Under the pieces are notes generated by a model. The model ran no database searches and was not told where the DNA came from. It saw only the letters and a program-made list of their open reading frames with translations. The position numbers and the translations under genes were made by a program. Below are positions 1 to 64,000 of a stretch of DNA of 64,000 bases, piece after piece. Each line of letters opens with the position of its first letter. Within the stretch, counting starts at the first letter, position 1. The stretch is from Lysobacter luteus (lineage in GTDB: Bacteria; Pseudomonadota; Gammaproteobacteria; Xanthomonadales; Xanthomonadaceae), in assembly GCF_907164845.1 (NCBI RefSeq), contig NZ_OU015430.1, positions 62,001-126,000 of the forward strand, given 5' to 3'.

Positions 1-385
1 AGGCGTCCGGGACGGTCTTGCGAAAGCGCACCGGCGGGTCGCGCGGCCACAGGGCGGGCGGCTCCGCCACGCACGCGCGAGCCGGCCGGGTGGGGCCGTC
101 GCGCAACTCGACACCGCGCCGCAGTGCATCCAGCTGCGCCGGTTGCGGGTCGCCTTCCACCTGCACCAGGTAGGTCTTGGGCTGCTTGTGGCGCGGGTCG
201 GTCAGCCGGTGTGCCAGGCCGCCGTCGTCGGTCAGCAGCAACAGCCCTTCGCTGTCGTGGTCCAGCCGGCCTGCCGGGTAGACCCCGGCGGGCAGGCCGA
301 ACCCGGCCAGCGTCGGCCGCGGTGGCTCACTGCGGTCGGTGAACTGGCACAGCACGCCATACGGCTTGTTGAACGCGATCAGCAC
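1..385 (-). CDS. rluE: RluE-type 23S rRNA pseudouridine synthase (partial, N-terminal part)
   Basis: About 128 N-terminal residues are present; the gene runs off the left edge of the window. The protein opens with [12 protein letters not shown] and contains GRLDHDSEG, the catalytic loop of the RsuA/RluE branch, with the catalytic Asp near residue 42. It continues with [18 protein letters not shown] and [17 protein letters not shown], the arrangement typical of RluE, which makes pseudouridine 2457 of 23S rRNA. The branch usually has no S4 domain, and none is seen here. I chose the GTG at 385 because family homology starts exactly there; no strong ribosome binding site is visible. It lies 19 nt after the methyltransferase stop on the same strand, so the two may be cotranscribed. 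Confidence 0.85.
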
Positions 386-404
386 GGGGCGGCGGGTGGG
401 CCCG

Positions 405-1304
405 TCAGCCGGCGGCGCCGGGCTTGCGGAAGCGCAACGTCATGCGGTCGCTCTCGCCGATCGCCTGGTACTTGGCGTCGTCCGCGTCGTCGTGGTTGTT
501 GGACGGTGGCAGGGTCCACACACCATTGGGATGGTCGCGGGTGTCGGCCGGGTTGGCATTGACCTCGCTCTGGCCGTCCAGTTCGAAGCCGGCCGCCTCC
601 GCCATCGCGATCACCTGCGCCTGGCCGACATAGCCCGACTCGTCGTCGTCGCCCACATCGGCCGCGGCGCGGTGTTCGACCACGCCCAGCGTGCCGCCGG
701 GCTTCAGCACCGCGAAGAAGCCGTCGAACATCCCCTGGGCCTGTTGGTTGGAGCGCCAGTTGTGGACGTTGCGGAAGGTCAGCACCAGATCGGCCGAGCC
801 GGCCGGTCCGAACACCGGTGCGGCCGGGTCATAGGCGACTACGGTGGCGCGGTCGAACCGCTCCGGGTCGCCGGCGAACTTTGCCTCCAGCCCGTCGCGG
901 CTGCGCTGCTGGTAGTCGCGACCGCCACCGGCGGGCAGGGTGGCCGGGTCGACCACCGCCGCCACGTACTGGCCGCCATCGCGCAGGTACGGCGCCAGGA
1001 TCTCGGCATACCAGCCGCCGCCGGGGGTGATCTCGACGACGGTCTGGTCCGGCGACAGGCCGAAGAAGGCGAGCGTTTCGGCCGGGTGGCGGTACGCATC
1101 GCGCGCCGAGTTTTCCGGGCTGCGCCAGGCGCCCTGCAGTACGGCCGACAGTGCCGCGTCGGCGTCGGCCGTGGCCGGTGGCGCGGTATCGGCGGGGGCG
1201 GATGCCTGGCCGGCGACGTCATCGGCCGGGGTGGTCGCGGTGGTGTCGGCGGTGCAGGCGGCGATCGCGGCGGGAAGCAGGGCGGCAAGCAGGAGACGTT
1301 TCAT
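405..1304 (-). CDS. SAM-dependent methyltransferase-like lipoprotein
   Basis: 299 residues. The first 17 residues form a lipoprotein signal (basic MKR, hydrophobic core, lipobox IAAC with Cys17), followed by a Thr/Ala/Pro-rich linker to about residue 50. From about residue 88 comes a class I methyltransferase fold: motif I reads [11 protein letters not shown], and later segments include FRNVHNWR and [13 protein letters not shown]. Exported methyltransferase-like proteins of this type are known in proteobacteria, but their substrate is not established. Whether SAM would be available in the periplasm is unclear, so catalysis is an inference. Its ATG overlaps the stop of the upstream LysR gene (ATGA, 1301-1304), which points to an operon. 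Confidence 0.8.
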
Positions 1305-2212
1305 CGCGGCAGTCCGGTGGGCGGAAGATCGGCCAGCGTAGCGCCGCGTGCCTCCGCATGCAGCCATTCGCGGAAGGCCAGCAGGCCCGGGTGCGAGGCC
1401 GAGCGCGACGGATATACCAGGTAGTGGTCGTAGTCGCTGGGCAGGCGGTGCGGGCTGAGCACCACCAGTTGCCCGCTTTCGATCAGCGTGCGCGAGCGGA
1501 CCATCCGCGCCAGCGCCACGCCGATGCCATCGACCGCCGCGCGGTGCACCGACTCCAGGTCGTCCAGCCGGGTCACGTAGCGCTCGGGTTCGTGTCCGCC
1601 GTGTCGCTCGAACCAGCGCGCCCAGTGGCGCATCCCGGTTTCGCCGATGAGCGGCCAGCGGTGCAGCTCGCCGGCCGCGTCCAGGCCCATCCGCTCGACC
1701 AGCGCCGGGCTCGCCACCGGCGCCAGCGACTCGTCCAGCAGGTGCTCGGCGACGACGCCCGGCCAACGCCCGGCGCCCATCCGCAACGCGGCATCGACGT
1801 CGTCGTCGCGCTCGAAGTCCACCAGCCGCTCCGACGACAGCAGGTTGAGCTGCAGCAGGGGGTGCGCGGCCAGGAACCGGCCCAGGCGCGGCACCAGCCA
1901 CCCCGAGGCCATCGACGGCAGCACGCTGACGGTGAGCACGTCGCCCCGGCGCGGCCCGGCGGGGCGCAGCGCCGCCTCCAGCGACTCCAGCGGTGGCCCC
2001 ACGCGCGCCAGCAACTGCTCGCCATCGGCAGTGAGGGTGACGCCGCGCGACCCGCGCTCGAACAGGCGTTGGCCCAGGCGCTCCTCGAGCGCACGGATCT
2101 GGTGGCTCAGCGCGCTCACGGTGATGTGCAGGGCATCGGCGGCGCGCGTCAGGTTGCCGGTGCGGGCGGCGGCGACAAAGCCCGGGAGCAACTGCAACGG
2201 GGATCGACTCAT
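1301..2212 (-). CDS. LysR-family transcriptional regulator (GcvA-like)
   Basis: 303 residues, normal for the family. Residues 1-60 hold the winged helix-turn-helix (FVAAARTGNLTRAADALH, then SALSHQIRALEERLG). The GVTLTADGEQLL segment that follows resembles GcvA-type members. The rest matches the periplasmic-binding-like effector domain. The inducer cannot be read from the sequence. It is followed with a 4-nt overlap by the methyltransferase-like lipoprotein, and diverges from a small ORF at 2330. A TTGA-N7-TCAA dyad lies directly in front of its start codon, consistent with autoregulation. Confidence 0.9.
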   Translation of the reverse strand: MSRSPLQLLPGFVAAARTGNLTRAADALHITVSALSHQIRALEERLGQRLFERGSRGVTLTADGEQLLARVGPPLESLEAALRPAGPRRGDVLTVSVLPSMASGWLVPRLGRFLAAHPLLQLNLLSSERLVDFERDDDVDAALRMGAGRWPGVVAEHLLDESLAPVASPALVERMGLDAAGELHRWPLIGETGMRHWARWFERHGGHEPERYVTRLDDLESVHRAAVDGIGVALARMVRSRTLIESGQLVVLSPHRLPSDYDHYLVYPSRSASHPGLLAFREWLHAEARGATLADLPPTGLPR

Positions 2213-2213
2213 G

Positions 2214-2228
2214 TTGAATCCAGCTCAA
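2214..2228. promoter_or_regulatory. candidate LysR box (TTGA-N7-TCAA)
   Basis: A perfect dyad, TTGA (2214-2217) and TCAA (2225-2228), containing the T-N11-A arrangement typical of LysR operators. It sits one base upstream of the lysR-type start at 2212, so a bound regulator would cover its own leader. The assignment rests on position and symmetry only. Confidence 0.35.
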
Positions 2229-2329
2229 GCCTGGCTTGCGAAAGTATCGCTTTTTCAGGGGTTTGTGCCGGCATAACGTACGCCGTGTTGAACAAGGCCG
2301 GCATCCCGCCGCGCCACACGGAGCCTCTC

Positions 2330-2533
2330 ATGAACCTGTTCCAGGGCCTGCTGTTCCTCGATGGTTTCCGGGTTGCGCCGGAACCCGCGGCCGACCGCCC
2401 CGTCGTCACGCGCATGCCGGCCGGCAAGCGCCGCGGCGCCGCGACCACGGCTACCGCCAAACGCGCCATGCCAGCGCGCGCCAGCACCTTGGCCCATGGC
2501 TGCAACTGCGCGGCCACGGGGGCCTGCCGCTGA
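2330..2533 (+). CDS. small hypothetical protein (67 aa)
   Basis: Starts at ATG 2330 behind a weak purine stretch (CGGAGCC). The protein begins with a hydrophobic helix, MNLFQGLLFLDGF, and continues Ala/Arg/Thr-rich to the C-terminus CNCAATGACR. I do not recognise a domain. In its favour are the orderly position between a divergent regulator and the next promoter, and a 9-bp inverted repeat about 50 nt after its stop that could end transcription. Against it, composition is poor evidence in GC-rich DNA and the C-terminal half is low-complexity. Confidence 0.4.
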   Translation: MNLFQGLLFLDGFRVAPEPAADRPVVTRMPAGKRRGAATTATAKRAMPARASTLAHGCNCAATGACR

Positions 2534-2582
2534 TCGCGATCGGCCGCCCCGGCGGCGCAACAACCCCACCGCCACCCTGACC

Positions 2583-2605
2583 CCCCGGACGGCCTTCGTC
2601 CGGGG
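2583..2605 (+). terminator. inverted repeat, possible terminator
   Basis: CCCCGGACG, a 5-nt loop GCCTT, then CGTCCGGGG form a perfect 9-bp stem. Only two T residues follow, so termination would be weak. It separates the small ORF at 2330 from the ytrA-type promoter. Confidence 0.4.
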
Positions 2606-2621
2606 TTCGGCATAAAAGTGC

Positions 2622-2650
2622 TTGACATCGCCCAAGTGTATCGTTGTAGT
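2622..2650 (+). promoter_or_regulatory. promoter of the GntR-ABC operon
   Basis: A perfect -35 box TTGACA (2622-2627) is followed after 17 nt by TGTAGT (2645-2650), a 4/6 match to the -10 consensus. The ATG of the GntR gene begins 7 nt after this hexamer, so the transcript would start at or next to the start codon and be essentially leaderless. Confidence 0.65.
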
Positions 2651-2657
2651 AATACAC
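2636..2657. promoter_or_regulatory. YtrA-type operator GTGTAT-N10-ATACAC
   Basis: A perfect 6-bp inverted repeat with a 10-nt spacer. Its outer triplets read GTG-N16-CAC, the spacing expected for YtrA-subfamily GntR operators. It covers the spacer, the -10 hexamer and the predicted start site, ending at the base before the ATG, so repressor binding would block RNA polymerase. Autoregulation by the adjacent gene product is inferred. Confidence 0.65.
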
Positions 2658-3047
2658 ATGGACGCAACCCTGCTGCACATCCAACCCGCCGCCCCGCAGC
2701 CGATCTACCGGCAGATCGCCGAACAGATCCGCCGCCTCGTCGCAGGCGGGCAACTGGCCGCCGGCACCACGCTGCCGTCGGTGCGCGACGTCGCCGCCGC
2801 GCACGCCATCAACCCGATGACGGTCTCCAAGGCGTACAGCCAGCTGGAGGCCGAAGGCGTGCTCGAGCGCCAGCGCGGCAAGGGCATGGCAGTGGCCGCG
2901 GGCGCCGCCGCGCCGCCGTCGCCGCAGCAGCGCTGGGACCTGCTCGAACCCGCCCTCGATGCGCTCGCCCGCCAGGCTCGCGAGCTCGAACTTTCGCCGG
3001 ACGAACTGCTTGCCCGGCTCCGCCTACGGATGGAGGAACACGCATGA
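2658..3047 (+). CDS. GntR-family regulator, YtrA subfamily
   Basis: 129 residues. Residues 10-75 are a winged helix-turn-helix of GntR type (QPIYRQIAEQIRRLVAGG, then TLPSVRDVAAAHAINP and GVLERQRGKG). Only a short helical tail follows instead of a ligand-binding domain. That small size, and linkage to ABC genes, define the YtrA subfamily, which usually represses its own operon. An in-frame TTG at 2622 would extend the protein, but it lies in the -35 box, so the ATG at 2658 is the real start. The stop overlaps the next ATG (ATGA, 3044-3047). Confidence 0.9.
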   Translation: MDATLLHIQPAAPQPIYRQIAEQIRRLVAGGQLAAGTTLPSVRDVAAAHAINPMTVSKAYSQLEAEGVLERQRGKGMAVAAGAAAPPSPQQRWDLLEPALDALARQARELELSPDELLARLRLRMEEHA

Positions 3048-3976
3048 ACGCTGTCGCCCAACCGGCCGTCGCCCCGGCCGTCCCGCTCGACCTGTCCTTC
3101 GCGATGGAACCGCCGATCAGCGTGCGCGGCGTGGACAAGCGCTACGACGGCCAGACCGTGTTGGCCGGCGCCAACCTGCAGCTGGAGCCCGGCGCGGTGC
3201 TGGGCCTGATCGGCCGCAACGGCGCCGGCAAGTCGACCCTGATCCGGATCCTGCTCGGGCTGGTCGAACCCGACGCCGGCCAGGCGCACATCTGGGGCCA
3301 GCGGTCGCTGATGCTCGACGACGCCCGCAAGGCGCGACTGGGCTACGTGCCGCAGCAGCCCGAGGCACTGCCGTGGCTGAAGGTGGGCGACATGATGGAT
3401 TTCATCGGCCGCTTCTACCCGCGCTGGGACGCCGCCTTCGTGACCGCCACACTCGACCGCTGGGGCCTGCCGACCAACAAGGTGCTGGCCAAGCTGTCGC
3501 CCGGCGAACGCCAGCGGGTGGCGATCATCCGCGCGCTGGCGCCGCGGCCCGAGCTGCTGGTGCTCGACGAGCCGGCCGCTGCGCTGGACCCCGTTGCCCG
3601 CCGTGAGCTGCTGCGCGAGATCGCCCAGCGCGCCGGCGAGTCCGGTACCAGCGTCCTGTTCTCGACCCACATCGTCTCCGACCTGGAGCGCGCCGCCTCG
3701 CATGTCGCCTTCATGCACGAGGGCCGGGTGGTGCTGCAGACCGAACTGGACACGCTGAAGGAACGCCACCTGCGCCTGCGCGTACCGGCGTCCGCCGCGG
3801 CGCAACTGGTCGGCCGGGTGCCGGGCGAGGTCGCGCGGCGCGCACTGCCCGACGGGGCGCTGTCGCTGGTGGTGGTGCGCGACGAAGGCGTCGCGTGGCC
3901 GGCGCTGGTGACCGCGCCGGGGGTGCACGCCGACGTGCTGTCGCTGGAGGACCTGTTCGTCGAGGTGGCCGAGTGA
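3044..3976 (+). CDS. ABC transporter ATP-binding protein
   Basis: 310 residues. Walker A GRNGAGKS is at about 57-64, the Q-loop in YVPQQPE at 101-107, the signature LSPGE at 151-155, Walker B LLVLDE at 171-176 and the switch His at about 209. The C-terminal ~80 residues are an extra domain. All catalytic motifs are intact. It belongs to the YtrB-like exporters that pair with a multi-pass protein, here the next gene, whose GTG start overlaps this stop (GTGA). The transported substrate is unknown; related operons in other bacteria respond to cell-wall or membrane-active compounds, so export or immunity is a reasonable inference. Confidence 0.9.
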   Translation: MNAVAQPAVAPAVPLDLSFAMEPPISVRGVDKRYDGQTVLAGANLQLEPGAVLGLIGRNGAGKSTLIRILLGLVEPDAGQAHIWGQRSLMLDDARKARLGYVPQQPEALPWLKVGDMMDFIGRFYPRWDAAFVTATLDRWGLPTNKVLAKLSPGERQRVAIIRALAPRPELLVLDEPAAALDPVARRELLREIAQRAGESGTSVLFSTHIVSDLERAASHVAFMHEGRVVLQTELDTLKERHLRLRVPASAAAQLVGRVPGEVARRALPDGALSLVVVRDEGVAWPALVTAPGVHADVLSLEDLFVEVAE

Positions 3977-5442
3977 ACGCCTCCGCCTACCCCCACGACA
4001 CCGACACGTTCGGCTGGCGCACCCGGCATGCGGCGGCGCTGCTCGCCAGCAGTGCCAGCCTGCTGTCGCGCGTCTTCGCGGTCGTGCTCGCGCTGGTGCT
4101 GGGGGGGCTGGGCTGGCTGGCGCTGGCCACCATCGAGGATGCCGAGCGGGTGTCGGTCGCGCTGTTCCTGTCCGGGCTGGCGGTGGCCGCGCTGTGGGGT
4201 ATCTGGTTCGCCCGGCTGTTGCTGCTGCACATCGAGGCGCACCGGTCGCGCATGCCCGGCGTGGCGATGGCCATCGGCGGCACCGTCGCACTGGTCTTCC
4301 TGGCCACGGTGCTGGTGCCGGCACTGCTGCTGTCGCTGGGCGGGGTGGACCTCGCGGTCGCCATCTGCGCGATGGCGCTGGGTGCCTGCGCCGGCGTACT
4401 GGCGGCGACCCTGCCGCGCATCGTCTATCTCGCCCTGTGCCTGGCGCCGCTGGTGCTGGGGCTGATGGCCATGATCCTTGAGCGGGTCCTGCCGACCGGG
4501 ACCCTGCAGTGGCCGGCGCTCACGATGCACCACCTGACCTGGCTCGCGCCGCCCGCACTGGCGCTGGCCGCGTGGCGCTGGTGGGCGATCGCTGGCCGCG
4601 AGCCCGGCCAGAACGGCTCGGTCTGGTGGCAGCCGGCGGTGGTCGGCAATCCGCGCACCGGCGGCGGGTTCTCATGGATGAGCGGCGATGCCGCCACCGC
4701 GCAACTGCCGGACTGGCTGTGGCCGGCCGGGCAGACGCGCGATGCCGGTCCCGCTCGCCCGGTACTGGCCGTGCGCGCCCTGCTGGGCACGCCGTTCGCG
4801 CCGCTGTCGGGCAGCCAGATCGTCGTGCAGCTTGCCGTGGGCGTGGCGGCGATGGCCTACCTCTGGCTCAGCGCACTGGGCGAGGACGGCGACCCCGGCG
4901 TGCTGGTCGGCGGCGCCATCGGCGGTGCCGCGGTGATGGTGGTGATGTACGGCCAGCGGCTGGACGCGATGAGCCGCAAGCAGGGCGGCGAGGTCGAAGA
5001 GCTGGCGCTGCTGCCGGGCCTGGGCGACGACCCCGACAGCCGCCGCGCCGTGGTGCTGGGCGGCGTGCTGCGCGCACCCGCGCTGGCCATGGGCGCCGTA
5101 CTGCTGATCCTGGCGGTGATGGGCACGCTGCTCGCCATGCCCGCACAGCTGCTGGCACTGGTGCTGATGGCGGGTGTCGGCGTGGTGCTGACCACGGTGC
5201 TGGCGTGCCTGCGGCCGCTGGCCGGGCAACGGATGGACGGCTGGCGCATGGCGGTGGTGGCCGGGCCGATGCTGGTGTTCGCGATGGGCACCATCCTGTA
5301 CGCGGTGCACGGCGACGGGCAGGGACAGGCGCCGCTGGTGCTGGCGCTGGCGTGGCTGTTCGCCTACGCGGTGCTGGCGGTGCACGCGATGGGCTGTTGG
5401 CAACGGATGAAGCGCCGCCCGCATCTGTTCCTCCAGCGCTGA
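3973..5442 (+). CDS. multi-pass membrane protein, likely ABC permease partner
   Basis: 489 residues starting at GTG 3973. Several hydrophobic segments fill about residues 30-190 (AVVLALVLGGLGWLAL, VALFLSGLAVAALWGI, TVALVFLATVLVPALL), then a soluble stretch of about 70 residues, and more membrane segments to the C-terminus. No enzyme motif is visible. Tight coupling to the ATPase gene makes a transmembrane subunit the best explanation, although I do not recognise the family from the sequence alone. A 10-bp hairpin lies between this gene and the metallopeptidase downstream. Confidence 0.75.
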   Translation: MNASAYPHDTDTFGWRTRHAAALLASSASLLSRVFAVVLALVLGGLGWLALATIEDAERVSVALFLSGLAVAALWGIWFARLLLLHIEAHRSRMPGVAMAIGGTVALVFLATVLVPALLLSLGGVDLAVAICAMALGACAGVLAATLPRIVYLALCLAPLVLGLMAMILERVLPTGTLQWPALTMHHLTWLAPPALALAAWRWWAIAGREPGQNGSVWWQPAVVGNPRTGGGFSWMSGDAATAQLPDWLWPAGQTRDAGPARPVLAVRALLGTPFAPLSGSQIVVQLAVGVAAMAYLWLSALGEDGDPGVLVGGAIGGAAVMVVMYGQRLDAMSRKQGGEVEELALLPGLGDDPDSRRAVVLGGVLRAPALAMGAVLLILAVMGTLLAMPAQLLALVLMAGVGVVLTTVLACLRPLAGQRMDGWRMAVVAGPMLVFAMGTILYAVHGDGQGQAPLVLALAWLFAYAVLAVHAMGCWQRMKRRPHLFLQR

Positions 5443-5450
5443 CACCGCGC

Positions 5451-5480
5451 GCACGCCGCCGCCGTACCATGGCGGCGTGC
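5451..5480. repeat. intercistronic hairpin upstream of the metallopeptidase gene
   Basis: GCACGCCGCC (5451-5460), a 10-nt loop and GGCGGCGTGC (5471-5480) form a perfect stem. No T-run follows, so it is not a classic terminator. It lies 9 nt after the permease stop and 16 nt before the next ATG, directly upstream of the AGGGGGAG ribosome binding site. It could protect or separate mRNA segments, or influence translation. Confidence 0.5.
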
Positions 5481-5496
5481 GCAGGGGGAGCGAGCG

Positions 5497-6588
5497 ATGC
5501 TCAAGAGGATTATCACGGGAACAGGGCTGGTGCTGGCCGGCATGGTTGTTGGCGCCTGGGGCCATGCCAGCTGGGTGGCCAACGCGTCCGACGCACCGCC
5601 CGCCCCGCACCTGCCCGCCGCCGAACCCGAGGCCGACCCGCCGGCAGCGGAAGCGCCGGTGCCCGGCACGCCCGACCCGGTCAACTTCACCTACCGCTAC
5701 CTCGACCCGCTCGACCCGGCGATGGCGGCCACTGCCGAGCGCGTGCGAGAGGAAGACCTGCTGCGTCGGCTGCCCGAGGTGAAGTGGCTCGACGGCCTGC
5801 TGCTGTTGCCCGCCCCGATCACCTACGTCGCCACCGCCTGCGGCAAGCCCGACGCCTATTACCTGCCCGGCAAGCGCGAAGTGGTGCTGTGCTACGAGAT
5901 GCTGCACGCCCTGTACGCGCAGGGCGAGGACCTCGCCGCCACGGGTGGCAGCGCGCTGGACCTGCCCGACATCCCCGCCGACCAGCTCGCGCAGCGCTAC
6001 GTCTGGGCCAACGTCCGCTTCGTGGTCGCCCACGAGACCGGCCACGCCCTGATCGACCTGCTCGACCTGCCGGTGACCGGCCGCCAGGAAGACGCCGTCG
6101 ACCAGTTCGCCACCGCGCTGATGCAGCGCATCGGCGGCGAGGACGAGTCCCCGCGCGAGGTCGCGCAGAACCTGCGCATGGCCAGCCATTCCTTCCTGGC
6201 CGACGCCGGCACCGACGTGACCATGCAGGCCTACGCCGACACCCACTCGCTCGGCCTGCAGCGCTACTTCAACCTGCAATGCCTGCTGTACGGCTCCGAC
6301 CCGGAGCGCTTCGCCGACATGGTCGAGCGCGGCGACCTGCCCGAGACCCGCGCGAAGACCTGCCCCACCGAAGCGCGCCGTGCCAACGACGCCTGGGTGC
6401 GCCTGCTGGCGCCGCACCTCGCCCCCGCCTACAAGATGAGCGTCGACGAAGCCGAAGCCTGGCTGCGCGACCGCGAGCGCAGCCGCGGCGAGGCCGGCGT
6501 CCCGGTGGTGGTCGCGCCGACCCCCGAACCCGCCGGTGCCGAACCTGCGCGCGCCATCAAACCCACAACCCCGGCCCAACCCCTGTAG
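5497..6588 (+). CDS. secreted DUF4344-family metallopeptidase-like protein
   Basis: 363 residues with an N-terminal signal or anchor (LVLAGMVVGAWGHASW, residues 11-26), then a Pro/Ala-rich linker to about 60. The zinc-binding motif HETGH is at about 179-183, and EDAVDQFA at 198-205 could supply a further ligand. These features match the DUF4344 putative metallopeptidases. The tail from about residue 330 is Pro/Ala-rich. A strong ribosome binding site (AGGGGGAG) precedes the ATG. It probably belongs to the GntR-ABC operon, so a role in the same envelope response is plausible. The stop codon TAG is provided by the palindromic repeat starting at 6585. Confidence 0.8.
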   Translation: MLKRIITGTGLVLAGMVVGAWGHASWVANASDAPPAPHLPAAEPEADPPAAEAPVPGTPDPVNFTYRYLDPLDPAMAATAERVREEDLLRRLPEVKWLDGLLLLPAPITYVATACGKPDAYYLPGKREVVLCYEMLHALYAQGEDLAATGGSALDLPDIPADQLAQRYVWANVRFVVAHETGHALIDLLDLPVTGRQEDAVDQFATALMQRIGGEDESPREVAQNLRMASHSFLADAGTDVTMQAYADTHSLGLQRYFNLQCLLYGSDPERFADMVERGDLPETRAKTCPTEARRANDAWVRLLAPHLAPAYKMSVDEAEAWLRDRERSRGEAGVPVVVAPTPEPAGAEPARAIKPTTPAQPL

Positions 6589-6656
6589 GAGCGACGTCAG
6601 TCGCGACCTGTACATCACTCCAGCGTTCGGCGGGTCGCGACTGACGTCGCTCCTAC
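6585..6656. repeat. REP-like palindromic element, type A
   Basis: Left arm GTAGGAGCGACGTCAGTCGC and a matching inverted right arm ending in GCTCCTAC enclose about 30 nt. The arms are perfectly complementary, including the variable central base. Its first TAG (6586-6588) is the stop codon of the metallopeptidase gene. Confidence 0.85.
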
Positions 6657-6672
6657 GCTCGGGAGATTGGTC

Positions 6673-6705
6673 AAAAAAAAGCCCGGGCGTCGGGTGCGCC
6701 CGGGC
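6673..6705 (-). terminator. rho-independent terminator of icd
   Basis: On the minus strand a 9-bp stem GCCCGGGCG/CGCCCGGGC with a 7-nt loop is followed by eight T residues (A-run at 6673-6680). It ends 20 nt beyond the icd stop codon. Confidence 0.85.
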
Positions 6706-6725
6706 TTCGATTCCACTGTCGCGAG

Positions 6726-9116
<2,391 letters not shown>

Positions 9117-9145
9117 TCACGAAGACTATTGAGAGTGAGGCGTTG

Positions 9146-9767
9146 ATGGAGACGACGATGCGGTTCGCGGGTCGAATCACGGACTGGAACGATGACAAGG
9201 GGTTCGGCTTCGTAGTGCCCAGCGGTGGTGGTGATCGGGCGTTCGTGCACGTCAACGCGTTCCAGCGTGGCTCGCGTCGCCCCGTGCAGGGTGACCTCAT
9301 TGTCCTACCGGCCAAGCAGGGACGCGCAGGGTCGGCTGCAGGCTCGGGAGATCCGGCACGCGGGGCAACGGATCGAAGTGCCGCGGCAACCGTCACGGCT
9401 GCCCCGTGCCGCGATCGGCACCGCCGCGTTGATCGCTGCCGCGGTGGCCGCGCTCATCGGGTGGATTCCGATGTTTGTTGCCGGCGCCTATGTCGCCCTC
9501 GGTGCGGTGTCCTACCTCATGTACCGGTCCGACAAGGCGGCGGCCGGGCGGGGCGCCCGCAGAACGCCGGAGGGCAACCTGCACCTGATCGACTTGCTTG
9601 GCGGTTGGCCCGGCGCGCTGATTGCCCAGCAGCAGTTCCGGCACAAGACGATCAAGCAGTCGTTCCAGTCCATGTTCTGGGTAACCGTGGTGGTCAACCT
9701 CGCCGCCGTGGGGTGGCTGGTCTCGTCCGGGCACGCGGCCGGGCTGGCGCAGGCGTTCGGGGACTGA
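9146..9767 (+). pseudogene. cold-shock domain / DUF1294 membrane protein, broken by a frameshift
   Basis: The first frame encodes a cold-shock domain (MRFAGRITDWNDDKGFGFVV, then DRAFVHVNAFQRG and GDLIV). The domain then continues in the +1 frame as YRPSRDAQGRLQAREIRHAG and runs into a DUF1294-type membrane part (two hydrophobic segments, YRSDKAAAGRGARRTPEGNL, LGGWPGALIAQQQFRHKT). Removing one C from the pair at 9304-9305 restores one continuous ~206-residue protein of the well-known CSD-DUF1294 fusion. ATG 9146 has GTGAGG in front; ATG 9158 is an alternative. The break could be a true mutation or a sequencing error. Confidence 0.8.
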
Positions 9768-9867
9768 CGCGCCTCAGCCACGCTCGCCAAGTTGCGGAGG
9801 GTGGCCGGCGCCACCCGCGGCCCCGCGGTAGTGTTCCCCACGGCCAGGCCACGCACGCGAGGGAGCG

Positions 9868-10215
9868 ATGCACCTCTACGAAGTCATCCGCTGGGGCAAC
9901 GACGACGACGACCCGATGACCGGCGGGCCGGACGGTTGGGACACCTGCCTGCTCGTGCGCGCGGGCTCGGTCGAGGAGGCGGCGGCGCTGGCCGACCGCG
10001 TGCTGGCGGCGTCGACACGGCCCGGCCAGCGCGTCGCCGGCTGGGCCGCGGCGGTCTACCTGCTCGGCACCGACGCGGGCGCCGACTCGACCGCGCGTGT
10101 GCTGCGCGGCCCGTACGTGGAATCCGCCTACCGCCACGGCTGGCGCCACTGGTACCGCGACGAGCCGGGCGCGCCGTGGGTTGAGAAGCTGGACCACGGC
10201 AAGGTGGCGGGATGA
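9868..10215 (+). CDS. hypothetical acidic protein (115 aa)
   Basis: Begins at ATG 9868 behind a clear GAGGGAG ribosome binding site; a TAGTGT hexamer lies about 35 nt upstream. The protein starts MHLYEVIRWGNDDDDPMTGG, is soluble, has no signal peptide and ends GWRHWYRDEPGAPWVEKLDHGKVAG. A central helix (VEEAAALADRVLAASTR) suggests a small globular fold. I do not recognise the family. Its stop overlaps the ATG of the GFA-family gene (ATGA, 10212-10215), so the two are translationally coupled. Confidence 0.75.
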   Translation: MHLYEVIRWGNDDDDPMTGGPDGWDTCLLVRAGSVEEAAALADRVLAASTRPGQRVAGWAAAVYLLGTDAGADSTARVLRGPYVESAYRHGWRHWYRDEPGAPWVEKLDHGKVAG

Positions 10216-10607
10216 CCCGACGAGTCGCCTCCTGCAGCTGCGGCCAGCTCAGCGCCACCACCACGGGCACGCCGGTCCGCATTTCCATCTGCCATTGCCT
10301 CGCGTGCCAGCGGCGCACCGGCAGCGTGTTCGGGATGCAGGCGCGGTTCCCGGAAGCGGCGGTGACCGTGCAAGGCCGCAGCACCGTGTTCGCGCGTACC
10401 GGCGACGAGGGCACCACCGCACGGTTCCACTTCTGCCCCGATTGCGGCGCCACGGTCTACTACCTCATGGACGCGATCCCCGGCATGGTCGCGATCCCGG
10501 TCGGCGCGTTCGCCGATCCCGGCTTCCCGACGCCGCGGGTGTCGGTGTACGGGGAGCGCAAGCACCCGTGGGTGCGGTTGCCCGACGGGATCGAACATTT
10601 CGAATGA
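10212..10607 (+). CDS. GFA family (glutathione-dependent formaldehyde-activating-like) protein
   Basis: 131 residues, normal for the family. The zinc-binding cysteines are visible: CSC at about 8-10, CHCLAC at 27-32 and CPDC at 75-78, with the typical CQRRTGS after the second group. Family members bind zinc and are named after an enzyme that condenses formaldehyde with glutathione, but most single-domain homologues have no proven substrate. It is coupled to the 115-aa protein before it. Confidence 0.9.
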   Translation: MTRRVASCSCGQLSATTTGTPVRISICHCLACQRRTGSVFGMQARFPEAAVTVQGRSTVFARTGDEGTTARFHFCPDCGATVYYLMDAIPGMVAIPVGAFADPGFPTPRVSVYGERKHPWVRLPDGIEHFE

Positions 10608-10702
10608 CATCCAGGCGGACGGCGGCTTTGCTCCCGCCCGAGCACATCCCCACGACGCGTGCCGTTCCAGTCTTTGGGTCCCATGCCTACGCCGGAGGCG
10701 CC

Positions 10703-11164
10703 ATGCACCCGTACCGCACGTTCGTGCTGATGATCGTGACCGCGTCGGTCCTGATGTTCGGGCTGATGTACCTCAACACCTACCAGCTGGACCACGTGTG
10801 GTTCAGCCAGACGCGGTTGTTCATGACGATGATCATGGCCGGCGCGATGACGCTGGTGATGCTGTTCTTCATGCGCCACATGTACCGCAATCGCACGGCC
10901 AACGTGGCGCTGGTGGTGGCCGGGGTGGCGCTGCTGGCGGGCGGGCTGTGGCTGGTGCGCAGCCAGGCGACGGTGGGCCAGGTGGCGTGGATGAAGGCGA
11001 TGATCCCGCACCACTCGATCGCGATCCTCACCAGCGAGCGCGCGCGGATCAGCGACCCGCGCGTGCGTGACCTGGCCGACGGCATCATCGAGACCCAACG
11101 CCGCGAGATCGCCGAAATGGAAGCGCTGATCGCCGAACTCGAGGACGGCCGGGCCACCCGTTGA
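10703..11164 (+). CDS. DUF305-domain membrane protein
   Basis: 153 residues. Three hydrophobic segments (about 7-25, 38-58 and 67-86) precede a C-terminal extracytoplasmic helix region with the family motif MIPHHSIAIL, the paired His at about 103-104, followed by EIAEMEALIAELE. DUF305 proteins are found near metal and envelope-stress genes and are thought to bind metals through these His residues. The function here is unknown. GGAGG at 10694-10698 supports the start. Confidence 0.85.
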   Translation: MHPYRTFVLMIVTASVLMFGLMYLNTYQLDHVWFSQTRLFMTMIMAGAMTLVMLFFMRHMYRNRTANVALVVAGVALLAGGLWLVRSQATVGQVAWMKAMIPHHSIAILTSERARISDPRVRDLADGIIETQRREIAEMEALIAELEDGRATR

Positions 11165-11212
11165 GCCGGGCGCGGCGTACCCTTGCCGGCACCAACATCA
11201 CAGGGGACTCGC

Positions 11213-11506
11213 ATGGGCACCACGCCACCAACCCGCGCGCTGGGCATCGGCGCGAAGATCTTCGTCTGGCTTGCGGGCATCCTTGCCGCGGTCAACATCG
11301 GCCGGTTCTTCACCACCGGGCAGACCGACGACCTGCTGACCGGTATCGGCCTGGCCCTGATCGCCTACGGCACGTGGCGCAACGACTTCGGCCGGCCGCG
11401 TGACGCCGCGGGTGAACCGCTGCCGGTCGATCGCCGTGCGCGAATGGCCGCGCTGCTGGGCATCGGCCTCGTGCTGGCCGGGCTGGTGCTGGAAAGCCGG
11501 GTATGA
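11213..11506 (+). CDS. small hypothetical membrane protein (97 aa)
   Basis: Starts at ATG 11213 with AGGGGA 6-11 nt upstream. Two or three hydrophobic segments are visible (IFVWLAGILAAVNIGRFF, LLTGIGLALIAYG, AALLGIGLVLAGLVL) around a short polar loop RNDFGRPRDAAGE. No known family is recognised. It stands between the DUF305 gene and crcB on the same strand, 34 nt before the crcB start, and may share its transcript. Confidence 0.7.
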   Translation: MGTTPPTRALGIGAKIFVWLAGILAAVNIGRFFTTGQTDDLLTGIGLALIAYGTWRNDFGRPRDAAGEPLPVDRRARMAALLGIGLVLAGLVLESRV

Positions 11507-11540
11507 CCCCCGCGAGCGCTCGTCCACTGGAGCGTGGCCC

Positions 11541-11930
11541 ATGGCGCTGAAGGAGCTGCTGCTGGTCGGTATCGGCGGCTTTGCCGGCTCGGTCGCGCGC
11601 CATGCGCTGGGCGGATGGGTGTTGCAGCTGGCGGGGCCGTCGCGTTTTCCATTCGGCACGTTCGCGGTCAACGTGCTCGGATGCCTGGTGATGGGGCTGC
11701 TGGCCGGTGCCGTGGCGCGCTACGACGTGCTCGGGCCGGGCACGCGGCTGCTGCTGTTTACCGGCGTGCTTGGCGGATTCACCACGTTCTCCGCCTTCGG
11801 CCTGGAAGCGACCCAGCTGGTGCGCCGCGGCGAGTTCTGGGTGGCCGCGCTGTATGCGGGATCGAGCATGCTGCTCGGCATCGCCGCGGTGTGGGTGGGA
11901 ATGCGCGCGGTGATGTTGCTGCCGCGCTGA
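11541..11930 (+). CDS. crcB: CrcB/Fluc fluoride ion channel
   Basis: 129 residues with four membrane helices, the normal Fluc size. Conserved features are present: GGFAGSVARH near the N-terminus, the pore Asn in FAVNVLGC (about residue 44) and GGFTTFSAFGLE (78-89), whose Phe residues line the fluoride path. It exports fluoride across the inner membrane as a dual-topology dimer, so one gene is enough. I see no fluoride riboswitch in the short leader. Confidence 0.95.
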   Translation: MALKELLLVGIGGFAGSVARHALGGWVLQLAGPSRFPFGTFAVNVLGCLVMGLLAGAVARYDVLGPGTRLLLFTGVLGGFTTFSAFGLEATQLVRRGEFWVAALYAGSSMLLGIAAVWVGMRAVMLLPR

Positions 11931-11968
11931 GGTGGGGGCGACCGCCATGGCATGACGCCATCCCCCAT

Positions 11969-12041
11969 GTAGGAGCGACGTAAGTCGCGATTCCGCCCAC
12001 CCGCCGAGCGATGTACAGGTCGCGACTTACGTCGCTCCTAC
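11969..12041. repeat. REP-like palindromic element, type A
   Basis: Left arm GTAGGAGCGACGTAAGTCGC and perfectly complementary right arm, with the central base A matched by T. It lies between crcB and the convergent sugE gene. The right arm provides the sugE stop codon (minus-strand TAG, 12038-12040). Confidence 0.85.
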
Positions 12042-12352
12042 GACGACAGCTTCATCAGGACCAGGCCAGCGACGATGAGCGCGGCCGCGGTCACCCGCAT
12101 CGGCGACAGCGGTTCGCCCAGGAATGCGGCGCCGGCGATGAACGCGCCAACCGCGCCGATCCCGGTCCAGACCGTGTAGGCGGTGCCGAGCGGCAGTTGC
12201 CGCATCGAGAACGCGAGCAGGGCGAAGCTGGCGACCATCGCCACGGCGGTGACCACGCTGGGCACCAGCCGGGTGAAACCGGCCGATTGCTTCATCGAGA
12301 ACGCCCAGACCACCTCGAGCAGTCCGGCGACGAACAGGGAGAGCCAGGCCAT
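12038..12352 (-). CDS. sugE: SMR-family guanidinium exporter SugE/Gdx
   Basis: 104 residues with four membrane helices, typical of small multidrug resistance proteins. The essential membrane-embedded Glu is present (LLEVVWAFSMK, Glu13), and the sequence follows the SugE/Gdx branch rather than EmrE (GTAYTVWTGIGAVGAFIAG). Members of this branch swap guanidinium for protons. A two-hairpin guanidine-II riboswitch lies in the leader, which strongly supports guanidinium as the substrate. AAGGAGG (12357-12363) precedes the ATG. The C-terminus LMKLSS ends on a TAG that belongs to the adjacent REP-like repeat. Confidence 0.93.
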   Translation of the reverse strand: MAWLSLFVAGLLEVVWAFSMKQSAGFTRLVPSVVTAVAMVASFALLAFSMRQLPLGTAYTVWTGIGAVGAFIAGAAFLGEPLSPMRVTAAALIVAGLVLMKLSS

Positions 12353-12371
12353 GGGGCCTCCTTCCGCAATG

Positions 12372-12419
12372 CCAGGTCGTCCTGGTCGTGTGGGCCCGGG
12401 AAGGGGGAGGTCGTCCTCC
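12372..12419 (-). promoter_or_regulatory. guanidine-II (mini-ykkC) riboswitch
   Basis: On the minus strand two small hairpins each show an ACGA tetraloop: GGAGG-ACGA-CCTCC (12419-12406) and CCAGG-ACGA-CCTGG (12385-12372), separated by 20 nt. Tandem stems with ACGR loops define the guanidine-II class. The second hairpin ends 8 nt before the AAGGAGG ribosome binding site of sugE, suiting translational control in which bound guanidinium frees the site. Confidence 0.88.
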
Positions 12420-12534
12420 ACGCGGCGGTGCGCCGCGGCGGCAGGATAGCGCCGGCCGGCGGCGCCGGCACGCATGGCCGGCGATGGTCTAAAGTCGCGA
12501 CGATCGCAGGGGCGCCGCCGCGCAGGAACCACCG

Positions 12535-12873
12535 ATGGATACGATCGGATTCGATGACTTCCTCAAGGTCGAGCTCCGGGTCGGCCGTGTCACCCACGCC
12601 GAAGTGTTCGCACAGGCGCGTAAGCCGGCCTATGTGCTGCACGTCGACTTCGGCGAGGAGATCGGCCTGCGCAAGTCCAGCGCACAGCTCACCGCGTTGT
12701 ACCCGCCGGAGGAACTGGTCGGCCGGCTGGTGGTGGGCGTGGTCAACTTTCCGCCAAAGCAGATCGGGCCGTTGATGTCGGAGTGCCTGGTGACCGGCTT
12801 CCATGACGAACACGGACGCGTCGCGTTGTGCGTGCCCGACAGGGACGTGCCGCTTGGCACCCGCTTGCTGTGA
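12535..12873 (+). CDS. csaA: CsaA-type tRNA-binding domain protein
   Basis: 112 residues forming a single EMAP/Trbp111-like OB fold: IGFDDFLKVELRVGRVTHAE at the start, LRKSSAQLT in the middle, and VVNFPPKQIGPLMSECLVTGF, which is diagnostic for CsaA. CsaA proteins bind tRNA and have been described as export chaperones; which role applies here is not shown. A TAAAGT hexamer (12490-12495) upstream could be its -10. It diverges from sugE. Confidence 0.88.
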   Translation: MDTIGFDDFLKVELRVGRVTHAEVFAQARKPAYVLHVDFGEEIGLRKSSAQLTALYPPEELVGRLVVGVVNFPPKQIGPLMSECLVTGFHDEHGRVALCVPDRDVPLGTRLL

Positions 12874-12948
12874 CTGTCGTCGAGCGGGAAAAGGGCCGGT
12901 CCGCCGAGGTGTCCGCCGCGGAAGGCGACAACGCGTGTCGCATATGCC

Positions 12949-13025
12949 GTAGGAGCGGCTTCAGCCGCGATCGTGGAACCGGGGCGGGCGAACGGTTGGC
13001 CGATCGCGGCTGAAGCCGCTCCTAC
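12949..13025. repeat. REP-like palindromic element, type B
   Basis: Arms begin GTAGGAGCGGCTTCAGCCGC and enclose about 30 nt; the two arms are inverted copies. Type B differs from type A inside the palindrome (GGCTTCAGCC instead of GACGTNAGTC). Together with the next element it fills most of the gene-free stretch 12874-13283. Confidence 0.85.
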
Positions 13026-13045
13026 AAATGCCCGTGTTGCCAGGT

Positions 13046-13203
13046 GTAGGAGCGACGTGAGTCGCGACCTGGCTGATGCGGTCGACGCGGGGTGGCTCGC
13101 CGACTGCGCTCGCTGCCGAAGGACTTGTTTCCGGGCGCTGCGAGGTTTGCAGGTCCATCGGCTTCGGCATCGATGTACAGGTCGCGACTGACGTCGCTCC
13201 TAC
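13046..13203. repeat. REP-like palindromic element, type A, long spacer
   Basis: Left arm GTAGGAGCGACGTGAGTCGC and a right arm ending GCTCCTAC at 13203 enclose about 110 nt of unique DNA. The arms differ at the central base (G on the left, C-type on the right). The spacer shows no convincing gene. It lies 20 nt from the type B element. Confidence 0.8.
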
Positions 13204-13283
13204 ACGGCTGGGCCGGTATTCGCGCGGGTGGGCGTGCTCTGCCGGTGACGGCGTTTCTCCGCGCAGGTCGCGGGCGAAGGCGC

Positions 13284-14009
13284 TCAGGCCGCCGCCCCGC
13301 AGCACTTCTTGTATTTCTTGCCACTTCCGCAGGGGCAGGGGTCGTTGCGGTCCGGGGTGGCTTCGCGACGGATCGGTTCGCGCGGGGTCAGTGCGTCGAT
13401 GCGGTGGTGGTGCAGGTCGGCGAGCATGTCGGGCAGGCCGGCGATGATCTCGAGCCGCTCGCGGTAGCTGATCGGGGTGGCCGGCGCGGTCGGATCCTCG
13501 GCCAGCACCTCGCCGCTGGCAAGGCGGTCGAGCAGGCCAAAGATGTCGTCGATCCACTCGTTGTCGTCCAGCCACTGGTCCCATTCGACCTCGCGCAGCT
13601 CGACCGCGGTGAAGAACCCCAGCGCCCAGTCGCGGCCGACATCGAGCTCGTCGTCGGCTTCTTCCTCCGGATCCTCCGGCAGCCACAGCAGCGGCGCGAG
13701 GTGGTCGGGCAGGTCGTCGTCGCCGTGGCGGACGCGGGCCGCGGCCATGTTGTGGTGGCCCTGCAGCAGCGCCTCGACCTCGGCGCGCTCGGCGGCATCG
13801 TCCCAGCGCGGCAGCTTGCCCCACACCGGCGGCTCCCAGGTCGCCATCGGAATTTCATCACCGGGACCCACGGCCAGCGCCGACAGGTAGCCATCCAGCG
13901 CCTCCAGGTTGAACCCCTTGAACGGCACCGCGCGCTGTTCGAGCAGGTCGGCCAGCCGTTCGATCTGGTCGTCGTCGAGGTAGGCGGGGGGCTTGGCGGC
14001 GGTGGTCAT
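13284..14009 (-). CDS. UPF0149/YecA-family protein with SEC-C zinc motif
   Basis: 241 residues. The N-terminal and central part match the YecA/UPF0149 helical domain ([45 protein letters not shown]). The C-terminus is a SEC-C motif, [19 protein letters not shown], which binds zinc as in the SecA tail. The cellular role is unproven; YecA of E. coli interacts with ribosomes through such a domain. ATG 14009 was chosen because the upstream in-frame start would add 16 residues unlike the family. Confidence 0.88.
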
Positions 14010-14105
14010 GGAAGGGCCTCGGGGGATCGGCGACAGGGGCGGCCATGGTAGCCCCACCGGGTACCCCCGGCGCCGCGGCGCGTGCCCGGGCCGGGGCCGG
14101 GGCCG

Positions 14106-16085
14106 TCAGCGCACCGCGGCGAGGAAATGCAGGTGGCGGCCGTAATGGTCGAGCACGTCGTTGATCACCGTTTCCTCCCGCCAGCCCATGATGTCGTAGT
14201 CCTGCCCGCCCTCGCGCAGGTGCACTTCGGCGCGGTAGTACTTCAGTGCCTCGGCCTGGCGGGCGCTGGTGTCGCTCATGACGAACGCCGGCGGCTCGTA
14301 GGGCCGCGCGCGGACCGAGTAGTAGAAGTCGATCTCGCTGCCGTGGCGCACCTCCACCCAGACCCGCTCGTCCTCGCTGTGCTCGACCACCGCGTCCAGC
14401 CCGCGGCGGCGCAGCTCGCCGGCCACCTGCTGCAGGGCCGGGTCGACCGTCTCGCGCAGGTACTCGACGACTTCCTCGAGGGTCGGCTGGTGCAGCATCG
14501 TGCCGAGCCGCTGCTTCCAGTTGAAGGCCGCGTGCGCTCCGCGTGGACCGACCCGCGCGTCGCGCAGGCTGGTGCGCTTGGCACCCTCGATGCGCAGGGC
14601 GCGCATCAGGCCCCAGCAGATCACGATCATCACGATCGCAAACGGCAGCGCGCTGGCGATCGACGCGGTCTGCAGCGCGCCGAGCCCGCCCGCCACCAGC
14701 AGTGCCGCGGCGATCACGCCTTCCAGCACCGACCAGAAAACCCGTTGCCAGGTCGGCGAATCCTCGGCGCCGCCCGAGGTCAGCATGTCGACCACCAGCG
14801 AACCCGAGTCCGACGAGGTCACGAAGAAAGTGACCACCAGCACCGTCGCCACCAGCGAAGAGACCGACGCCAGTGGCAGCTCCTCGAGGAAGCGGAACAG
14901 CGCTACCGATTCGTCCGCGGCCACCGCGTCGGCCAGCCCGGTGATGCCCTGCACCATCACCATGTGGATGGCGGTATCGCCGAACACCGTCATCCACAGG
15001 AACGTGAAGCCCAGCGGCACCAGCAGCACGCCGACGATGAACTGGCGGATGGTGCGGCCGCGCGAGATGCGGGCGATGAACATCCCGACGAAAGGCGACC
15101 AGGCGATCCACCAGCCCCAGTAGAACAGCGTCCAGCCACCGATCCAGCCGGTCGGCTGGTAGGCGTACAGGTTGAACGTCATCGAGAACAGGTTGGACAG
15201 GTAGGCGCCGGTGTTCTGCACCAGCGTCTGCAGCAGGAAGATCGTCGGCCCGGCCACCAGCACGAACACCAGCAGCACCACCGCCAGGATCAGGTTGAAC
15301 TCGGACACGCGGCGGATGCCGGCATCCAGCCCCAGCGCCACCGACACGGTGGCGAAGGCGGTGATGACCGCGATCAGCGCGATCTGCACGCCGGTCCCGA
15401 CGGGCACGTCGAACAGGTACTCCAGCCCGGCATTGACCTGGATCGCACCGAAGCCCAGCGAGGTCGCCACGCCGAACAGCGTGCCGACCACCGCGAAGAC
15501 GTCGACCGCGTGGCCGATCGGCCCGTGGATGCGCTCACCGATCAACGGATACAGCGACGAACGGATGGTCAGCGGCAGCCCCTGCCGGAACGAGAAGTAC
15601 GCCAGCGCCAGCCCGACCACCGCGTAGATCGCCCAAGCATGCACGCCCCAGTGGAACATCGTGATGCGCATCGCCTGCCGCGCCGCCGCCGCGGTCGACG
15701 GGTCGCCGACCGGCGGGTCGGTGTAATGCATGATCGGCTCGGCGACGCCGAAGTACATCAGGCCGATGCCCATGCCGGCCGAGAACAGCATCGCGAACCA
15801 GGCGGTGTAGCTGTAGTCGGGCTCGCTGTGGTCGGGGCCGAGCTTGATCGCCCCGTAGCGGGAAGCCGCGACCGCGACGACGAACACCAGGAAGCCCGCC
15901 ACGGCCAGCACGTAGAACCAGCCCGCGCTGTGGATGACCCACCCCTGCACGGCGACGAACAGCCGCTCGGACGCGTCCGGCCAGATCACGGCGCCGAGCA
16001 CGAACACCAGCACGAGCGCGACCGAGGTGAAGAACACCGGCGGGTTGATCCGGTAGCGCGGCAGCGTCGGCGACGGGTTGCTCAT
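14106..16085 (-). CDS. betT: BCCT-family betaine/choline transporter (BetT-like)
   Basis: 659 residues: twelve membrane segments over about 1-510, then a C-terminal cytoplasmic domain of about 150 residues as in osmoregulated BetT proteins. Family signatures are GMGIGLMYFGVAEP and the Trp-rich FYWGWWIAWSPFVGMFIARISRGRT. It imports choline, or a related betaine, with protons or sodium for osmotic protection; no choline oxidation genes lie nearby, so the substrate is not certain. GGGGAGGC precedes the ATG. The neighbouring lipoprotein gene is separated by its own terminator. Confidence 0.9.
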   Translation of the reverse strand: MSNPSPTLPRYRINPPVFFTSVALVLVFVLGAVIWPDASERLFVAVQGWVIHSAGWFYVLAVAGFLVFVVAVAASRYGAIKLGPDHSEPDYSYTAWFAMLFSAGMGIGLMYFGVAEPIMHYTDPPVGDPSTAAAARQAMRITMFHWGVHAWAIYAVVGLALAYFSFRQGLPLTIRSSLYPLIGERIHGPIGHAVDVFAVVGTLFGVATSLGFGAIQVNAGLEYLFDVPVGTGVQIALIAVITAFATVSVALGLDAGIRRVSEFNLILAVVLLVFVLVAGPTIFLLQTLVQNTGAYLSNLFSMTFNLYAYQPTGWIGGWTLFYWGWWIAWSPFVGMFIARISRGRTIRQFIVGVLLVPLGFTFLWMTVFGDTAIHMVMVQGITGLADAVAADESVALFRFLEELPLASVSSLVATVLVVTFFVTSSDSGSLVVDMLTSGGAEDSPTWQRVFWSVLEGVIAAALLVAGGLGALQTASIASALPFAIVMIVICWGLMRALRIEGAKRTSLRDARVGPRGAHAAFNWKQRLGTMLHQPTLEEVVEYLRETVDPALQQVAGELRRRGLDAVVEHSEDERVWVEVRHGSEIDFYYSVRARPYEPPAFVMSDTSARQAEALKYYRAEVHLREGGQDYDIMGWREETVINDVLDHYGRHLHFLAAVR

Positions 16086-16114
16086 CCAGCCTCCCCGCGT
16101 GTCACGGGATGCGC

Positions 16115-16146
16115 AAAAAAATAGGGCGCGAGGTTGACTCGCGCCC
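16115..16146 (-). terminator. rho-independent terminator of the LysM-lipoprotein pair
   Basis: Minus strand: GGGCGCGAG, loop TCAAC, CTCGCGCCC, then TA and seven T residues (A-run 16115-16121). It lies 41 nt after the lipoprotein stop and 29 nt before the betT start. Confidence 0.85.
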
Positions 16147-16187
16147 AGCTTGCCGCCCTGCGGCGGTGGAGAGAGATGGCGCTACTT

Positions 16188-16712
16188 TCAGCGGACCGTG
16201 AACGTGCTGGTCTCTGCCTGGGTGCCGTTGATCCAGACCTCGGCGGTGTAGCTGCCGGTGGGCCACGGGTCGGCGTTCTCGAAGGTGAAGTTGGTGGTTT
16301 CCGCGCCGGTGGTGGTGATCGACTCGGACTCCTCGCCGGCCTGCTGGCCGTCCTGGTACTTCAGGCGGACCGTGACTTCGGCGTTGCTGGCAGCGCCGTT
16401 GGTCGCGACCGAGACCACGATCGGGTCGCCCGTGCCGAAGCTGCTGGTCGGGTTGGTGATCGACAGGTCGGCGCCTGCGGCGGTGCCGAGCGTCACCGAG
16501 GAGACGTCGAGTGCGGTATCCGCACCCGGCGTGGTGCCGGTGTTGGGGAACGGTTCGGCCGGCGGCAGCGGGGTGACAGGCTCGTTGGCAGCCGGCGGGT
16601 TCACGCCGCTGTCGGCGGTGGTGTCGACCTCGGCGTCGTTGCGGTTGCAGCCGGCCATGACAAGGCTGGCGAGCACGGCGGCGGCAAGGGCATGGCGGGG
16701 ATTGAAGCTCAT
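16188..16712 (-). CDS. hypothetical lipoprotein, Ig-like C-terminal part
   Basis: 174 residues. Residues 1-22 are a lipoprotein signal with lipobox VMAGC (Cys22). A Pro/Thr-rich linker to about 60 is followed by a beta-rich domain with alternating hydrophobic and Thr/Ser residues (VTVRLKYQDGQQAGEES, SYTAEVWINGTQAETSTFTV) that looks Ig-like. I do not recognise a named family. AGGAGA precedes the ATG. It follows the LysM gene by 32 nt and probably shares its promoter, so a role at the cell envelope is likely. Confidence 0.75.
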   Translation of the reverse strand: MSFNPRHALAAAVLASLVMAGCNRNDAEVDTTADSGVNPPAANEPVTPLPPAEPFPNTGTTPGADTALDVSSVTLGTAAGADLSITNPTSSFGTGDPIVVSVATNGAASNAEVTVRLKYQDGQQAGEESESITTTGAETTNFTFENADPWPTGSYTAEVWINGTQAETSTFTVR

Positions 16713-16744
16713 CGGGCGGTTCTCCTGTGGGGGTGCGTCCGCGG

Positions 16745-17065
16745 TCAGCCGCGGTCGTCGTGCGCCGGGATGCGCAGCACCTGGCCGGGCTGGATCAGGT
16801 CGGGGTCGTCAAGCTGGTCGCGGTTGGCCTGGAAGATCGTGTTCCATTCGCCGGCCTTGCCGTAGAAACGCTTGGCGATGTGCGACAGCGTGTCGCCACG
16901 CTCGACGGTGTAGGTCTGCTCGCGGCCGCCGCCGACGACGCCCGCGCTGGTATCGACGCTGGAGCTGACGCCGGAGAAATCCGCCGTCCGGCCAGTGGTC
17001 TCGCCAGTGGTGTCGACACTGGAACTGACACCGGAGAAATCGGCTTTCCTGTCTGGAAGGGTCAT
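16745..17065 (-). CDS. LysM-domain protein with duplicated linker
   Basis: 106 residues. Residues 51-101 are one LysM domain ([19 protein letters not shown], then [15 protein letters not shown]), which binds peptidoglycan or related glycans. The N-terminal half holds a perfect 12-residue duplication, [12 protein letters not shown], at about 8-19 and 28-39. No signal peptide is visible, so it may act in the cytoplasm, like E. coli Kbp, or be exported in another way. AAAGGCGA precedes ATG 17065. It probably forms an operon with the lipoprotein gene downstream. Confidence 0.85.
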
Positions 17066-17193
17066 GTGCTGTCGCCTTTGGGGATTGCGCAGGCAACATG
17101 GCACGGCAATTGTTAAGGACCGATGCCTCGACTGTGAACAGGCCGCTTACGAACGGCGGCTCGGCCCACCGGGCATGGCCTGGGGCGTCCGGC

Positions 17194-18057
17194 CTACTGC
17201 CGCAGGTCGCGCCCCGCGACCGGCGCCGCCACGCCGGGCGTCGCCCGCCACGGGTTGATGTCGAGCCCGCCGCGGCGGGTATAGCGCGCTTCCACCGACA
17301 GGCTGGCCGGCGCCGCGTGCCGCATGAGGTCGGCAAAGATGCGCTCGACGCACTGCTCGTGGAACTCGCAGTGGTCGCGGAACGACACCAGGTAGCGCAG
17401 CAGCCCGACGCGGTCGATCCGCGGGCCGCGGTAGTCGATCACCACCCGCGCCCAGTCGGGCTGGCCGGTGACCGGGCAGTTGGATTTCAGCAGGGCGCTC
17501 GACAGCGTCTCGGCCACCACGTCGGCGGCGTCGGCGGCCAGGTACTCCGGACGTGGCGGTCCGTAATGGTCGATCGCGACGGGCAGGTCGTCGATCGAGC
17601 CGGCGTCGGCGGCGTCCACCGCACCGTCAAACCCCGGTAGGCCGAACACCACGGTGACCGGGGCGCCGGCGACCCGCGACAGGTCGGTCGCGATCCGCTC
17701 GCGCACCTGCGCGTCGTCGTCGAAGCGGCTGGCGTTGAACGAGTTGAGGTAGAGCTTGAGCGACTTGGACTCGACCAGGTTGGGCGAGTCGGCCGGCACG
17801 GTCAGCGTCGCCGTGGCCACCCGCGGCTTGCCCACCGCGTCGAGCCAGCTGAGCTCGTAGGCGTGCCAGCGGTCGTGGCCGGTGAAGGGCAGCGCGTCGT
17901 CCGACAGCCCGATTTCGCCGCGCCCGAGCGCCCGCGCGATCGGGAACAGCAACGCGGGGTCGTACTCGCGCGGGTAGTCGACGGCGCGGCCGAGCGGCAG
18001 GTCGGAGGGAGTGTTGCTGGGGGGCAGGTCGCCCGATGGCGCGTCGCGTGGGGTCAT
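17194..18057 (-). CDS. queF: NADPH-dependent 7-cyano-7-deazaguanine reductase QueF
   Basis: 287 residues, the long bimodular QueF form. Recognisable segments are [17 protein letters not shown] (the QueF motif), [20 protein letters not shown] with catalytic Cys194 and Asp201, and [13 protein letters not shown] with a substrate-binding Glu. It reduces preQ0 to preQ1 in queuosine biosynthesis of tRNA. A GATAAT hexamer ends 4 nt before the ATG (18057), so the transcript may be nearly leaderless. No preQ1 riboswitch was seen. Confidence 0.95.
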
Positions 18058-18084
18058 GCGCGCATTATCGCGCGGCCGAGTGGG

Positions 18085-18111
18085 CGATGGCCGATGGCCG
18101 ATGGCCGATGG
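18085..18111. repeat. tandem heptamer CGATGGC, nearly four copies
   Basis: CGATGGC is repeated in tandem just upstream of queF. It is followed by short imperfect repeats of ATCGCGG (18118-18140) and CGGTCCCG (18154-18171). The gene-free interval 18058-18475 holds this tract and two REP-like elements; nothing else is evident. Confidence 0.7.
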
Positions 18112-18183
18112 TGGATCGCGCATCGCGGATCGCGGATGGCCAATGGTGCGTCCGCGGTCCCGCGGTCCCGCGGCCACGCGGCC

Positions 18184-18340
18184 GTAGGAGCGACGTGAGT
18201 CGCGACCCGTACATGGTTGCCCGGAGCCGCGGATCCTCGCCCAGCCCTTACGCCCAAGGGCGCGAGTCGGGTTACGGCGTAGTTCTCCAGCCACCACGCA
18301 TCGGCCGGGTTCGGCGGGTCGCGACTTACGTCGCTCCTAC
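18184..18340. repeat. REP-like palindromic element, type A, long spacer
   Basis: Left arm GTAGGAGCGACGTGAGTCGC and a right arm ending GCTCCTAC (18340) enclose about 110 nt. The central bases of the arms do not match (G versus A type). The size and the neighbouring type B element copy the arrangement at 12949-13203. Confidence 0.8.
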
Positions 18341-18374
18341 CGTCCGGCAGGGGACGTGCGCGCGTGACGCGGCT

Positions 18375-18450
18375 GTAGGAGCGGCTTCAGCCGCGATCAG
18401 GAGCCGGCGCGGGCGGGCCATCCCACGATCGCGGCTGAAGCCGCTCCTAC
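18375..18450. repeat. REP-like palindromic element, type B
   Basis: Arms of GTAGGAGCGGCTTCAGCCGC enclose about 30 nt, as at 12949. It lies 34 nt after the type A element and 25 nt beyond the stop of the M20 gene, where it may help end or stabilise that transcript. Confidence 0.85.
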
Positions 18451-18475
18451 AACTACCGGCGCTTCGCCGGGGCGG

Positions 18476-19828
18476 CTACTCCACGCCGTGCAGGTAATCC
18501 AGGGTGACCTGCAGCATCGCGCGCAGGCCGAGGTCGAGCGACGCCTCGTCGAGCAGGAACTTCGGCGAGTGGTTGCCCGGTGCGGTGGCCGGGTCGATAC
18601 CGGGCGACGTCGCGCCGACGAAGAAGAACATCGAGGGCACCTCGCGGGCGTAGTAGGCGAAATCCTCGGCGCCCATCTGCAGCGGGGGCTCGATCACGTG
18701 CTCCGCGCCGGCCACCGCCTGCAGGCTCGGCAGCATCTTCGCGGTGAGCGCGGGGTCGTTGACCGTGACCGGGTTGCCGGTGCTGTCGGGCACCTGCGCG
18801 TCGGCGGTGGCGCCGTGGGCGGCAGCGACCTGCTCGGCGACGTTGCGCAGGTCGGCGTGGATCCTGGTGCGCATGTCCTCGTCGAAGGTGCGGATGGTCC
18901 CCACCAGCTCGACCGAGTCGGGAATGATGTTGTAGCGGATGCCGCCGTGGATCGCGCCAAAGCTGACCACCGCCGGCTGTTTGGCAATGTCGCTGCGGCG
19001 GCTGACAACGGTCTGCGCGGTGCCGACCAGGTCGGCCGCGGCGACGATCGGGTCGACCCCGCCCCACGGCCGCGAGCCGTGCGTCTGCACGCCTTGCACG
19101 GTGATCGTGAACTTGTCGGAGGCCGCCATCAGCGGGCCACCGCGGACGCCGATGGTGCCGACCGGCAGCGACGAGAACACGTGCAGCCCGAACATCGCGT
19201 CCGGCTCGAAACCCGCGAACAGGCCGTCCTCGATCATCAGCGACGCGCCGCCTTCCTCACCGGCCGGGGCGCCTTCCTCGGCCGGCTGGAACACCAGCAT
19301 CACCTGGCCCGGCAGGTCGTCGCGCATCGCCACCAGCGCATCGGCGACGCCAAGCAGGATCGCGGTGTGGGCATCGTGGCCGCAGGCGTGCATGACACCG
19401 GTCTGCTGGCCATTGAAGGTCGTGGTCGCGGTCGAGGCGAACGGCAGGCCGGTCTGCTCGGTCACCGGCAATGCGTCCATGTCCGCGCGCAGCGCGACCT
19501 TCGGCCCCGGCAGCGCGCCTTCGACGACCGCCGTGACGCCGTGGTGGGCAATTCCGGTGCGCACCTCCAGTCCGAGTGCGCGCAGGTGTTCGGCAACCCT
19601 GGCCGAGGTCTGCTCTTCCCGATTGGACAGCTCGGGGTGCTGGTGGAACCAGCGCCGCAGCTCGACCACTTCGGCGGCGACGCGCCCGGCCTGGGCCGCG
19701 ACTTCGGGCCGTTGCTGCGTCGTGGCGGCCTGGGCGGTCTGTGCGGACGCGTCCGGTGCCAGTGCAATCGCGAGCAGCGCGGGCAGCAGGGACAGGATCT
19801 GGGTTGGGCGGTCGTTCGGCAGGCGCAT
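18476..19828 (-). CDS. M20-family amidohydrolase, exported
   Basis: 450 residues with a cleavable signal peptide of about 29 residues (LSLLPALLAIALAPDASA). It matches M20D/AmhX-type amidohydrolases: RRWFHQHPELSNREEQT at the start of the mature part, metal ligands in MHACGHDAHTAILLG and FQPAEEGAPAGEEGGA, a dimerisation lid, and MGAEDFAYYAREVPSMFFFVG near the end. Such enzymes cleave N-acyl amino acids or hippurate-like amides with two metal ions. The signal peptide suggests action in the periplasm; the natural substrate is unknown. GGGGAGA precedes ATG 19828. Confidence 0.9.
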   Translation of the reverse strand: MRLPNDRPTQILSLLPALLAIALAPDASAQTAQAATTQQRPEVAAQAGRVAAEVVELRRWFHQHPELSNREEQTSARVAEHLRALGLEVRTGIAHHGVTAVVEGALPGPKVALRADMDALPVTEQTGLPFASTATTTFNGQQTGVMHACGHDAHTAILLGVADALVAMRDDLPGQVMLVFQPAEEGAPAGEEGGASLMIEDGLFAGFEPDAMFGLHVFSSLPVGTIGVRGGPLMAASDKFTITVQGVQTHGSRPWGGVDPIVAAADLVGTAQTVVSRRSDIAKQPAVVSFGAIHGGIRYNIIPDSVELVGTIRTFDEDMRTRIHADLRNVAEQVAAAHGATADAQVPDSTGNPVTVNDPALTAKMLPSLQAVAGAEHVIEPPLQMGAEDFAYYAREVPSMFFFVGATSPGIDPATAPGNHSPKFLLDEASLDLGLRAMLQVTLDYLHGVE

Positions 19829-19938
19829 GGCTGGTCTCCCCGGGAATGACCGGATGCTACCGCCGCGGCGCGTGCGATGCGGGCGGGCGCGTGCATCGAC
19901 CGCTGCCCGTGGCCGGCGTCGATCCAGCGCGGACCCGC

Positions 19939-20391
19939 TCAGCCGGACGACTTCTCCGGGATCACCGAAATCGTGCCGCCGCGCTCGAGCACCGCGTACT
20001 TCACCTGCGACAGGTCCCGAAGCCCGTGCGAGGCCCGGGCGGCCTCGAGCACGTCCTCCAGGTCGACCCGCGCGCGGTCCATCCGGTCCTCCAACAGCTG
20101 CCCGTCCTCGACGATGATCAGTGGGGCGTCGTCGAGCCAACGCTCGGCCACTTTCGACCGCTGCTTGATGAAGGCCAGGCCGAGCTCCATCAGCACCAGC
20201 GTGCTGACCAGCAACAGCGCGGTGGTGACCGAGAAATCGTCGCCCATCATTCCCTGCGACACCGACTCGCCGATGATCAGCAGCAGCACGAGGTCGAACG
20301 CGTTCATCTGTGCCAGCGGGCGCTTGCCGGCGATGCGGAACACCAGCAGCAGGAACAGGTAGATCGCGACCGCACGCAACACGGTATCCAT
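19939..20391 (-). CDS. DUF421 (YetF-like) membrane protein
   Basis: 150 residues. Three hydrophobic segments (about 4-20, 30-47 and 57-77) include FRIAGKRPLAQMNAFDLVLLLIIGESVS, the hallmark of DUF421. They are followed by a small cytoplasmic domain (LIIVEDGQLLEDRMDRARVDLEDVLEAARASHG, then VKYAVLERGGTISVIPE). The function of the family is unsettled. GGAGGG precedes ATG 20391. The gene 14 nt upstream on the same strand is its likely partner. Confidence 0.9.
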   Translation of the reverse strand: MDTVLRAVAIYLFLLLVFRIAGKRPLAQMNAFDLVLLLIIGESVSQGMMGDDFSVTTALLLVSTLVLMELGLAFIKQRSKVAERWLDDAPLIIVEDGQLLEDRMDRARVDLEDVLEAARASHGLRDLSQVKYAVLERGGTISVIPEKSSG

Positions 20392-20405
20392 CTCGCGCCC
20401 TCCGG

Positions 20406-20915
20406 TCAGGGGTAGACGAAGCTGTCGATACGCAATGGCGGGCCACCCGCGACCGACGCGGTGCCGGCGAGCCGGCCGATGGTCTCGGGCTGGCCCTGCA
20501 GCAGCACCTGCTGGCGCGTGCCGGGCTCGACCTTGAAGGTGTAGCGGACGCGGTCGTCGGCGACCGCGACCTCCTGCGGCTGCGGCAGCACCTCCTCGAA
20601 CGAGAACGCGCGCGCATGGTCGCCCTCGATCACCACATCGAAGGTGTCGCTGCCGGTGATCGCCGCGGTGTCGGCCTCGAACACGAGCCGGGTGGGCATC
20701 TGGTAGCGGGTGAACCGCGGCCACGTCGCGCTGGTCGGCCCGCTTTCGGCGTGACCCTCGGCAAACGGTCCCATGCCACCGAGCAGGCCGGCCAGCGCCG
20801 CCAGCACGCCGGCCAGCAGCACCAACACGCCGACACGGCGCAGCCGGAACATCGTGCGCTGGAAGTCCAGGTGCTGCTCGATCTGCAGCACCGGATGCCG
20901 GTTGGATCCGGTCAT
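20406..20915 (-). CDS. hypothetical membrane-anchored protein paired with DUF421
   Basis: 169 residues: a soluble N-terminus of about 27 residues, one membrane helix (VGVLVLLAGVLAALAGLLGGMG, 28-49), then an outer beta-rich domain that ends PPLRIDSFVYP. The FDVVIEGDHARAFSFEEVLP segment suggests a sandwich fold. I cannot name the family. The 14-nt gap to the DUF421 gene indicates cotranscription. No catalytic motif is visible. Confidence 0.75.
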   Translation of the reverse strand: MTGSNRHPVLQIEQHLDFQRTMFRLRRVGVLVLLAGVLAALAGLLGGMGPFAEGHAESGPTSATWPRFTRYQMPTRLVFEADTAAITGSDTFDVVIEGDHARAFSFEEVLPQPQEVAVADDRVRYTFKVEPGTRQQVLLQGQPETIGRLAGTASVAGGPPLRIDSFVYP

Positions 20916-20981
20916 GGCGTCGGTCCGCGGTTGAGACGCGGCCGACTATTGGCGCGGGTGTGTTTACACCGCGTGTCCGCC

Positions 20982-22091
20982 TCAGCCGCGGTGCTCGAGC
21001 GCCAGGTACTCGGCCGACTGCATCTCGATCAGGCGCGAGGCGGTGCGCTCGAACGCGCCCACCAGCCGGCCGCCGGTGTACAGCCCCGGTGGCGCCGCGG
21101 CGGCAGTGCAGACCAGGTTGACGTGGCGGTCGTAGAGCTCGTCGATCAGGTGCACGAAACGACGCGCGGGGTCGTCGTTCGTCCCGTCGAAGCGGGGGAC
21201 GCCGCCGACCAGCACGGTGTGGTACTCGGTGGCGATCTCGATGTAGTCGCTGGCCGCACGCGGACCCTCGCAGAGCGCCGCGAAATCGAACCAGGCGTGG
21301 CCTTCGGCGAGGCAGCGCACCGGGATCGGACGCTCGTCGATCACCAGCGGGCCGTCCTCGCGCGGGGCGCCCGCGGTCAGTTCGTCCCAGCGCTCGCGCA
21401 GCCAGTCATCGGCACCCGCATCGAGCGGGGCGCGGTAGACCGGGGAGCGGGTCAGCGCACGCAGGCGATAGTCATGCACGCTGTCCAGGAACAGGACCTT
21501 GCAGTGTCGCTCGATCAGGGCGATGGCTGGCAGGAAGCGCTCGCGTTGCAGGCCGTCCTTGAACAGGCCGGCTGGCGCGATGTTGGAGCTGGTCACCAGC
21601 GCCACGCCCTCGGCGAACAGGCGCTCGAGCAGGCGCCCCAGCAACATCGCGTCGCCGATGTCGGTGACGAAGAACTCGTCGAGCACGAGAACGCGCAGGT
21701 CGTTGCGCCACTGCCGGGCGATCGTGCGCAGCGGGTCGGACTCGCCGGCGTGCGCGCGCAGCTGCGCGTGGACCTCGCGCATGAACCGGTGGAAATGGGT
21801 GCGCCGCTTCTGCTCGATCGGCAGGCCGTCGAAGAACAGGTCGATCAGGAAGGTCTTGCCGCGCCCGACCCCGCCCCACAGGTACAGCCCCTGCGGCGCC
21901 GGCGCGGGGATGCCGCGGAGCCGGTCGAGCAGGCCCTGGCGGGGCGGGTCGACCAGGGCGGCGTGCAAGCGGTCCAGTTCGGCCAGCGCCGGGTGCTGGG
22001 CGGGGTCGTCGTTCCATTCGCCACGGGCGGCGCCGGCGGCATAGCGCGCGCCGGGCAGGGCGGCCGGGCCGGCCGGATGTGGTTCAGTCAT
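20982..22091 (-). CDS. zapE: cell division ATPase ZapE (AFG1-like)
   Basis: 369 residues, the usual ZapE size. Walker A GGVGRGKT is at about 73-80, and Walker B LRVLVLDEFFVTDIGDA follows at 132-148. Other family segments are RRTHFHRFMREVH and VTSSNIAPAGLFKDGLQRERFLPAI. ZapE is an AFG1-type AAA protein that binds FtsZ at the division ring and is needed for division under low oxygen or heat in E. coli. It overlaps the upstream hydrolase gene by 8 nt. Confidence 0.95.
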   Translation of the reverse strand: MTEPHPAGPAALPGARYAAGAARGEWNDDPAQHPALAELDRLHAALVDPPRQGLLDRLRGIPAPAPQGLYLWGGVGRGKTFLIDLFFDGLPIEQKRRTHFHRFMREVHAQLRAHAGESDPLRTIARQWRNDLRVLVLDEFFVTDIGDAMLLGRLLERLFAEGVALVTSSNIAPAGLFKDGLQRERFLPAIALIERHCKVLFLDSVHDYRLRALTRSPVYRAPLDAGADDWLRERWDELTAGAPREDGPLVIDERPIPVRCLAEGHAWFDFAALCEGPRAASDYIEIATEYHTVLVGGVPRFDGTNDDPARRFVHLIDELYDRHVNLVCTAAAAPPGLYTGGRLVGAFERTASRLIEMQSAEYLALEHRG

Positions 22092-22788
22092 CGGGGGTGG
22101 TGGTCGCGGCCGGCAGGTACGGTCGGATGCCGTTCTTGACCGCCCCGCGCAGGTCCATCAGGCGCCGGTGGAAGAAGTGGCTGGTGTCGGGGATGCGGAC
22201 CAGCTCGGGCGGCTGCTTGAGGCCGTCGACCCAGGCGTAGACGTCGGCCGGATTGACCACCTCGTCGGCGTCGCCCTGGACCACCAGCCACGGGCCGTCG
22301 AACGGGGTGACCTCGTCGAAGCCGTAGCCGCGGTTGGCCGGCGGCGCAATCATCACCAGCATGCCGGGCTTGAGCTCGGCCGCCATCCGGTAGGCCACGT
22401 AAGAGCCGAAGCTGAAACCGGCCAGCCAGACCTCGGCATCGGGCCGCTGCGCGCGCACCCACTCGAACACCGCCCGCAGATCTTCCGATTCGCCATCGCC
22501 GTTGTCGAATGCGCCCTCCGAGGCGCCGACGCCGCGGAAGTTGAACCGCACCGTGCTGGCACCGCACAGATGGAACGCGCGCGCGGTCATCGTGACGACC
22601 TTGTTGTGCATCGTCCCGCCCTCGGTCGGCAGCGGGTGGCAGATGACGCAGACCAGTGGCCGCGAGGGGACGTCGGGCTCGGGCCCTTCGACGATCGCCT
22701 CGATCGCGCCGGCGGGACCGGCTAGGGTCAGCGGCACGGGCTTGCCGGCGCGGTAGTCGTCGCCGGTGGGGAATGTGGGCTCGCTCAT
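22084..22788 (-). CDS. alpha/beta hydrolase (small esterase/thioesterase-like)
   Basis: 234 residues. The nucleophile elbow GFSFGS places the catalytic Ser at about 126; an oxyanion-type segment CHPLPTEGGTMHNKVV lies at about 50-65, and a late DTSHFFH gives the His. Proteins of this shape (CocE/NonD-like) are common next to zapE in xanthomonads; the substrate is unknown. TATCAT sits 6 nt before the ATG, so the transcript is probably leaderless and drives zapE as well. Confidence 0.85.
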   Translation of the reverse strand: MSEPTFPTGDDYRAGKPVPLTLAGPAGAIEAIVEGPEPDVPSRPLVCVICHPLPTEGGTMHNKVVTMTARAFHLCGASTVRFNFRGVGASEGAFDNGDGESEDLRAVFEWVRAQRPDAEVWLAGFSFGSYVAYRMAAELKPGMLVMIAPPANRGYGFDEVTPFDGPWLVVQGDADEVVNPADVYAWVDGLKQPPELVRIPDTSHFFHRRLMDLRGAVKNGIRPYLPAATTTPDD

Positions 22789-22794
22789 CCGGGC

Positions 22795-22800
22795 ATGATA
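22795..22800 (-). promoter_or_regulatory. -10 hexamer TATCAT, leaderless hydrolase-zapE transcript
   Basis: TATCAT matches the -10 consensus at 5 of 6 positions, with 6 nt between it and the ATG at 22788. No Shine-Dalgarno sequence can fit in that space. No clear -35 was identified. Confidence 0.5.
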
Positions 22801-22867
22801 CGGCCCGGGGTTAACACGCTGTGGGGAGGCCCTCGCTCCCGGGCATGGCGTACGGCCCCCGGAACGC

Positions 22868-22895
22868 GAAACGCCGCCCCTGGGGACGGCGTTTC
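22868..22895 (-). terminator. hairpin after the cytochrome c5 gene
   Basis: GAAACGCCG and CGGCGTTTC form a 9-bp stem with further G:C pairs inside (CCC/GGG). It lies 20 nt past the stop of the cytochrome gene. A T-run is missing on the minus strand beyond the stem-encoded TTTC, so it is a possible terminator or mRNA 3' end protector. Confidence 0.55.
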
Positions 22896-22915
22896 AGACG
22901 GTGTGCTGCGACCTG

Positions 22916-23431
22916 TTACTGCAGGTTGTCGAGCATCCAGTCGACCGTGGCGATGACCTGCTCGTCGGTGAGGGCCGGGTTGCCGCCCTTGGCCGGCATC
23001 ACGCCGCTGGCGCCGGTGTAGCCCTCGATCGCGTGCTGGTGCAGCACGTCGATGCCCTGCGGAATGCGGGCGGCCCAGTCGGCCGCGGCCATCGTCGGCG
23101 CGCCGCCGGCGCCCGAGGTATGGCAGCCGGTGCACAGGTTGTTGAAGATCACCGCGCCATCGAGCGTGCCGCCGTAGGCGACCTGCGCCGAGGCGGCCGC
23201 GGCGGCGGCCGCGGTGGCCGCGGCCTGCGCGGCGGCACCGGTGCTGCCGGCATAGACCGCGCCGACCGGGGCGATGCGCGCCTCGGTCCGTCGGGTCACG
23301 CCTTCGGGCACGTCCTGGGGCAGCGACTTGTGCGCGAACCAGGCGACGAGGATCAGGCCTAAGGTCACCAGCACGAGGAAGCCGATGACCATGGAGAATT
23401 TCTTGAGGAACTCGAGGTCGTAATTGCGCAC
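22916..23431 (-). CDS. cytochrome c5-family protein, membrane-anchored
   Basis: 171 residues. A basic N-terminus ([12 protein letters not shown]) leads into one membrane helix ([18 protein letters not shown], about 15-32). An Ala-rich linker (about 63-85) is followed by a class I cytochrome c domain with the haem motif CTGCH at about 100-104 and a Met ligand probably in GVMPAKGG. It would carry electrons in the periplasm to terminal oxidases. I chose the GTG at 23431 because relatives begin with RNYDLEFLK. The start is only 19 nt from the 3' end of tRNA-Arg on the same strand. Confidence 0.85.
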
Positions 23432-23450
23432 GATCCACCAAACGTAAGGT

Positions 23451-23527
23451 TGGCGCGCCCGGAGGGATTCGAACCCCCGACCAATGGCTTCGGAAGCCAC
23501 TACTCTATCCGGCTGAGCTACGGGCGC
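23451..23527 (-). tRNA. tRNA-Arg (anticodon CCG)
   Basis: 77 nt on the minus strand. The acceptor stem GCGCCCG/CGGGCGC, D-arm with AGCTCAGCCGGATAGAG, anticodon arm GTGGC-TTCCGAA-GCCAT with anticodon CCG, and T-arm GGGGGTTCGAATCCCTC are all present, and CCA is encoded at 23453-23451. It reads CGG codons. The cytochrome c5 start codon lies 19 nt downstream, so the two are probably transcribed together. Confidence 0.97.
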
Positions 23528-23636
23528 CTGGCTTGGACGCGAGCCGGCCGGGCCGGACACGCGAGCAGGGCATTCTAGCGGCAAAAGCGCGGACATGTCT
23601 GGCATCGGCGACACCGGCGGACCAGCCGGCGTCCGT

Positions 23637-23642
23637 TACGCT
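23637..23642 (+). promoter_or_regulatory. -10 hexamer TACGCT, leaderless ubiA transcript
   Basis: TACGCT (TANNNT type) lies 7 nt before the ubiA ATG and no Shine-Dalgarno sequence is present, suggesting a leaderless mRNA. Confidence 0.4.
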
Positions 23643-23649
23643 TGCGCGC

Positions 23650-24549
23650 ATGAGTCACCAACGATTCGACGCCCCCGCGTCGCCGGCGCCGTGGAAGACC
23701 CGCCTGGCGCTGTACTGGAAACTGACCCGCAACGACCGGCCGATCGGCTGGCTGCTGTTGCTGTGGCCGACCTGGTGGGGCCTGTGGCTGGCGGCCGGGG
23801 GGGTGCCGCCGGTGTGGACCTGGTTCGTGTTCACCGCCGGCGTGTGGCTGACCCGTTCGGCCGGCTGCGTGATCAACGACTACGCCGACCGCTGGCTGGA
23901 CCCGCATGTCGAGCGCACGCGCGGCCGGCCGCTGGCGACCGGTGCAGTGCGCGGCCGCGAGGCGCTGGCGCTGTTCGCGGTGCTGATGCTGGTGGCGTTC
24001 GCGCTGGTGCTGACGCTCAACCGGCTGACCGTGCTGATGAGTTTCGTCGGCATGCTGCTGGCGGCCAGCTATCCCTACCTCAAGCGCTATACCTACCTGC
24101 CGCAGGTCTACCTGGGCATGGCATTCGGCTGGGGCATCCCGATGGCGTTCGCCGCGGTGACCGGCGAGGTGCCGGCACTGGCCTGGCTGCTGTACGTGGC
24201 CAACATCCTGTGGTCGACCGCGTACGACACCTGGTACGCGATGGTCGATCGCGAGGACGACCTCAAGGTCGGCAGCAAGTCGACCGCGATCCTGTTCGGC
24301 GAGATGGACCTGGTCGCGCAGGGGGTGCTGTATGCACTGTTCTTCGCCGCCCTCGTGCTGGTCGGGCAGCGTGCCGGGCTCGGTACTGTCTATGCGGTGG
24401 GCGTGGGCGTGGCCATCGCGCTGGTCGCGTGGGAATTCTGGATCGCCCGCAAGCGTGGGCGCGAGGCGTGCTTCCGGGCGTTCCTGCACAACCACTGGGT
24501 CGGGATGGTGGTGTTCGTCGGCATCGCCGGCGACTACGCATTGCGCTGA
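23650..24549 (+). CDS. ubiA: 4-hydroxybenzoate octaprenyltransferase
   Basis: 299 residues with eight or nine membrane helices. The two Asp-rich prenyl-diphosphate motifs are clear: NDYADRWLD at about 76-84 (followed by [10 protein letters not shown]) and [16 protein letters not shown] in the second half. [18 protein letters not shown] near the N-terminus is typical of UbiA. It attaches the polyprenyl tail to 4-hydroxybenzoate in ubiquinone synthesis, in the inner membrane. It converges with comF, 37 nt apart, without a visible terminator. Confidence 0.95.
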
Positions 24550-24586
24550 ATCACGCCCGTTTCGAGGCCAGCTGCGCGGCAGCAGG

Positions 24587-25345
24587 TCAGGGGACGCGCG
24601 CGCAGACCCACGCGTCGACCCGGGCGACGCCGGCAGCACGCAGTGCAACTGCCGCGGCCTGCAGGGTCGCGCCGGTGGTCATGACGTCGTCGACCAGCAC
24701 CACGTGGGCCGGCAAGGCCGTGCGCGCCCCGACCCGGAAAGCGTCGCGAAGGTTGGCGCGGCGTCGGTCGGCGGCCAAGGTGGATTGCGGATCGGTATGC
24801 CGTGCCCGCTCCAGCGCATCGGTCGCCAGCGGCAGGCCGAGCATCGCCGCGAGCGGCCGCGCGAGCTCCAGGGCCTGGTCGTAGCCGCGCTGGCGCAGCC
24901 GTCGCCAGTGCAGCGGCACGGGCACCAGGGTGGCCGGCGCCGACCATTGCACGGCCAACGGCCCGAGCCGCGCGGCCATCAACTGCGCGAGCAACCGTCC
25001 GGCGGCCAGGTCGCGATGGAACTTGAAGCGCGGCAGCAGCCGGTCCAGCGGTGCCTGGTAGAGGCAGGCCGCATGGGCTTCGGTCAGCACCCGGGGTGCC
25101 CCTCTGAGGCAGGCGCCGCATATCGCCGGATATGTCGGACCGGTCGCATCCGCCAATGGCAGGGCGCAGTGGCGGCACGCCATGGCCAGCCAGGGCAGCC
25201 CGGCCGCACAGGCGGCGCAGAGGTCGCGCCGGCGTTCGCCCGCCGCGCTGCAGACCAGGCAGCGCGAGGGCCACAGCCAGCGGGCGAAGATGGCGCGGCG
25301 GCTGTCAACCTGTTCAGGGGTGTCCAGGTTGACAGTGCCGGCCAT
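24587..25345 (-). CDS. comF: ComF-family phosphoribosyltransferase-like protein
   Basis: 252 residues. The N-terminal part has the paired cysteines of the ComF zinc region (CLVC, CAAC, CRHC, CGAC over about 29-77). The C-terminal part is a type I phosphoribosyltransferase fold with [23 protein letters not shown] and the PRPP loop [14 protein letters not shown]. ComF proteins are needed for uptake of transforming DNA in competent bacteria. The first 15 codons overlap the BirA-type operator of the divergent bioB gene. Confidence 0.92.
25302..25335. promoter_or_regulatory. BirA-type biotin operator
   Basis: CTGTCAACC and GGTTGACAG form a perfect 9-bp inverted repeat around a 16-nt spacer. The E. 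coli bio operator has the same geometry, with TTGTAAACC/GGTTTACAA half-sites and 16 nt between. The operator lies inside codons 4-15 of comF and 60 nt upstream of bioB. Its right half contains the -35 box of the proposed bioB promoter. Confidence 0.75.
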
Positions 25346-25357
25346 GCTTTCCAGACT
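25329..25357 (+). promoter_or_regulatory. bioB operon promoter
   Basis: A perfect TTGACA (25329-25334), formed by the operator half-site, is followed after 17 nt by CAGACT (25352-25357), a weak -10 matching at 3 of 6 positions. Transcription would start near 25364, about 30 nt before the bioB ATG. Biotinyl-AMP-loaded BirA bound to the operator would cover the -35 box. Confidence 0.5.
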
Positions 25358-25394
25358 GCCGCTCCCGCGTGCCCGCGTCTGTCGGAATCTCCCC

Positions 25395-26465
25395 ATGCCT
25401 GCTGTCGGTGAACCCCTGCTGCGCCACGACTGGTCGCGGACCGAGGTGCGCGCCCTGTTCGACCTGCCGTTCCCCGAGCTGCTGCACCGTGCCGGCGAGG
25501 TCCACCGCGCCAACTTCGACCCTACCGAGGTCCAGGTCAGCACCCTGCTGTCGGTCAAGACCGGCGGCTGCCCCGAGGACTGCGCGTACTGCCCGCAGGC
25601 CCAGCGCTACCACACGGGGGTCGAGGCGCAGAAGCTGATGGAGACCGACGCGGTGCTGGAGAAGGCCCGCCAGGCGAAGGCGGCCGGGGCCAGCCGGTTC
25701 TGCATGGGCGCGGCCTGGCGCTCGCCCAAGGACCGGGACATCCCGAAGGTCGCCGCGATGATCGCCGGGGTGAAGGCGCTCGGGCTGGAGACCTGCGCCA
25801 CCCTGGGCATGCTCAGCGGCGAGCAGGCCAAGTCCCTGCGTGATGCCGGCCTGGACTACTACAACCACAACCTCGACACCGCGCCGGAGTTCTACAACGA
25901 GATCATCCACACCCGCGAGTTCCAGGACCGGTTGGACACGCTCGCGCACGTCCGCGACGCCGGCATGAAGACGTGCTGCGGCGGCATCGTCGGCATGGGC
26001 GAGTCGCGCGAGCAGCGCGCCGGCCTGCTGCAGACGCTGGCCAACCTGCCGGCGCATCCGGATTCGGTGCCGATCAACCGGCTGGTCAAGGTCGAGGGCA
26101 CGCCGCTGGCCGACGACGAGACCCTGGCCGAGCTGGACCCGTTCGAGTTCGTCCGCACCATCGCCGCCGCCCGGATCCTCATGCCGCGCTCGATGGTGCG
26201 ACTGTCGGCCGGCCGCGAGAAGATGTCGGACGAGCTGCAGGCGCTGTGTTTCCTGGCCGGCGCCAACTCGATCTTCTACGGTGAGAAATTGTTGACGACG
26301 GGCAACCCCGACACCGAGCGCGATCTGGCATTGTTCGAGCGGCTGGGCCTGCGCGCGATGCAGGTCGTCGAAGACGCACACACTCCGGGGGGAACCGTGC
26401 ACGCCGACATCATCGAAACCGACGCCGCCGGCACGGACGCCGCCCGCCCCACCTGCGCGGCCTGA
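25395..26465 (+). CDS. bioB: biotin synthase
   Basis: 356 residues. The radical-SAM cysteines [12 protein letters not shown] (Cys59, 63, 66) bind the 4Fe-4S cluster; [13 protein letters not shown] and the later Arg in [12 protein letters not shown] hold the 2Fe-2S cluster. It inserts sulfur into dethiobiotin, the last step of biotin synthesis. The ATG at 25395 gives the normal N-terminus. It heads a bioB-bioF-bioH-bioC run on the plus strand. Confidence 0.97.
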
Positions 26466-26468
26466 ACC

Positions 26469-27689
26469 GTGGCGCGCCCGTCCTGGCGTGACCGTGTCGA
26501 TGCCGCCCGCGACGCGCGCGAGGCCGCGTCGCGCCGCCGCGTGCGCCGCAGCGTCACCCACCGCGACGGCGCCCATGTCGAACTCGACGGCCGCCGCCTG
26601 CTGAACTTCTGCGGCAACGACTACCTTGGCCTGTCGCAGCACTTCGCGGTGGTCGGCGCACTGCAGGACACCGCCTCGCGGGAAGGCGCCGGCGGGGTGG
26701 GTTCGCACCTGGTCTGCGGCCACCACCAGGTCCACGACGCGCTCGAGAAGGAGCTGGCCGACTGGCTCGGCGCCCCGCGTGCGCTGCTGTTCGGCAGTGG
26801 TTACCTTGCCAACCTGGCGGTGATGCAGGCGCTGCTGGGCGACGGCGACGTCTGCGTGCAGGACCGGCTCAACCATGCCAGCCTGATCGACGCCGCCCGG
26901 CTGGCCGGCTGCCGGCTGCGCCGCTACCCGCACAACGACCCCGAAGGCGCGATCCGGCAACTGCGCGGCATGCCCGAAGGCGTCGCCATGCTCGCGACCG
27001 ACGGCGTGTTCAGCATGGACGGCGACCTTGCCCCGCTGCGCGAGCTGGCCATCGTCGCCCGCGCCCAGCAGGCGCTGCTGTACGTCGACGATGCCCACGG
27101 AGTCGGCGTGGTCGGCCCGGAAGGGCGCGGCAGCGTCGCTGCTTGCCGGCTTGGCGTGGCGCAGGTGCCGCTGCAACTGGCCACGCTCGGCAAGGCGCTC
27201 GGCGGCCACGGCGCGGCCGTGGTTGGCGATGCGGACCTGATCGGCCACCTAGTCGAGACCGCCCGGCCTTACATCTACACCACCGCGATGCCGCCGGCCC
27301 AGGCCGCGGCGACGCTGGCCGCGGTCAGGCTCGCCCGCAGCGAGCACTGGCGACGCGAGAAGCTTGGCGAACTCGCGGTGCGCTTCCGCGCGAAGGCCAA
27401 GGCGGCCGGCCTGGTCCTGCTGCCGTCGGACACGCCGATCCAGCCGGTGCTGGTCGGCGAAGAAGGGCGCGCGTTGTCGATGGCGGCGTCGCTGGAGCGC
27501 TCCGGCTACCTGGTCGCGGCGATCCGTCCGCCGACCGTGCCGGAGGGCCGCGCACGGCTGCGGGTCACGCTGTCGGCACTGCACACCCCGGCCGACGTCG
27601 ACGGGCTGGTGCAGGCGCTGGCGGGTGCGCGCGACCGCGCCGAGGCCGAAGCGCGCGTCGCTGCCATCACGGGCTGGGCGCCGGCATGA
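26469..27689 (+). CDS. bioF: 8-amino-7-oxononanoate synthase
   Basis: 406 residues. The alpha-oxoamine synthase pattern is complete: [47 protein letters not shown], and the PLP lysine in [13 protein letters not shown] (Lys242). It condenses pimeloyl-ACP and alanine. The GTG start at 26469 lies 3 nt after the bioB stop, implying translational coupling. Confidence 0.96.
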
Positions 27690-27723
27690 GCCGCGTCCGG
27701 CCGCACCACTGACAGGAAGCGGA

Positions 27724-28512
27724 ATGTTCATCGAGACGCACGGGCGTGGCCCCGCGCTGGCCCTGATCCACGGCTGGGCGATGCACGGCGGGCTGTTCGC
27801 GCCGCTGGTCGAACGCCTGTCCGACCGCTTCACCCTGCTCCTGGTCGACCTGCCGGGCCACGGCCATGCGCGCGAGGACGACACTGCGCTCGAGCCCGCG
27901 ACGCTGGCGGCGGCGCTGGTCGCGCGGGTGCCCGATGCGGTCTGGTTGGGGTGGTCGCTCGGCGGCCAGGTCGCCCTGCGCGCCGCGCTCGACCATCCCG
28001 GACAGGTGCGCGGGCTGGTGATGGTCGCGTCCTCGCCCCGGTTCGTGCGCGACGATGCCGACGGCTGGCCGCACGGCGTCAGCAGCACCCTGTTCGGTGA
28101 TTTCGGCGACGCCCTTCGGCGCGACTTCCGCGGCACGCTGGAGGGCTTCCTCGCGCTCGAATCACTGGGTTCGGCCACCGCGCAGGATGAACTGCGCCGG
28201 CTGCGCGCGCAGGCGTTCGAGCGTGGCGAGCCGTCGTCCCGCGCACTGCAGCAAGGCTTGGCCCTGCTCGATACGGCCGACCTGCGCGGCGAGCTGCCCG
28301 GTCTGCAGGTCCCCAGCCTGTGGCTGTCAGGCCGACGCGACCGGCTGGTGCCCGCAGGTGCGATGCCGGCCGCCGCCGCGCTGGCGCCGCGTGCTCGCAG
28401 CGTGGTGATCGATGGCGCCGGCCACGCGCCGTTCCTTGGCGCGGCCGATCGGGTCGCCGATGCGATTTCGGACTTCGTGGATTCGCTCGCCACGTCGGAG
28501 TCGCCGGCGTGA
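27724..28512 (+). CDS. bioH: pimeloyl-ACP methyl ester carboxylesterase
   Basis: 262 residues, alpha/beta hydrolase fold: IHGWAMHGGLF near the N-terminus, nucleophile GWSLGG with Ser78, and GAGHAPF near the C-terminus for the His. BioH removes the methyl ester that BioC added once the pimeloyl chain is complete. GGAAGCGGA precedes the ATG. Its stop overlaps the GTG of bioC. Confidence 0.94.
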   Translation: MFIETHGRGPALALIHGWAMHGGLFAPLVERLSDRFTLLLVDLPGHGHAREDDTALEPATLAAALVARVPDAVWLGWSLGGQVALRAALDHPGQVRGLVMVASSPRFVRDDADGWPHGVSSTLFGDFGDALRRDFRGTLEGFLALESLGSATAQDELRRLRAQAFERGEPSSRALQQGLALLDTADLRGELPGLQVPSLWLSGRRDRLVPAGAMPAAAALAPRARSVVIDGAGHAPFLGAADRVADAISDFVDSLATSESPA

Positions 28513-29432
28513 GCGACCTGTTCGACCACCGCCAGGTCCGCCGCGCGTTTTCGCGCGCTGCGCAGGGCTACGACTCCGCGGCGGCGCTGCAGCGCGAGGT
28601 CGCCTCGCGCCTGATGGAGCAGCTGGACTACCTCGACGACCCCGCGCTCGGTCGCGATGCGCCGGAGGTGGTGGTCGACCTCGGCTCCGGCCCGGGCCAC
28701 GCCGCCGCGGCGATGCAGAAGCGCTGGCCGAAGGCGCAGGTGCTCGCGCTCGACATTGCGCCGGGCATGCTCGCCCAGGTGCGCCGCAATGCCGCCGGCG
28801 GCGGGCTGGCCGGGCGGCTCAACCCGTTCGCGCGCCGGCCGATCCCGGTCTGCGCCGACGCCCGCGCGCTGCCGTTGCGCGACGGCAGCGTCGACGTGCT
28901 GTTCTCCAACCTCTGCCTGCAATGGGTGGAGGACCTGCCGGCGGTGTTCGCGGGGTTCCGCCGCGTGCTCAAGCCGGGTGGACTGATGCTGGTGTCGACG
29001 TTCGGTCCGTCCACGTTGTGGGAGCTGCGCGAAGCGTTCGCCGAGGCGGACGACGCGCCACACGTCAGCCTGTTCCCGGCGATCGCGCAGTTCGGCGACG
29101 CGCTGATCGCGGCGGGGTTCAAGGACCCGGTGCTCGACCGCGACGAATTCGGCATCGGCCATCCCGACCTCGGCCACCTGATGCGCGAGTTGCGCACGAT
29201 CGGCGCGACCAACGCGATGGCGACCCGCCGCCGCAGCCTGACCGGCCGCGCACGGTTCGCACGCGCCGCCGAGGCCTACGAGCCGATGCGGCGCGACGAC
29301 GGCCAGCTGCCGGCGACGTGGGAAGTCATCTACGCGCACGCCTGGGGGCCGCCGCCGGGCGCGCCGATCCGCACCGGCGGCGTCGACGAGGTCAGCGTGC
29401 CGTTGTCGAGCATCAAGGTGCGCAGGCGCTGA
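28509..29432 (+). CDS. bioC: malonyl-ACP O-methyltransferase
   Basis: 307 residues, class I methyltransferase. FDHRQVRRAFSRAAQGYDSAAALQREVASRL is the typical BioC N-terminus, motif I VVDLGSGPGHAAAAM is at about 53-67, and FSNLCLQWVEDLPAVF follows. BioC methylates malonyl-ACP so that it can enter fatty acid elongation as a disguised primer. GTG 28509 overlaps the bioH stop (GTGA). bioA and bioD are not in this window. Confidence 0.95.
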   Translation: MSDLFDHRQVRRAFSRAAQGYDSAAALQREVASRLMEQLDYLDDPALGRDAPEVVVDLGSGPGHAAAAMQKRWPKAQVLALDIAPGMLAQVRRNAAGGGLAGRLNPFARRPIPVCADARALPLRDGSVDVLFSNLCLQWVEDLPAVFAGFRRVLKPGGLMLVSTFGPSTLWELREAFAEADDAPHVSLFPAIAQFGDALIAAGFKDPVLDRDEFGIGHPDLGHLMRELRTIGATNAMATRRRSLTGRARFARAAEAYEPMRRDDGQLPATWEVIYAHAWGPPPGAPIRTGGVDEVSVPLSSIKVRRR

Positions 29433-29439
29433 CCCGCCC

Positions 29440-30444
29440 ATGAGCGCCAGCCATCGCCGCATCGCCCTGTACGCCATCGCGATCGCGCTGGCGTCGGCGC
29501 TGTTCTTCACCTGCGCCTACGTGCTCAACCGCCTGGCCGCGACCGAGGGGGGGCACTGGGCGTGGACCGCGTCGCTGCGCTACCTCATCACCCTGCCGTT
29601 GATGCTGCCGCTGATGCGTTGGCAGGGTGGCATCGCACCGGTCTGGCGCGAGATCCGCGCGCACCCGTTGCCGTGGCTGGGCTGGAGCGGGGTCGGCTTC
29701 GTGCTGTTCTACATCGGGCTGAGCTACGCCGCGTCCAGCGGGCCGTCCTGGCTGGTTGCCGGCACCTTCCAGCTGACCGTGGTCGCCGGGATGCTGTGCG
29801 CGCCGCTGCTCTACGACGACGAACGGCGGCGCATCCCGTTGCCCGCGCTGGCGATCGGCTTGCTGGTGGTGGCCGGGGTGATGCTGATGCAGTTCGGGGT
29901 CGGCGGCGGGTCGCTCGACCGCGACGGCTGGATCGCGCTGGGCTGGGTCGCGGTTGCCGCGGTCGCCTACCCGCTGGGCAACCGCGGCCTGCTGCTGCAC
30001 CTGGAGCGACGCGGCGGCCCGGTCCAACTCAACGCCACCCAGCGCGTGTTCGGGCTGACGCTGGCCAGCCAGCCGGCCTGGATCGTACTTGCGCTGTACG
30101 CCGCCGCCACCGCGGGTCCACCGTCCGCCGGCCATGTGTGGCTGGCCGGAGGGGTCGCGCTCGGCGCCGGGATCATCGCCACGGTGCTGTTCTTCCAGGC
30201 GACCGGGATGGTCCGCAACAACGCGACCGCGCTGGCCGGGGTCGAGGCCATGCAGGCCGCCGAGATCCTGTTCGCGACCCTGATCGGCGTGTGGCTGCTC
30301 GGCGAACGCTGGCCGCGCGGACCGGCGCTGTGGGGTGCGGGCATCGTGGTGGTGGGCATCGTCGCCTTCAGCTGGGTGGTCGCGCGGGCCGCCGCCGGCG
30401 ACCCACGCGCGACCCGCGAGCTGCGCACCGACCGCGGCGCCTGA
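29440..30444 (+). CDS. multidrug-resistance efflux (EmrE-like DMT superfamily) transporter
   Basis: 334 residues with about ten membrane segments. The two halves resemble each other, as usual in DMT transporters: ASALFFTCAYVLNRLAATEGGHWAW begins the first, and VLFFQATGMVRNNATALAGVEAMQAAEILFATLIGVWLLGE ends the second. The central PLGNRGLLLHL segment matches the PF13536-type family. The substrate is unknown. It follows bioC by 7 nt and may be read with the biotin operon. Confidence 0.85.
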   Translation: MSASHRRIALYAIAIALASALFFTCAYVLNRLAATEGGHWAWTASLRYLITLPLMLPLMRWQGGIAPVWREIRAHPLPWLGWSGVGFVLFYIGLSYAASSGPSWLVAGTFQLTVVAGMLCAPLLYDDERRRIPLPALAIGLLVVAGVMLMQFGVGGGSLDRDGWIALGWVAVAAVAYPLGNRGLLLHLERRGGPVQLNATQRVFGLTLASQPAWIVLALYAAATAGPPSAGHVWLAGGVALGAGIIATVLFFQATGMVRNNATALAGVEAMQAAEILFATLIGVWLLGERWPRGPALWGAGIVVVGIVAFSWVVARAAAGDPRATRELRTDRGA

Positions 30445-30513
30445 GCGGCCGCGACGCGGCGTTCAGATGGCGCGGACTAGAGTCGTGCCGGTCCACCGTC
30501 GCACGTGTCCGCC

Positions 30514-31143
30514 ATGTCATCGACCGCCCGTTTCCCCTTCGTCGCGACTGCCGTGTTGTGGCTTGCGGCCGGCGCCGCTTCCGCACAGCAGCCGGCCAGC
30601 GCCATCGAGCAGTGGGGCTTCGACCCCTCGGTGCTGGTTGCCGACGGGACCGAGCTGTTGGCGCGTGCGCCCGACGCCGAGATCGATGCGCTGTTCCAGG
30701 CCGTCCACGCCGGCAGCCGCGATCCGGCCGACGCGCAGGTAATGTGCCGCCTGCTCGACCCTGCCGCCGACCGCAGCCTCGCGGGTCTCAACGCCATCGC
30801 GTCGCGGCTCAGCCCGGCCAGTCAGGAGCGGTTCGCTGGCGCGGTCGCCGGGCTGCTGGTGGCGGCGATGCAGCACCCGCCGGTCGCGCGCGACGACGCT
30901 GCCGCGCGGCAGGCCTTGAAGGCCGCCGGCGTGCGCGCGGCGATGCTCAATGACGGCTTTGGCGCGGGCCTCGCCGGCACCGACCACGACGCACGCTGCG
31001 ACTCGGTGGCGATGCTGCTCGACAGCCTGCACGGCCAGCCGCTGTCCGAGCGCGCAGGCGTCACCCGCCTGCTGCTCGCCGAAGGCCTGGCGCGACTGGC
31101 CGGCGACGACCTCGCCGCCCGCGACCACCCCCCGCAACTGTAG
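30514..31143 (+). CDS. exported hypothetical protein (209 aa)
   Basis: ATG 30514 begins a signal peptide (RFPFVATAVLWLAAGAASAQQ). A GTG 9 nt upstream is less likely. The mature part is helical and Ala/Asp-rich (ADGTELLARAPDAEIDALFQAVHAG, AQVMCRLLDPAADRSLAGLNAIASRLSP) with two cysteines, Cys77-like and one in DARCDSVAML, that could pair. TAGAGT (30478-30483) may be its -10. No family recognised. The stop codon TAG belongs to the REP-like element at 31140. Confidence 0.75.
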   Translation: MSSTARFPFVATAVLWLAAGAASAQQPASAIEQWGFDPSVLVADGTELLARAPDAEIDALFQAVHAGSRDPADAQVMCRLLDPAADRSLAGLNAIASRLSPASQERFAGAVAGLLVAAMQHPPVARDDAAARQALKAAGVRAAMLNDGFGAGLAGTDHDARCDSVAMLLDSLHGQPLSERAGVTRLLLAEGLARLAGDDLAARDHPPQL

Positions 31144-31268
31144 GAGCGACGTCAGTCGCGACCCACTGGGAATCATTCCGCGTGGGTCGACGCGTGGTGT
31201 GTACGCGCGCGGATGCGTGCCGTTCGTGGGTCCGGAGGTCAGTGGGTCGCGACTGACGTCGCTCCTAC
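31140..31268. repeat. REP-like palindromic element, type A, long spacer
   Basis: Left arm GTAGGAGCGACGTCAGTCGC and a perfectly complementary right arm enclose about 80 nt. Inside the arms, ACCCACTG and CAGTGGGT extend the pairing. The first TAG (31141-31143) is the stop codon of the exported protein. Confidence 0.85.
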
Positions 31269-31327
31269 GCGCGGATACCGGGCGTGGGGGTTGCACCCAT
31301 GCGGGGTGTAATCGGCCCGATCCGGGG

Positions 31328-32284
31328 TCAATCACCCAGCGCGAGCAGGGCCGGCAGCGTTTCCAGGTCGACATTGCCGCCGGTCAGCACGATGCCGATG
31401 CGCTGGCCGGCGAAGCGTCCAGGCTCCGCCAGCACCGCGGCCAGCGCGATCGCCGAGGACGGTTCGACCAGTTGCTTGAGGTGCCGCCAGACCAGGCGCA
31501 TCGCGCGCACCGTATCGGCGTCGTCCACCACGAGCGCATCGGCGTGGTGGTGTTGCAGCAAGTCGAAGTTGGGTGCGCCCAGGGTGCCGCGCAGGCCGTC
31601 GCAGGCCGTGTCGGGGGTGAATTCCGTGACGCGCTCGCCGCGACGCAGTGATTCGGCGGTCTCCGCCGCGCCGGCCGGTTCGGCCAGCCACACCGTCGCG
31701 TCCGGGTTCCGCGAGGCCAGGGCCACCGCCGTGCCTGCCGCCAGTCCGCCGCCGCCGACCGGCACCACGATCGCGTCGAGCGGGCCGGCGGTGCACAGCA
31801 GTTCCAGTGCCGCAGTGCCCTGGCCGGCGATGACGCGCGGGTCGGTATAGGGATGCACGAGCTGTGCACCAGTAGCGATGCGGACCTGCTCGCACATCGC
31901 CTCGCGCGCGCTGATCGTCGGTGCGCAGCGGTGCAAGGTGGCCCCGTATGCCGCGATTGATGCCAGCTTGGCCGCAACCGCCCCTTCGGGCACCACGACG
32001 TGGCAGGGCATGCGGCGAGTGCGCGCGGCGAGCGCCAGCGCAGCGCCGTGGTTACCCGAGGAGTGGGTGACCACGCCGCGCGCGGCGGCATCCTCGTCCA
32101 GCGACCACACCGCGTTGCAGGCTCCGCGGAACTTGAACGCGCCGGCGCGCTGCAGGTGCTCGGCCTTGAAGTGCAGTTCGCAGCCGGCCAGCGTGTCGAG
32201 CGTGCGCGAGCGCAGCACCGGCGTGGCGTGGGCGTGGGGGGCGATCCTGGCCGCGGCGGCCAGCACGTCGGTGCTTGTAATCAT
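31328..32284 (-). CDS. threonine/serine dehydratase-like PLP enzyme
   Basis: 318 residues, fold type II. The PLP lysine is in AGAFKFRGACNA (Lys51), SSGNHGAALALAAR forms the carboxylate loop, and VPVGGGGLAAG binds the cofactor phosphate. The length and lack of a regulatory ACT domain fit catabolic threonine dehydratase or serine racemase rather than biosynthetic IlvA. ATG 32284 was chosen because the 32 upstream in-frame residues are unlike the family. Confidence 0.88.
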   Translation of the reverse strand: MITSTDVLAAAARIAPHAHATPVLRSRTLDTLAGCELHFKAEHLQRAGAFKFRGACNAVWSLDEDAAARGVVTHSSGNHGAALALAARTRRMPCHVVVPEGAVAAKLASIAAYGATLHRCAPTISAREAMCEQVRIATGAQLVHPYTDPRVIAGQGTAALELLCTAGPLDAIVVPVGGGGLAAGTAVALASRNPDATVWLAEPAGAAETAESLRRGERVTEFTPDTACDGLRGTLGAPNFDLLQHHHADALVVDDADTVRAMRLVWRHLKQLVEPSSAIALAAVLAEPGRFAGQRIGIVLTGGNVDLETLPALLALGD

Positions 32285-32524
32285 CAGCGCCAGCCTAACG
32301 CAGGGTGGTGCGCCAGGCAGCGGGCGCCAGGTACCGCGCGCCTCGCGCCACCCCGGACGTCGGGCGCCCTCGTCAACCAAGCCATGGCCAACGCGTTTAC
32401 GGTGGGGCGGTCGCGACGCTCGATGACGCTGAACCGGTCAGGAAGCGCGCCGCGTATTACTGCAAATTAAGCGCAAGTTCAATGCCCCGGCCCGACGATG
32501 GCCGCAATCGACAGGGGACAGACG

Positions 32525-33082
32525 ATGATCCGCAAACTCCTTCTCCCAGCCGTGGCAATCGCCCTGCTGGGCGGTTGCATGACCGGCGGTTACAGCTACC
32601 GCCAGGACCGGGGCGACTACTACTACGGCAATCCGGGCACCGACTACCGCTATTACGACCCGTACGGGCGCTACAGCGACCGCTACTACGGCAGCGGTTA
32701 CTACGGCAGTGGCTATTACTCGCGCTATTACGGCCACCCGGGCTACTACCGCTATCCGTACGGCTACCACCGCTACCCGAACGGCTACTACCGCCCACCG
32801 GTGGTGGTGCGTCCGCGTCCAGACGACGGCCACGATGGCGGCGGACACCACCGCGACGACGACCGCACGGCACCGTCGCGCAACCTAGACCGCCTCCAGC
32901 GCGAGCGGATCAACCGCACGCCCACGCCGATCGTGCAGCAGCAGCGCCGTCCGCAGCCGGCCGCCGTCGCACGTCCGGCCCCGACGCCGGCCGCGCGCGA
33001 GCGAGGCGGCTCCCGGATGGAGCAGGTGATGCGTCGGGCGCGCAGCGGCGCGGTCGAGCGGTCGCGCGAAGTCGAACCCTGA
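32525..33082 (+). CDS. tyrosine/glycine-rich lipoprotein
   Basis: 185 residues. A lipoprotein signal ends at lipobox LLGGC (Cys18). Residues 20-95 are a low-complexity stretch dominated by Tyr, Gly and Arg (repeats such as YYGSGYYGSGYYSRYYG), then a His/Asp-rich part and an Arg/Pro-rich tail. No catalytic motif. ACAGGGGACAG precedes ATG 32525. Such Tyr-rich envelope proteins are often structural, but the role is unknown. The 240-bp region before it holds no other gene. Confidence 0.75.
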   Translation: MIRKLLLPAVAIALLGGCMTGGYSYRQDRGDYYYGNPGTDYRYYDPYGRYSDRYYGSGYYGSGYYSRYYGHPGYYRYPYGYHRYPNGYYRPPVVVRPRPDDGHDGGGHHRDDDRTAPSRNLDRLQRERINRTPTPIVQQQRRPQPAAVARPAPTPAARERGGSRMEQVMRRARSGAVERSREVEP

Positions 33083-33117
33083 GGCGCGCGTCCGCGGATG
33101 ACGGCGATCCGCGGGTA

Positions 33118-33147
33118 TTGACAGATTGCGTCGTAATGCGACGTAAT
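33118..33147 (+). promoter_or_regulatory. promoter of a candidate small RNA
   Basis: A perfect TTGACA (33118-33123), 18 nt, then CGTAAT (33142-33147, 4/6). No ORF with a ribosome binding site follows; instead a structured region and a terminator-like hairpin come about 90 nt later. Confidence 0.55.
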
Positions 33148-33153
33148 CGGGTT

Positions 33154-33257
33154 GACGCTTCAATGTCGACGTCCGGCACGGAATCACGGATCCCCCCTGT
33201 TCCGTCCCTGTCGGACGTCGGCGCCTACACCGGAAGCCCCGCCACGCGGGGCTTTCG
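33154..33257 (+). ncRNA. candidate small RNA with C-rich loop (sX13-like architecture)
   Basis: The predicted transcript runs from about 33154 to the hairpin at 33234-33254, roughly 100 nt. CGACGTCCG (33167-33175) pairs perfectly with CGGACGTCG (33212-33220). Inside, ACGGAA (33178-33183) pairs with TTCCGT (33200-33205), leaving a 16-nt loop with six consecutive C (33192-33197). A promoter, a long stem with a C-rich loop and a final hairpin make a complete small-RNA gene. The size and C-rich loop recall the Xanthomonas sX13 RNA, but identity is not shown. Confidence 0.6.
33234..33254 (+). terminator. terminator hairpin of the candidate small RNA
   Basis: AAGCCCCGC, a 3-nt loop CAC and GCGGGGCTT form a 9-bp stem, followed by TCGCG. 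The T tract is short (TTT including the stem end), so efficiency is uncertain. Confidence 0.6.
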
Positions 33258-33408
33258 CGTATCCGGGGCTCGCGCGCCCAGCGCTGCACACGCGCCTGCA
33301 TGGATCGATTTGGCCCTCGAATCGCGCGCCCGCGCAGCGCAAGTCCCGCGCATCGCGTGACCGCGGTCGTATTTGTGGCGGCCTCAACGGCCAGCGCTGG
33401 CCAGAAAT

Positions 33409-33444
33409 AAAAAAGGGGCCGAATGTCCCCCGACATTCGGCCCC
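33409..33444 (-). terminator. strong rho-independent terminator without an upstream gene
   Basis: GGGGCCGAATGTC, loop GGGG and its exact complement give a 13-bp stem on the minus strand, followed by six T residues (A-run at 33409-33414). Confidence 0.85.
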
Positions 33445-33565
33445 TGCGCTTCCCCTGCGGGCACTTGGTCAGCCCCTGTTCCAATTCCGACCGGCGCCAG
33501 GCGCCTGCCCCGCTGGGTGCAGGAATGGGAACGCACGAAGCGTGCCAAGGTTGACGCGGGGTTAA
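33409..33565 (-). ncRNA. candidate rod-like small RNA ending in a strong terminator
   Basis: A perfect terminator on the minus strand at 33409-33444 has no minus-strand gene in front of it; mnmG starts at 33669 in the other direction. The DNA between can fold into a long rod: CCCCGCG (33561-33555) pairs with CGCAGGGG (33459-33452, one bulge), GGCAC (33546-33542) with GTGCC (33464-33460), and GTTCCCATTCC (33532-33522) with GGAATTGGAAC (33488-33478, one mismatch). The 5' end is a guess, because no good promoter was found. A family name cannot be given. Confidence 0.5.
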
Positions 33566-33617
33566 CACCGATTGTGAATCCCGTGGTCAGCGACGCAGCC
33601 CGACCGGGCAGCGGCCG

Positions 33618-33623
33618 TAGAAT
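33618..33623 (+). promoter_or_regulatory. possible -10 box of mnmG
   Basis: TAGAAT matches the -10 consensus at 5 of 6 positions, 45 nt before the mnmG ATG. A -35 at the right distance is not obvious. Confidence 0.3.
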
Positions 33624-33668
33624 TCGCAACCACGCCCCCGCCGCCCACGGCCAGGGTCCGGACATACG

Positions 33669-35558
<1,890 letters not shown>

Positions 35559-35585
35559 GCCGCGCACCCGCGGTCGACTCCGCGC

Positions 35586-35591
35586 TAGGCT
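35586..35591 (+). promoter_or_regulatory. -10 hexamer TAGGCT, leaderless transcript
   Basis: TAGGCT lies 6 nt before the ATG of the lipoprotein gene and no Shine-Dalgarno sequence is present. Confidence 0.4.
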
Positions 35592-35597
35592 GCGGCC

Positions 35598-36917
35598 ATG
35601 CGAATCACTGCCGCGACTGCCTTCCTGCTGACCACCACGCTGATGGCCTGCCAGCCGGCCACCGAGCAACCATCGACGACCGCTGCCGACACCCCTGCCC
35701 GGCCAGCGGACGCGGCGATCGAGCCGTGGTCTCCCGAGCGGTGGTCTCTCCCAGTGCAGGGCGATGCGGCCCAGCCGGACCTGGTCGCGACACCGGACGG
35801 CGACCTGCTCCTGTCCTGGATCAGCCCCGATGAGGACGGCCACGTGCTGTCGTTCGCCCGCCACCGCGACGGCCAGTGGAGCGCACCGCACGCGATCGCG
35901 CGCGGCGACGACTGGTTCGTCAACTGGGCCGACACCCCGCACATCCTGGCCACCGACGATGGCGCCGTGTGGTCGCACTGGCTGCAGAAGTCGGCCGCAT
36001 CGACCTACGCCTACGACGTCGCGCTGGTGCGCTCGGCCGACGGGGGCGCAAGCTGGTCGGCGCCGGTGCTGGTCAACGACGATGGCACTCCGACCGAGCA
36101 CGGCTTCGTTTCCCTGTGGCCCGCCGGCCGCGACCGGCTCGGGATCGCCTGGCTGGACGGGCGCGAAACCGCCGGCGCCAGCCACGACAGTCACGACGGT
36201 GGCCATGATGGACCCGCCGGACATGCACCGGCCGATGCGGCGGCGATGACGCTGCGCACCGCGGTGTTCGATCCGGTACTGGCGCGCAGCGGCGAGACCC
36301 GCATCGATGCCATGACCTGCGACTGTTGCCAGACCGACACCGCGGTCACCGCGCACGGCCCCCTGCTGGTCTATCGCGACCGCAGCGCGGCGGAGATCCG
36401 CGACATCGCCGCCACGCGCTTCCAGGACGGCCGTTGGACCGAGCCAGCGCCGGTCCATGCCGACGGCTGGACGATGCCCGCCTGCCCGGTCAACGGCCCG
36501 GCGGTCGACGCCGTCGGCGACGCGGTGCTGGTTGGCTGGTACACCGCTGCGAATGATGAGCCGTCGTTGCGGCTTGCACGCTCCGACGATGCCGGCGACC
36601 ACTTCAGTGCCCCGCTGGAGCTCGACCGCGGCGCGCACGTGCAGGGCCGCGTCGATGTCGTGCTCGGGGGCGGTTCGGCCTGGGCGTTGTGGACGCGCGA
36701 GGATGGCAGCGGCCAGTCGCTGCAGCTTGCCCGGCTCGCGCCCGACCTGTCGGAGGAGTGGCAACGGTTCGAACTCGCCCGACTGCAGGGCCGTGGTCGC
36801 GGCACCGGGTTCGCGCAACTGGCGATGGGGGCGGACGGTACGCTGCACGTGGTCTGGACCGACGTGGTCAACGGTGCGCCGCGGCTACACGGTGCGCGTA
36901 TCCGCTTGGCTGGCTGA
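35598..36917 (+). CDS. sialidase-fold (BNR-type) lipoprotein with CDCC motif and His-rich loop
   Basis: 439 residues. Lipobox TLMAC puts the lipidated Cys at 18; a Thr/Pro/Ala linker runs to about 45. The rest looks like a six-bladed propeller with Asp-box-like repeats (SADGGASWSAP at 146-155, SDDAGDHFSAP later) and repeated PDLVATPDGDLLLSW-type blades. Two unusual parts stand out: a His/Asp/Gly-rich loop at about 196-209 (SHDSHDGGHDGPAGH) and CDCC at 241-244. Both could bind metal. Catalytic sialidase residues were not identified, so an enzymatic role is doubtful. Confidence 0.75.
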   Translation: MRITAATAFLLTTTLMACQPATEQPSTTAADTPARPADAAIEPWSPERWSLPVQGDAAQPDLVATPDGDLLLSWISPDEDGHVLSFARHRDGQWSAPHAIARGDDWFVNWADTPHILATDDGAVWSHWLQKSAASTYAYDVALVRSADGGASWSAPVLVNDDGTPTEHGFVSLWPAGRDRLGIAWLDGRETAGASHDSHDGGHDGPAGHAPADAAAMTLRTAVFDPVLARSGETRIDAMTCDCCQTDTAVTAHGPLLVYRDRSAAEIRDIAATRFQDGRWTEPAPVHADGWTMPACPVNGPAVDAVGDAVLVGWYTAANDEPSLRLARSDDAGDHFSAPLELDRGAHVQGRVDVVLGGGSAWALWTREDGSGQSLQLARLAPDLSEEWQRFELARLQGRGRGTGFAQLAMGADGTLHVVWTDVVNGAPRLHGARIRLAG

Positions 36918-37061
36918 GCACTCGCCACTTCGTCGCGCATCCCTCGACGCAGGACTGCATCACGCTGCCGTTGCGTCGCGGTCACGCCTGCAGAACGGAT
37001 GGGTTGGTTGACTCGCCCCGACGCGCGGCGCCGGCCGCGCCAACGACAAGGCGAGGCAACC

Positions 37062-38120
37062 ATGGCAACCCGCAAGTCCACACCGGCCGTCCGCAAGGGC
37101 GCCGCCAGCAAGAGCACCACGGCCAAGAGCAGCGGCTCCGCCAGCCAGGGCGAATCCACCGCGCGCAAACAACGCGAGATCCAGGACAACGCCGAGGCAA
37201 AGGCCAAGGCGAAGTCCGGCGCGTCGGGCAGCAAGGCCAAGAAGCAGCCGGTGCAGGCAGGCGCGCGTCGGCAGCCGGCCAACCCGATGCCGGCCCAGCA
37301 CCTGGAAAAGCCCGGCAACGAACACGAGCTCGAGTTGCAGCCGCGCTACCTCGCACCCGACTACAAGGGCAGTGGCAAGCTCGATGGCATGGCCGCCATC
37401 GTCACCGGCGCCGATTCCGGCATCGGCCGTGCGGTGGCGGTGCTGTTTGCGCGCGAGGGCTGCGACGTCGCGGTGCTGCACCTGTCCGAGCACGAGGACG
37501 CCGAGGCCACGCGCCAGGCGGTGGAAGCGGAGGGCGCGCGCTGCATCGTCATCGCCGGCGACGTCAAGGACACCCGCTTCTGCGAGAGGGCCGTCAAGCA
37601 GGCGGTCAAGGCGTTCGGCCGGCTCGACGTGCTGGTCAACAACGCCGCGTTCCAGCAGCACGCCGCGCGGCCCGAGGACATCGGCGACGCGCAGTGGGAC
37701 GAGACCCTTCGGACCAACATCGGCGGCTACTTCCGGATGGTGCGCGCGGCGCTGCCGCACATGGGCGAGGGCGGCAGCATCATCAACACCGGCTCGGAGG
37801 TCGCCATCTTCGGCAGCGCGCAGCTGCTCGACTACTCGGCGAGCAAGGGTGCGATCCACGCGTTCACGATGTCGCTGGCGGCCAACCTTCTCGACCGCGG
37901 CATCCGGGTCAACGCGGTCGCGCCGGGTCCGGTGTGGACGCCGCTCAACCCGGCCGACCGCCCGGCGGAGAAGGTCGCGAAGTTCGGCAAGGACAGCGAC
38001 ATGCGTCGCCCCGCGCAGCCCGAGGAAATGTCGCCGGCCTACGTGTTCCTCGCATCGCCGGTGTGCTCGGGCTACATCAACGGCGTGATCCTGCCGGCGA
38101 TGGGCGGACCGCGCGGGTGA
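37062..38120 (+). CDS. SDR-family oxidoreductase with Lys-rich N-terminal tail
   Basis: 352 residues, about 65 longer than usual. Residues 1-65 are rich in Lys, Ser, Thr and Ala (KSTPAVRKGAASKSTTAK) and probably disordered. The SDR core follows: ELQPRYLAPDYKGSGKL, cofactor loop TGADSGIG (115-122), NNAA (193-196), Ser near 245 and YSASK with Tyr258 and Lys262. It resembles the YghA/YhdG-like group often induced by stress; the substrate is unknown. A purine-rich AAGGCGAGG precedes the ATG. Confidence 0.87.
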   Translation: MATRKSTPAVRKGAASKSTTAKSSGSASQGESTARKQREIQDNAEAKAKAKSGASGSKAKKQPVQAGARRQPANPMPAQHLEKPGNEHELELQPRYLAPDYKGSGKLDGMAAIVTGADSGIGRAVAVLFAREGCDVAVLHLSEHEDAEATRQAVEAEGARCIVIAGDVKDTRFCERAVKQAVKAFGRLDVLVNNAAFQQHAARPEDIGDAQWDETLRTNIGGYFRMVRAALPHMGEGGSIINTGSEVAIFGSAQLLDYSASKGAIHAFTMSLAANLLDRGIRVNAVAPGPVWTPLNPADRPAEKVAKFGKDSDMRRPAQPEEMSPAYVFLASPVCSGYINGVILPAMGGPRG

Positions 38121-38191
38121 CCGCCACGGCGCCTCCGCCACGGGTCATGCGTCCGCGCGGGGCGGGGCATTGAGGCCCTCGCGCAGCCGGG

Positions 38192-41100
38192 CTACTTTTC
38201 GCGCCGCCAGTTGAGCGAGCCGCGGTTCTCCAGCGTGCTCGATTCGATCTCGATGTCGAACCCGCGGCCCAGCAGGTACTTCAGCACCAGCACCTGGCCG
38301 GTGCCGAGCAGCGATACGCCGTAGCTGACATACAGCCGCGGTGACAGCTGCTTGCCGATGCCGAACACGCTGCCGCCAAGCGCGCGGCTCTGCATCACCC
38401 CGGCGTCGTCGAGGCCGATCCGTGCGCCCAGTTGCGAGGCCAGCAAGCTGCCGCCGGCAGTGAGCGCGGCACTGGCGGCGTTGACGTCGCCGCGCTCGCT
38501 GCCGGTCAGGCTCGACAGCGGACGGCCCAGGGTCAGGTAGGCCAACGCCTCGGACTGGGAGGTGGCCGGGTTCGCCCAGACCTCCGCCTCGGGCGCGCTG
38601 GCGCGGCCACCGACATCCACGCCCGCGGTGACCTCGCCGACCACGCGCTCGGCGCGCAGGTTGATGAACGGGTCGGCAATCGGGTCGTCGGACCAGTTCA
38701 GGCGGCCGCGGGCGATCCGCAGGTCCTGGCCGTAGGCGGTGTACTCGCCGCTGACGTCGAGGCTGCCGCGGGCGAGCATCTGCCGGCCCGGCCGCGCGAG
38801 GATCCGCACCCGCCCGTCGAGCCCGCCCTCCAGCCCGAAGCCATCGATCCGCACGTCCTCGCCGAGGATCACCAGCAGGTCCATCGCCAGCGGCGCGCCG
38901 GGTTCCGCCTCCGGGTCGACCGGGTCCAGCACGACCACGTCCGGCGACGCAGACACGCCCTGGTCGAGGCCCTCCAGGTCGATCCGCGCCTCGGGCACGA
39001 CGACCTCCCCGGTGAGTTCCAGTGCCTGCCCGGCGCGGTAGCTGACGCGCAGGTCGGGGCTGGCAATCGCGCGCAGCTCGCGGGTGTCGGACACCAGTAC
39101 GTCGGTGCCGCGCAGGTCGAGTTGCAGCGGTGCGTCGCCGCCCTGCCAGTCGAGCGTTCCGTCGATGTGCAGCACGCCGCTGTCCGGATTGCCGGCGGCC
39201 GACGACGACCGCACGCTGCCGGCGATGCGCGCGCTGCCATCGGGCGCCGCGTCCAGGCGCAGCGTGCCGTTGTGCAGGGTGATCGCCAGCGCCGGGACCT
39301 CGGTGCTGAAGCCGGCCAGCTGCGCCTGCCCGCCCAGCCTCGGCGTGTCGCGGGTGCCACCGAGCGACAGCCGCGCCTCGAGCCGGCCGGTCGGTTCGAC
39401 GATGTCGGGCGAGAACAGCTCCAGCCAGGTCAGCTCGTCGGTGTCGAGCGAAAGCCGGCCGTCGAGCGGGGAGTAGGCATCCCAGCCGGTGGCCAGCCGC
39501 GCGTCGATGCGGCCGTCGTCGTTGAGTACGGCGCCCAGTTCGGCCTCGATGCCTTGGGGCCGGAAGTTGGCGGTGAGTAGCAGGTCGTCGTATCGGACCA
39601 GCTCGGTACGGGCGCGCTCGCTGGTGCGGAGCCCGCCGCGGGCCGACGACAGCCGCGCCTGCCCGCTCCAGCCATTGCCGACCGGGCGCAGTTGCGCGTC
39701 GAGCGCGAGTTCGCCGCTCAACACCCATGGGCGCCCGGCTTCCGGCTCGGGCAGGTAGCCGGCCACCAGCGACAGCGGCAGTCCCTGGCCGCTGACCGCC
39801 AGCCCGTTGCGTGGCCAGTCGGCGTCGACGCAGAGCGCGCCGCCCGCGCTGGAGGCCAGGCAGGCGTCGTCCAGCCGCGCCGCGAGCGCGCCGCCGGCGG
39901 TGCTCCAGCCGTACGCGGCGGGCGCGCGCAACTGCCAGCTGGCGCCACGGGCCGGTTGCAGTTGCAGCGAGGCCAGCGTGCCGGCCCAGCGCGCGCCGTT
40001 GCGGGCGAGGTCGCCGGCCAGTGCCAGGGTGCCGATGTCGCCGCTCGCGTTGGCCTGCAGTTGCAGGTCCTCCACCGCACCGCGCGCATCGACCTGCAGG
40101 CGGTCGAGCGCGATGCCCAGGTCGAGCCCGGTCGCGTCGATGTCGAGCACACCACCGCCGCCCGTCCACGGCAATTGCCCGTCCACCTGCAGCGACGCGG
40201 CCGTCCAGTCGCCATAGCGCAGGCCGGATCCGTCCAGCCGCGCGCGGACATCGGGGGCGGTGCGCGGGCCGTCCAGGTGGACCTCGCCGTGCAGGATGCC
40301 GGCACCGTCGGGCAGCAGGTCGGCCAGTTGCAGCGGCGCGAACCGCGCATCGATGTCGAGCCGGTCGCCGACCTCACCCTGCGCCTCGATCCGGCTGCCG
40401 CCCAACGCCAGCGCAAGCTCGCCCTCGTAGCGGGTCGTGCCCCCGGCCGGCGCCGCGCCATGCATCGCGAACTGGCCGCGACCGTCGAGTGCGCGCCCGC
40501 GCAGTCGGCCGCCGAGGTCGGGTACGTCGACCGCGACGTCCAGGCCGCCGTCGGCGCGGGTGCGTCCGGTGGTCGCGATATCGCCGTTGACCGCGCCATC
40601 CCAGCCGCTGGCGAAATAGCCCGGGTCGAAGCCGGCCAGTCGCGCATCGACGTCCCACGCCAGCGACGGCGCCCAGCCGACGGTGCCGGTCGCGTCGAGC
40701 GTGCCGGTCGGCATCGCCACGGCGAGCGACTGCAGCCGCATGCGCTCGCTGTTGCCGCGGCCGTCCAGCTGCAGCGTCGCCTGCTCGCCGGCCCGTTGCA
40801 GCGTGGCGCGGCCCACCAGCGCCCACGCCTGCAGCGTGCCGGCCAGGCCGAAGTCCCCGTCGGCCTCGATCAGCGGCGACGGTGGTGCACCGGTGGCGGC
40901 CGTGCCACCCCAGCGCAGGTCGCGCGCGTTGGCGGCGAAGCGGAACGTGGCGTCGGCGGGATCGTTGAAGTCGGCGCGGCCGCGCACCCGCAGGTCGCCG
41001 TCGAACACCTGCAGGTGCAGCGGGTCCAGCTGCAGGACCTGGTCCTCGACCTGCACGCGCGACTCCTGCACGCGCGCCTCGAACGTGCCCTGGCGGACCA

Positions 41101-42157
41101 TTCCGCTGACGGTCGCGCGGCCACCGATGCCGTCGGCGCGCAGCTGCAGCGCCATCGGGGCTTCGCTCGGCGTCGCACCCGGGTCGGCCAGCAGGCCGAT
41201 ATCCAGCGCTTCGGCATCCGCGCGCAACTGCCAGCCCGGCCGGCCGATGCCCGGTGCGGTCACGACCTCGCCCAGCCCTTTGACAGCCTGCGGCGCGGTG
41301 TTGCCGCGCAGCACCAGCGTCGCCTGCAGCGGACCCGGCGCACGCCCGGCGATCGCCACGTCCATCCGCGACAGGTCGCCGCGGGCGACGAAGCCCAGCC
41401 GCGCCGGCGTCGTCGCCGACCCCGCCGGCAGCACCGCGGTTGCGACCAGGTCGGTGCGGTAGTCCTCGCGCGGCACGTAGTCACCGTGCACGGTGAAGCG
41501 GCCGCGGTCGCTGTCCACTTCCAGCGCTTCCACGTGCAGGCACCCGGCGTCGGCCACGAGGCCGCCGCGCAGGCGGGCGATGTCGATCACCGGTGCGCCT
41601 TCGCGCGTCACCGCCAACCCGTCGATGCGGATGTTACCGGCCTCAAGCGCCAGCGGCGGCGCGATCTGCGGCAGGGAGTCGGGCCAGCGCGGCAGCTCGA
41701 ACGGCTCCTCGCTGAACGGCAGGTCGAGCGTCGCCTGTTCGACCTGCAGCGCATCCAGCCGCAGCCGGCGGCCGAGCAGCGGGCTGATTGCCGGGTCCAA
41801 GTGCACGCGGTGTGCGGTGAACTCGATCGCCTCGTAGGTGAAGCGCACGTCATGCAGCGTCAGCGGGCCCGACGCCGGACCCTCGGCGCTTTCCCAGGTC
41901 AGGGTCGCGTTCCCGGGCAGGCGCTGGACGATCTGCGCGAGCAGGAACTCGCGCCCGCCGACGGTGGTGAGCAGCCAGTACAGGCCAACCACCAGCACCA
42001 GCCCCAGCGCGCCGGCCACCAGTACCGCGCGCAGGGTGAGGTAGCGCAGGCGGGCCTGCCGCTTGCGGCGCAACTCGGCGATGTGGGCCTCGCGCTCCTC
42101 GGGCGTCGGCTCGCCGCCTTGGCGGCGGCGGAAGCCGAACCTCCAGCGCGGCGCCAT
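38192..42157 (-). CDS. tamB: translocation and assembly module subunit TamB
   Basis: 1321 residues. A cytoplasmic N-terminus of about 40 basic residues precedes one membrane helix (AVLVAGALGLVLVVGLYWLLTTV). Nearly all the rest is the long beta-groove of AsmA/TamB proteins, ending in the TamB (DUF490) domain with GLDGRVRILARPGRQMLARGSLDVSGEYTAYGQDLRIARGRL and the terminal GFDIEIESSTLENRGSLNWRREK. TamB spans the periplasm, works with TamA in outer membrane assembly and is implicated in phospholipid transport. Its ATG overlaps the tamA stop by one base (TGATG). Confidence 0.96.
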   Translation of the reverse strand: MAPRWRFGFRRRQGGEPTPEEREAHIAELRRKRQARLRYLTLRAVLVAGALGLVLVVGLYWLLTTVGGREFLLAQIVQRLPGNATLTWESAEGPASGPLTLHDVRFTYEAIEFTAHRVHLDPAISPLLGRRLRLDALQVEQATLDLPFSEEPFELPRWPDSLPQIAPPLALEAGNIRIDGLAVTREGAPVIDIARLRGGLVADAGCLHVEALEVDSDRGRFTVHGDYVPREDYRTDLVATAVLPAGSATTPARLGFVARGDLSRMDVAIAGRAPGPLQATLVLRGNTAPQAVKGLGEVVTAPGIGRPGWQLRADAEALDIGLLADPGATPSEAPMALQLRADGIGGRATVSGMVRQGTFEARVQESRVQVEDQVLQLDPLHLQVFDGDLRVRGRADFNDPADATFRFAANARDLRWGGTAATGAPPSPLIEADGDFGLAGTLQAWALVGRATLQRAGEQATLQLDGRGNSERMRLQSLAVAMPTGTLDATGTVGWAPSLAWDVDARLAGFDPGYFASGWDGAVNGDIATTGRTRADGGLDVAVDVPDLGGRLRGRALDGRGQFAMHGAAPAGGTTRYEGELALALGGSRIEAQGEVGDRLDIDARFAPLQLADLLPDGAGILHGEVHLDGPRTAPDVRARLDGSGLRYGDWTAASLQVDGQLPWTGGGGVLDIDATGLDLGIALDRLQVDARGAVEDLQLQANASGDIGTLALAGDLARNGARWAGTLASLQLQPARGASWQLRAPAAYGWSTAGGALAARLDDACLASSAGGALCVDADWPRNGLAVSGQGLPLSLVAGYLPEPEAGRPWVLSGELALDAQLRPVGNGWSGQARLSSARGGLRTSERARTELVRYDDLLLTANFRPQGIEAELGAVLNDDGRIDARLATGWDAYSPLDGRLSLDTDELTWLELFSPDIVEPTGRLEARLSLGGTRDTPRLGGQAQLAGFSTEVPALAITLHNGTLRLDAAPDGSARIAGSVRSSSAAGNPDSGVLHIDGTLDWQGGDAPLQLDLRGTDVLVSDTRELRAIASPDLRVSYRAGQALELTGEVVVPEARIDLEGLDQGVSASPDVVVLDPVDPEAEPGAPLAMDLLVILGEDVRIDGFGLEGGLDGRVRILARPGRQMLARGSLDVSGEYTAYGQDLRIARGRLNWSDDPIADPFINLRAERVVGEVTAGVDVGGRASAPEAEVWANPATSQSEALAYLTLGRPLSSLTGSERGDVNAASAALTAGGSLLASQLGARIGLDDAGVMQSRALGGSVFGIGKQLSPRLYVSYGVSLLGTGQVLVLKYLLGRGFDIEIESSTLENRGSLNWRREK

Positions 42158-43953
42158 CAGAGGTCCGCCCCGACGCTGAGGTAGATCTCGAACGACGAGT
42201 CCGGATCATCCAGCCCGTGTGCGACGTCGATCCGCACCGGTCCGACCGGCGAGCGCCAGCGCACGCCGGCGCCGACGCCGCTGCGCAGGTCGGGATCGCT
42301 GTTGAACGCACTGCCGGTGTCGGCGAACACCGCCGCGCCCCAGCTCTCGTTGAAGTAGTGCTCGAACTCGACGCTGCCGGTAACCACGTTCTTGGCGCCC
42401 AGCGCGTACAACCGGCCGTCGGCGCCTTCGATCCGTGGGCCGACCTCGCGCCAGCCGTAGCCACGGATGCTGCCCGCGCCGCCGGCGAAGAAGCGCAGGC
42501 TCGGCGGCAGGTCGACCAGGGCGTTGGTGTAGGTGTGGCCCAGCTCGCCGCGCACGATCAGCCGGTTGTCCGCGCCGACGCCGCGGAACCAGTGGGCGGT
42601 CGCGCGCATCTGGGCGAAGTTGGCGTCCGAGCCGGCGCCTTCGATGCCGCCGCGGAGCATCAGCGTCCCGGCCCGCCCGTCGACCGGGAACACCGGGTTG
42701 TCGGCGTCGACATACTCGGCCCGCAGCGAGGGATAGGTGTAGGTCGCGTAGCGGTAGTCGGGCAGCGTCGCCGGGTCGCCGTCGTCCTCGCCGACGTACG
42801 CCCAGCGCTCGCGCAACGCATGCAACGACGCGATGGCGGTGAGGTAGCGGTTGATCTCGCCGCTGCGGCTGCCGACGAATTCGATCCGCCGGCTATCCAT
42901 GAAGTCGGTCTGTTCGTCGGCGGCCTGCGCGCTGATGGTGTACCAGCCGTCCAGCCACGCGAAGGCCGGGATCCGGTACTGCAGGGTCAGGGTCTTGCGC
43001 CGCTGCGCCCAGTCCAGTTGCGCGAGTGCCTTGTGGCCGCGGTCGTTGAGGTAGCGCCGCTCCAGCCCGAGCCGGACGCCGGCGCCGCTGTCGGTGCCGT
43101 AGCTCAGGCCGGCGGTGTAGATGCTGCGCTTGGCCGGCGTCAGCGTGACGGTCACCGGCACGTCGTTGCCGACCGCATCGGCCGGCCGCGGCTGGATGTC
43201 GATGCTGGCGAAATAGTCCAGCCGCGCCAGCGACTCGCGCAGGCGGTCGAGCTTGCCCTGGTGGTAGTAGCTGCCTTCCTCCCAGTACACCAGCCGCTCG
43301 ATCAGCGAGGGCCGGATGATGCGGCGGGTCTGCTCGAATTCTACCGGCCCCATGTCGTAGCGCTGGCCGCTGGTCCAGACCAGGTCGATGTCGGCGGCGT
43401 TCTCGGCACGCGTCACCTCGACCCGCCGGCTGGCGAAATCGGCGTCGAAATAACCGCGCACCGCCAGCCGCCGGCTGATGGTGTTCTTGCTGGCCTCGTA
43501 CACGGCGTGGTCGAACACGTCGCCCGCCTGCGGGCGGAATTCGGCCAGGTCCTCGCGCAGGTAACGGTCGCGGCCGCCCTCGCCGATGATCGCGACGTGG
43601 TGGTCGCGCACGCGCACCGGTTCGCCGGGGTCGACCGTGATCGTCACGGTGACCGGGGCGCCGTTGCCGTTGCGGCTGCGCTCGACCTCGATCCGTGGCG
43701 AGTAATAGCCGAACGGTTCCAGCGCCTCGCGGGTCTCGTTGTCGGCCTCCCGCACCAGGTACGCCAGGCGCCGACCCGACAGTTCGCGGCCCTGCGCCTG
43801 AACCAGCGACAGCGCCGCGAGCACGTTGGCGGTCGCCTCCTCGTCCAGGCCCACCACCTCCACCTGGCCCACCTGGGCGGCGCGGACGGTGCCCGGAAGC
43901 ACCGCGCTGGCGAGCAGGCACAGCGCGACGGTGATGCGGTGGGGGAAGGGCAT
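42157..43953 (-). CDS. tamA: translocation and assembly module outer membrane protein TamA
   Basis: 598 residues with a 25-residue signal peptide ending GTVRA. Three POTRA domains (about 28-270) lead into an Omp85 16-strand barrel; RFFAGGAGSIRGYGWREVGP is the conserved lid-loop motif and the C-terminus SSFEIYLSVGADL suits outer membrane insertion. It forms the TAM complex with TamB. ATG 43953 was chosen because it begins the signal peptide and TATCCT lies 6 nt upstream, suggesting leaderless transcription. Confidence 0.95.
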   Translation of the reverse strand: MPFPHRITVALCLLASAVLPGTVRAAQVGQVEVVGLDEEATANVLAALSLVQAQGRELSGRRLAYLVREADNETREALEPFGYYSPRIEVERSRNGNGAPVTVTITVDPGEPVRVRDHHVAIIGEGGRDRYLREDLAEFRPQAGDVFDHAVYEASKNTISRRLAVRGYFDADFASRRVEVTRAENAADIDLVWTSGQRYDMGPVEFEQTRRIIRPSLIERLVYWEEGSYYHQGKLDRLRESLARLDYFASIDIQPRPADAVGNDVPVTVTLTPAKRSIYTAGLSYGTDSGAGVRLGLERRYLNDRGHKALAQLDWAQRRKTLTLQYRIPAFAWLDGWYTISAQAADEQTDFMDSRRIEFVGSRSGEINRYLTAIASLHALRERWAYVGEDDGDPATLPDYRYATYTYPSLRAEYVDADNPVFPVDGRAGTLMLRGGIEGAGSDANFAQMRATAHWFRGVGADNRLIVRGELGHTYTNALVDLPPSLRFFAGGAGSIRGYGWREVGPRIEGADGRLYALGAKNVVTGSVEFEHYFNESWGAAVFADTGSAFNSDPDLRSGVGAGVRWRSPVGPVRIDVAHGLDDPDSSFEIYLSVGADL

Positions 43954-43959
43954 CGGCGC

Positions 43960-43965
43960 AGGATA
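43960..43965 (-). promoter_or_regulatory. -10 hexamer TATCCT, leaderless tamA transcript
   Basis: TATCCT lies 6 nt before the tamA ATG on the minus strand, and no Shine-Dalgarno sequence fits between. Confidence 0.4.
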
Positions 43966-44019
43966 GCCGGTGCGCGTCAACGCGCGATTAAGGTTCGCGC
44001 GCATGCGTGTGGGGCGGAC

Positions 44020-46124
44020 TCAGCTCGACAGGTGCTCGATCGCGGCGACGCTGCCCAGCACGCCGCTGAGCCGTGTCAGCAACGCAAGCCGGTTGTTGCG
44101 GACCGCCGGGTCGTCGGCATTCACCATCACCGCGTCGAAGAACGCGTCGACCTGCGGCCGCAGCCGCGCCAACCGCCCCAACACGGCGACGTAGTCGCGC
44201 GCGTCCAGCAGCGGGGCGCTGTCGGCAATGGCGGCATCGACCGCATCGGCCAGCTCGCGCTCGGCCGGCTCGCTCATCAGCGCGGGATCGACCGCGACCG
44301 GCACCTCGGCCTCGACCTTGCGCAGGATGTTGCGGCTGCGCTTGTTGGCCGCGGCCAGCGCCTCGGCCTCGGGCAGGCGCGCGAACTCGGCGATCGCCTT
44401 GAGCCGGCGGTCGAAGTCGAGCAGCGGGCCGGACGTCGCGCCCGGCGCTGCCAGCACCGCCTCAAACTGCTGCGGGGTGATGCCCTGCTCGGCGTAGTAG
44501 CCGCGCAGCCGGTCGAAGACGAAGTCGCGCAGTTCGTCCGCATCGGCCGGTGCAGCGGCCGCCTTGCCGACCTGGACCGCGCCAACGCCGTCGCACGCGG
44601 CCGACAGCAGCGGCGCCAGTGGCAGGTCCAGCCCGCCTTCGACCAGCGTCCGCGCCAGCCCGAGCGCATTGCGCCGCAACGCGAACGGGTCCTTGTTGCC
44701 GGTCGGCTTCAGGCCCGCGGCGAACCCGCCGGCCAGCGTGTCCAGCCGCTCGGCGATCGCCAGCACCTGGCCGGTGCGCGACGGCGCGATCGCGTCGCCG
44801 CCGAAGCGCGGCATGTAGGCTTGGTCGATCGCATCGGCAACCTCGACCGGTTCGTTCTCGACCGCGGCGTAATAACGCCCGGCGATGCCCTGCAGCTCCG
44901 GGAACTCGCCGACCAGGCGCGACTGCAGGTCCGCCTTCGACAGCACGGCCGCGCGCCGCGCCAGCGCCGGGTCGACCCCGGCCTGGCCGGCGATCGCCTC
45001 GGCCAGCGCCGCCACCCGCGCAACCTTGTCGGCAATGCTTCCGAGCTGCTGCTGGTAGGTGACCGTCCGCAGGCCTTCGTTCATGGACGCCAGCCCCTGC
45101 TTCATGTCCTCCACGAAGAAGAACCGGGCGTCGGCGAAGCGCGGGCGGATCACGCGCTCGTAGCCCTGCCGCACCTGGGTGAGGTCGCGGCTCTCGATAT
45201 TGGCGATGCCCACGAAGTGCTCGCTCAACCGGCCGTCGGCATCGAGCACCGGGAAGAACTTCTGGTTGGTCTCCATCGTCGCGATCAACGCCTCGGACGG
45301 CACCGCCAGGAACGCGGGGTCGAAACTGCAGGCGACCGCGCTGGGCCACTCGGTCAGGCCGTTGACCTCCTCCAGGATCCCGGCATCGATGCGCGCGGTG
45401 CCGCCCGCTCCGCGTGCCGCGGCCTCGACCTCGGCGACGATGCGCGCGCGGCGCTCGTCAGGGTCGGCCAGCACCTTCGCGCCGCGCAGCGCCTCGACGT
45501 AGTCGCCAGGCGCGCCGATCCAGACCGGCTTGTCATGCATGAAGCGGTGTCCGCGGCTCATGCGGTCGCTGCGCACGCCCAGCAGGCCGGCGTCGACCAC
45601 GTCGCGCCCGAGCAGCACCACCAGCCAGTGCACCGGCCGGGCGAAACCGTACGCGTGCGCGCCCCAGCGCATCGGCTTGGGGATCGGCATCGCCGCGACC
45701 GCGTCGGTGACGATCGCCTCGAGCAGGTCGGCGGTCGCCGCACCCGGCGTGGTGGAGCGGTGGACGAAGCGTTCGCCCTTGCTGTCGGTGGTGCGCCCGA
45801 GCGCGGTCCAGTCCACCCCGGCCTTGGCGGCGAAGCCCTGCAGCGCGCGGGTCGGCTGGCCATCGGCGTCCAGCGCGATGTTGAGGTAGGGACCCAGCAC
45901 CTCGGAGGTCTGCTCGGGCTGGGTCGATGCCACGCCCGGCAACAGCACCGCCAGCCGGCGCGGGGTGTAGAGCGGCTTGGCCTCGCCACGTTCGAACGCG
46001 ATGCCGCGGCGCCCCAGTCCGTCCAGGATGCCGTCGAACAGCGCCTGCGCCAGCCCGGGCAATGCCTTGACCGGCAGTTCCTCGGTGCCCAGTTCGACCA
46101 GCAGCGGGGTCATGGTGGTGGTCA

Positions 46125-46128
<4 letters not shown>
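44020..46128 (-). CDS. glyS: glycine--tRNA ligase beta subunit
   Basis: 702 residues, the normal beta-subunit length. It opens with [22 protein letters not shown] and contains [49 protein letters not shown] and [26 protein letters not shown]. The C-terminal part recognises tRNA. It forms an alpha2-beta2 enzyme with GlyQ, whose stop overlaps the ATG at 46128 (ATGA). A second ATG follows directly (46125), and either could be used. Confidence 0.97.
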
Positions 46129-47072
<944 letters not shown>

Positions 47073-47100
47073 GGTCTCGGGCCCGTGGTGCAAAGCGGGC

Positions 47101-47107
47101 TAGTATA
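47101..47107. promoter_or_regulatory. overlapping divergent -10 hexamers for glyQ and the GATase gene
   Basis: TAGTAT on the plus strand (47101-47106) and TATACT on the minus strand (47107-47102) share five bases. They would serve the GATase gene (ATG 47145) and glyQ (ATG 47072). The -35 boxes are not clear. Confidence 0.45.
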
Positions 47108-47144
47108 CGGCGCGCTCCCGCCAGCCCCCTTCCGCGAAGTCCGA

Positions 47145-47885
47145 ATGACCGCACCGTCCACCGCTCCCTTCCTGATCATCGAGACCGGCAAGCCGGTCGG
47201 CCCGATGCAGCGCCATGGCGACTTCCCGCACTGGATCCGGGTGGCGGCCGGCATGTCGCGCGACGCCGCGGTGGTAGTCGACGTGCAGGGCGGCGAGCCG
47301 CTGCCGGTGCGCGAGGGATTTGCCGGCGTCATCGTCACCGGCTCGGGGGCGATGGTCACCGAGCGGCTGGACTGGAGCGAGGCCACCGCGGCCTGGCTGC
47401 GAGAGGCCGCCCACGCGGGCCTGCCCCTCTTCGGCATCTGCTACGGCCACCAGCTGCTGGCGCACGCGCTTGGCGGCGAGGTCGGCAACAACCCGGCCGG
47501 GCGCGAGATGGGCACGGTCGAGGTCGAACTGCTGCCGGCCGCATCCGACGACGCGCTGCTGGCGCCGTTGCCGGCGCGTTTCGACGCGCAACTGACCCAT
47601 ATGCAGTCGGTGCTGCGCGTGCCCGACGGTGCCATCGTGCTGGCCCGATCGGCGGGCGACCCGTGCCAGGCGTTCCGCTGGGGCGAGGCGGCCTGGGGCG
47701 TGCAGTTCCATCCCGAATTCAGCGCGACCCACATGCGCGGCTACATCCAGGCCCGCAAGGTCCCGTTGCAGCGCGAGGGGCTCGACCCCGCGGCGATGCT
47801 GTCGGCGGTCGGCGCCGCCCCGGAAGCGCGGCGCGTGCTGCGCCGTTTCGTCCACCACGCGCGCGGGCTGGCCCCGTCGGCCTGA
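47145..47885 (+). CDS. class I glutamine amidotransferase-like protein
   Basis: 246 residues. The catalytic triad of class I GATases is intact: nucleophile Cys99 in FGICYGHQLLAHALGG, and His189 with Glu191 in VQFHPEFS. The N-terminal IIETGKPVGPMQRHGDFPHWI is typical of the stand-alone GuaA-like group. No synthase partner is fused or adjacent, so the acceptor is unknown; gamma-glutamyl hydrolase activity is possible. Confidence 0.88.
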   Translation: MTAPSTAPFLIIETGKPVGPMQRHGDFPHWIRVAAGMSRDAAVVVDVQGGEPLPVREGFAGVIVTGSGAMVTERLDWSEATAAWLREAAHAGLPLFGICYGHQLLAHALGGEVGNNPAGREMGTVEVELLPAASDDALLAPLPARFDAQLTHMQSVLRVPDGAIVLARSAGDPCQAFRWGEAAWGVQFHPEFSATHMRGYIQARKVPLQREGLDPAAMLSAVGAAPEARRVLRRFVHHARGLAPSA

Positions 47886-47988
47886 ACGCCCCGCCCGCGG
47901 GCGGCAGGCAGTGCTAACGTTCCGGATGGCTGCGCGGTCGCGCAAGCCACTGGATTCGAACGGTTCTTCCAAGTTTCGGGGATAGGCG

Positions 47989-48834
47989 ATGGACGGGATT
48001 CGCAAGGTGCGCGCCGGTGCGGGCGCGGAGTGGTTGATGGGCGGCATCGCCCTGTTGCGCAAGGCGCCGCTGCAGCTTGGGCTGCTCGGCCTGATCTGGG
48101 GCGGGCTGTCGGCGCTCGGTTCGCTCGGCGGCCAGGTGTGGCTGAGCCTGTTGCTGGCGCTGGCCGGTCCGGTGCTGTTCGGTGGCGTCGTCTACGCCGC
48201 GCGCGAGGTCGACCAGGGCCGCCCGGCTAATCCGGCGCACCTGGTCCAGGGCATGCGCGACGGCAAGCTGCTGCGCCTGCTGGCGATGCTGCTGCCGCAG
48301 ATCGCCGCGCTGGTGGTGATGGGCGTGCTGCTGGTGGCGATGATCGGCCCCGAGCAACTGCAGCACACCACCCAGGTGTTGGCGCAGCTGCAGACCAACC
48401 CGGACCCGGCCCTGGCCGAGACGCTGCCGACCGGCCGCCTGCTGCTGTGGATGCTGGCCGTGCTCGTGGTTGGCGTGATCTCCGGCTTCTTCACCTTCGT
48501 TGCGATTCCCGAGGTGATGTTCACCGACCGCGGTGCGTTCGCGGCGATGAAGCTGAGCCTGCGCACCTGCCTGCGCAATCTCGGCGCGCTGGTGGTGCTG
48601 GTGGTGCTGATGATGATCGCGGTGATCGCGCTGAGCCTGGTGCTGCAGCTGCTGGCGCTGGTGCTTGCCTTCGCGCTGGGTGCGCAGGCGGCGACGTTCG
48701 CCACCCAACTGCTGCTGATGGCGATGCTGTTGCCGGTGATGGGCGGCGCGGTCTACCTCGCCTGGCGGCAGACCGTCGGCGATGCGCCGTCGGCCGCGGT
48801 TCCGCCGGAACCGGCGCGCGGCATCGAGGCCTGA
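47989..48834 (+). CDS. multi-pass membrane protein (BPSS1780-like)
   Basis: 281 residues with five or six hydrophobic segments. The N-terminus IRKVRAGAGAEWLMGGIALLRKAPLQLGLLGLIWG and the later PEVMFTDRGAFAAMKLSLRTCLRNLGALVVLVV match the BPSS1780-type family as I recall it. A short tail PSAAVPPEPARGIEA ends the protein. GGGGATAGG precedes the ATG and TAACGT (47914-47919) may be its -10. The function is unknown. A related membrane protein follows 113 nt downstream. Confidence 0.75.
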   Translation: MDGIRKVRAGAGAEWLMGGIALLRKAPLQLGLLGLIWGGLSALGSLGGQVWLSLLLALAGPVLFGGVVYAAREVDQGRPANPAHLVQGMRDGKLLRLLAMLLPQIAALVVMGVLLVAMIGPEQLQHTTQVLAQLQTNPDPALAETLPTGRLLLWMLAVLVVGVISGFFTFVAIPEVMFTDRGAFAAMKLSLRTCLRNLGALVVLVVLMMIAVIALSLVLQLLALVLAFALGAQAATFATQLLLMAMLLPVMGGAVYLAWRQTVGDAPSAAVPPEPARGIEA

Positions 48835-48947
48835 CCGGCCGACAGGTTCGCCCCGGGGAAGGGGGCAACACCGTGCGCGCGTCGCACGGCTTGGATGCGC
48901 CGGCCGCTGGCCGGCGTTGGATGGATTGCCACAGATAGGGGAAGGGA

Positions 48948-49862
48948 ATGACAACACGTGCAATGGGACCGCTGGCCGCACTCGGCTGGCTCAAGAACGC
49001 GGTCAACCTGGGCCGCAACAATCCGAAGGCGGTGTTCGGCGGCGCCGCGCTGCTGCTGGTGACGGCGGTCGTGGCGACGCTGGCCGTCGGCCTGCTCTCG
49101 GGCTTGGTTGCGGCGTTTGCCGGCAGCGGCACGGGCGCGATGTTTGCTGCCATGTTGCTGGTACTGGTGCCGCTGATGGTCGTGATCGGCATGCTTACCG
49201 TTGGCTACCTGCGACTGGTCGACGCGGTCGAGAGCGGCCGACCGGCGCGCGCGCTCGACGTGTTCGGCGGCTTTGGCGACCTGCCAACCTCGCTGCGCGT
49301 GATCGGCCTGATGATCCTGATCGCGGTGCTGCAGAACCTGCTGATCTTTGGCGTGCTGTCGGTGTTCGCCGCCGGCGTGCTGGAGTGGTACATGCAGACG
49401 ATGCAGGCGTCGATGACCGGCGACGTTACCGCTGCAATGGCACAGATGCCCGCGGGCCTCGGTACGGCCTACCTCGCGATGATGGTGGTCGGGATGGTGT
49501 TCTTCGGCGTGCAGGCGGTGGCGCTCGGCCAGGTGGCGCTGCGCGGTCGCGGCCTGTTCGCCGGGCTCGGCGACGGCTTCGCCGGCGCGTTCAAGAACCT
49601 GCTGCCGCTGCTGGTGCTGACGCTGGGTTACATCGTGGGCCTGGTCCTGCTGGGCATCCTCGCGGTTCTGCTGGTGATGCTGGTGGGCGTGCTGATGAAG
49701 GCGGTCGGCGCGTGGCTGGGCTTCGTCATCGCGGTGCCGCTGTACCTGGCTTTCGTGCTCGCCCTGATCGTGGTCGGCTTCGGCGCGATGTACCACCTGT
49801 GGCGCGACGTCTGCAGTGGCCGCGAGACCCCCGCGATGCCGGCGGACGCCTTGACGGCCTGA
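48948..49862 (+). CDS. multi-pass membrane protein, related to its neighbour
   Basis: 304 residues, mostly hydrophobic, with about six membrane segments and three polar loops (VESGRPARALDVFGGFGDLPTS, YMQTMQASMTGDVTAAMAQMP, LRGRGLFAGLGDGFAGAFKN). The order of a basic start, helix pairs and a loop with F(A/G)-G-F-K resembles the preceding protein, suggesting an old duplication. GGGGAAGGGA precedes ATG 48948. The C-terminus reads YHLWRDVCSGRETPAMPADALTA. Function unknown. Confidence 0.72.
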   Translation: MTTRAMGPLAALGWLKNAVNLGRNNPKAVFGGAALLLVTAVVATLAVGLLSGLVAAFAGSGTGAMFAAMLLVLVPLMVVIGMLTVGYLRLVDAVESGRPARALDVFGGFGDLPTSLRVIGLMILIAVLQNLLIFGVLSVFAAGVLEWYMQTMQASMTGDVTAAMAQMPAGLGTAYLAMMVVGMVFFGVQAVALGQVALRGRGLFAGLGDGFAGAFKNLLPLLVLTLGYIVGLVLLGILAVLLVMLVGVLMKAVGAWLGFVIAVPLYLAFVLALIVVGFGAMYHLWRDVCSGRETPAMPADALTA

Positions 49863-49884
49863 TCGTTCGCAGGTGCGTGTCCAG

Positions 49885-49916
49885 CGCGGGGCGGCCATGG
49901 CCGCCCCGCGTTGTTT
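49885..49916 (+). terminator. terminator made of a 26-nt perfect palindrome
   Basis: Bases 49885-49910 are a perfect palindrome centred on CCATGG, followed by TTGTTT. It lies between the membrane protein gene and the convergent RDD gene and could stop both transcripts, better on the plus strand. Confidence 0.7.
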
Positions 49917-49926
49917 CCGGAATCCG

Positions 49927-50634
49927 TCAGTAGAGCGCGGCGAGCAACCCCGCCTCCATCAAAGCGGCGGCACGCTGGACCAGCCATGCGGTCACGGCCA
50001 CGCCTGCCACCACGACCAGTGTCAGCCAGGCACGCGCCCAGCCCGGCAACCGCGCCTCGGGGCCGGCGTCGTCGACCACCCGGGTCGCGCTGATGCGGTC
50101 GTGCAGGGCCAGGTGCCGCGGACCCGCCGCCGCCATCACGTGACCGAGGTTGAGCGTGGCCCACGACGCCGTGCCCGCCAGGTGGCGCCAGGCCGAGCGC
50201 GCCAATGACGGCGTCGCGCCGTCCCGGGACGTCACGCGCAGGCCGAGCAACCGCTTGCCGGGACTGCCCTGCCAGCGCGACCGCTCTCCCGCCACGTGCC
50301 ACGCGGCGCCCACCAACCCGAAGGCGAACGAAGCCGGCAACAGCCACCGCCAGGTCGCGAGCTGGAGCGTCGCCGTGGCGTCGGTGATCCGCGGGTCGTG
50401 CATCAACGCAATCGCAAGTCCGTGCAACGGCGTGCCGTCGACGATCGCGCGTGCGGCCAGCTCGCCCGCCAGCCGCAGCAGGGCTTCGGTTGCTTCACAG
50501 AACGGGACGCTTGCCGGTTGCAGCCACCGCCACGCGAGCAGCATCGCCACCGGTGCGATGCACGCCGCGTCGATCGACCAAGCCGCGGCCCGGTGCCAAA
50601 AGCCGGCGGGCGCCGCCGTTGCCGCCCGGCCCAT
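49927..50634 (-). CDS. RDD-family membrane protein
   Basis: 235 residues. GFWHRAAAWSIDAACIAPVAML at the N-terminus and GSPGKRLLGLRVTSRDGATPS in the middle are the two RDD hallmarks (Arg in the first helix, KRLLGL after the second). Four or five hydrophobic segments are present. Members may move ions or small solutes, but the role here is unknown. It starts 2 nt after the tatC stop, so it is transcribed with the tat genes. Confidence 0.85.
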   Translation of the reverse strand: MGRAATAAPAGFWHRAAAWSIDAACIAPVAMLLAWRWLQPASVPFCEATEALLRLAGELAARAIVDGTPLHGLAIALMHDPRITDATATLQLATWRWLLPASFAFGLVGAAWHVAGERSRWQGSPGKRLLGLRVTSRDGATPSLARSAWRHLAGTASWATLNLGHVMAAAGPRHLALHDRISATRVVDDAGPEARLPGWARAWLTLVVVAGVAVTAWLVQRAAALMEAGLLAALY

Positions 50635-50636
50635 GC

Positions 50637-51422
50637 TCAGGACGTGGGCGCCGACCCGCGCGGGGCGAGCCAGCGCGATGCGACGATCCCCAGTTCGTAC
50701 AGCAGGCACATCGGAATCGCGAGCATCAGTTGCGAGATCACGTCGGGCGGGGTGATGACCGCCGCGACGATGAAGATGCCCACCACCGCGTAGCCGCGCG
50801 ACTCGCGCAACTGGGCCGGCGTCACCCAGCCCAGCAGGGTCGCGATGACGAGCGCCACCGGCAGCTCGAAACTGGCGCCGAAGGCGAGGAACAGCACCAG
50901 CACGAAGTCCAGGTAGGCGTTGATGTCGGTCATCATCGCGACGCCGTCGGGCGCGACCTTGACCAGGAACCCGAACACCGCCGGCAGCACCAGGAAGTAC
51001 GCGAACGCACAGCCGGCGTAGAACAGCGCCACCGACGAGGCCAACAGCGGCATCGCCAGGCGCTTTTCGCGCTGGTACAGGCCCGGCGCCACGAAGGCCC
51101 ACGCCTGGTACAGCAGCCAGGGCGTGGTCAGCATCAGCGCGGTGAAGAACGCCAGCTTGACCGGGGCGAAGAACGGGCTGGCCACTTCGACCGCGATCAG
51201 TTGGCCACCGGCCGGCAGCTTGGCCAGCAACGGCTGGGCCAGCCAGGCGTAGAGGTCGTTGCCGAATGGCAGCAGCACCAGCGTCACCAGCACCAGTCCG
51301 GCCACTGCACGCAGCAGGCGCGCACGCAGCTCAAGCAGATGGTCGAGCAGGCGGGGCCCGGCGCTGGCGTCGGACCCGTTGTCGATGTCCGGCGCCGCGT
51401 CGCGGTGGCCGTGGTCCGTCAT
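50637..51422 (-). CDS. tatC: twin-arginine translocase subunit TatC
   Basis: 261 residues with six membrane helices. LLDHLLELRARLLRAVAGLVLV at about 25-46 holds the conserved Glu and Arg that help bind the twin-arginine signal, and APGLYQREKRLAMPLLASSVALFYAG and LRESRGYAVVGIFIVAAVITPPDVISQ are typical. TatC binds the signal peptides of folded proteins and recruits TatA and TatB. It overlaps tatB by 4 nt. Confidence 0.97.
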   Translation of the reverse strand: MTDHGHRDAAPDIDNGSDASAGPRLLDHLLELRARLLRAVAGLVLVTLVLLPFGNDLYAWLAQPLLAKLPAGGQLIAVEVASPFFAPVKLAFFTALMLTTPWLLYQAWAFVAPGLYQREKRLAMPLLASSVALFYAGCAFAYFLVLPAVFGFLVKVAPDGVAMMTDINAYLDFVLVLFLAFGASFELPVALVIATLLGWVTPAQLRESRGYAVVGIFIVAAVITPPDVISQLMLAIPMCLLYELGIVASRWLAPRGSAPTS

Positions 51423-51982
51423 CGCCCGTCGACCCGCACGCGCGGTGGCGCATCGGAGGCACCGTCCACGTGCTGGCCGGGCGGCGGGTCGCCGGGATGG
51501 CCGGGGTCGGTTTCGGGAGCGGGGTCGGGATCGCGGCGTTCCGGCGGCGGCGAGCCGGGTTCACGGCGTTCGGGCGCATCCGGGTCCGGGTCGCCCTGTG
51601 GCGCATCGCCCGGTTGCGGGTCGCGCCGCACCGGCTCGGACGGGCCGGGTTCGGCCGGTCCGGGCGGCGTCCGTTCGGGTGGCGTCGGTTCGGAATGCGC
51701 GGCCGCGGCATCAGGCGCGAAGCTGCGCTGCAGGGCCTGGCCACCTTGGTGAAGTTGCGCACGCGCGGCGCGCAGTTCGGCTTCGGTGGCGCGCAGACTG
51801 CGACGCAACTCCTCGTCGGCCAGCTCCGTCTCGAGTTCGGACTTCACCGAGTACCACTGGGCCTTCGCGCGCCGGACCCACAACCCGGCGAACCGCGCCG
51901 CGCGCGGCAGGCGCTCGGGCCCCAGCACGATCAGCGCCACGACCGCGACCAGGAACAGCTCGGAAAAGCCGATGTCGAACAT
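51419..51982 (-). CDS. tatB: Sec-independent translocase protein TatB
   Basis: 187 residues. MFDIGFSELFLVAVVALIVLGPERLPRAARFAGLWVRR is the membrane helix and hinge, then an amphipathic helix to about 75. From about 90 to the end the chain is Pro/Glu/Asp/Arg-rich with repeats such as ERREPGSPPPERRDPDP; this tail is long and probably disordered. TatB works with TatC as the receptor for Tat substrates. Confidence 0.93.
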   Translation of the reverse strand: MFDIGFSELFLVAVVALIVLGPERLPRAARFAGLWVRRAKAQWYSVKSELETELADEELRRSLRATEAELRAARAQLHQGGQALQRSFAPDAAAAHSEPTPPERTPPGPAEPGPSEPVRRDPQPGDAPQGDPDPDAPERREPGSPPPERRDPDPAPETDPGHPGDPPPGQHVDGASDAPPRVRVDGR

Positions 51983-52000
51983 GACGGCAGACGCGCGCCG

Positions 52001-52255
52001 TTACGGGCGACGGATCTGGTCGTCGTCGCGCGCGGCATCGCGGTCGCTGGTGGCTGGCTCGTCGCGGCGGCGCTGGTCGGGCACGCGCTCGTCGGACAGG
52101 CGTGCGGCCGGCTTGTCATCGTCGGCGACGCCCTGCTTGAAGCCCTTGACCGCTTCGCCCAGGTCCTTGCCGACGTTCTTCAGGCGCTTGGTGCCGAACA
52201 CCAGCACCACGATCACCAGCACGACCAACCAGTGCCAGATGCTGAAACTGCCCAT
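52001..52255 (-). CDS. tatA: Sec-independent translocase protein TatA
   Basis: 84 residues. [40 protein letters not shown] is the complete TatA helix, FGTKRL hinge and amphipathic helix; an acidic and basic tail follows. TatA multimers form the Tat pore. It is the first gene of the tatA-tatB-tatC-RDD operon, 18 nt before tatB, and 71 nt after the SYLF gene on the same strand. Confidence 0.96.
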
Positions 52256-52326
52256 CGCAATGATGCTCGCCGGGAAGAGGGATGCGGAGGATACCGCAAG
52301 CCCCGTGACCGCCGTGCCCGCGGGCC

Positions 52327-53205
52327 TTACGGCACGGGCGGCAGCGGCTCGGTGCGGACCGGATCGTAGGGGCTGTCGACCGGCTCGAACGGCTGCGGCT
52401 GCGGCTGCGTGGTCGGCGCCGGCGCCGGCTGGGCGGGGTAGGGATGGGCGGACGGATAGGCCTGCGACGGCGCGGTGGTCGCGGCCGGGGCGGGCGCGGG
52501 CAGCGTCCCGCGCGCGGCGCGGGCGGCCGCGGTCGCTTCCTCCAGCTGGTCGCGGAAGGTGACCACCGGGTCGGACGGCCGCTGCGGCGCACGGTCCTCG
52601 AAGATCATCCGCGGGGTGGTGCCCGCACCGTAGGCCGCCTGGTTGGCGTCGTCGTCGATGCTCAGCACCGCGCCGTCGAGGGCGACGCCGGCGAACAGCC
52701 CGCGCGCACGCGACCACGACCAGATCTCGGCCTTCAGGCGGCCATCGGTGGCCAGCCCCGTGGTCCGGCCGACCGGACCGGCGGCGATGCTGGCATCGGC
52801 GCCGAGGGTGATCTTGCCGTTGACGATCGACTCCAGCCCGCGCTGGCTGGTGAACACCAGCACCACGTCCGACGACTGCACGCCGGCCTGGAAGCCGATG
52901 CTGCCGCCGGTGAGCTTGACGAAGGCCGGGTTGGACCAGGTGCCGTCGGGGTTCTTGACCGAGACCAGGCCATGGCCGCGACGGCCGCCGATCACCAGCC
53001 CGATCTTCAGCGTGTCGGGCACGACCACGATCGCCCGGGCCTCGTCGAACAGCACGTCGGGAATGCCCGATTCGGGGATCGCCTGGATCTCCTCGAGCAC
53101 GCGCACGGCGTTGCGGGCGCGCTCGTCCTCGGTGACGCCGGCGGTGGCTGGCAGCGCCAGTCCGATGGCAAGCAGGAAGACGGCGAGGCGCGGCAGGATC
53201 GACAT
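52327..53205 (-). CDS. SYLF (Ysc84-like) domain protein, exported
   Basis: 292 residues with a signal peptide ([20 protein letters not shown]). The SYLF domain covers about 35-205: [55 protein letters not shown] and [17 protein letters not shown] domains bind phospholipids in eukaryotes; the bacterial exported forms have an unknown role at the envelope. The tail (about 220-292) is Pro/Ala/Gln-rich. ATG 53205 was chosen as the start of the signal peptide. It diverges from hemH. Confidence 0.9.
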
Positions 53206-53364
53206 GGAAGCACTCCGTGGCGGAACAGGACCCGAGCGGGGTAGGCAGTGGTGCGTGGCGGCGGTTCGGACCGCGGGCCGCACGCGAAGTTCAGGCTAGT
53301 GACGCGGCGATGAATCGCGCGGGAACCATCGCCGCGTGTTGCCCGGCGCGGGCGCTGTCATCCT

Positions 53365-54339
53365 ATGCCGATGACCCAGGCCCGCCAATCCGCCGCCACC
53401 GCCGTCGTGGTCGTCAACCTCGGCACCCCCGAGGCACCGACCGCCCCCGCAGTGCGCCGCTACCTCGCCGAGTTCCTGTCCGACCGCCGCGTGGTCTCGC
53501 TGCCGCCGTTGCTGTGGCAACCGTTGCTGCGCGGCGTGATCCTGCCACTGCGTGCACCCAAGGTCGCGCCCAAGTACGCCAGCGTCTGGCTCGACGGGGG
53601 GTCGCCGCTGGCGGTGTACACCAGGCAGCTCGCGGCGGCGATGCAACAGGAGTTGCCGGACCTGCAGGTGCTGGACGCGATGCGCTACGGCGAACCCTCG
53701 CTTGCGCGGCTGCTGCAGCGCCTGCGGGACGAGGGCCTGCAACGCGTACTCGTGCTGCCGCTGTACCCGCAGTACTCGACAACCACCACGGCCTCGGTAG
53801 GCGACGTGGTCGCCCGCGCGGACGGGTTGGCCCTGCGGATGGTTGACGAGTACCACCTCGACGACGGCTGGGTCGCCGCGGTCGCGCAGTCGGTGCGCGA
53901 CCACCGTGCGGCCAACGGCGCCGGCGAACACCTGCTGTTCTCGTTCCACGGACTGCCGCAGCGCGTGGCCGACGCCGGCGACCCCTATCCGCGGCAGTGC
54001 GAGGCGAGTGCCCGCGCGATCGCCGCGGCACTGGGCCTGCCCGATGATGCGTGGACGCTGGCGTACCAGTCGCGCTTCGGTCGCGAACGCTGGCTGGAGC
54101 CGGCCACCGACACGACCCTCGAAGCGCTGGCGGCACGCGGGATCCGAACCGTTGACGTGATCGCGCCGGGCTTTGCCGCGGACTGCCTGGAAACGCTCGA
54201 GGAAGTCTCGATCATGCTGGCGGAGCAGTTCGCCGAGCGCGGCGGGACGCTGCGCTACATCCCCTGCCTCAACGACAGCCCGGCACACGCCCGCGCGCTG
54301 GCCGCCGTCGCACGCCGCGCGCTGGATCAATGGGCGTGA
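53365..54339 (+). CDS. hemH: ferrochelatase
   Basis: 324 residues. [31 protein letters not shown] at the N-terminus, [15 protein letters not shown] in the middle, and the catalytic His195 in [11 protein letters not shown] with a Glu near 276 in [10 protein letters not shown] are all present. It inserts ferrous iron into protoporphyrin IX, the last step of protohaem synthesis. Two in-frame ATGs (53365, 53371) are possible starts. The downstream hydrolase overlaps it by 10 nt. Confidence 0.96.
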
Positions 54340-55208
54340 GCGCGCTGCGCGAGTTCGTCGTCGACACCGACTTCGGACGCCTCGCCGGCCTGCGCGGTGG
54401 GCCGGCGGGCGCGCCGCGGGTGCTCGCGCTGCACGGCTGGCTCGACAACGCGGCCAGCTTCGTGCCGCTGCAGCCGCACCTGCCGGGAATCGAGCTGGTC
54501 GCCCCCGACCTGCCCGGCCATGGCGCCAGCGCGCACCTGCCGGCCGCGGCCGAGTACACCGTGGTCAACGCCGCGCGCGCGATGTTCGCCGTGGCCGACG
54601 CGCTCGGGTGGGACCGCTTCGCCCTGCTCGGGCATTCGCTCGGTGCGGCGGTCGCGAGCGTGATGGCCGCCGCCGCGCCGGAACGGATCGAACGGCTGGT
54701 CGCGATCGAGGCACTCGGCGCGCTGGCCGAGGACATCGACCGCAGCGCCCTGCGGCTGCACCGCGCCTTCAGCGAGCCGCGCGCGACGCGCCGGTCGTTG
54801 CGGGTGTTTCCCGACATCGCCACCGCGGTGGAGACACGCGTGGCCAGTGGCGGGATCGAGGTGGCGGCCGCGCGCCTGCTGGTGGAGCGCGGCGTCGCCC
54901 CGGCGCGCTTCGACGAGTCCCAGGGTGGCTACACCTGGCGCAGCGACCCGCGCCTGACCCGGCCGACCGCGATCCGCATGAGCGAGGACCAGGTCCGCGA
55001 CCTGCTCACCGCGATCGAGTGCCCGACCCGCGTGGTCTATGCCAACCCGGCCCAGCCGTATTTCCCCGAAGCACTGCGGCGCGCGCGCTTTGCCTGCCTG
55101 CGCCACGGCGAGCTGGTCGTGCTTGACGGCGGACACCACCTGCACATGGAACAGCCCGAAGCGGTCGCCGCGGCGATCGGCGGGCACTTCGCCGGGCCGC
55201 GGCATTGA
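54330..55208 (+). CDS. alpha/beta fold hydrolase
   Basis: 292 residues. [17 protein letters not shown] gives the oxyanion region, GHSLGAAV the nucleophile (Ser103), and [14 protein letters not shown] near the C-terminus the His. The [10 protein letters not shown] start and the [10 protein letters not shown] segment resemble serine hydrolase-like proteins (SERHL group). The substrate is unknown. It is translationally coupled to hemH through a 10-nt overlap. Confidence 0.87.
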
Positions 55209-55223
55209 GCATGCGCGGTACCG

Positions 55224-55754
55224 CTAGGGAGCTTCGCGCAGCTGCACGCTGATCATCGAAGCGTCGCCCTCCCGCCCGAACGACAGCGCCGCGTGGCGTT
55301 CGTCCTTTTCCCAGGCCAGCATCGCGCCGTTTTCGTGCTCCATCGCCATGACCTGCTTCCAGCCCTGCGCGGCCATCCGCTCACCGGCATCTCGGCGGAG
55401 CGCGTCGACCGGGGTGTCGCTGCTCATGCCGATCATCCACATGCCGTCTGCGTCGACCACGCTGCGCACCCGGTAGTCCGCGGGGCGCCATACGTCGTCG
55501 GGGAAGCCGGCCGGCAGGTCGAGGTCGTCGCCGTGGCTGACGGTCGCCGTGCTGCCGTCCTCGCCGGTGAAGGTCATCCGGTCGCCGTCGCGCTCGACCT
55601 CCATCTTGCCGTCGCTGGCGGCGCGGACCGCGGCTTCGGTGGCGGCGTCTTCCATCGACTTGCCGCAACCGGCCAGCGTCGCCAGCACGGTGGCGGCCAG
55701 CGCAACGGCGATCAGCGGACGCAGGACAGGGATGGGGTTGGCAGTGGTGGACAT
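55224..55754 (-). CDS. hypothetical lipoprotein (176 aa)
   Basis: A lipoprotein signal with lipobox LAGC (Cys30) starts at ATG 55754; the upstream in-frame start would spoil it. The mature part begins GKSMEDAATEAAVRAASDGKMEVERDGDRMTFTGEDGSTATV, a short amphipathic helix then beta strands, and ends with MISVQLREAP. Two lobes with similar hydrophobic spacing suggest a compact fold. No family recognised. It converges with the hydrolase gene, 15 nt away. Confidence 0.75.
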   Translation of the reverse strand: MSTTANPIPVLRPLIAVALAATVLATLAGCGKSMEDAATEAAVRAASDGKMEVERDGDRMTFTGEDGSTATVSHGDDLDLPAGFPDDVWRPADYRVRSVVDADGMWMIGMSSDTPVDALRRDAGERMAAQGWKQVMAMEHENGAMLAWEKDERHAALSFGREGDASMISVQLREAP

Positions 55755-55868
55755 CGCGGGCCTGGAGGTGTCGCCGGCACGGACCGGCATTGCAGCCAAC
55801 GCGAACGCGCGGCCGCCGGGGACACCTGTAGCCCAGGACGCGGGTCAGGAGATGTGTCTGCGCATGCG

Positions 55869-56681
55869 TCAGGACGCGGGTGACGATGCCAGCAGCGCGC
55901 GCAGGCCGGCTTTCAGCCGGGTGCCTTCCGCCCGGAAGTACGTGCGCTCGTCGCGCCAGGCCGGGAAACGCGCCTCGACCGCGGCCCAGAACGCCGGCGA
56001 GTGGTCGTGGTGCAGCAGGTGGCACAGCTCGTGGACCAGCACGTACTCGAATGCCGACGGGCGTGCGAGCACCAGCGCCAGGTCCAGCGCGACCGTTCCG
56101 TCGGGCGCGAGCGACCCCCATTGCGAACGCATCGGCTTGAACCGGAACCGGCGTGGCGCGCGTGGCCGGCCGTCGACCTGCAGCCGGTCGAGGTAGCGCG
56201 GCAGCCAGTGGCCGACGTCGGCGCGTGCCTGCGCCTCGTAGAAGTCATGGAGCGCGCGGGCCAGTGCCGGTGCGCCGGCCCGCGCGGAGACGGTGAACCG
56301 CCAGCCCGCGCCATCGCCTGCAGGTTGCACGCCGGTGTAGCGCCCGGCCACCCATGTCAGCGGCTGGTCCTGGCCACGCAACGGCAGCGCGGACGTTTCG
56401 AACGGCTGCAGCCGCGGCAGGTCGACCGGCACGTGGCGGTCGAGCTGGGAAGCGAGCCAGTCGCGGTGCGCGATCGCGAAGCGCTCGGCGGTCGCCGCGC
56501 TGGCCCGAACGGGCAGGGTCAGCCGCGCGCCCCGGTCGTCGACCGTCAGCTTGATCCGCCGCGCGCGTGGGTCGCGCACGCGCTCAACCTCGATCGTCCG
56601 GCCGTCGTCCAGCGCCAGCGTGAACGCGTCGCGCTCGATCGTGCGCGGCTTGGCGGCCAGCAGGCGGAACGGGTTGGGCAT
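55869..56681 (-). CDS. YgjP-like (DUF45) metallopeptidase
   Basis: 270 residues. The zinc site is HELCH (about 217-221) followed by HHDHSPAFW, whose His near 227 is the usual third ligand. Before it, RFRFKPMRSQWGSLAPDGTVALDLALVLAR matches the DUF45 pattern (KMKTRWGSC-like, then the strand before the helix). No signal peptide, so it should be cytoplasmic. The substrate is unknown. ATG 56681 is preferred over an upstream start that adds 16 residues unlike the family. Confidence 0.87.
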   Translation of the reverse strand: MPNPFRLLAAKPRTIERDAFTLALDDGRTIEVERVRDPRARRIKLTVDDRGARLTLPVRASAATAERFAIAHRDWLASQLDRHVPVDLPRLQPFETSALPLRGQDQPLTWVAGRYTGVQPAGDGAGWRFTVSARAGAPALARALHDFYEAQARADVGHWLPRYLDRLQVDGRPRAPRRFRFKPMRSQWGSLAPDGTVALDLALVLARPSAFEYVLVHELCHLLHHDHSPAFWAAVEARFPAWRDERTYFRAEGTRLKAGLRALLASSPAS

Positions 56682-56757
56682 GGGGGGATGGTGGACGAAC
56701 CGCTGGGTCCTGTCCCGCAGGATCGGCACGCCGACCCGCGGACGGATGCCGGCCGGG

Positions 56758-57660
56758 CTAGTCCGCCTTGCTCAGCTTCATCGCCGATTCCAGCACGGCG
56801 AACAGCCGCTTGACCTCGGCGCTCATCAGCGCGAAACGCGCATCCAGCTCGGCGCGCGCGTCATCGGCGTTGTTGTTGTCGAGCTCGTCGACCGCGCCGT
56901 CGAGCAGCTTGAACTTGCGCACCACCAGGTCGTCGCCGAGCACGAACGAGACATGGTCGTCCAGGCTCAGCGCCAGCCGGGTGACCTGCTTGCCGGTTTC
57001 CAGGTGGCGGGCGATCTCGTCGCTGTGCAGGTCCATGCGCTGCACCTTGACCACCGCGCCCTGGTCGACCGGGTCGCGCAGCTCGCATTCGTCGCCGATC
57101 GACAGCCCGTCGGGCAGCGGCTCGCCGGCGACCCAGCCGGTCAGGATCGAGCGCGGCGCGATCTCGGCGTTGAGTGGCAGCGCCGGGAAGCTGCCGAGCG
57201 CGCGCCGCACCTCGCTGCAAACGTTCTCGGCCGACTTGCGGCTGGAACTATCGATCGCGATGACGCCGTGGCCGGTGTCGAGCAGGGCATCGGTGCGGCT
57301 GGGCTTGATGAACGCGCGCGGCATCAGGTCGGTGATCAACTCGTCCTTGAGCCGCTTGCGGGTGCGTCCGCCCGGGCGGCGGCCTTCCTTCTGCTCGATC
57401 TCGTCGAGCTTGCGGGCAAGCATTTCGTTGACCACCGCGCCCGGCAGCAGCCGGTCCTCGCCGCCGATGGTGATCCAGATGGCATCGCCCTGGCGCCCGG
57501 CCAGGACCTCCGCGTCACGCCCGTACGGCGACACGAAGCCGCGGCTGGACAGCTCAAGCGGACCGACCGGCTTGAGCTGGCACTGGTCCAGGCCGGCGTC
57601 GAGATCGTCGAGCTTGGTGGTGGAGGGAAAGCGGAAGAAGGTCAGGTTGCGGAAGAACAT
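56758..57660 (-). CDS. rdgC: recombination-associated protein RdgC
   Basis: 300 residues, the family length. MFFRNLTFFRF at the start, SRGFVSPYGRDAEVL, LLPGAVVNEML, KEGRRPGGRTRKRLKDELITDLMPRAF and the late LDDHVSFVLGDDLVVRKFKLLD are conserved. RdgC forms a ring around DNA and limits RecA filament formation. It lies between ttcA and the YgjP-like gene on the same strand with gaps of about 80 nt. Confidence 0.96.
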   Translation of the reverse strand: MFFRNLTFFRFPSTTKLDDLDAGLDQCQLKPVGPLELSSRGFVSPYGRDAEVLAGRQGDAIWITIGGEDRLLPGAVVNEMLARKLDEIEQKEGRRPGGRTRKRLKDELITDLMPRAFIKPSRTDALLDTGHGVIAIDSSSRKSAENVCSEVRRALGSFPALPLNAEIAPRSILTGWVAGEPLPDGLSIGDECELRDPVDQGAVVKVQRMDLHSDEIARHLETGKQVTRLALSLDDHVSFVLGDDLVVRKFKLLDGAVDELDNNNADDARAELDARFALMSAEVKRLFAVLESAMKLSKAD

Positions 57661-57746
57661 GCGGAATCCAGTTGGAGGTGCGTCCGGAGGCGCGCCGCAC
57701 GCGCCGCGCCACGGGGTGGGCGCGGAGGCGGGGCGGGCGGCAGGGG

Positions 57747-58616
57747 TCAGTCGGCGGTGGCGGGACGGGGTGCCAGGCCGAGGAAATCGAACAGCTTCGG
57801 GTCGCTGAGCTGGGACGGCCGGATGTCGCCCAGCGCGCGGGCGATGGTTTCGACCCGCCCCGGGGTCTCGCGCTCCCAGTCGGCCATCATCCGCTGCACC
57901 TGCTTGCGCTGCAGGTTCTCCTGCGAACCGCACAGGTTGCACGGGATGATCGGGAAATCCTTCAGCCGCGCGTAGCGGCCGATGTCGGCTTCGGCGACGT
58001 ACGCGAGCGGCCGGATCACTACATGCCGGCCGTCGTCGCTGAGCAGCTTTGGCGGCATGCCCGAGACCTTGGCATGGAAGAACAGGTTGAGGAAGAAGGT
58101 CGCCACCAGGTCATCGCGGTGGTGGCCCAGGGCGATTTTCGTGAACCCGTGCTCGGCGGCGAAGGTGTACAGCGCGCCACGCCGCAGCCGCGAGCACAGC
58201 GAGCACATCGTCTTGCCCTCGGGGACGACGCGGGTGACCACCGAGTAGGTGTCCTGCTCGAGGATCCGGTAGTCGACCCCGATCGATTCGAGGTAGCCCG
58301 GCAGCACGTGCGCGGGGAATTCGGGCTGCTTCTGGTCGAGGTTGACCGCGGTGATCGAGAACGACACCGGCGCCTTCTTCTGCAGCTGCAGCAGCACGTC
58401 CAGCATCGTGTAGCTGTCCTTGCCGCCGGACAGGCAGACCATCACCCGGTCGCCGTCCTCGATCATTCCGAAGTCGGCGATCGCCTGGCCGACCTGGTGC
58501 CGCAGGCGCTTGCCCAGGCGCTCCAGCTCGCCCGCGCGCGGGAGCGGCTCGGCCAGCGGCAGGGTGTCGGCGGCGCCGGTGGGCGCCGGGTCAAGCAGGG
58601 GCAAGGGGGTGTTCAT
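57747..58616 (-). CDS. ttcA: tRNA 2-thiocytidine biosynthesis protein TtcA
   Basis: 289 residues. The PP-loop SGGKDS is at about 63-68. The cysteines that hold the iron-sulfur cluster are in [11 protein letters not shown] (Cys138, Cys141) and PCNLCG (Cys226 or 229). [17 protein letters not shown] is the second conserved region. It thiolates cytidine 32 of certain tRNAs. TAGAAT (58632-58627) lies 10 nt before the ATG as a likely -10, which leaves little or no leader. Confidence 0.96.
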
Positions 58617-58761
58617 CAGGTGGACGATTCTACCGGGCGTCCGTCGCACGGACCGGGCCGACAGTCGCGGCGGCAGTGGGGCAATCCAGCGGGTTCCGGC
58701 GCGTACGGTCCTACGACTGCCTGGCCGCGGGTCGCCACCGCGCACGGGAGCGGCGGCGCGC

Positions 58762-58767
58762 TAAGCT
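58762..58767 (+). promoter_or_regulatory. -10 hexamer TAAGCT, leaderless ydcH-like transcript
   Basis: TAAGCT lies 7 nt before the ATG at 58775, and no Shine-Dalgarno sequence fits. Confidence 0.4.
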
Positions 58768-58774
58768 GGCCGCC

Positions 58775-58984
58775 ATGACCGAAAGCGATGATCCCGCCGA
58801 GATTGCCCGACGCCTGGCCGCGCTGCGGCTGGAGCACCGCGACCTCGACGTCGCGATCAGCGGCCTGTCGACCCTCGCCGGCCACGACGACCTCGCCCTC
58901 AAGCGCCTGAAGCGCCGCAAGCTGCAACTCAAGGACGCGATCGCCCGGCTGGAAAGCGCGCTGATCCCCGACGAGCCGGCATAA
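58775..58984 (+). CDS. YdcH/SlyX-like small coiled-coil protein (DUF465)
   Basis: 69 residues, almost all helical: AEIARRLAALRLEHRDLDVAISGLS, then DDLALKRLKRRKLQLKDAIARLESALIPD. The HRDLD and LKRLKRRKLQLKDAI segments match DUF465. These small proteins form helical hairpins of unknown function. It diverges from ttcA. Confidence 0.9.
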   Translation: MTESDDPAEIARRLAALRLEHRDLDVAISGLSTLAGHDDLALKRLKRRKLQLKDAIARLESALIPDEPA

Positions 58985-59007
58985 GCCCGCAGTTCCCGGA
59001 AGCCACC

Positions 59008-59199
59008 GTAGGAGCGACGTAAGTCGCGAGCGTGGATGCCCTCGTAGGAGCGACGTAAGTCGCGACCCGCCGAACCCGGCCGAAGCGTCGTTGGCGGGCA
59101 GCGGGCCAGCTCCACGGAGCGGCTTCCTCCGCCAATGCGGTAGCCGGTTTTCAACACCTTCCCGACCGATGTACAGGTCGCGACTTACGTCGCTCCTAC
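59008..59199. repeat. compound REP-like element, type A, with an extra left arm
   Basis: Two left arms GTAGGAGCGACGTAAGTCGC start at 59008 and 59044, in direct orientation, and one complementary right arm ends at 59199. The central bases agree (A/T). It occupies most of the 272-bp gap between the ydcH-like gene and cfa; nothing else was seen there. Confidence 0.8.
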
Positions 59200-59256
59200 G
59201 GGCGGAGGCGGCGCGGGCGGTCGCGCAAGGGCGGCGGTACGGGTAGGACGGTGGCG

Positions 59257-60462
59257 CTATTGCGGCCGGCGGTAGCCGCCGCGCACGCCGTCCTTCGACA
59301 ACACCCATTGCCACAGCTGCAGTTCGCGCGCGCGGAAGGCGCCGGCGCACGACAGCAGGTAGTAGCGCCACTTGCGCCGGAACGTCTCGCCCAGCCGCTC
59401 GGCGAAGCGCGGCCAGGCCGCCTCGAAGTTGTCGTGCCAGGCCATCAGCGTGCGGTCGTAGTCGGCGCCGAAGTTGTGCAGGTCCTCGCAGACGAACACG
59501 CCATCGATCGCGTCGCCGATCTGGCCGATCGAGGGTGTCTCGCCATTGGGGAAGATGTGCTTGTCGATCCAGCGGTCGGGCACCGCGTCGCGCCGGTTCT
59601 TGCCGATCGTGTGCAGCAGGAAGAGCCCGTCGTCGGCCAGGCAGCGCGCGGCGACCTCCATGTACTGGCGGTGGTTCTTGCGCCCGACGTGTTCGAACAT
59701 GCCGACGCTGACGATCGCGTCGAAGCGGTCATCCAGCTCGCGGTAGTCCTGCAGCCGGAACGTCAGCGGCAGCCCGGCGTAACGCTCGCGTGCCCACTCC
59801 GCCTGCTCCCTGGAAACCGTCACGCCGACGCCTTCGACGCCGTGGTGGCGCGCCGCGTAGCCCATGAAGCTGCCCCACCCACAGCCGATGTCGAGCAACC
59901 GCATCCCCGATTGCAGCCGCAGCTTTCGGCAGATCAGTTCGAGCTTGGCCTCCTGCGCCGCCGCCAGCGTGTCGACATCGCGCCAGTAGCCGCAGGAGTA
60001 GGCCATCAACGGGTCGAGCATGGCCTCGTAGAAGTCGTTGCCGAGGTCGTAGTGGGCGCGGCCGACCTGCCAGGCGCGGGTGCGGTTCTGCCGGTTGAAC
60101 AGGCGGACCTGCAGGGCATGCCACGCCAGCCGCGCCGGCTGCACCTCGCGGTCGATGTGGGCGCGCAGCAGGTGGTCGAAGAACGCGTCGAGCCGCTCAC
60201 AGTCCCAGGCGCCGGCCATGTACGCCTCGCCGAGCCCGAGGTTGCCTTCCGCCAGCGCACGCTCGAGCGCGCCGGGGTCGTGCAACCGCATGTCCCACGG
60301 GCGGCCGCCGTCGATGCGGATGTCGGCCCGGCCGAGCATGCCGGCAACCAGCTGCTGCGGGGCACTGTCGAGACGTGCGATGGCATCGGGGGCCGTCGCT
60401 TCGGTCGGGCCGGGCGTGTCCGTGGCCTCGTCGGAGACGGCGATGTCGGGCGGCGGCACCAT
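59257..60462 (-). CDS. cfa: cyclopropane-fatty-acyl-phospholipid synthase
   Basis: 401 residues. An N-terminal lipid-binding part (GNLGLGEAYMAGAWDCERLDAFF) precedes a SAM methyltransferase core with LLDIGCGWGSFMGYAARHHGVEGVGVTVSREQ, VGMFEHVGRKNHRQYM and HTIGKN. The C-terminal FRARELQLWQWVLSKDG is typical. It adds a methylene bridge to unsaturated acyl chains of membrane lipids. The first 35 residues are poorly conserved and ATG 60462 is only the most likely start. Confidence 0.95.
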   Translation of the reverse strand: MVPPPDIAVSDEATDTPGPTEATAPDAIARLDSAPQQLVAGMLGRADIRIDGGRPWDMRLHDPGALERALAEGNLGLGEAYMAGAWDCERLDAFFDHLLRAHIDREVQPARLAWHALQVRLFNRQNRTRAWQVGRAHYDLGNDFYEAMLDPLMAYSCGYWRDVDTLAAAQEAKLELICRKLRLQSGMRLLDIGCGWGSFMGYAARHHGVEGVGVTVSREQAEWARERYAGLPLTFRLQDYRELDDRFDAIVSVGMFEHVGRKNHRQYMEVAARCLADDGLFLLHTIGKNRRDAVPDRWIDKHIFPNGETPSIGQIGDAIDGVFVCEDLHNFGADYDRTLMAWHDNFEAAWPRFAERLGETFRRKWRYYLLSCAGAFRARELQLWQWVLSKDGVRGGYRRPQ

Positions 60463-60601
60463 GCGCGATTCCTCGTGCTGGGTCGCGGCACACGCCCGCG
60501 GAAACCCGCGGCAGGGCGATGGCGGCCGGCCCGCGACGACTCCGGTCGCGCCGGGGCCATCGTAACGCCGCCGCTGGAGCGCTGCAGCCGCTCCCGCGCC
60601 G

Positions 60602-63535
60602 TCAGTCGGCCGGCATCGCCTCGCTGTCGGGCCGCGCCGCCTCCGGACTGACCTTCTCGATGCTGTGGCGCAGTTCGCGGCCGAGGATGAATTTGGCGTC
60701 GCGCGCCCAAGCCTCCAGCCGCTGGTCGAATGCCAGCTTGCCGTTCTCGTCGACCCAGACCAGCTTGAGCTGGCGCAGCTTCTGGATGAAGCCGCGGAAC
60801 AGGGTCTTGTCGAAGAACTCCGGCGCGGCCGGCGCGTACAGCAGGCTCAGGCGCTGCGCGGCGAGCTGGCACAGGCTCTCGAGCTCGCCGGCCGACAGCG
60901 TGCCCGCGCCGTTCTTGGCCAGCACCGAAATCGCGATGTAGTAGCGCTCGAACGCCTGTTGCAGCGAGTGGCCGATCGCGCGCAGGCGGAACACCTCGTC
61001 GCTCTGCCCGGTGTTGCGCGCGAGGATGCCGCCGTCCTCGTCGTTGACCCGCTCCAGCAGGCCCTCGCGGACGAACACGTCGATCGTGCCGGTGAGCCGG
61101 CCGACGAACTCGTCGTCGCTCCACGGCAGGAACAGCTCGGACTGCAGGAACGGGTACACGCTGCGCCCCAGCCGGAGCACGCTGTCCTGCGCCATCCGCC
61201 GGTTGTTCTGGAAGCAGCAGGCCACCCAGGCCGCCGCCGTGAACAGGTGCAGCACGTTGTTGCGGAAGTAGCTCAGCAGCACCGCCTTGTCGCCGCCGAC
61301 GTGCAGCACGTCGCCGAGCGGGTGGACGGTGCGCGTCAGCACGTTGATCTCCTCGCCGTGGGCGACGATCTCGGCCGGCGCGTGCGGGGTGACGGTGACC
61401 CGGTCCGAGTAAGGCAGCTCGGCCAGCAGGGTCTTGGACAGCGCGATCTGCGCGAGCAGGTCGGACTCGCCCATCGCGTGCTTGGGGGTGGACAGCAGCG
61501 CCAGCGCCAGCAGGTTGATCGGATTCACGTCGGCGGCGCGGTTGACGTTGACCTGGATCCGGTCGGCCAGCGCATCGACCGTGTTGGACAGCCAGATCGG
61601 CTTGTCGTCGTCCGACACCGCGCTGCCGTCCCACCCGGTCGCATGCTCGGCCAGCACCTCGCCCAGCCGGATCGGCTCGCCGAAGTTGACCACCACCTGG
61701 CCGTAGTTGCTGCGCAGCACCTTGGGGATGCCGGTGAGCAGCTGCCAGATCGACTCCTTTTCCTTCGGCTTGCCGGTGAGCTCGTCGAGGTAGCTGTTGC
61801 CCTCCATCAGCTTCTCGTAGCCGATGTAGATGGGCTGGAACAGCACCGGCCGGGTCGGCTGGCGCAGGTAGGCGCGCACGGTCATCGCCAGGGTGCCGCC
61901 CTTGGGCGGCAGCAGCCGGCCGGTGCGCGAGCGTCCGCCCTCGATGAAGTACTCGATCGAGTAGCCACCCGCGACCAGCTGCGCCATGTACTCGCGGAAC
62001 ACCGCCGAATACAGCGCGTTGCCGCGGAAGCTGCGGCGGGCGAAGAACGCGCCGCCCTTGCGCAGCACGGTGCCGATGACCGGCAGGTTGAGGTTGATGC
62101 CGGCGAAGATGTGCGGCGGCACGATGCCCTTGGTGTAGAGCAGGTAGCTCAGCAGCAGGTAGTCCATGTGGCTGCGGTGGCACGGCACGTAGACCACCTC
62201 GTGGCCCGGCGCGGCCTGCTTGAGCTTGTCCAGGTGATGGACGAGCACGCCGCGGTAGATCCGGTTCCAGACGAAGGTCAGCAGGAAGCTGGCCGACCGC
62301 ACGACCGGGTGCGAGTAGTCGGCGGCGATCTCGTAGGCGTAGCCGTGGGCCTTCTTCCAGGCCTCGGCCGGGCTGGAGTTGTCGCGCCGGGCCTGGTCGG
62401 CGATCGCATCCTTGACCGGCGGGGCGGTCAGCACGCGGTCGACCAGCAGCCGCCGGGTCGACAGGTCGGGGCCGATCACCGCAGCACGGATCAGCCGGAA
62501 ATGGGTGCGCAGCACGCGCGAGAGTTTGCGGACGGTGCGCTCGGGCGGCAGGTCCTCGGCGATGATCGAGCGCAGGCTGACCGGCGGGGCGAAGCGCACG
62601 GTGGTGTCGCGGCCGTTGAGGGCGATCGCCAGCAGCCGGCGGAAACGCCCGACCAGCGCCCAGTTCTCCGAGAACAGCACGCTGAACCAGCCGCTCTGCT
62701 TGTCCGGCGCGCGGCCGACGAAGATCGACACGGGGACCAGCTGGACGTCCAGCGCCGGGTCCTCGCGGTGCGCTTCCAGCAACCGGGCGAGCGAGCCGGA
62801 GTGGGTCTTGGCCGACGGCGGCGCGCTGCCCAGCGACTGCTGCAGTGGCGCCAGCGCACTGACGTTGCGGCGCGACAGCGCCACGTAGGCCCGCTTGCGT
62901 CCGATCGGGTCACCCGGCAGCGGCTGCAGCGGCGAGGGCAGGCCGGTCTCGCGGCAGGCCCGGTCGAGGATCAGCGCGTTGGACAGGCCGTAGTCCTCCA
63001 GCACGTAACAGACCGGCCGGCCCTCGAGCTCCGGGGCGTGGTTGACCGGGTCGGCAGGCTCGAGCGTCAGCGACACCCACGGCTCCATCACCCGGCCCAG
63101 CAGGCGCGACCACCATGGGCGGCGCTGGGCATCGGACGAACGGCGCACGAGGGGCGTGCGTGGTTCGGCCACCGGCGGCGGCATCGGCAGCTCGTCCTGG
63201 GTAGCAGGCGGCGCGGTGCGGCCAGGCGTGCCACCGAGCGTGGAGCCGGGCTCGAACTGGCCGGCGCCGGCGCCGGCGCCGGCGCGCGGCTCGGCGGTCG
63301 ACGGGTGGTCGGCGGCCTCGGCCAGCGGTTCCGCGTCGTGCCAGGCCAGCGGCTCGGGCGCGATCACCGCGGCGGCGACGCGTTCGTCCGGCGTGGCCAG
63401 CGGCTCGCCCGCTGGCGGGACCGGCAGCGCGGCGTCGGCCGCGGCATCGGCCACCGCTTCGGTGTCGGCGGCCGGGCGCCGGGCGTCGCCGTCCGGGTCG
63501 GCGCCGGGGAACGGCAATGGGGTCTGTTTCGGCAT
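60602..63535 (-). CDS. plsB: glycerol-3-phosphate 1-O-acyltransferase PlsB
   Basis: 977 residues. The acyltransferase motifs are intact: VPCHRSHMDYLLLSYLLY (HX4D), GAFFARRSFRGNALYSAVF, FIEGGRSRTGRLLPPKGGTL and PIYIGYEKLMEGNSYLDELTGKPKEKES. It makes lysophosphatidic acid, the first committed step of phospholipid synthesis, at the inner membrane. Compared with E. coli PlsB (807 residues) it carries about 150 extra N-terminal residues rich in Ala, Pro and Glu. ATG 63535 is preferred over ATG 63544 because CATAAT lies 7 nt before it. Confidence 0.94.
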   Translation of the reverse strand: MPKQTPLPFPGADPDGDARRPAADTEAVADAAADAALPVPPAGEPLATPDERVAAAVIAPEPLAWHDAEPLAEAADHPSTAEPRAGAGAGAGQFEPGSTLGGTPGRTAPPATQDELPMPPPVAEPRTPLVRRSSDAQRRPWWSRLLGRVMEPWVSLTLEPADPVNHAPELEGRPVCYVLEDYGLSNALILDRACRETGLPSPLQPLPGDPIGRKRAYVALSRRNVSALAPLQQSLGSAPPSAKTHSGSLARLLEAHREDPALDVQLVPVSIFVGRAPDKQSGWFSVLFSENWALVGRFRRLLAIALNGRDTTVRFAPPVSLRSIIAEDLPPERTVRKLSRVLRTHFRLIRAAVIGPDLSTRRLLVDRVLTAPPVKDAIADQARRDNSSPAEAWKKAHGYAYEIAADYSHPVVRSASFLLTFVWNRIYRGVLVHHLDKLKQAAPGHEVVYVPCHRSHMDYLLLSYLLYTKGIVPPHIFAGINLNLPVIGTVLRKGGAFFARRSFRGNALYSAVFREYMAQLVAGGYSIEYFIEGGRSRTGRLLPPKGGTLAMTVRAYLRQPTRPVLFQPIYIGYEKLMEGNSYLDELTGKPKEKESIWQLLTGIPKVLRSNYGQVVVNFGEPIRLGEVLAEHATGWDGSAVSDDDKPIWLSNTVDALADRIQVNVNRAADVNPINLLALALLSTPKHAMGESDLLAQIALSKTLLAELPYSDRVTVTPHAPAEIVAHGEEINVLTRTVHPLGDVLHVGGDKAVLLSYFRNNVLHLFTAAAWVACCFQNNRRMAQDSVLRLGRSVYPFLQSELFLPWSDDEFVGRLTGTIDVFVREGLLERVNDEDGGILARNTGQSDEVFRLRAIGHSLQQAFERYYIAISVLAKNGAGTLSAGELESLCQLAAQRLSLLYAPAAPEFFDKTLFRGFIQKLRQLKLVWVDENGKLAFDQRLEAWARDAKFILGRELRHSIEKVSPEAARPDSEAMPAD

Positions 63536-63542
63536 CGGCGAC

Positions 63543-63548
63543 ATTATG
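63543..63548 (-). promoter_or_regulatory. -10 hexamer CATAAT, leaderless plsB transcript
   Basis: CATAAT matches the -10 consensus at 5 of 6 positions and ends 7 nt before ATG 63535. It overlaps the other possible ATG (63544), which argues against that start. Confidence 0.45.
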
Positions 63549-63590
63549 CCGGTTAAGCCGTGCGCGCCATGGCGGGACCGCGGCCCCGCC

Positions 63591-64000
63591 TCAGCGCACG
63601 GTCAGAGCCGGCTCCGGCGTTTCGTTGGACCTTTCCGGCGCCGGGGACGTTCCGGGAGCGGCGCCGGCCGGCGGCACCGCGGGGACGCCAGCGGCCTCCA
63701 CCTCGGCGTGCCGCAGCAGGTCGGTCAGGTACCAGCGGCCGTCGTGGCGCTCGAGCTCGACCTCCGCCGCCACCGGTTGGCCCGCGAGGGTGTAGTTGAC
63801 GGCCACCCGGGCTCGCTCGCCGGTCTGCTCCAGCAGGGTCACCTGGCTACCCGCCAGCGCCTGGTCGAGGTCGAGCCCGTAGGACACGAGGACCTGCTTG
63901 AACCGCTGGAAGAACGGCCCGATGCGCCGCAGGCTGCGCTCCATGCCGGCCTTGTGGAAGGCCTCCACGCCACCGGCGAGGCCGGTCAGGCGTGCGGCGG
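63591..64000 (-). CDS. hypothetical protein, C-terminal part only
   Basis: The reading frame is open from the right edge of the window, so the N-terminus is missing; about 135 residues are visible. The sequence has a helical FHKAGMERSLRRIGPFFQRFKQVLVSYGLDLDQAL, then strands (VTLLEQTGERARVAVNYTLAGQPVAAEVELERHDGRWYLTDLL) of a small cystatin- or NTF2-like shape, and a Pro/Ala-rich tail. I do not recognise it. It is 55 nt upstream of plsB on the same strand. Confidence 0.7.
   Translation of the reverse strand, partial: AARLTGLAGGVEAFHKAGMERSLRRIGPFFQRFKQVLVSYGLDLDQALAGSQVTLLEQTGERARVAVNYTLAGQPVAAEVELERHDGRWYLTDLLRHAEVEAAGVPAVPPAGAAPGTSPAPERSNETPEPALTVR

Follow-up and report, generated by a model that had tools for sequence, protein, structure and literature searches.

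The closest described counterparts of the RNA reported here are small RNAs with C-rich loops and RNAs that pair with them. sX13 of Xanthomonas is highly structured and acts through C-rich loops on G-rich motifs near translation starts (PMC3771888); it has three such loops and lies at polA. In Campylobacter jejuni, CJnc190 and CJnc180 combine a C-rich loop with a complementary RNA from the same locus, the two overlapping as antisense and being perfectly complementary. RNA sponges, as described in the available excerpts for RoxS of Bacillus and for Caulobacter, withdraw a small RNA from its targets. Finally, asX1 (RF02235) is expressed in X. campestris pv. raphani (PMC4652430) and in Xylella cells (PMC12189769), and the passages of those two reports that were available state neither a role nor a partner for it.

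We analyzed a 64,000-nucleotide stretch of Lysobacter luteus DNA (the window), in which an intergenic region before mnmG encodes a highly structured RNA with a C-rich loop. It resembles sX13 in overall design, but has one C-rich loop and a terminator-like hairpin. About 200 nt downstream of the hairpin, this intergenic region also encodes asX1, on the opposite strand. asX1 was overlooked in the preliminary description of this locus; it is the proposed partner of the hairpin RNA and is not homologous to it. The arrangement recalls CJnc190/CJnc180, but the genes are convergent and match in their loops only, with no overlap between 33165-33256 (plus) and 33409-33519 (minus). It would differ from the RoxS and Caulobacter sponges, as far as these are described in the excerpts, in that the proposed sponge is the neighboring gene in most of a family. 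In the portions of the literature consulted we recognized no report of the plus-strand RNA, although it may have been reported earlier, for example as sX7. The features of the locus are as follows.

33118..33147, plus strand: promoter-like TTGACA (33118-33123)-N18-CGTAAT (33142-33147), read from the sequence and unproved
33120..33142, plus strand: three phased half-sites, GAC-N7-GTC-N7-GAC, overlapping the -35 element; from a motif count in relatives
33165..33222, plus strand: conserved hairpin of the C-rich-loop RNA, made up of outer stem, 5' internal loop and apical stem; from fold and covariation
33191..33200, plus strand: apical loop UCCCCCCUGU; from the consensus structure
about 33232..33256, plus strand: terminator-like hairpin followed by UUU; from the fold
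33409..33519, minus strand: asX1 sRNA (RF02235), convergent with the C-rich-loop RNA; 92.7 bits, gathering score 70
33425..33434, minus strand: asX1 terminator loop GUCGGGGGAC, the same in all 19 Rfam-placed copies
33473..33482, minus strand: asX1 loop GGAACAGGGG, the exact complement of CCCCUGUUCC at 33194-33203
33669..35558, plus strand: mnmG, the downstream neighbor; Pfam GIDA

Folding of the RNA from 33150 to 33262 gave -60.3 kcal/mol, compared to a mean of -40.7 kcal/mol for shuffled sequences (z -5.3), and none of 200 shuffles was as low. The preliminary description had proposed nested stems carrying a C6 loop, and both stems are present: a perfect 9-bp stem joins 33167-33175 to 33212-33220, and inside it a perfect 6-bp stem, ACGGAA/TTCCGT (33178-33183 with 33200-33205), encloses a 16-nt loop holding six C at 33192-33197. 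The 6-bp stem, however, is an alternative fold, favored also by the window's own sequence, and is not the one kept in relatives. The inner stem common to these is YGGA/UCCG (33187-33190 with 33201-33204), which encloses the 10-nt apical loop, so that the conserved fold consists of a long stem interrupted by a 5' internal loop, then YGGA/UCCG, then the apical loop. In a consensus of 61 sequences 95.3% of cells are paired, and the covariation that the preliminary description had suggested looking for is evident as compensatory changes in 11 of 18 consensus pairs. Two-sided changes occupy 92 cells, compared to 30.3 (sd 6.6) in shuffled alignments and 16-29 when partners were slid. One consensus pair is U-G in 41 sequences; it would read A-C on the opposite strand, and the RNA is therefore the plus strand. 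CCCCCUGUU is invariant across 47 aligned hairpin sequences, variant loops among them. A structured small RNA presenting a C-rich loop is strongly supported by these data.

The same region was described as free of open reading frames, and this holds across relatives. An ATG does precede the loop by 20-28 nt at 98 of 189 distinct loci (25 nt at 74, 24 at 12, 26 at 9 and 20-21 at 3), but the stops fall at scattered places, and thus no protein is kept at the hairpin locus. A small protein was ruled out on these positions.

Rfam 15 reported no plus-strand family at gathering score in the window. At the locus itself, where an Rfam search had been recommended, asX1 was found on the minus strand, and on the plus strand, at E values up to 10, only PK-BYV and asX2 appeared, both far below gathering score. 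Among 37 chosen loci compared with Rfam, asX1 and sX9 were the sole families reported. Elsewhere in the window, a Guanidine-II riboswitch aptamer (RF01068) matched at 12372-12422 on the minus strand with 34.0 bits (gathering score 32). The preliminary description had offered the RNA as an sX13-class regulator or a new one of similar design; the similarity of design fits, while membership in the class fails. The sX13 model (RF02232) had no match at E values up to 10 within 33083-33668, the RNA differs from sX13 in loop number and in its neighbor (mnmG rather than polA), and the sX13 of this genome itself lies elsewhere (L180, G000:C1:238878-238989, 72.4 bits, with C-rich stretches). The hairpin RNA is not sX13. 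It is a real, widely conserved, structured RNA, and adds a conserved family that Rfam 15 lacks to the group to which Xanthomonas, Stenotrophomonas and Lysobacter belong.

BLAST searches with 113 nt, of the kind that had been advised, matched 30 of 60 related genomes; 28 have the hairpin with the exact 17-mer loop, and at L029 and L030 the terminator alone matched. A 17-mer scan of named genomes returned at least 119 stretches. Among the 80 named matches listed, 70 carry names of the window's group (Luteimonas, Lysobacter, Xanthomonas, Stenotrophomonas, Pseudoxanthomonas, Thermomonas, '[Pseudomonas] hibiscicola' and unnamed Lysobacteraceae or Lysobacterales) and 10 carry others. L036, L047, L051, L052, L059, L095 and L119 were rejected as chance occurrences of the 17-mer, having neither the stem nor either neighbor gene. 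The exact 17-mer was absent from the viral collection, in which a phage origin was sought. One locus (L079), from a record named Bacillus subtilis SK7B5, is Stenotrophomonas-like and has mnmG; the label or the assembly looks wrong. Since the 17-mer set contains the loop by construction, invariance of the loop has to be judged on sets obtained in other ways.

We refer to the window's family as f1 and to other families of the order as f2-f5 and f9-f12. Model R1, built from 61 hairpin sequences, found the hairpin in 362 of 395 f1 genomes, with the exact 16-mer in 322. Loops were read in 30 of the 41 genomes with an R1 match but without the exact 16-mer; they include GGAUUCCCCC, GGAUACCCCC, GGACUCCCCC and versions with C5 or C7, and CCCCUGUU was present in every one. 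Model R2, built from the 47-sequence alignment that includes variant loops, matched in 212 of the 338 genomes examined across the order; the matches fall in families f1, f2, f3, f4, f5, f9, f10, f11 and f12, although the sole f9 match (L207) was discounted as it is without the core. The conservation on which the preliminary description had made its proposal depend is borne out by these counts.

The distribution of asX1 is narrower. Its Rfam model matched in 94 of the 338 genomes of the order, in f1 only. At gathering score it was found at all 20 loci of a first selection and at 11 of 17 in a second, which had been picked because most of its loci had given no result in a motif search. Within the 395 f1 genomes asX1 was present in 352 (above the cut-off in 312); 350 have both RNAs, 12 the hairpin alone, 2 asX1 alone and 31 neither, an agreement inflated by relatedness and by incomplete genomes. 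G030, one of the two asX1-only genomes, has a hairpin match with model R2.

We considered whether the hairpin might be part of the leader of mnmG, or of another following gene, acting in cis or released from the leader. On neighborhood this has something to recommend it, in that mnmG lies on the same strand behind the hairpin at 145 of 150 f1 loci with room and at 21 of 25 loci in other families (some genomes being present twice in these and the following neighborhood counts), and a clear terminator is missing at 112 of 189 distinct loci. At the other 77, however, the C-rich hairpin is followed by a terminator-like hairpin and then by four or more T within 8 nt. Moreover, asX1 sits between hairpin and mnmG, a plain attenuator needs no invariant loop, and f2 and f4 have a different gene behind the hairpin. 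The non-f1 loci without mnmG are L196 and L200 (f2) and L204 and L205 (f4); the gene in both f2 loci appears from its translation to be that of ribosomal protein L28, and of the f4 loci, L204 and L206 have an FKBP-like gene behind the hairpin and L205 a different gene. Taken together, we consider a leader element unlikely and favor a small RNA that is probably expressed as a separate unit. On the upstream side, a PLP-enzyme gene precedes the hairpin at 116 of 153 f1 loci; the upstream gene of the window (32498-33082, plus strand) encodes a protein rich in tyrosine and glycine that starts like a lipoprotein and has no Pfam match.

The signals of such a unit in the window had been described beforehand. 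TTGACA-N18-CGTAAT occurs as reported, and the terminator-like hairpin does have a strong stem, but only UUU stands behind it; a consensus scan called neither element. The half-sites GAC-N7-GTC-N7-GAC were found upstream of the hairpin at 128 of 160 distinct f1 loci (0.2 expected in base shuffles) and at 5 of 27 loci in other families (0.1 expected in shuffles). They end about 17-47 nt 5' of the stem, as measured at 97 loci with enough flank, and may be an operator.

The asX1 loop is complementary to CCCCUGUUCC, on the 3' half of the C-rich loop. We scored this match by the longest uninterrupted Watson-Crick run that the loop region can form with the opposite strand within the 360 nt that follow, a measure chosen after the result of a duplex-energy comparison was known. 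Over 159 distinct f1 loci the mean run was 9.32, compared to 5.60 on the same strand and 6.28 in shuffles; the run was 10 at 81 loci, 9 at 67 and 5-8 at 11, such that 9-10 contiguous pairs are kept at 148 of 159. A single-locus p of 0.02 was reached by 90 of the 159 loci, which are related to one another. The duplex energies, which allow bulges and are weak evidence as a test of pairing, gave a median z of -1.15 in f1, with 25 of 159 loci below -2 and the minus strand scoring better than the plus strand at 150 of 159. An earlier motif count of 115 of 120 distinct loci was set aside because it covered certain asX1 variants only and included one spurious same-strand match (L064), and with it the asX1 changes leaving G-U pairs that came from the same count.

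The copies of asX1 placed by Rfam regardless of the loop have GAACAGGG in 18 of 19 cases and GAGCAGGG in 1 of 19. In the variant genomes L158, L161, L165 and L166 the asX1 terminator stem differs and the G run remains in the loop, and in L171 one base of the match is lost in an asX1-like loop. In Lysobacter profundi (L040 370-481 and L021 1701-1812, one genome) asX1 has been inverted onto the strand of the hairpin with its loop kept, and in Pseudoxanthomonas taiwanensis (L062) the mnmG start lies about 60 nt behind the loop, asX1 and its space being gone. The 3' part of the asX1 match sits within the apical stem of the C-rich hairpin, and the unpaired probabilities were 0.16 for CCCCCCUG, 5.5e-5 for CCUGUUCC and 0.057 for GAACAGGG of asX1. 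Loop-loop contact was absent upon cofolding, though such contacts cannot be represented by that method.

On another reading asX1 would be a decoy that binds RsmA/CsrA through GGA in its loops, and the C-rich RNA would mask those sites. Most asX1 copies do have GGA in their loop region, and all 19 Rfam-placed copies retain GGGGGA in the terminator loop. The asX1 loop of Thermomonas and genus g61, however, is CUGAACAGGGG; the GGA beside the match is lost or moved while the complement, GAACAGGGG, is kept. We regard the decoy as very improbable.

Beyond f1, neighbors match in some families and not in others. In f11 it is the 5' half, GAUUCCCCCUG, that is matched by an opposite-strand stretch, CAGGGGGAAUC; the match spans 11-12 nt at four of the five loci (L191, L194, L195 and L208, all unreported by the asX1 model) and 7 nt at the remaining one. 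Behind the matching stretch, L194 and L195 have a minus-strand hairpin with a T run. The single f5 locus has a contiguous run of 10. By the same test the neighbor run was 6-7 nt, the shuffle level, in f12 (9 loci) and f3 (5 loci), and only 4-5 nt in f2 (3 loci), f4 (3 loci) and f10 (1 locus). The loop is unchanged in families whose neighbor is unmatched, and thus its invariance must be due to partners other than asX1 (mRNA, rRNA or protein), to which asX1 would be added as a further layer; asX1 cannot be what keeps the loop invariant. The 5' part of the loop resembles the 3' end of 16S rRNA, which it might mimic, and that part varies between genomes.

These data bear on a reading in which the loops match through a common third partner or an old duplication, without pairing with one another. 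Invariance of the C-rich loop in families without a matching neighbor is as expected from this, and the two stretches are direct repeats on the plus strand. Yet f1 and f11 match opposite halves of the loop, and a duplication fails to explain why the copies stayed matched across f1 while their stems changed. We consider this reading improbable and favor one in which the two loops would pair in the cell.

Beyond the structure, strand, conservation, neighborhood and kept complementarity established here, the best-supported mechanism, to which we give about an even chance, is a C-rich-loop sRNA that acts on G-rich mRNA leaders and is opposed by asX1. The hairpin RNA would act in trans, offering its invariant loop to G-rich sites of mRNA leaders. 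The convergent asX1, with its matching G-rich loop, would be an antagonist that withdraws the C-rich RNA from its targets through loop-loop pairing, and this pairing might perhaps lead to cleavage as well. The complementarity of the neighboring loops suggests a regulator with its own antagonist. It is, however, symmetric, and the roles could be reversed, with asX1 the regulator and the C-rich RNA its sponge. The two conserved G-rich loops of asX1 and its expression, proven according to the excerpts cited above, would suit this, but the C-rich RNA and its loop extend across the order whereas asX1, by the Rfam model, is confined to f1. We therefore think reversed roles improbable, and favor asX1 as the antagonist. 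A broader and more tentative proposal, which we put forward with the chances somewhat against it, is that the C-rich RNA is an order-wide hub on G-rich leaders, including those of secreted proteases, whose opposite-strand neighbor became a loop-matching antagonist more than once (on the 3' half in f1 and the 5' half in f11). If the hub-and-antagonist reading is true, asX1, a known but unexplained RNA, gains a role, and one that is testable: the differing match register in the two families is a natural series for testing pairing by loop exchange. A convergent pair matched in the loops alone would be a compact way of giving an sRNA its own antagonist.

Candidate targets came from a scan of the window's genome for the 16-nt anti-loop with up to 3 mismatches. 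This returned 24 sites, the hairpin itself among them, compared to 6 for the reversed pattern, and many of the 24 fall within genes. Six (L210, L211, L223, L225, L229 and L230) were judged from open frames and third-position GC to lie upstream of a gene in sense; the Pfam assignments are, respectively, TAP-like hydrolase, Peptidase_M4, none, Peptidase_S8, gyrase B type and EamA. The M4 site (L211 1501-1516) starts 72 nt upstream of the ATG of a gene for a secreted M4 protease, which is present in 3 of 10 genus genomes. A 13-nt block, GGAACAGGGGGAA, is present in all 3 leaders (L211 and L233-L235) and makes 11 exact pairs with the window's loop. It is the longest unbroken invariant stretch in a leader alignment of 77% mean column identity, a comparison of three genomes of which two are close, and it may serve another function. 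The C-rich RNA may have targets of this kind, and the M4 protease leader is the best candidate and the sole one supported by relatives.

In the S8 leader, at L225 1499-1518, a hairpin with a G-rich loop, GAGCAAC-AGGGGG-GTTGCTC, stands right after a promoter-like TTGCAC-N17-TAGGTT, about 300 nt before the S8 protease gene. This motif was absent upstream of 14 of 16 homologues (in 9 genus genomes; 16 of 25 loci read). Of the other two, L247 has AGGGGGG and L251 has GAACAGG, in what we read as a different hairpin context; the homologues are 51-57% identical and therefore probably paralogues. The sX13 copy of the same genome (L180) contains CCCCUG, which could pair with CAGGGG of asX1 over 6 bp.
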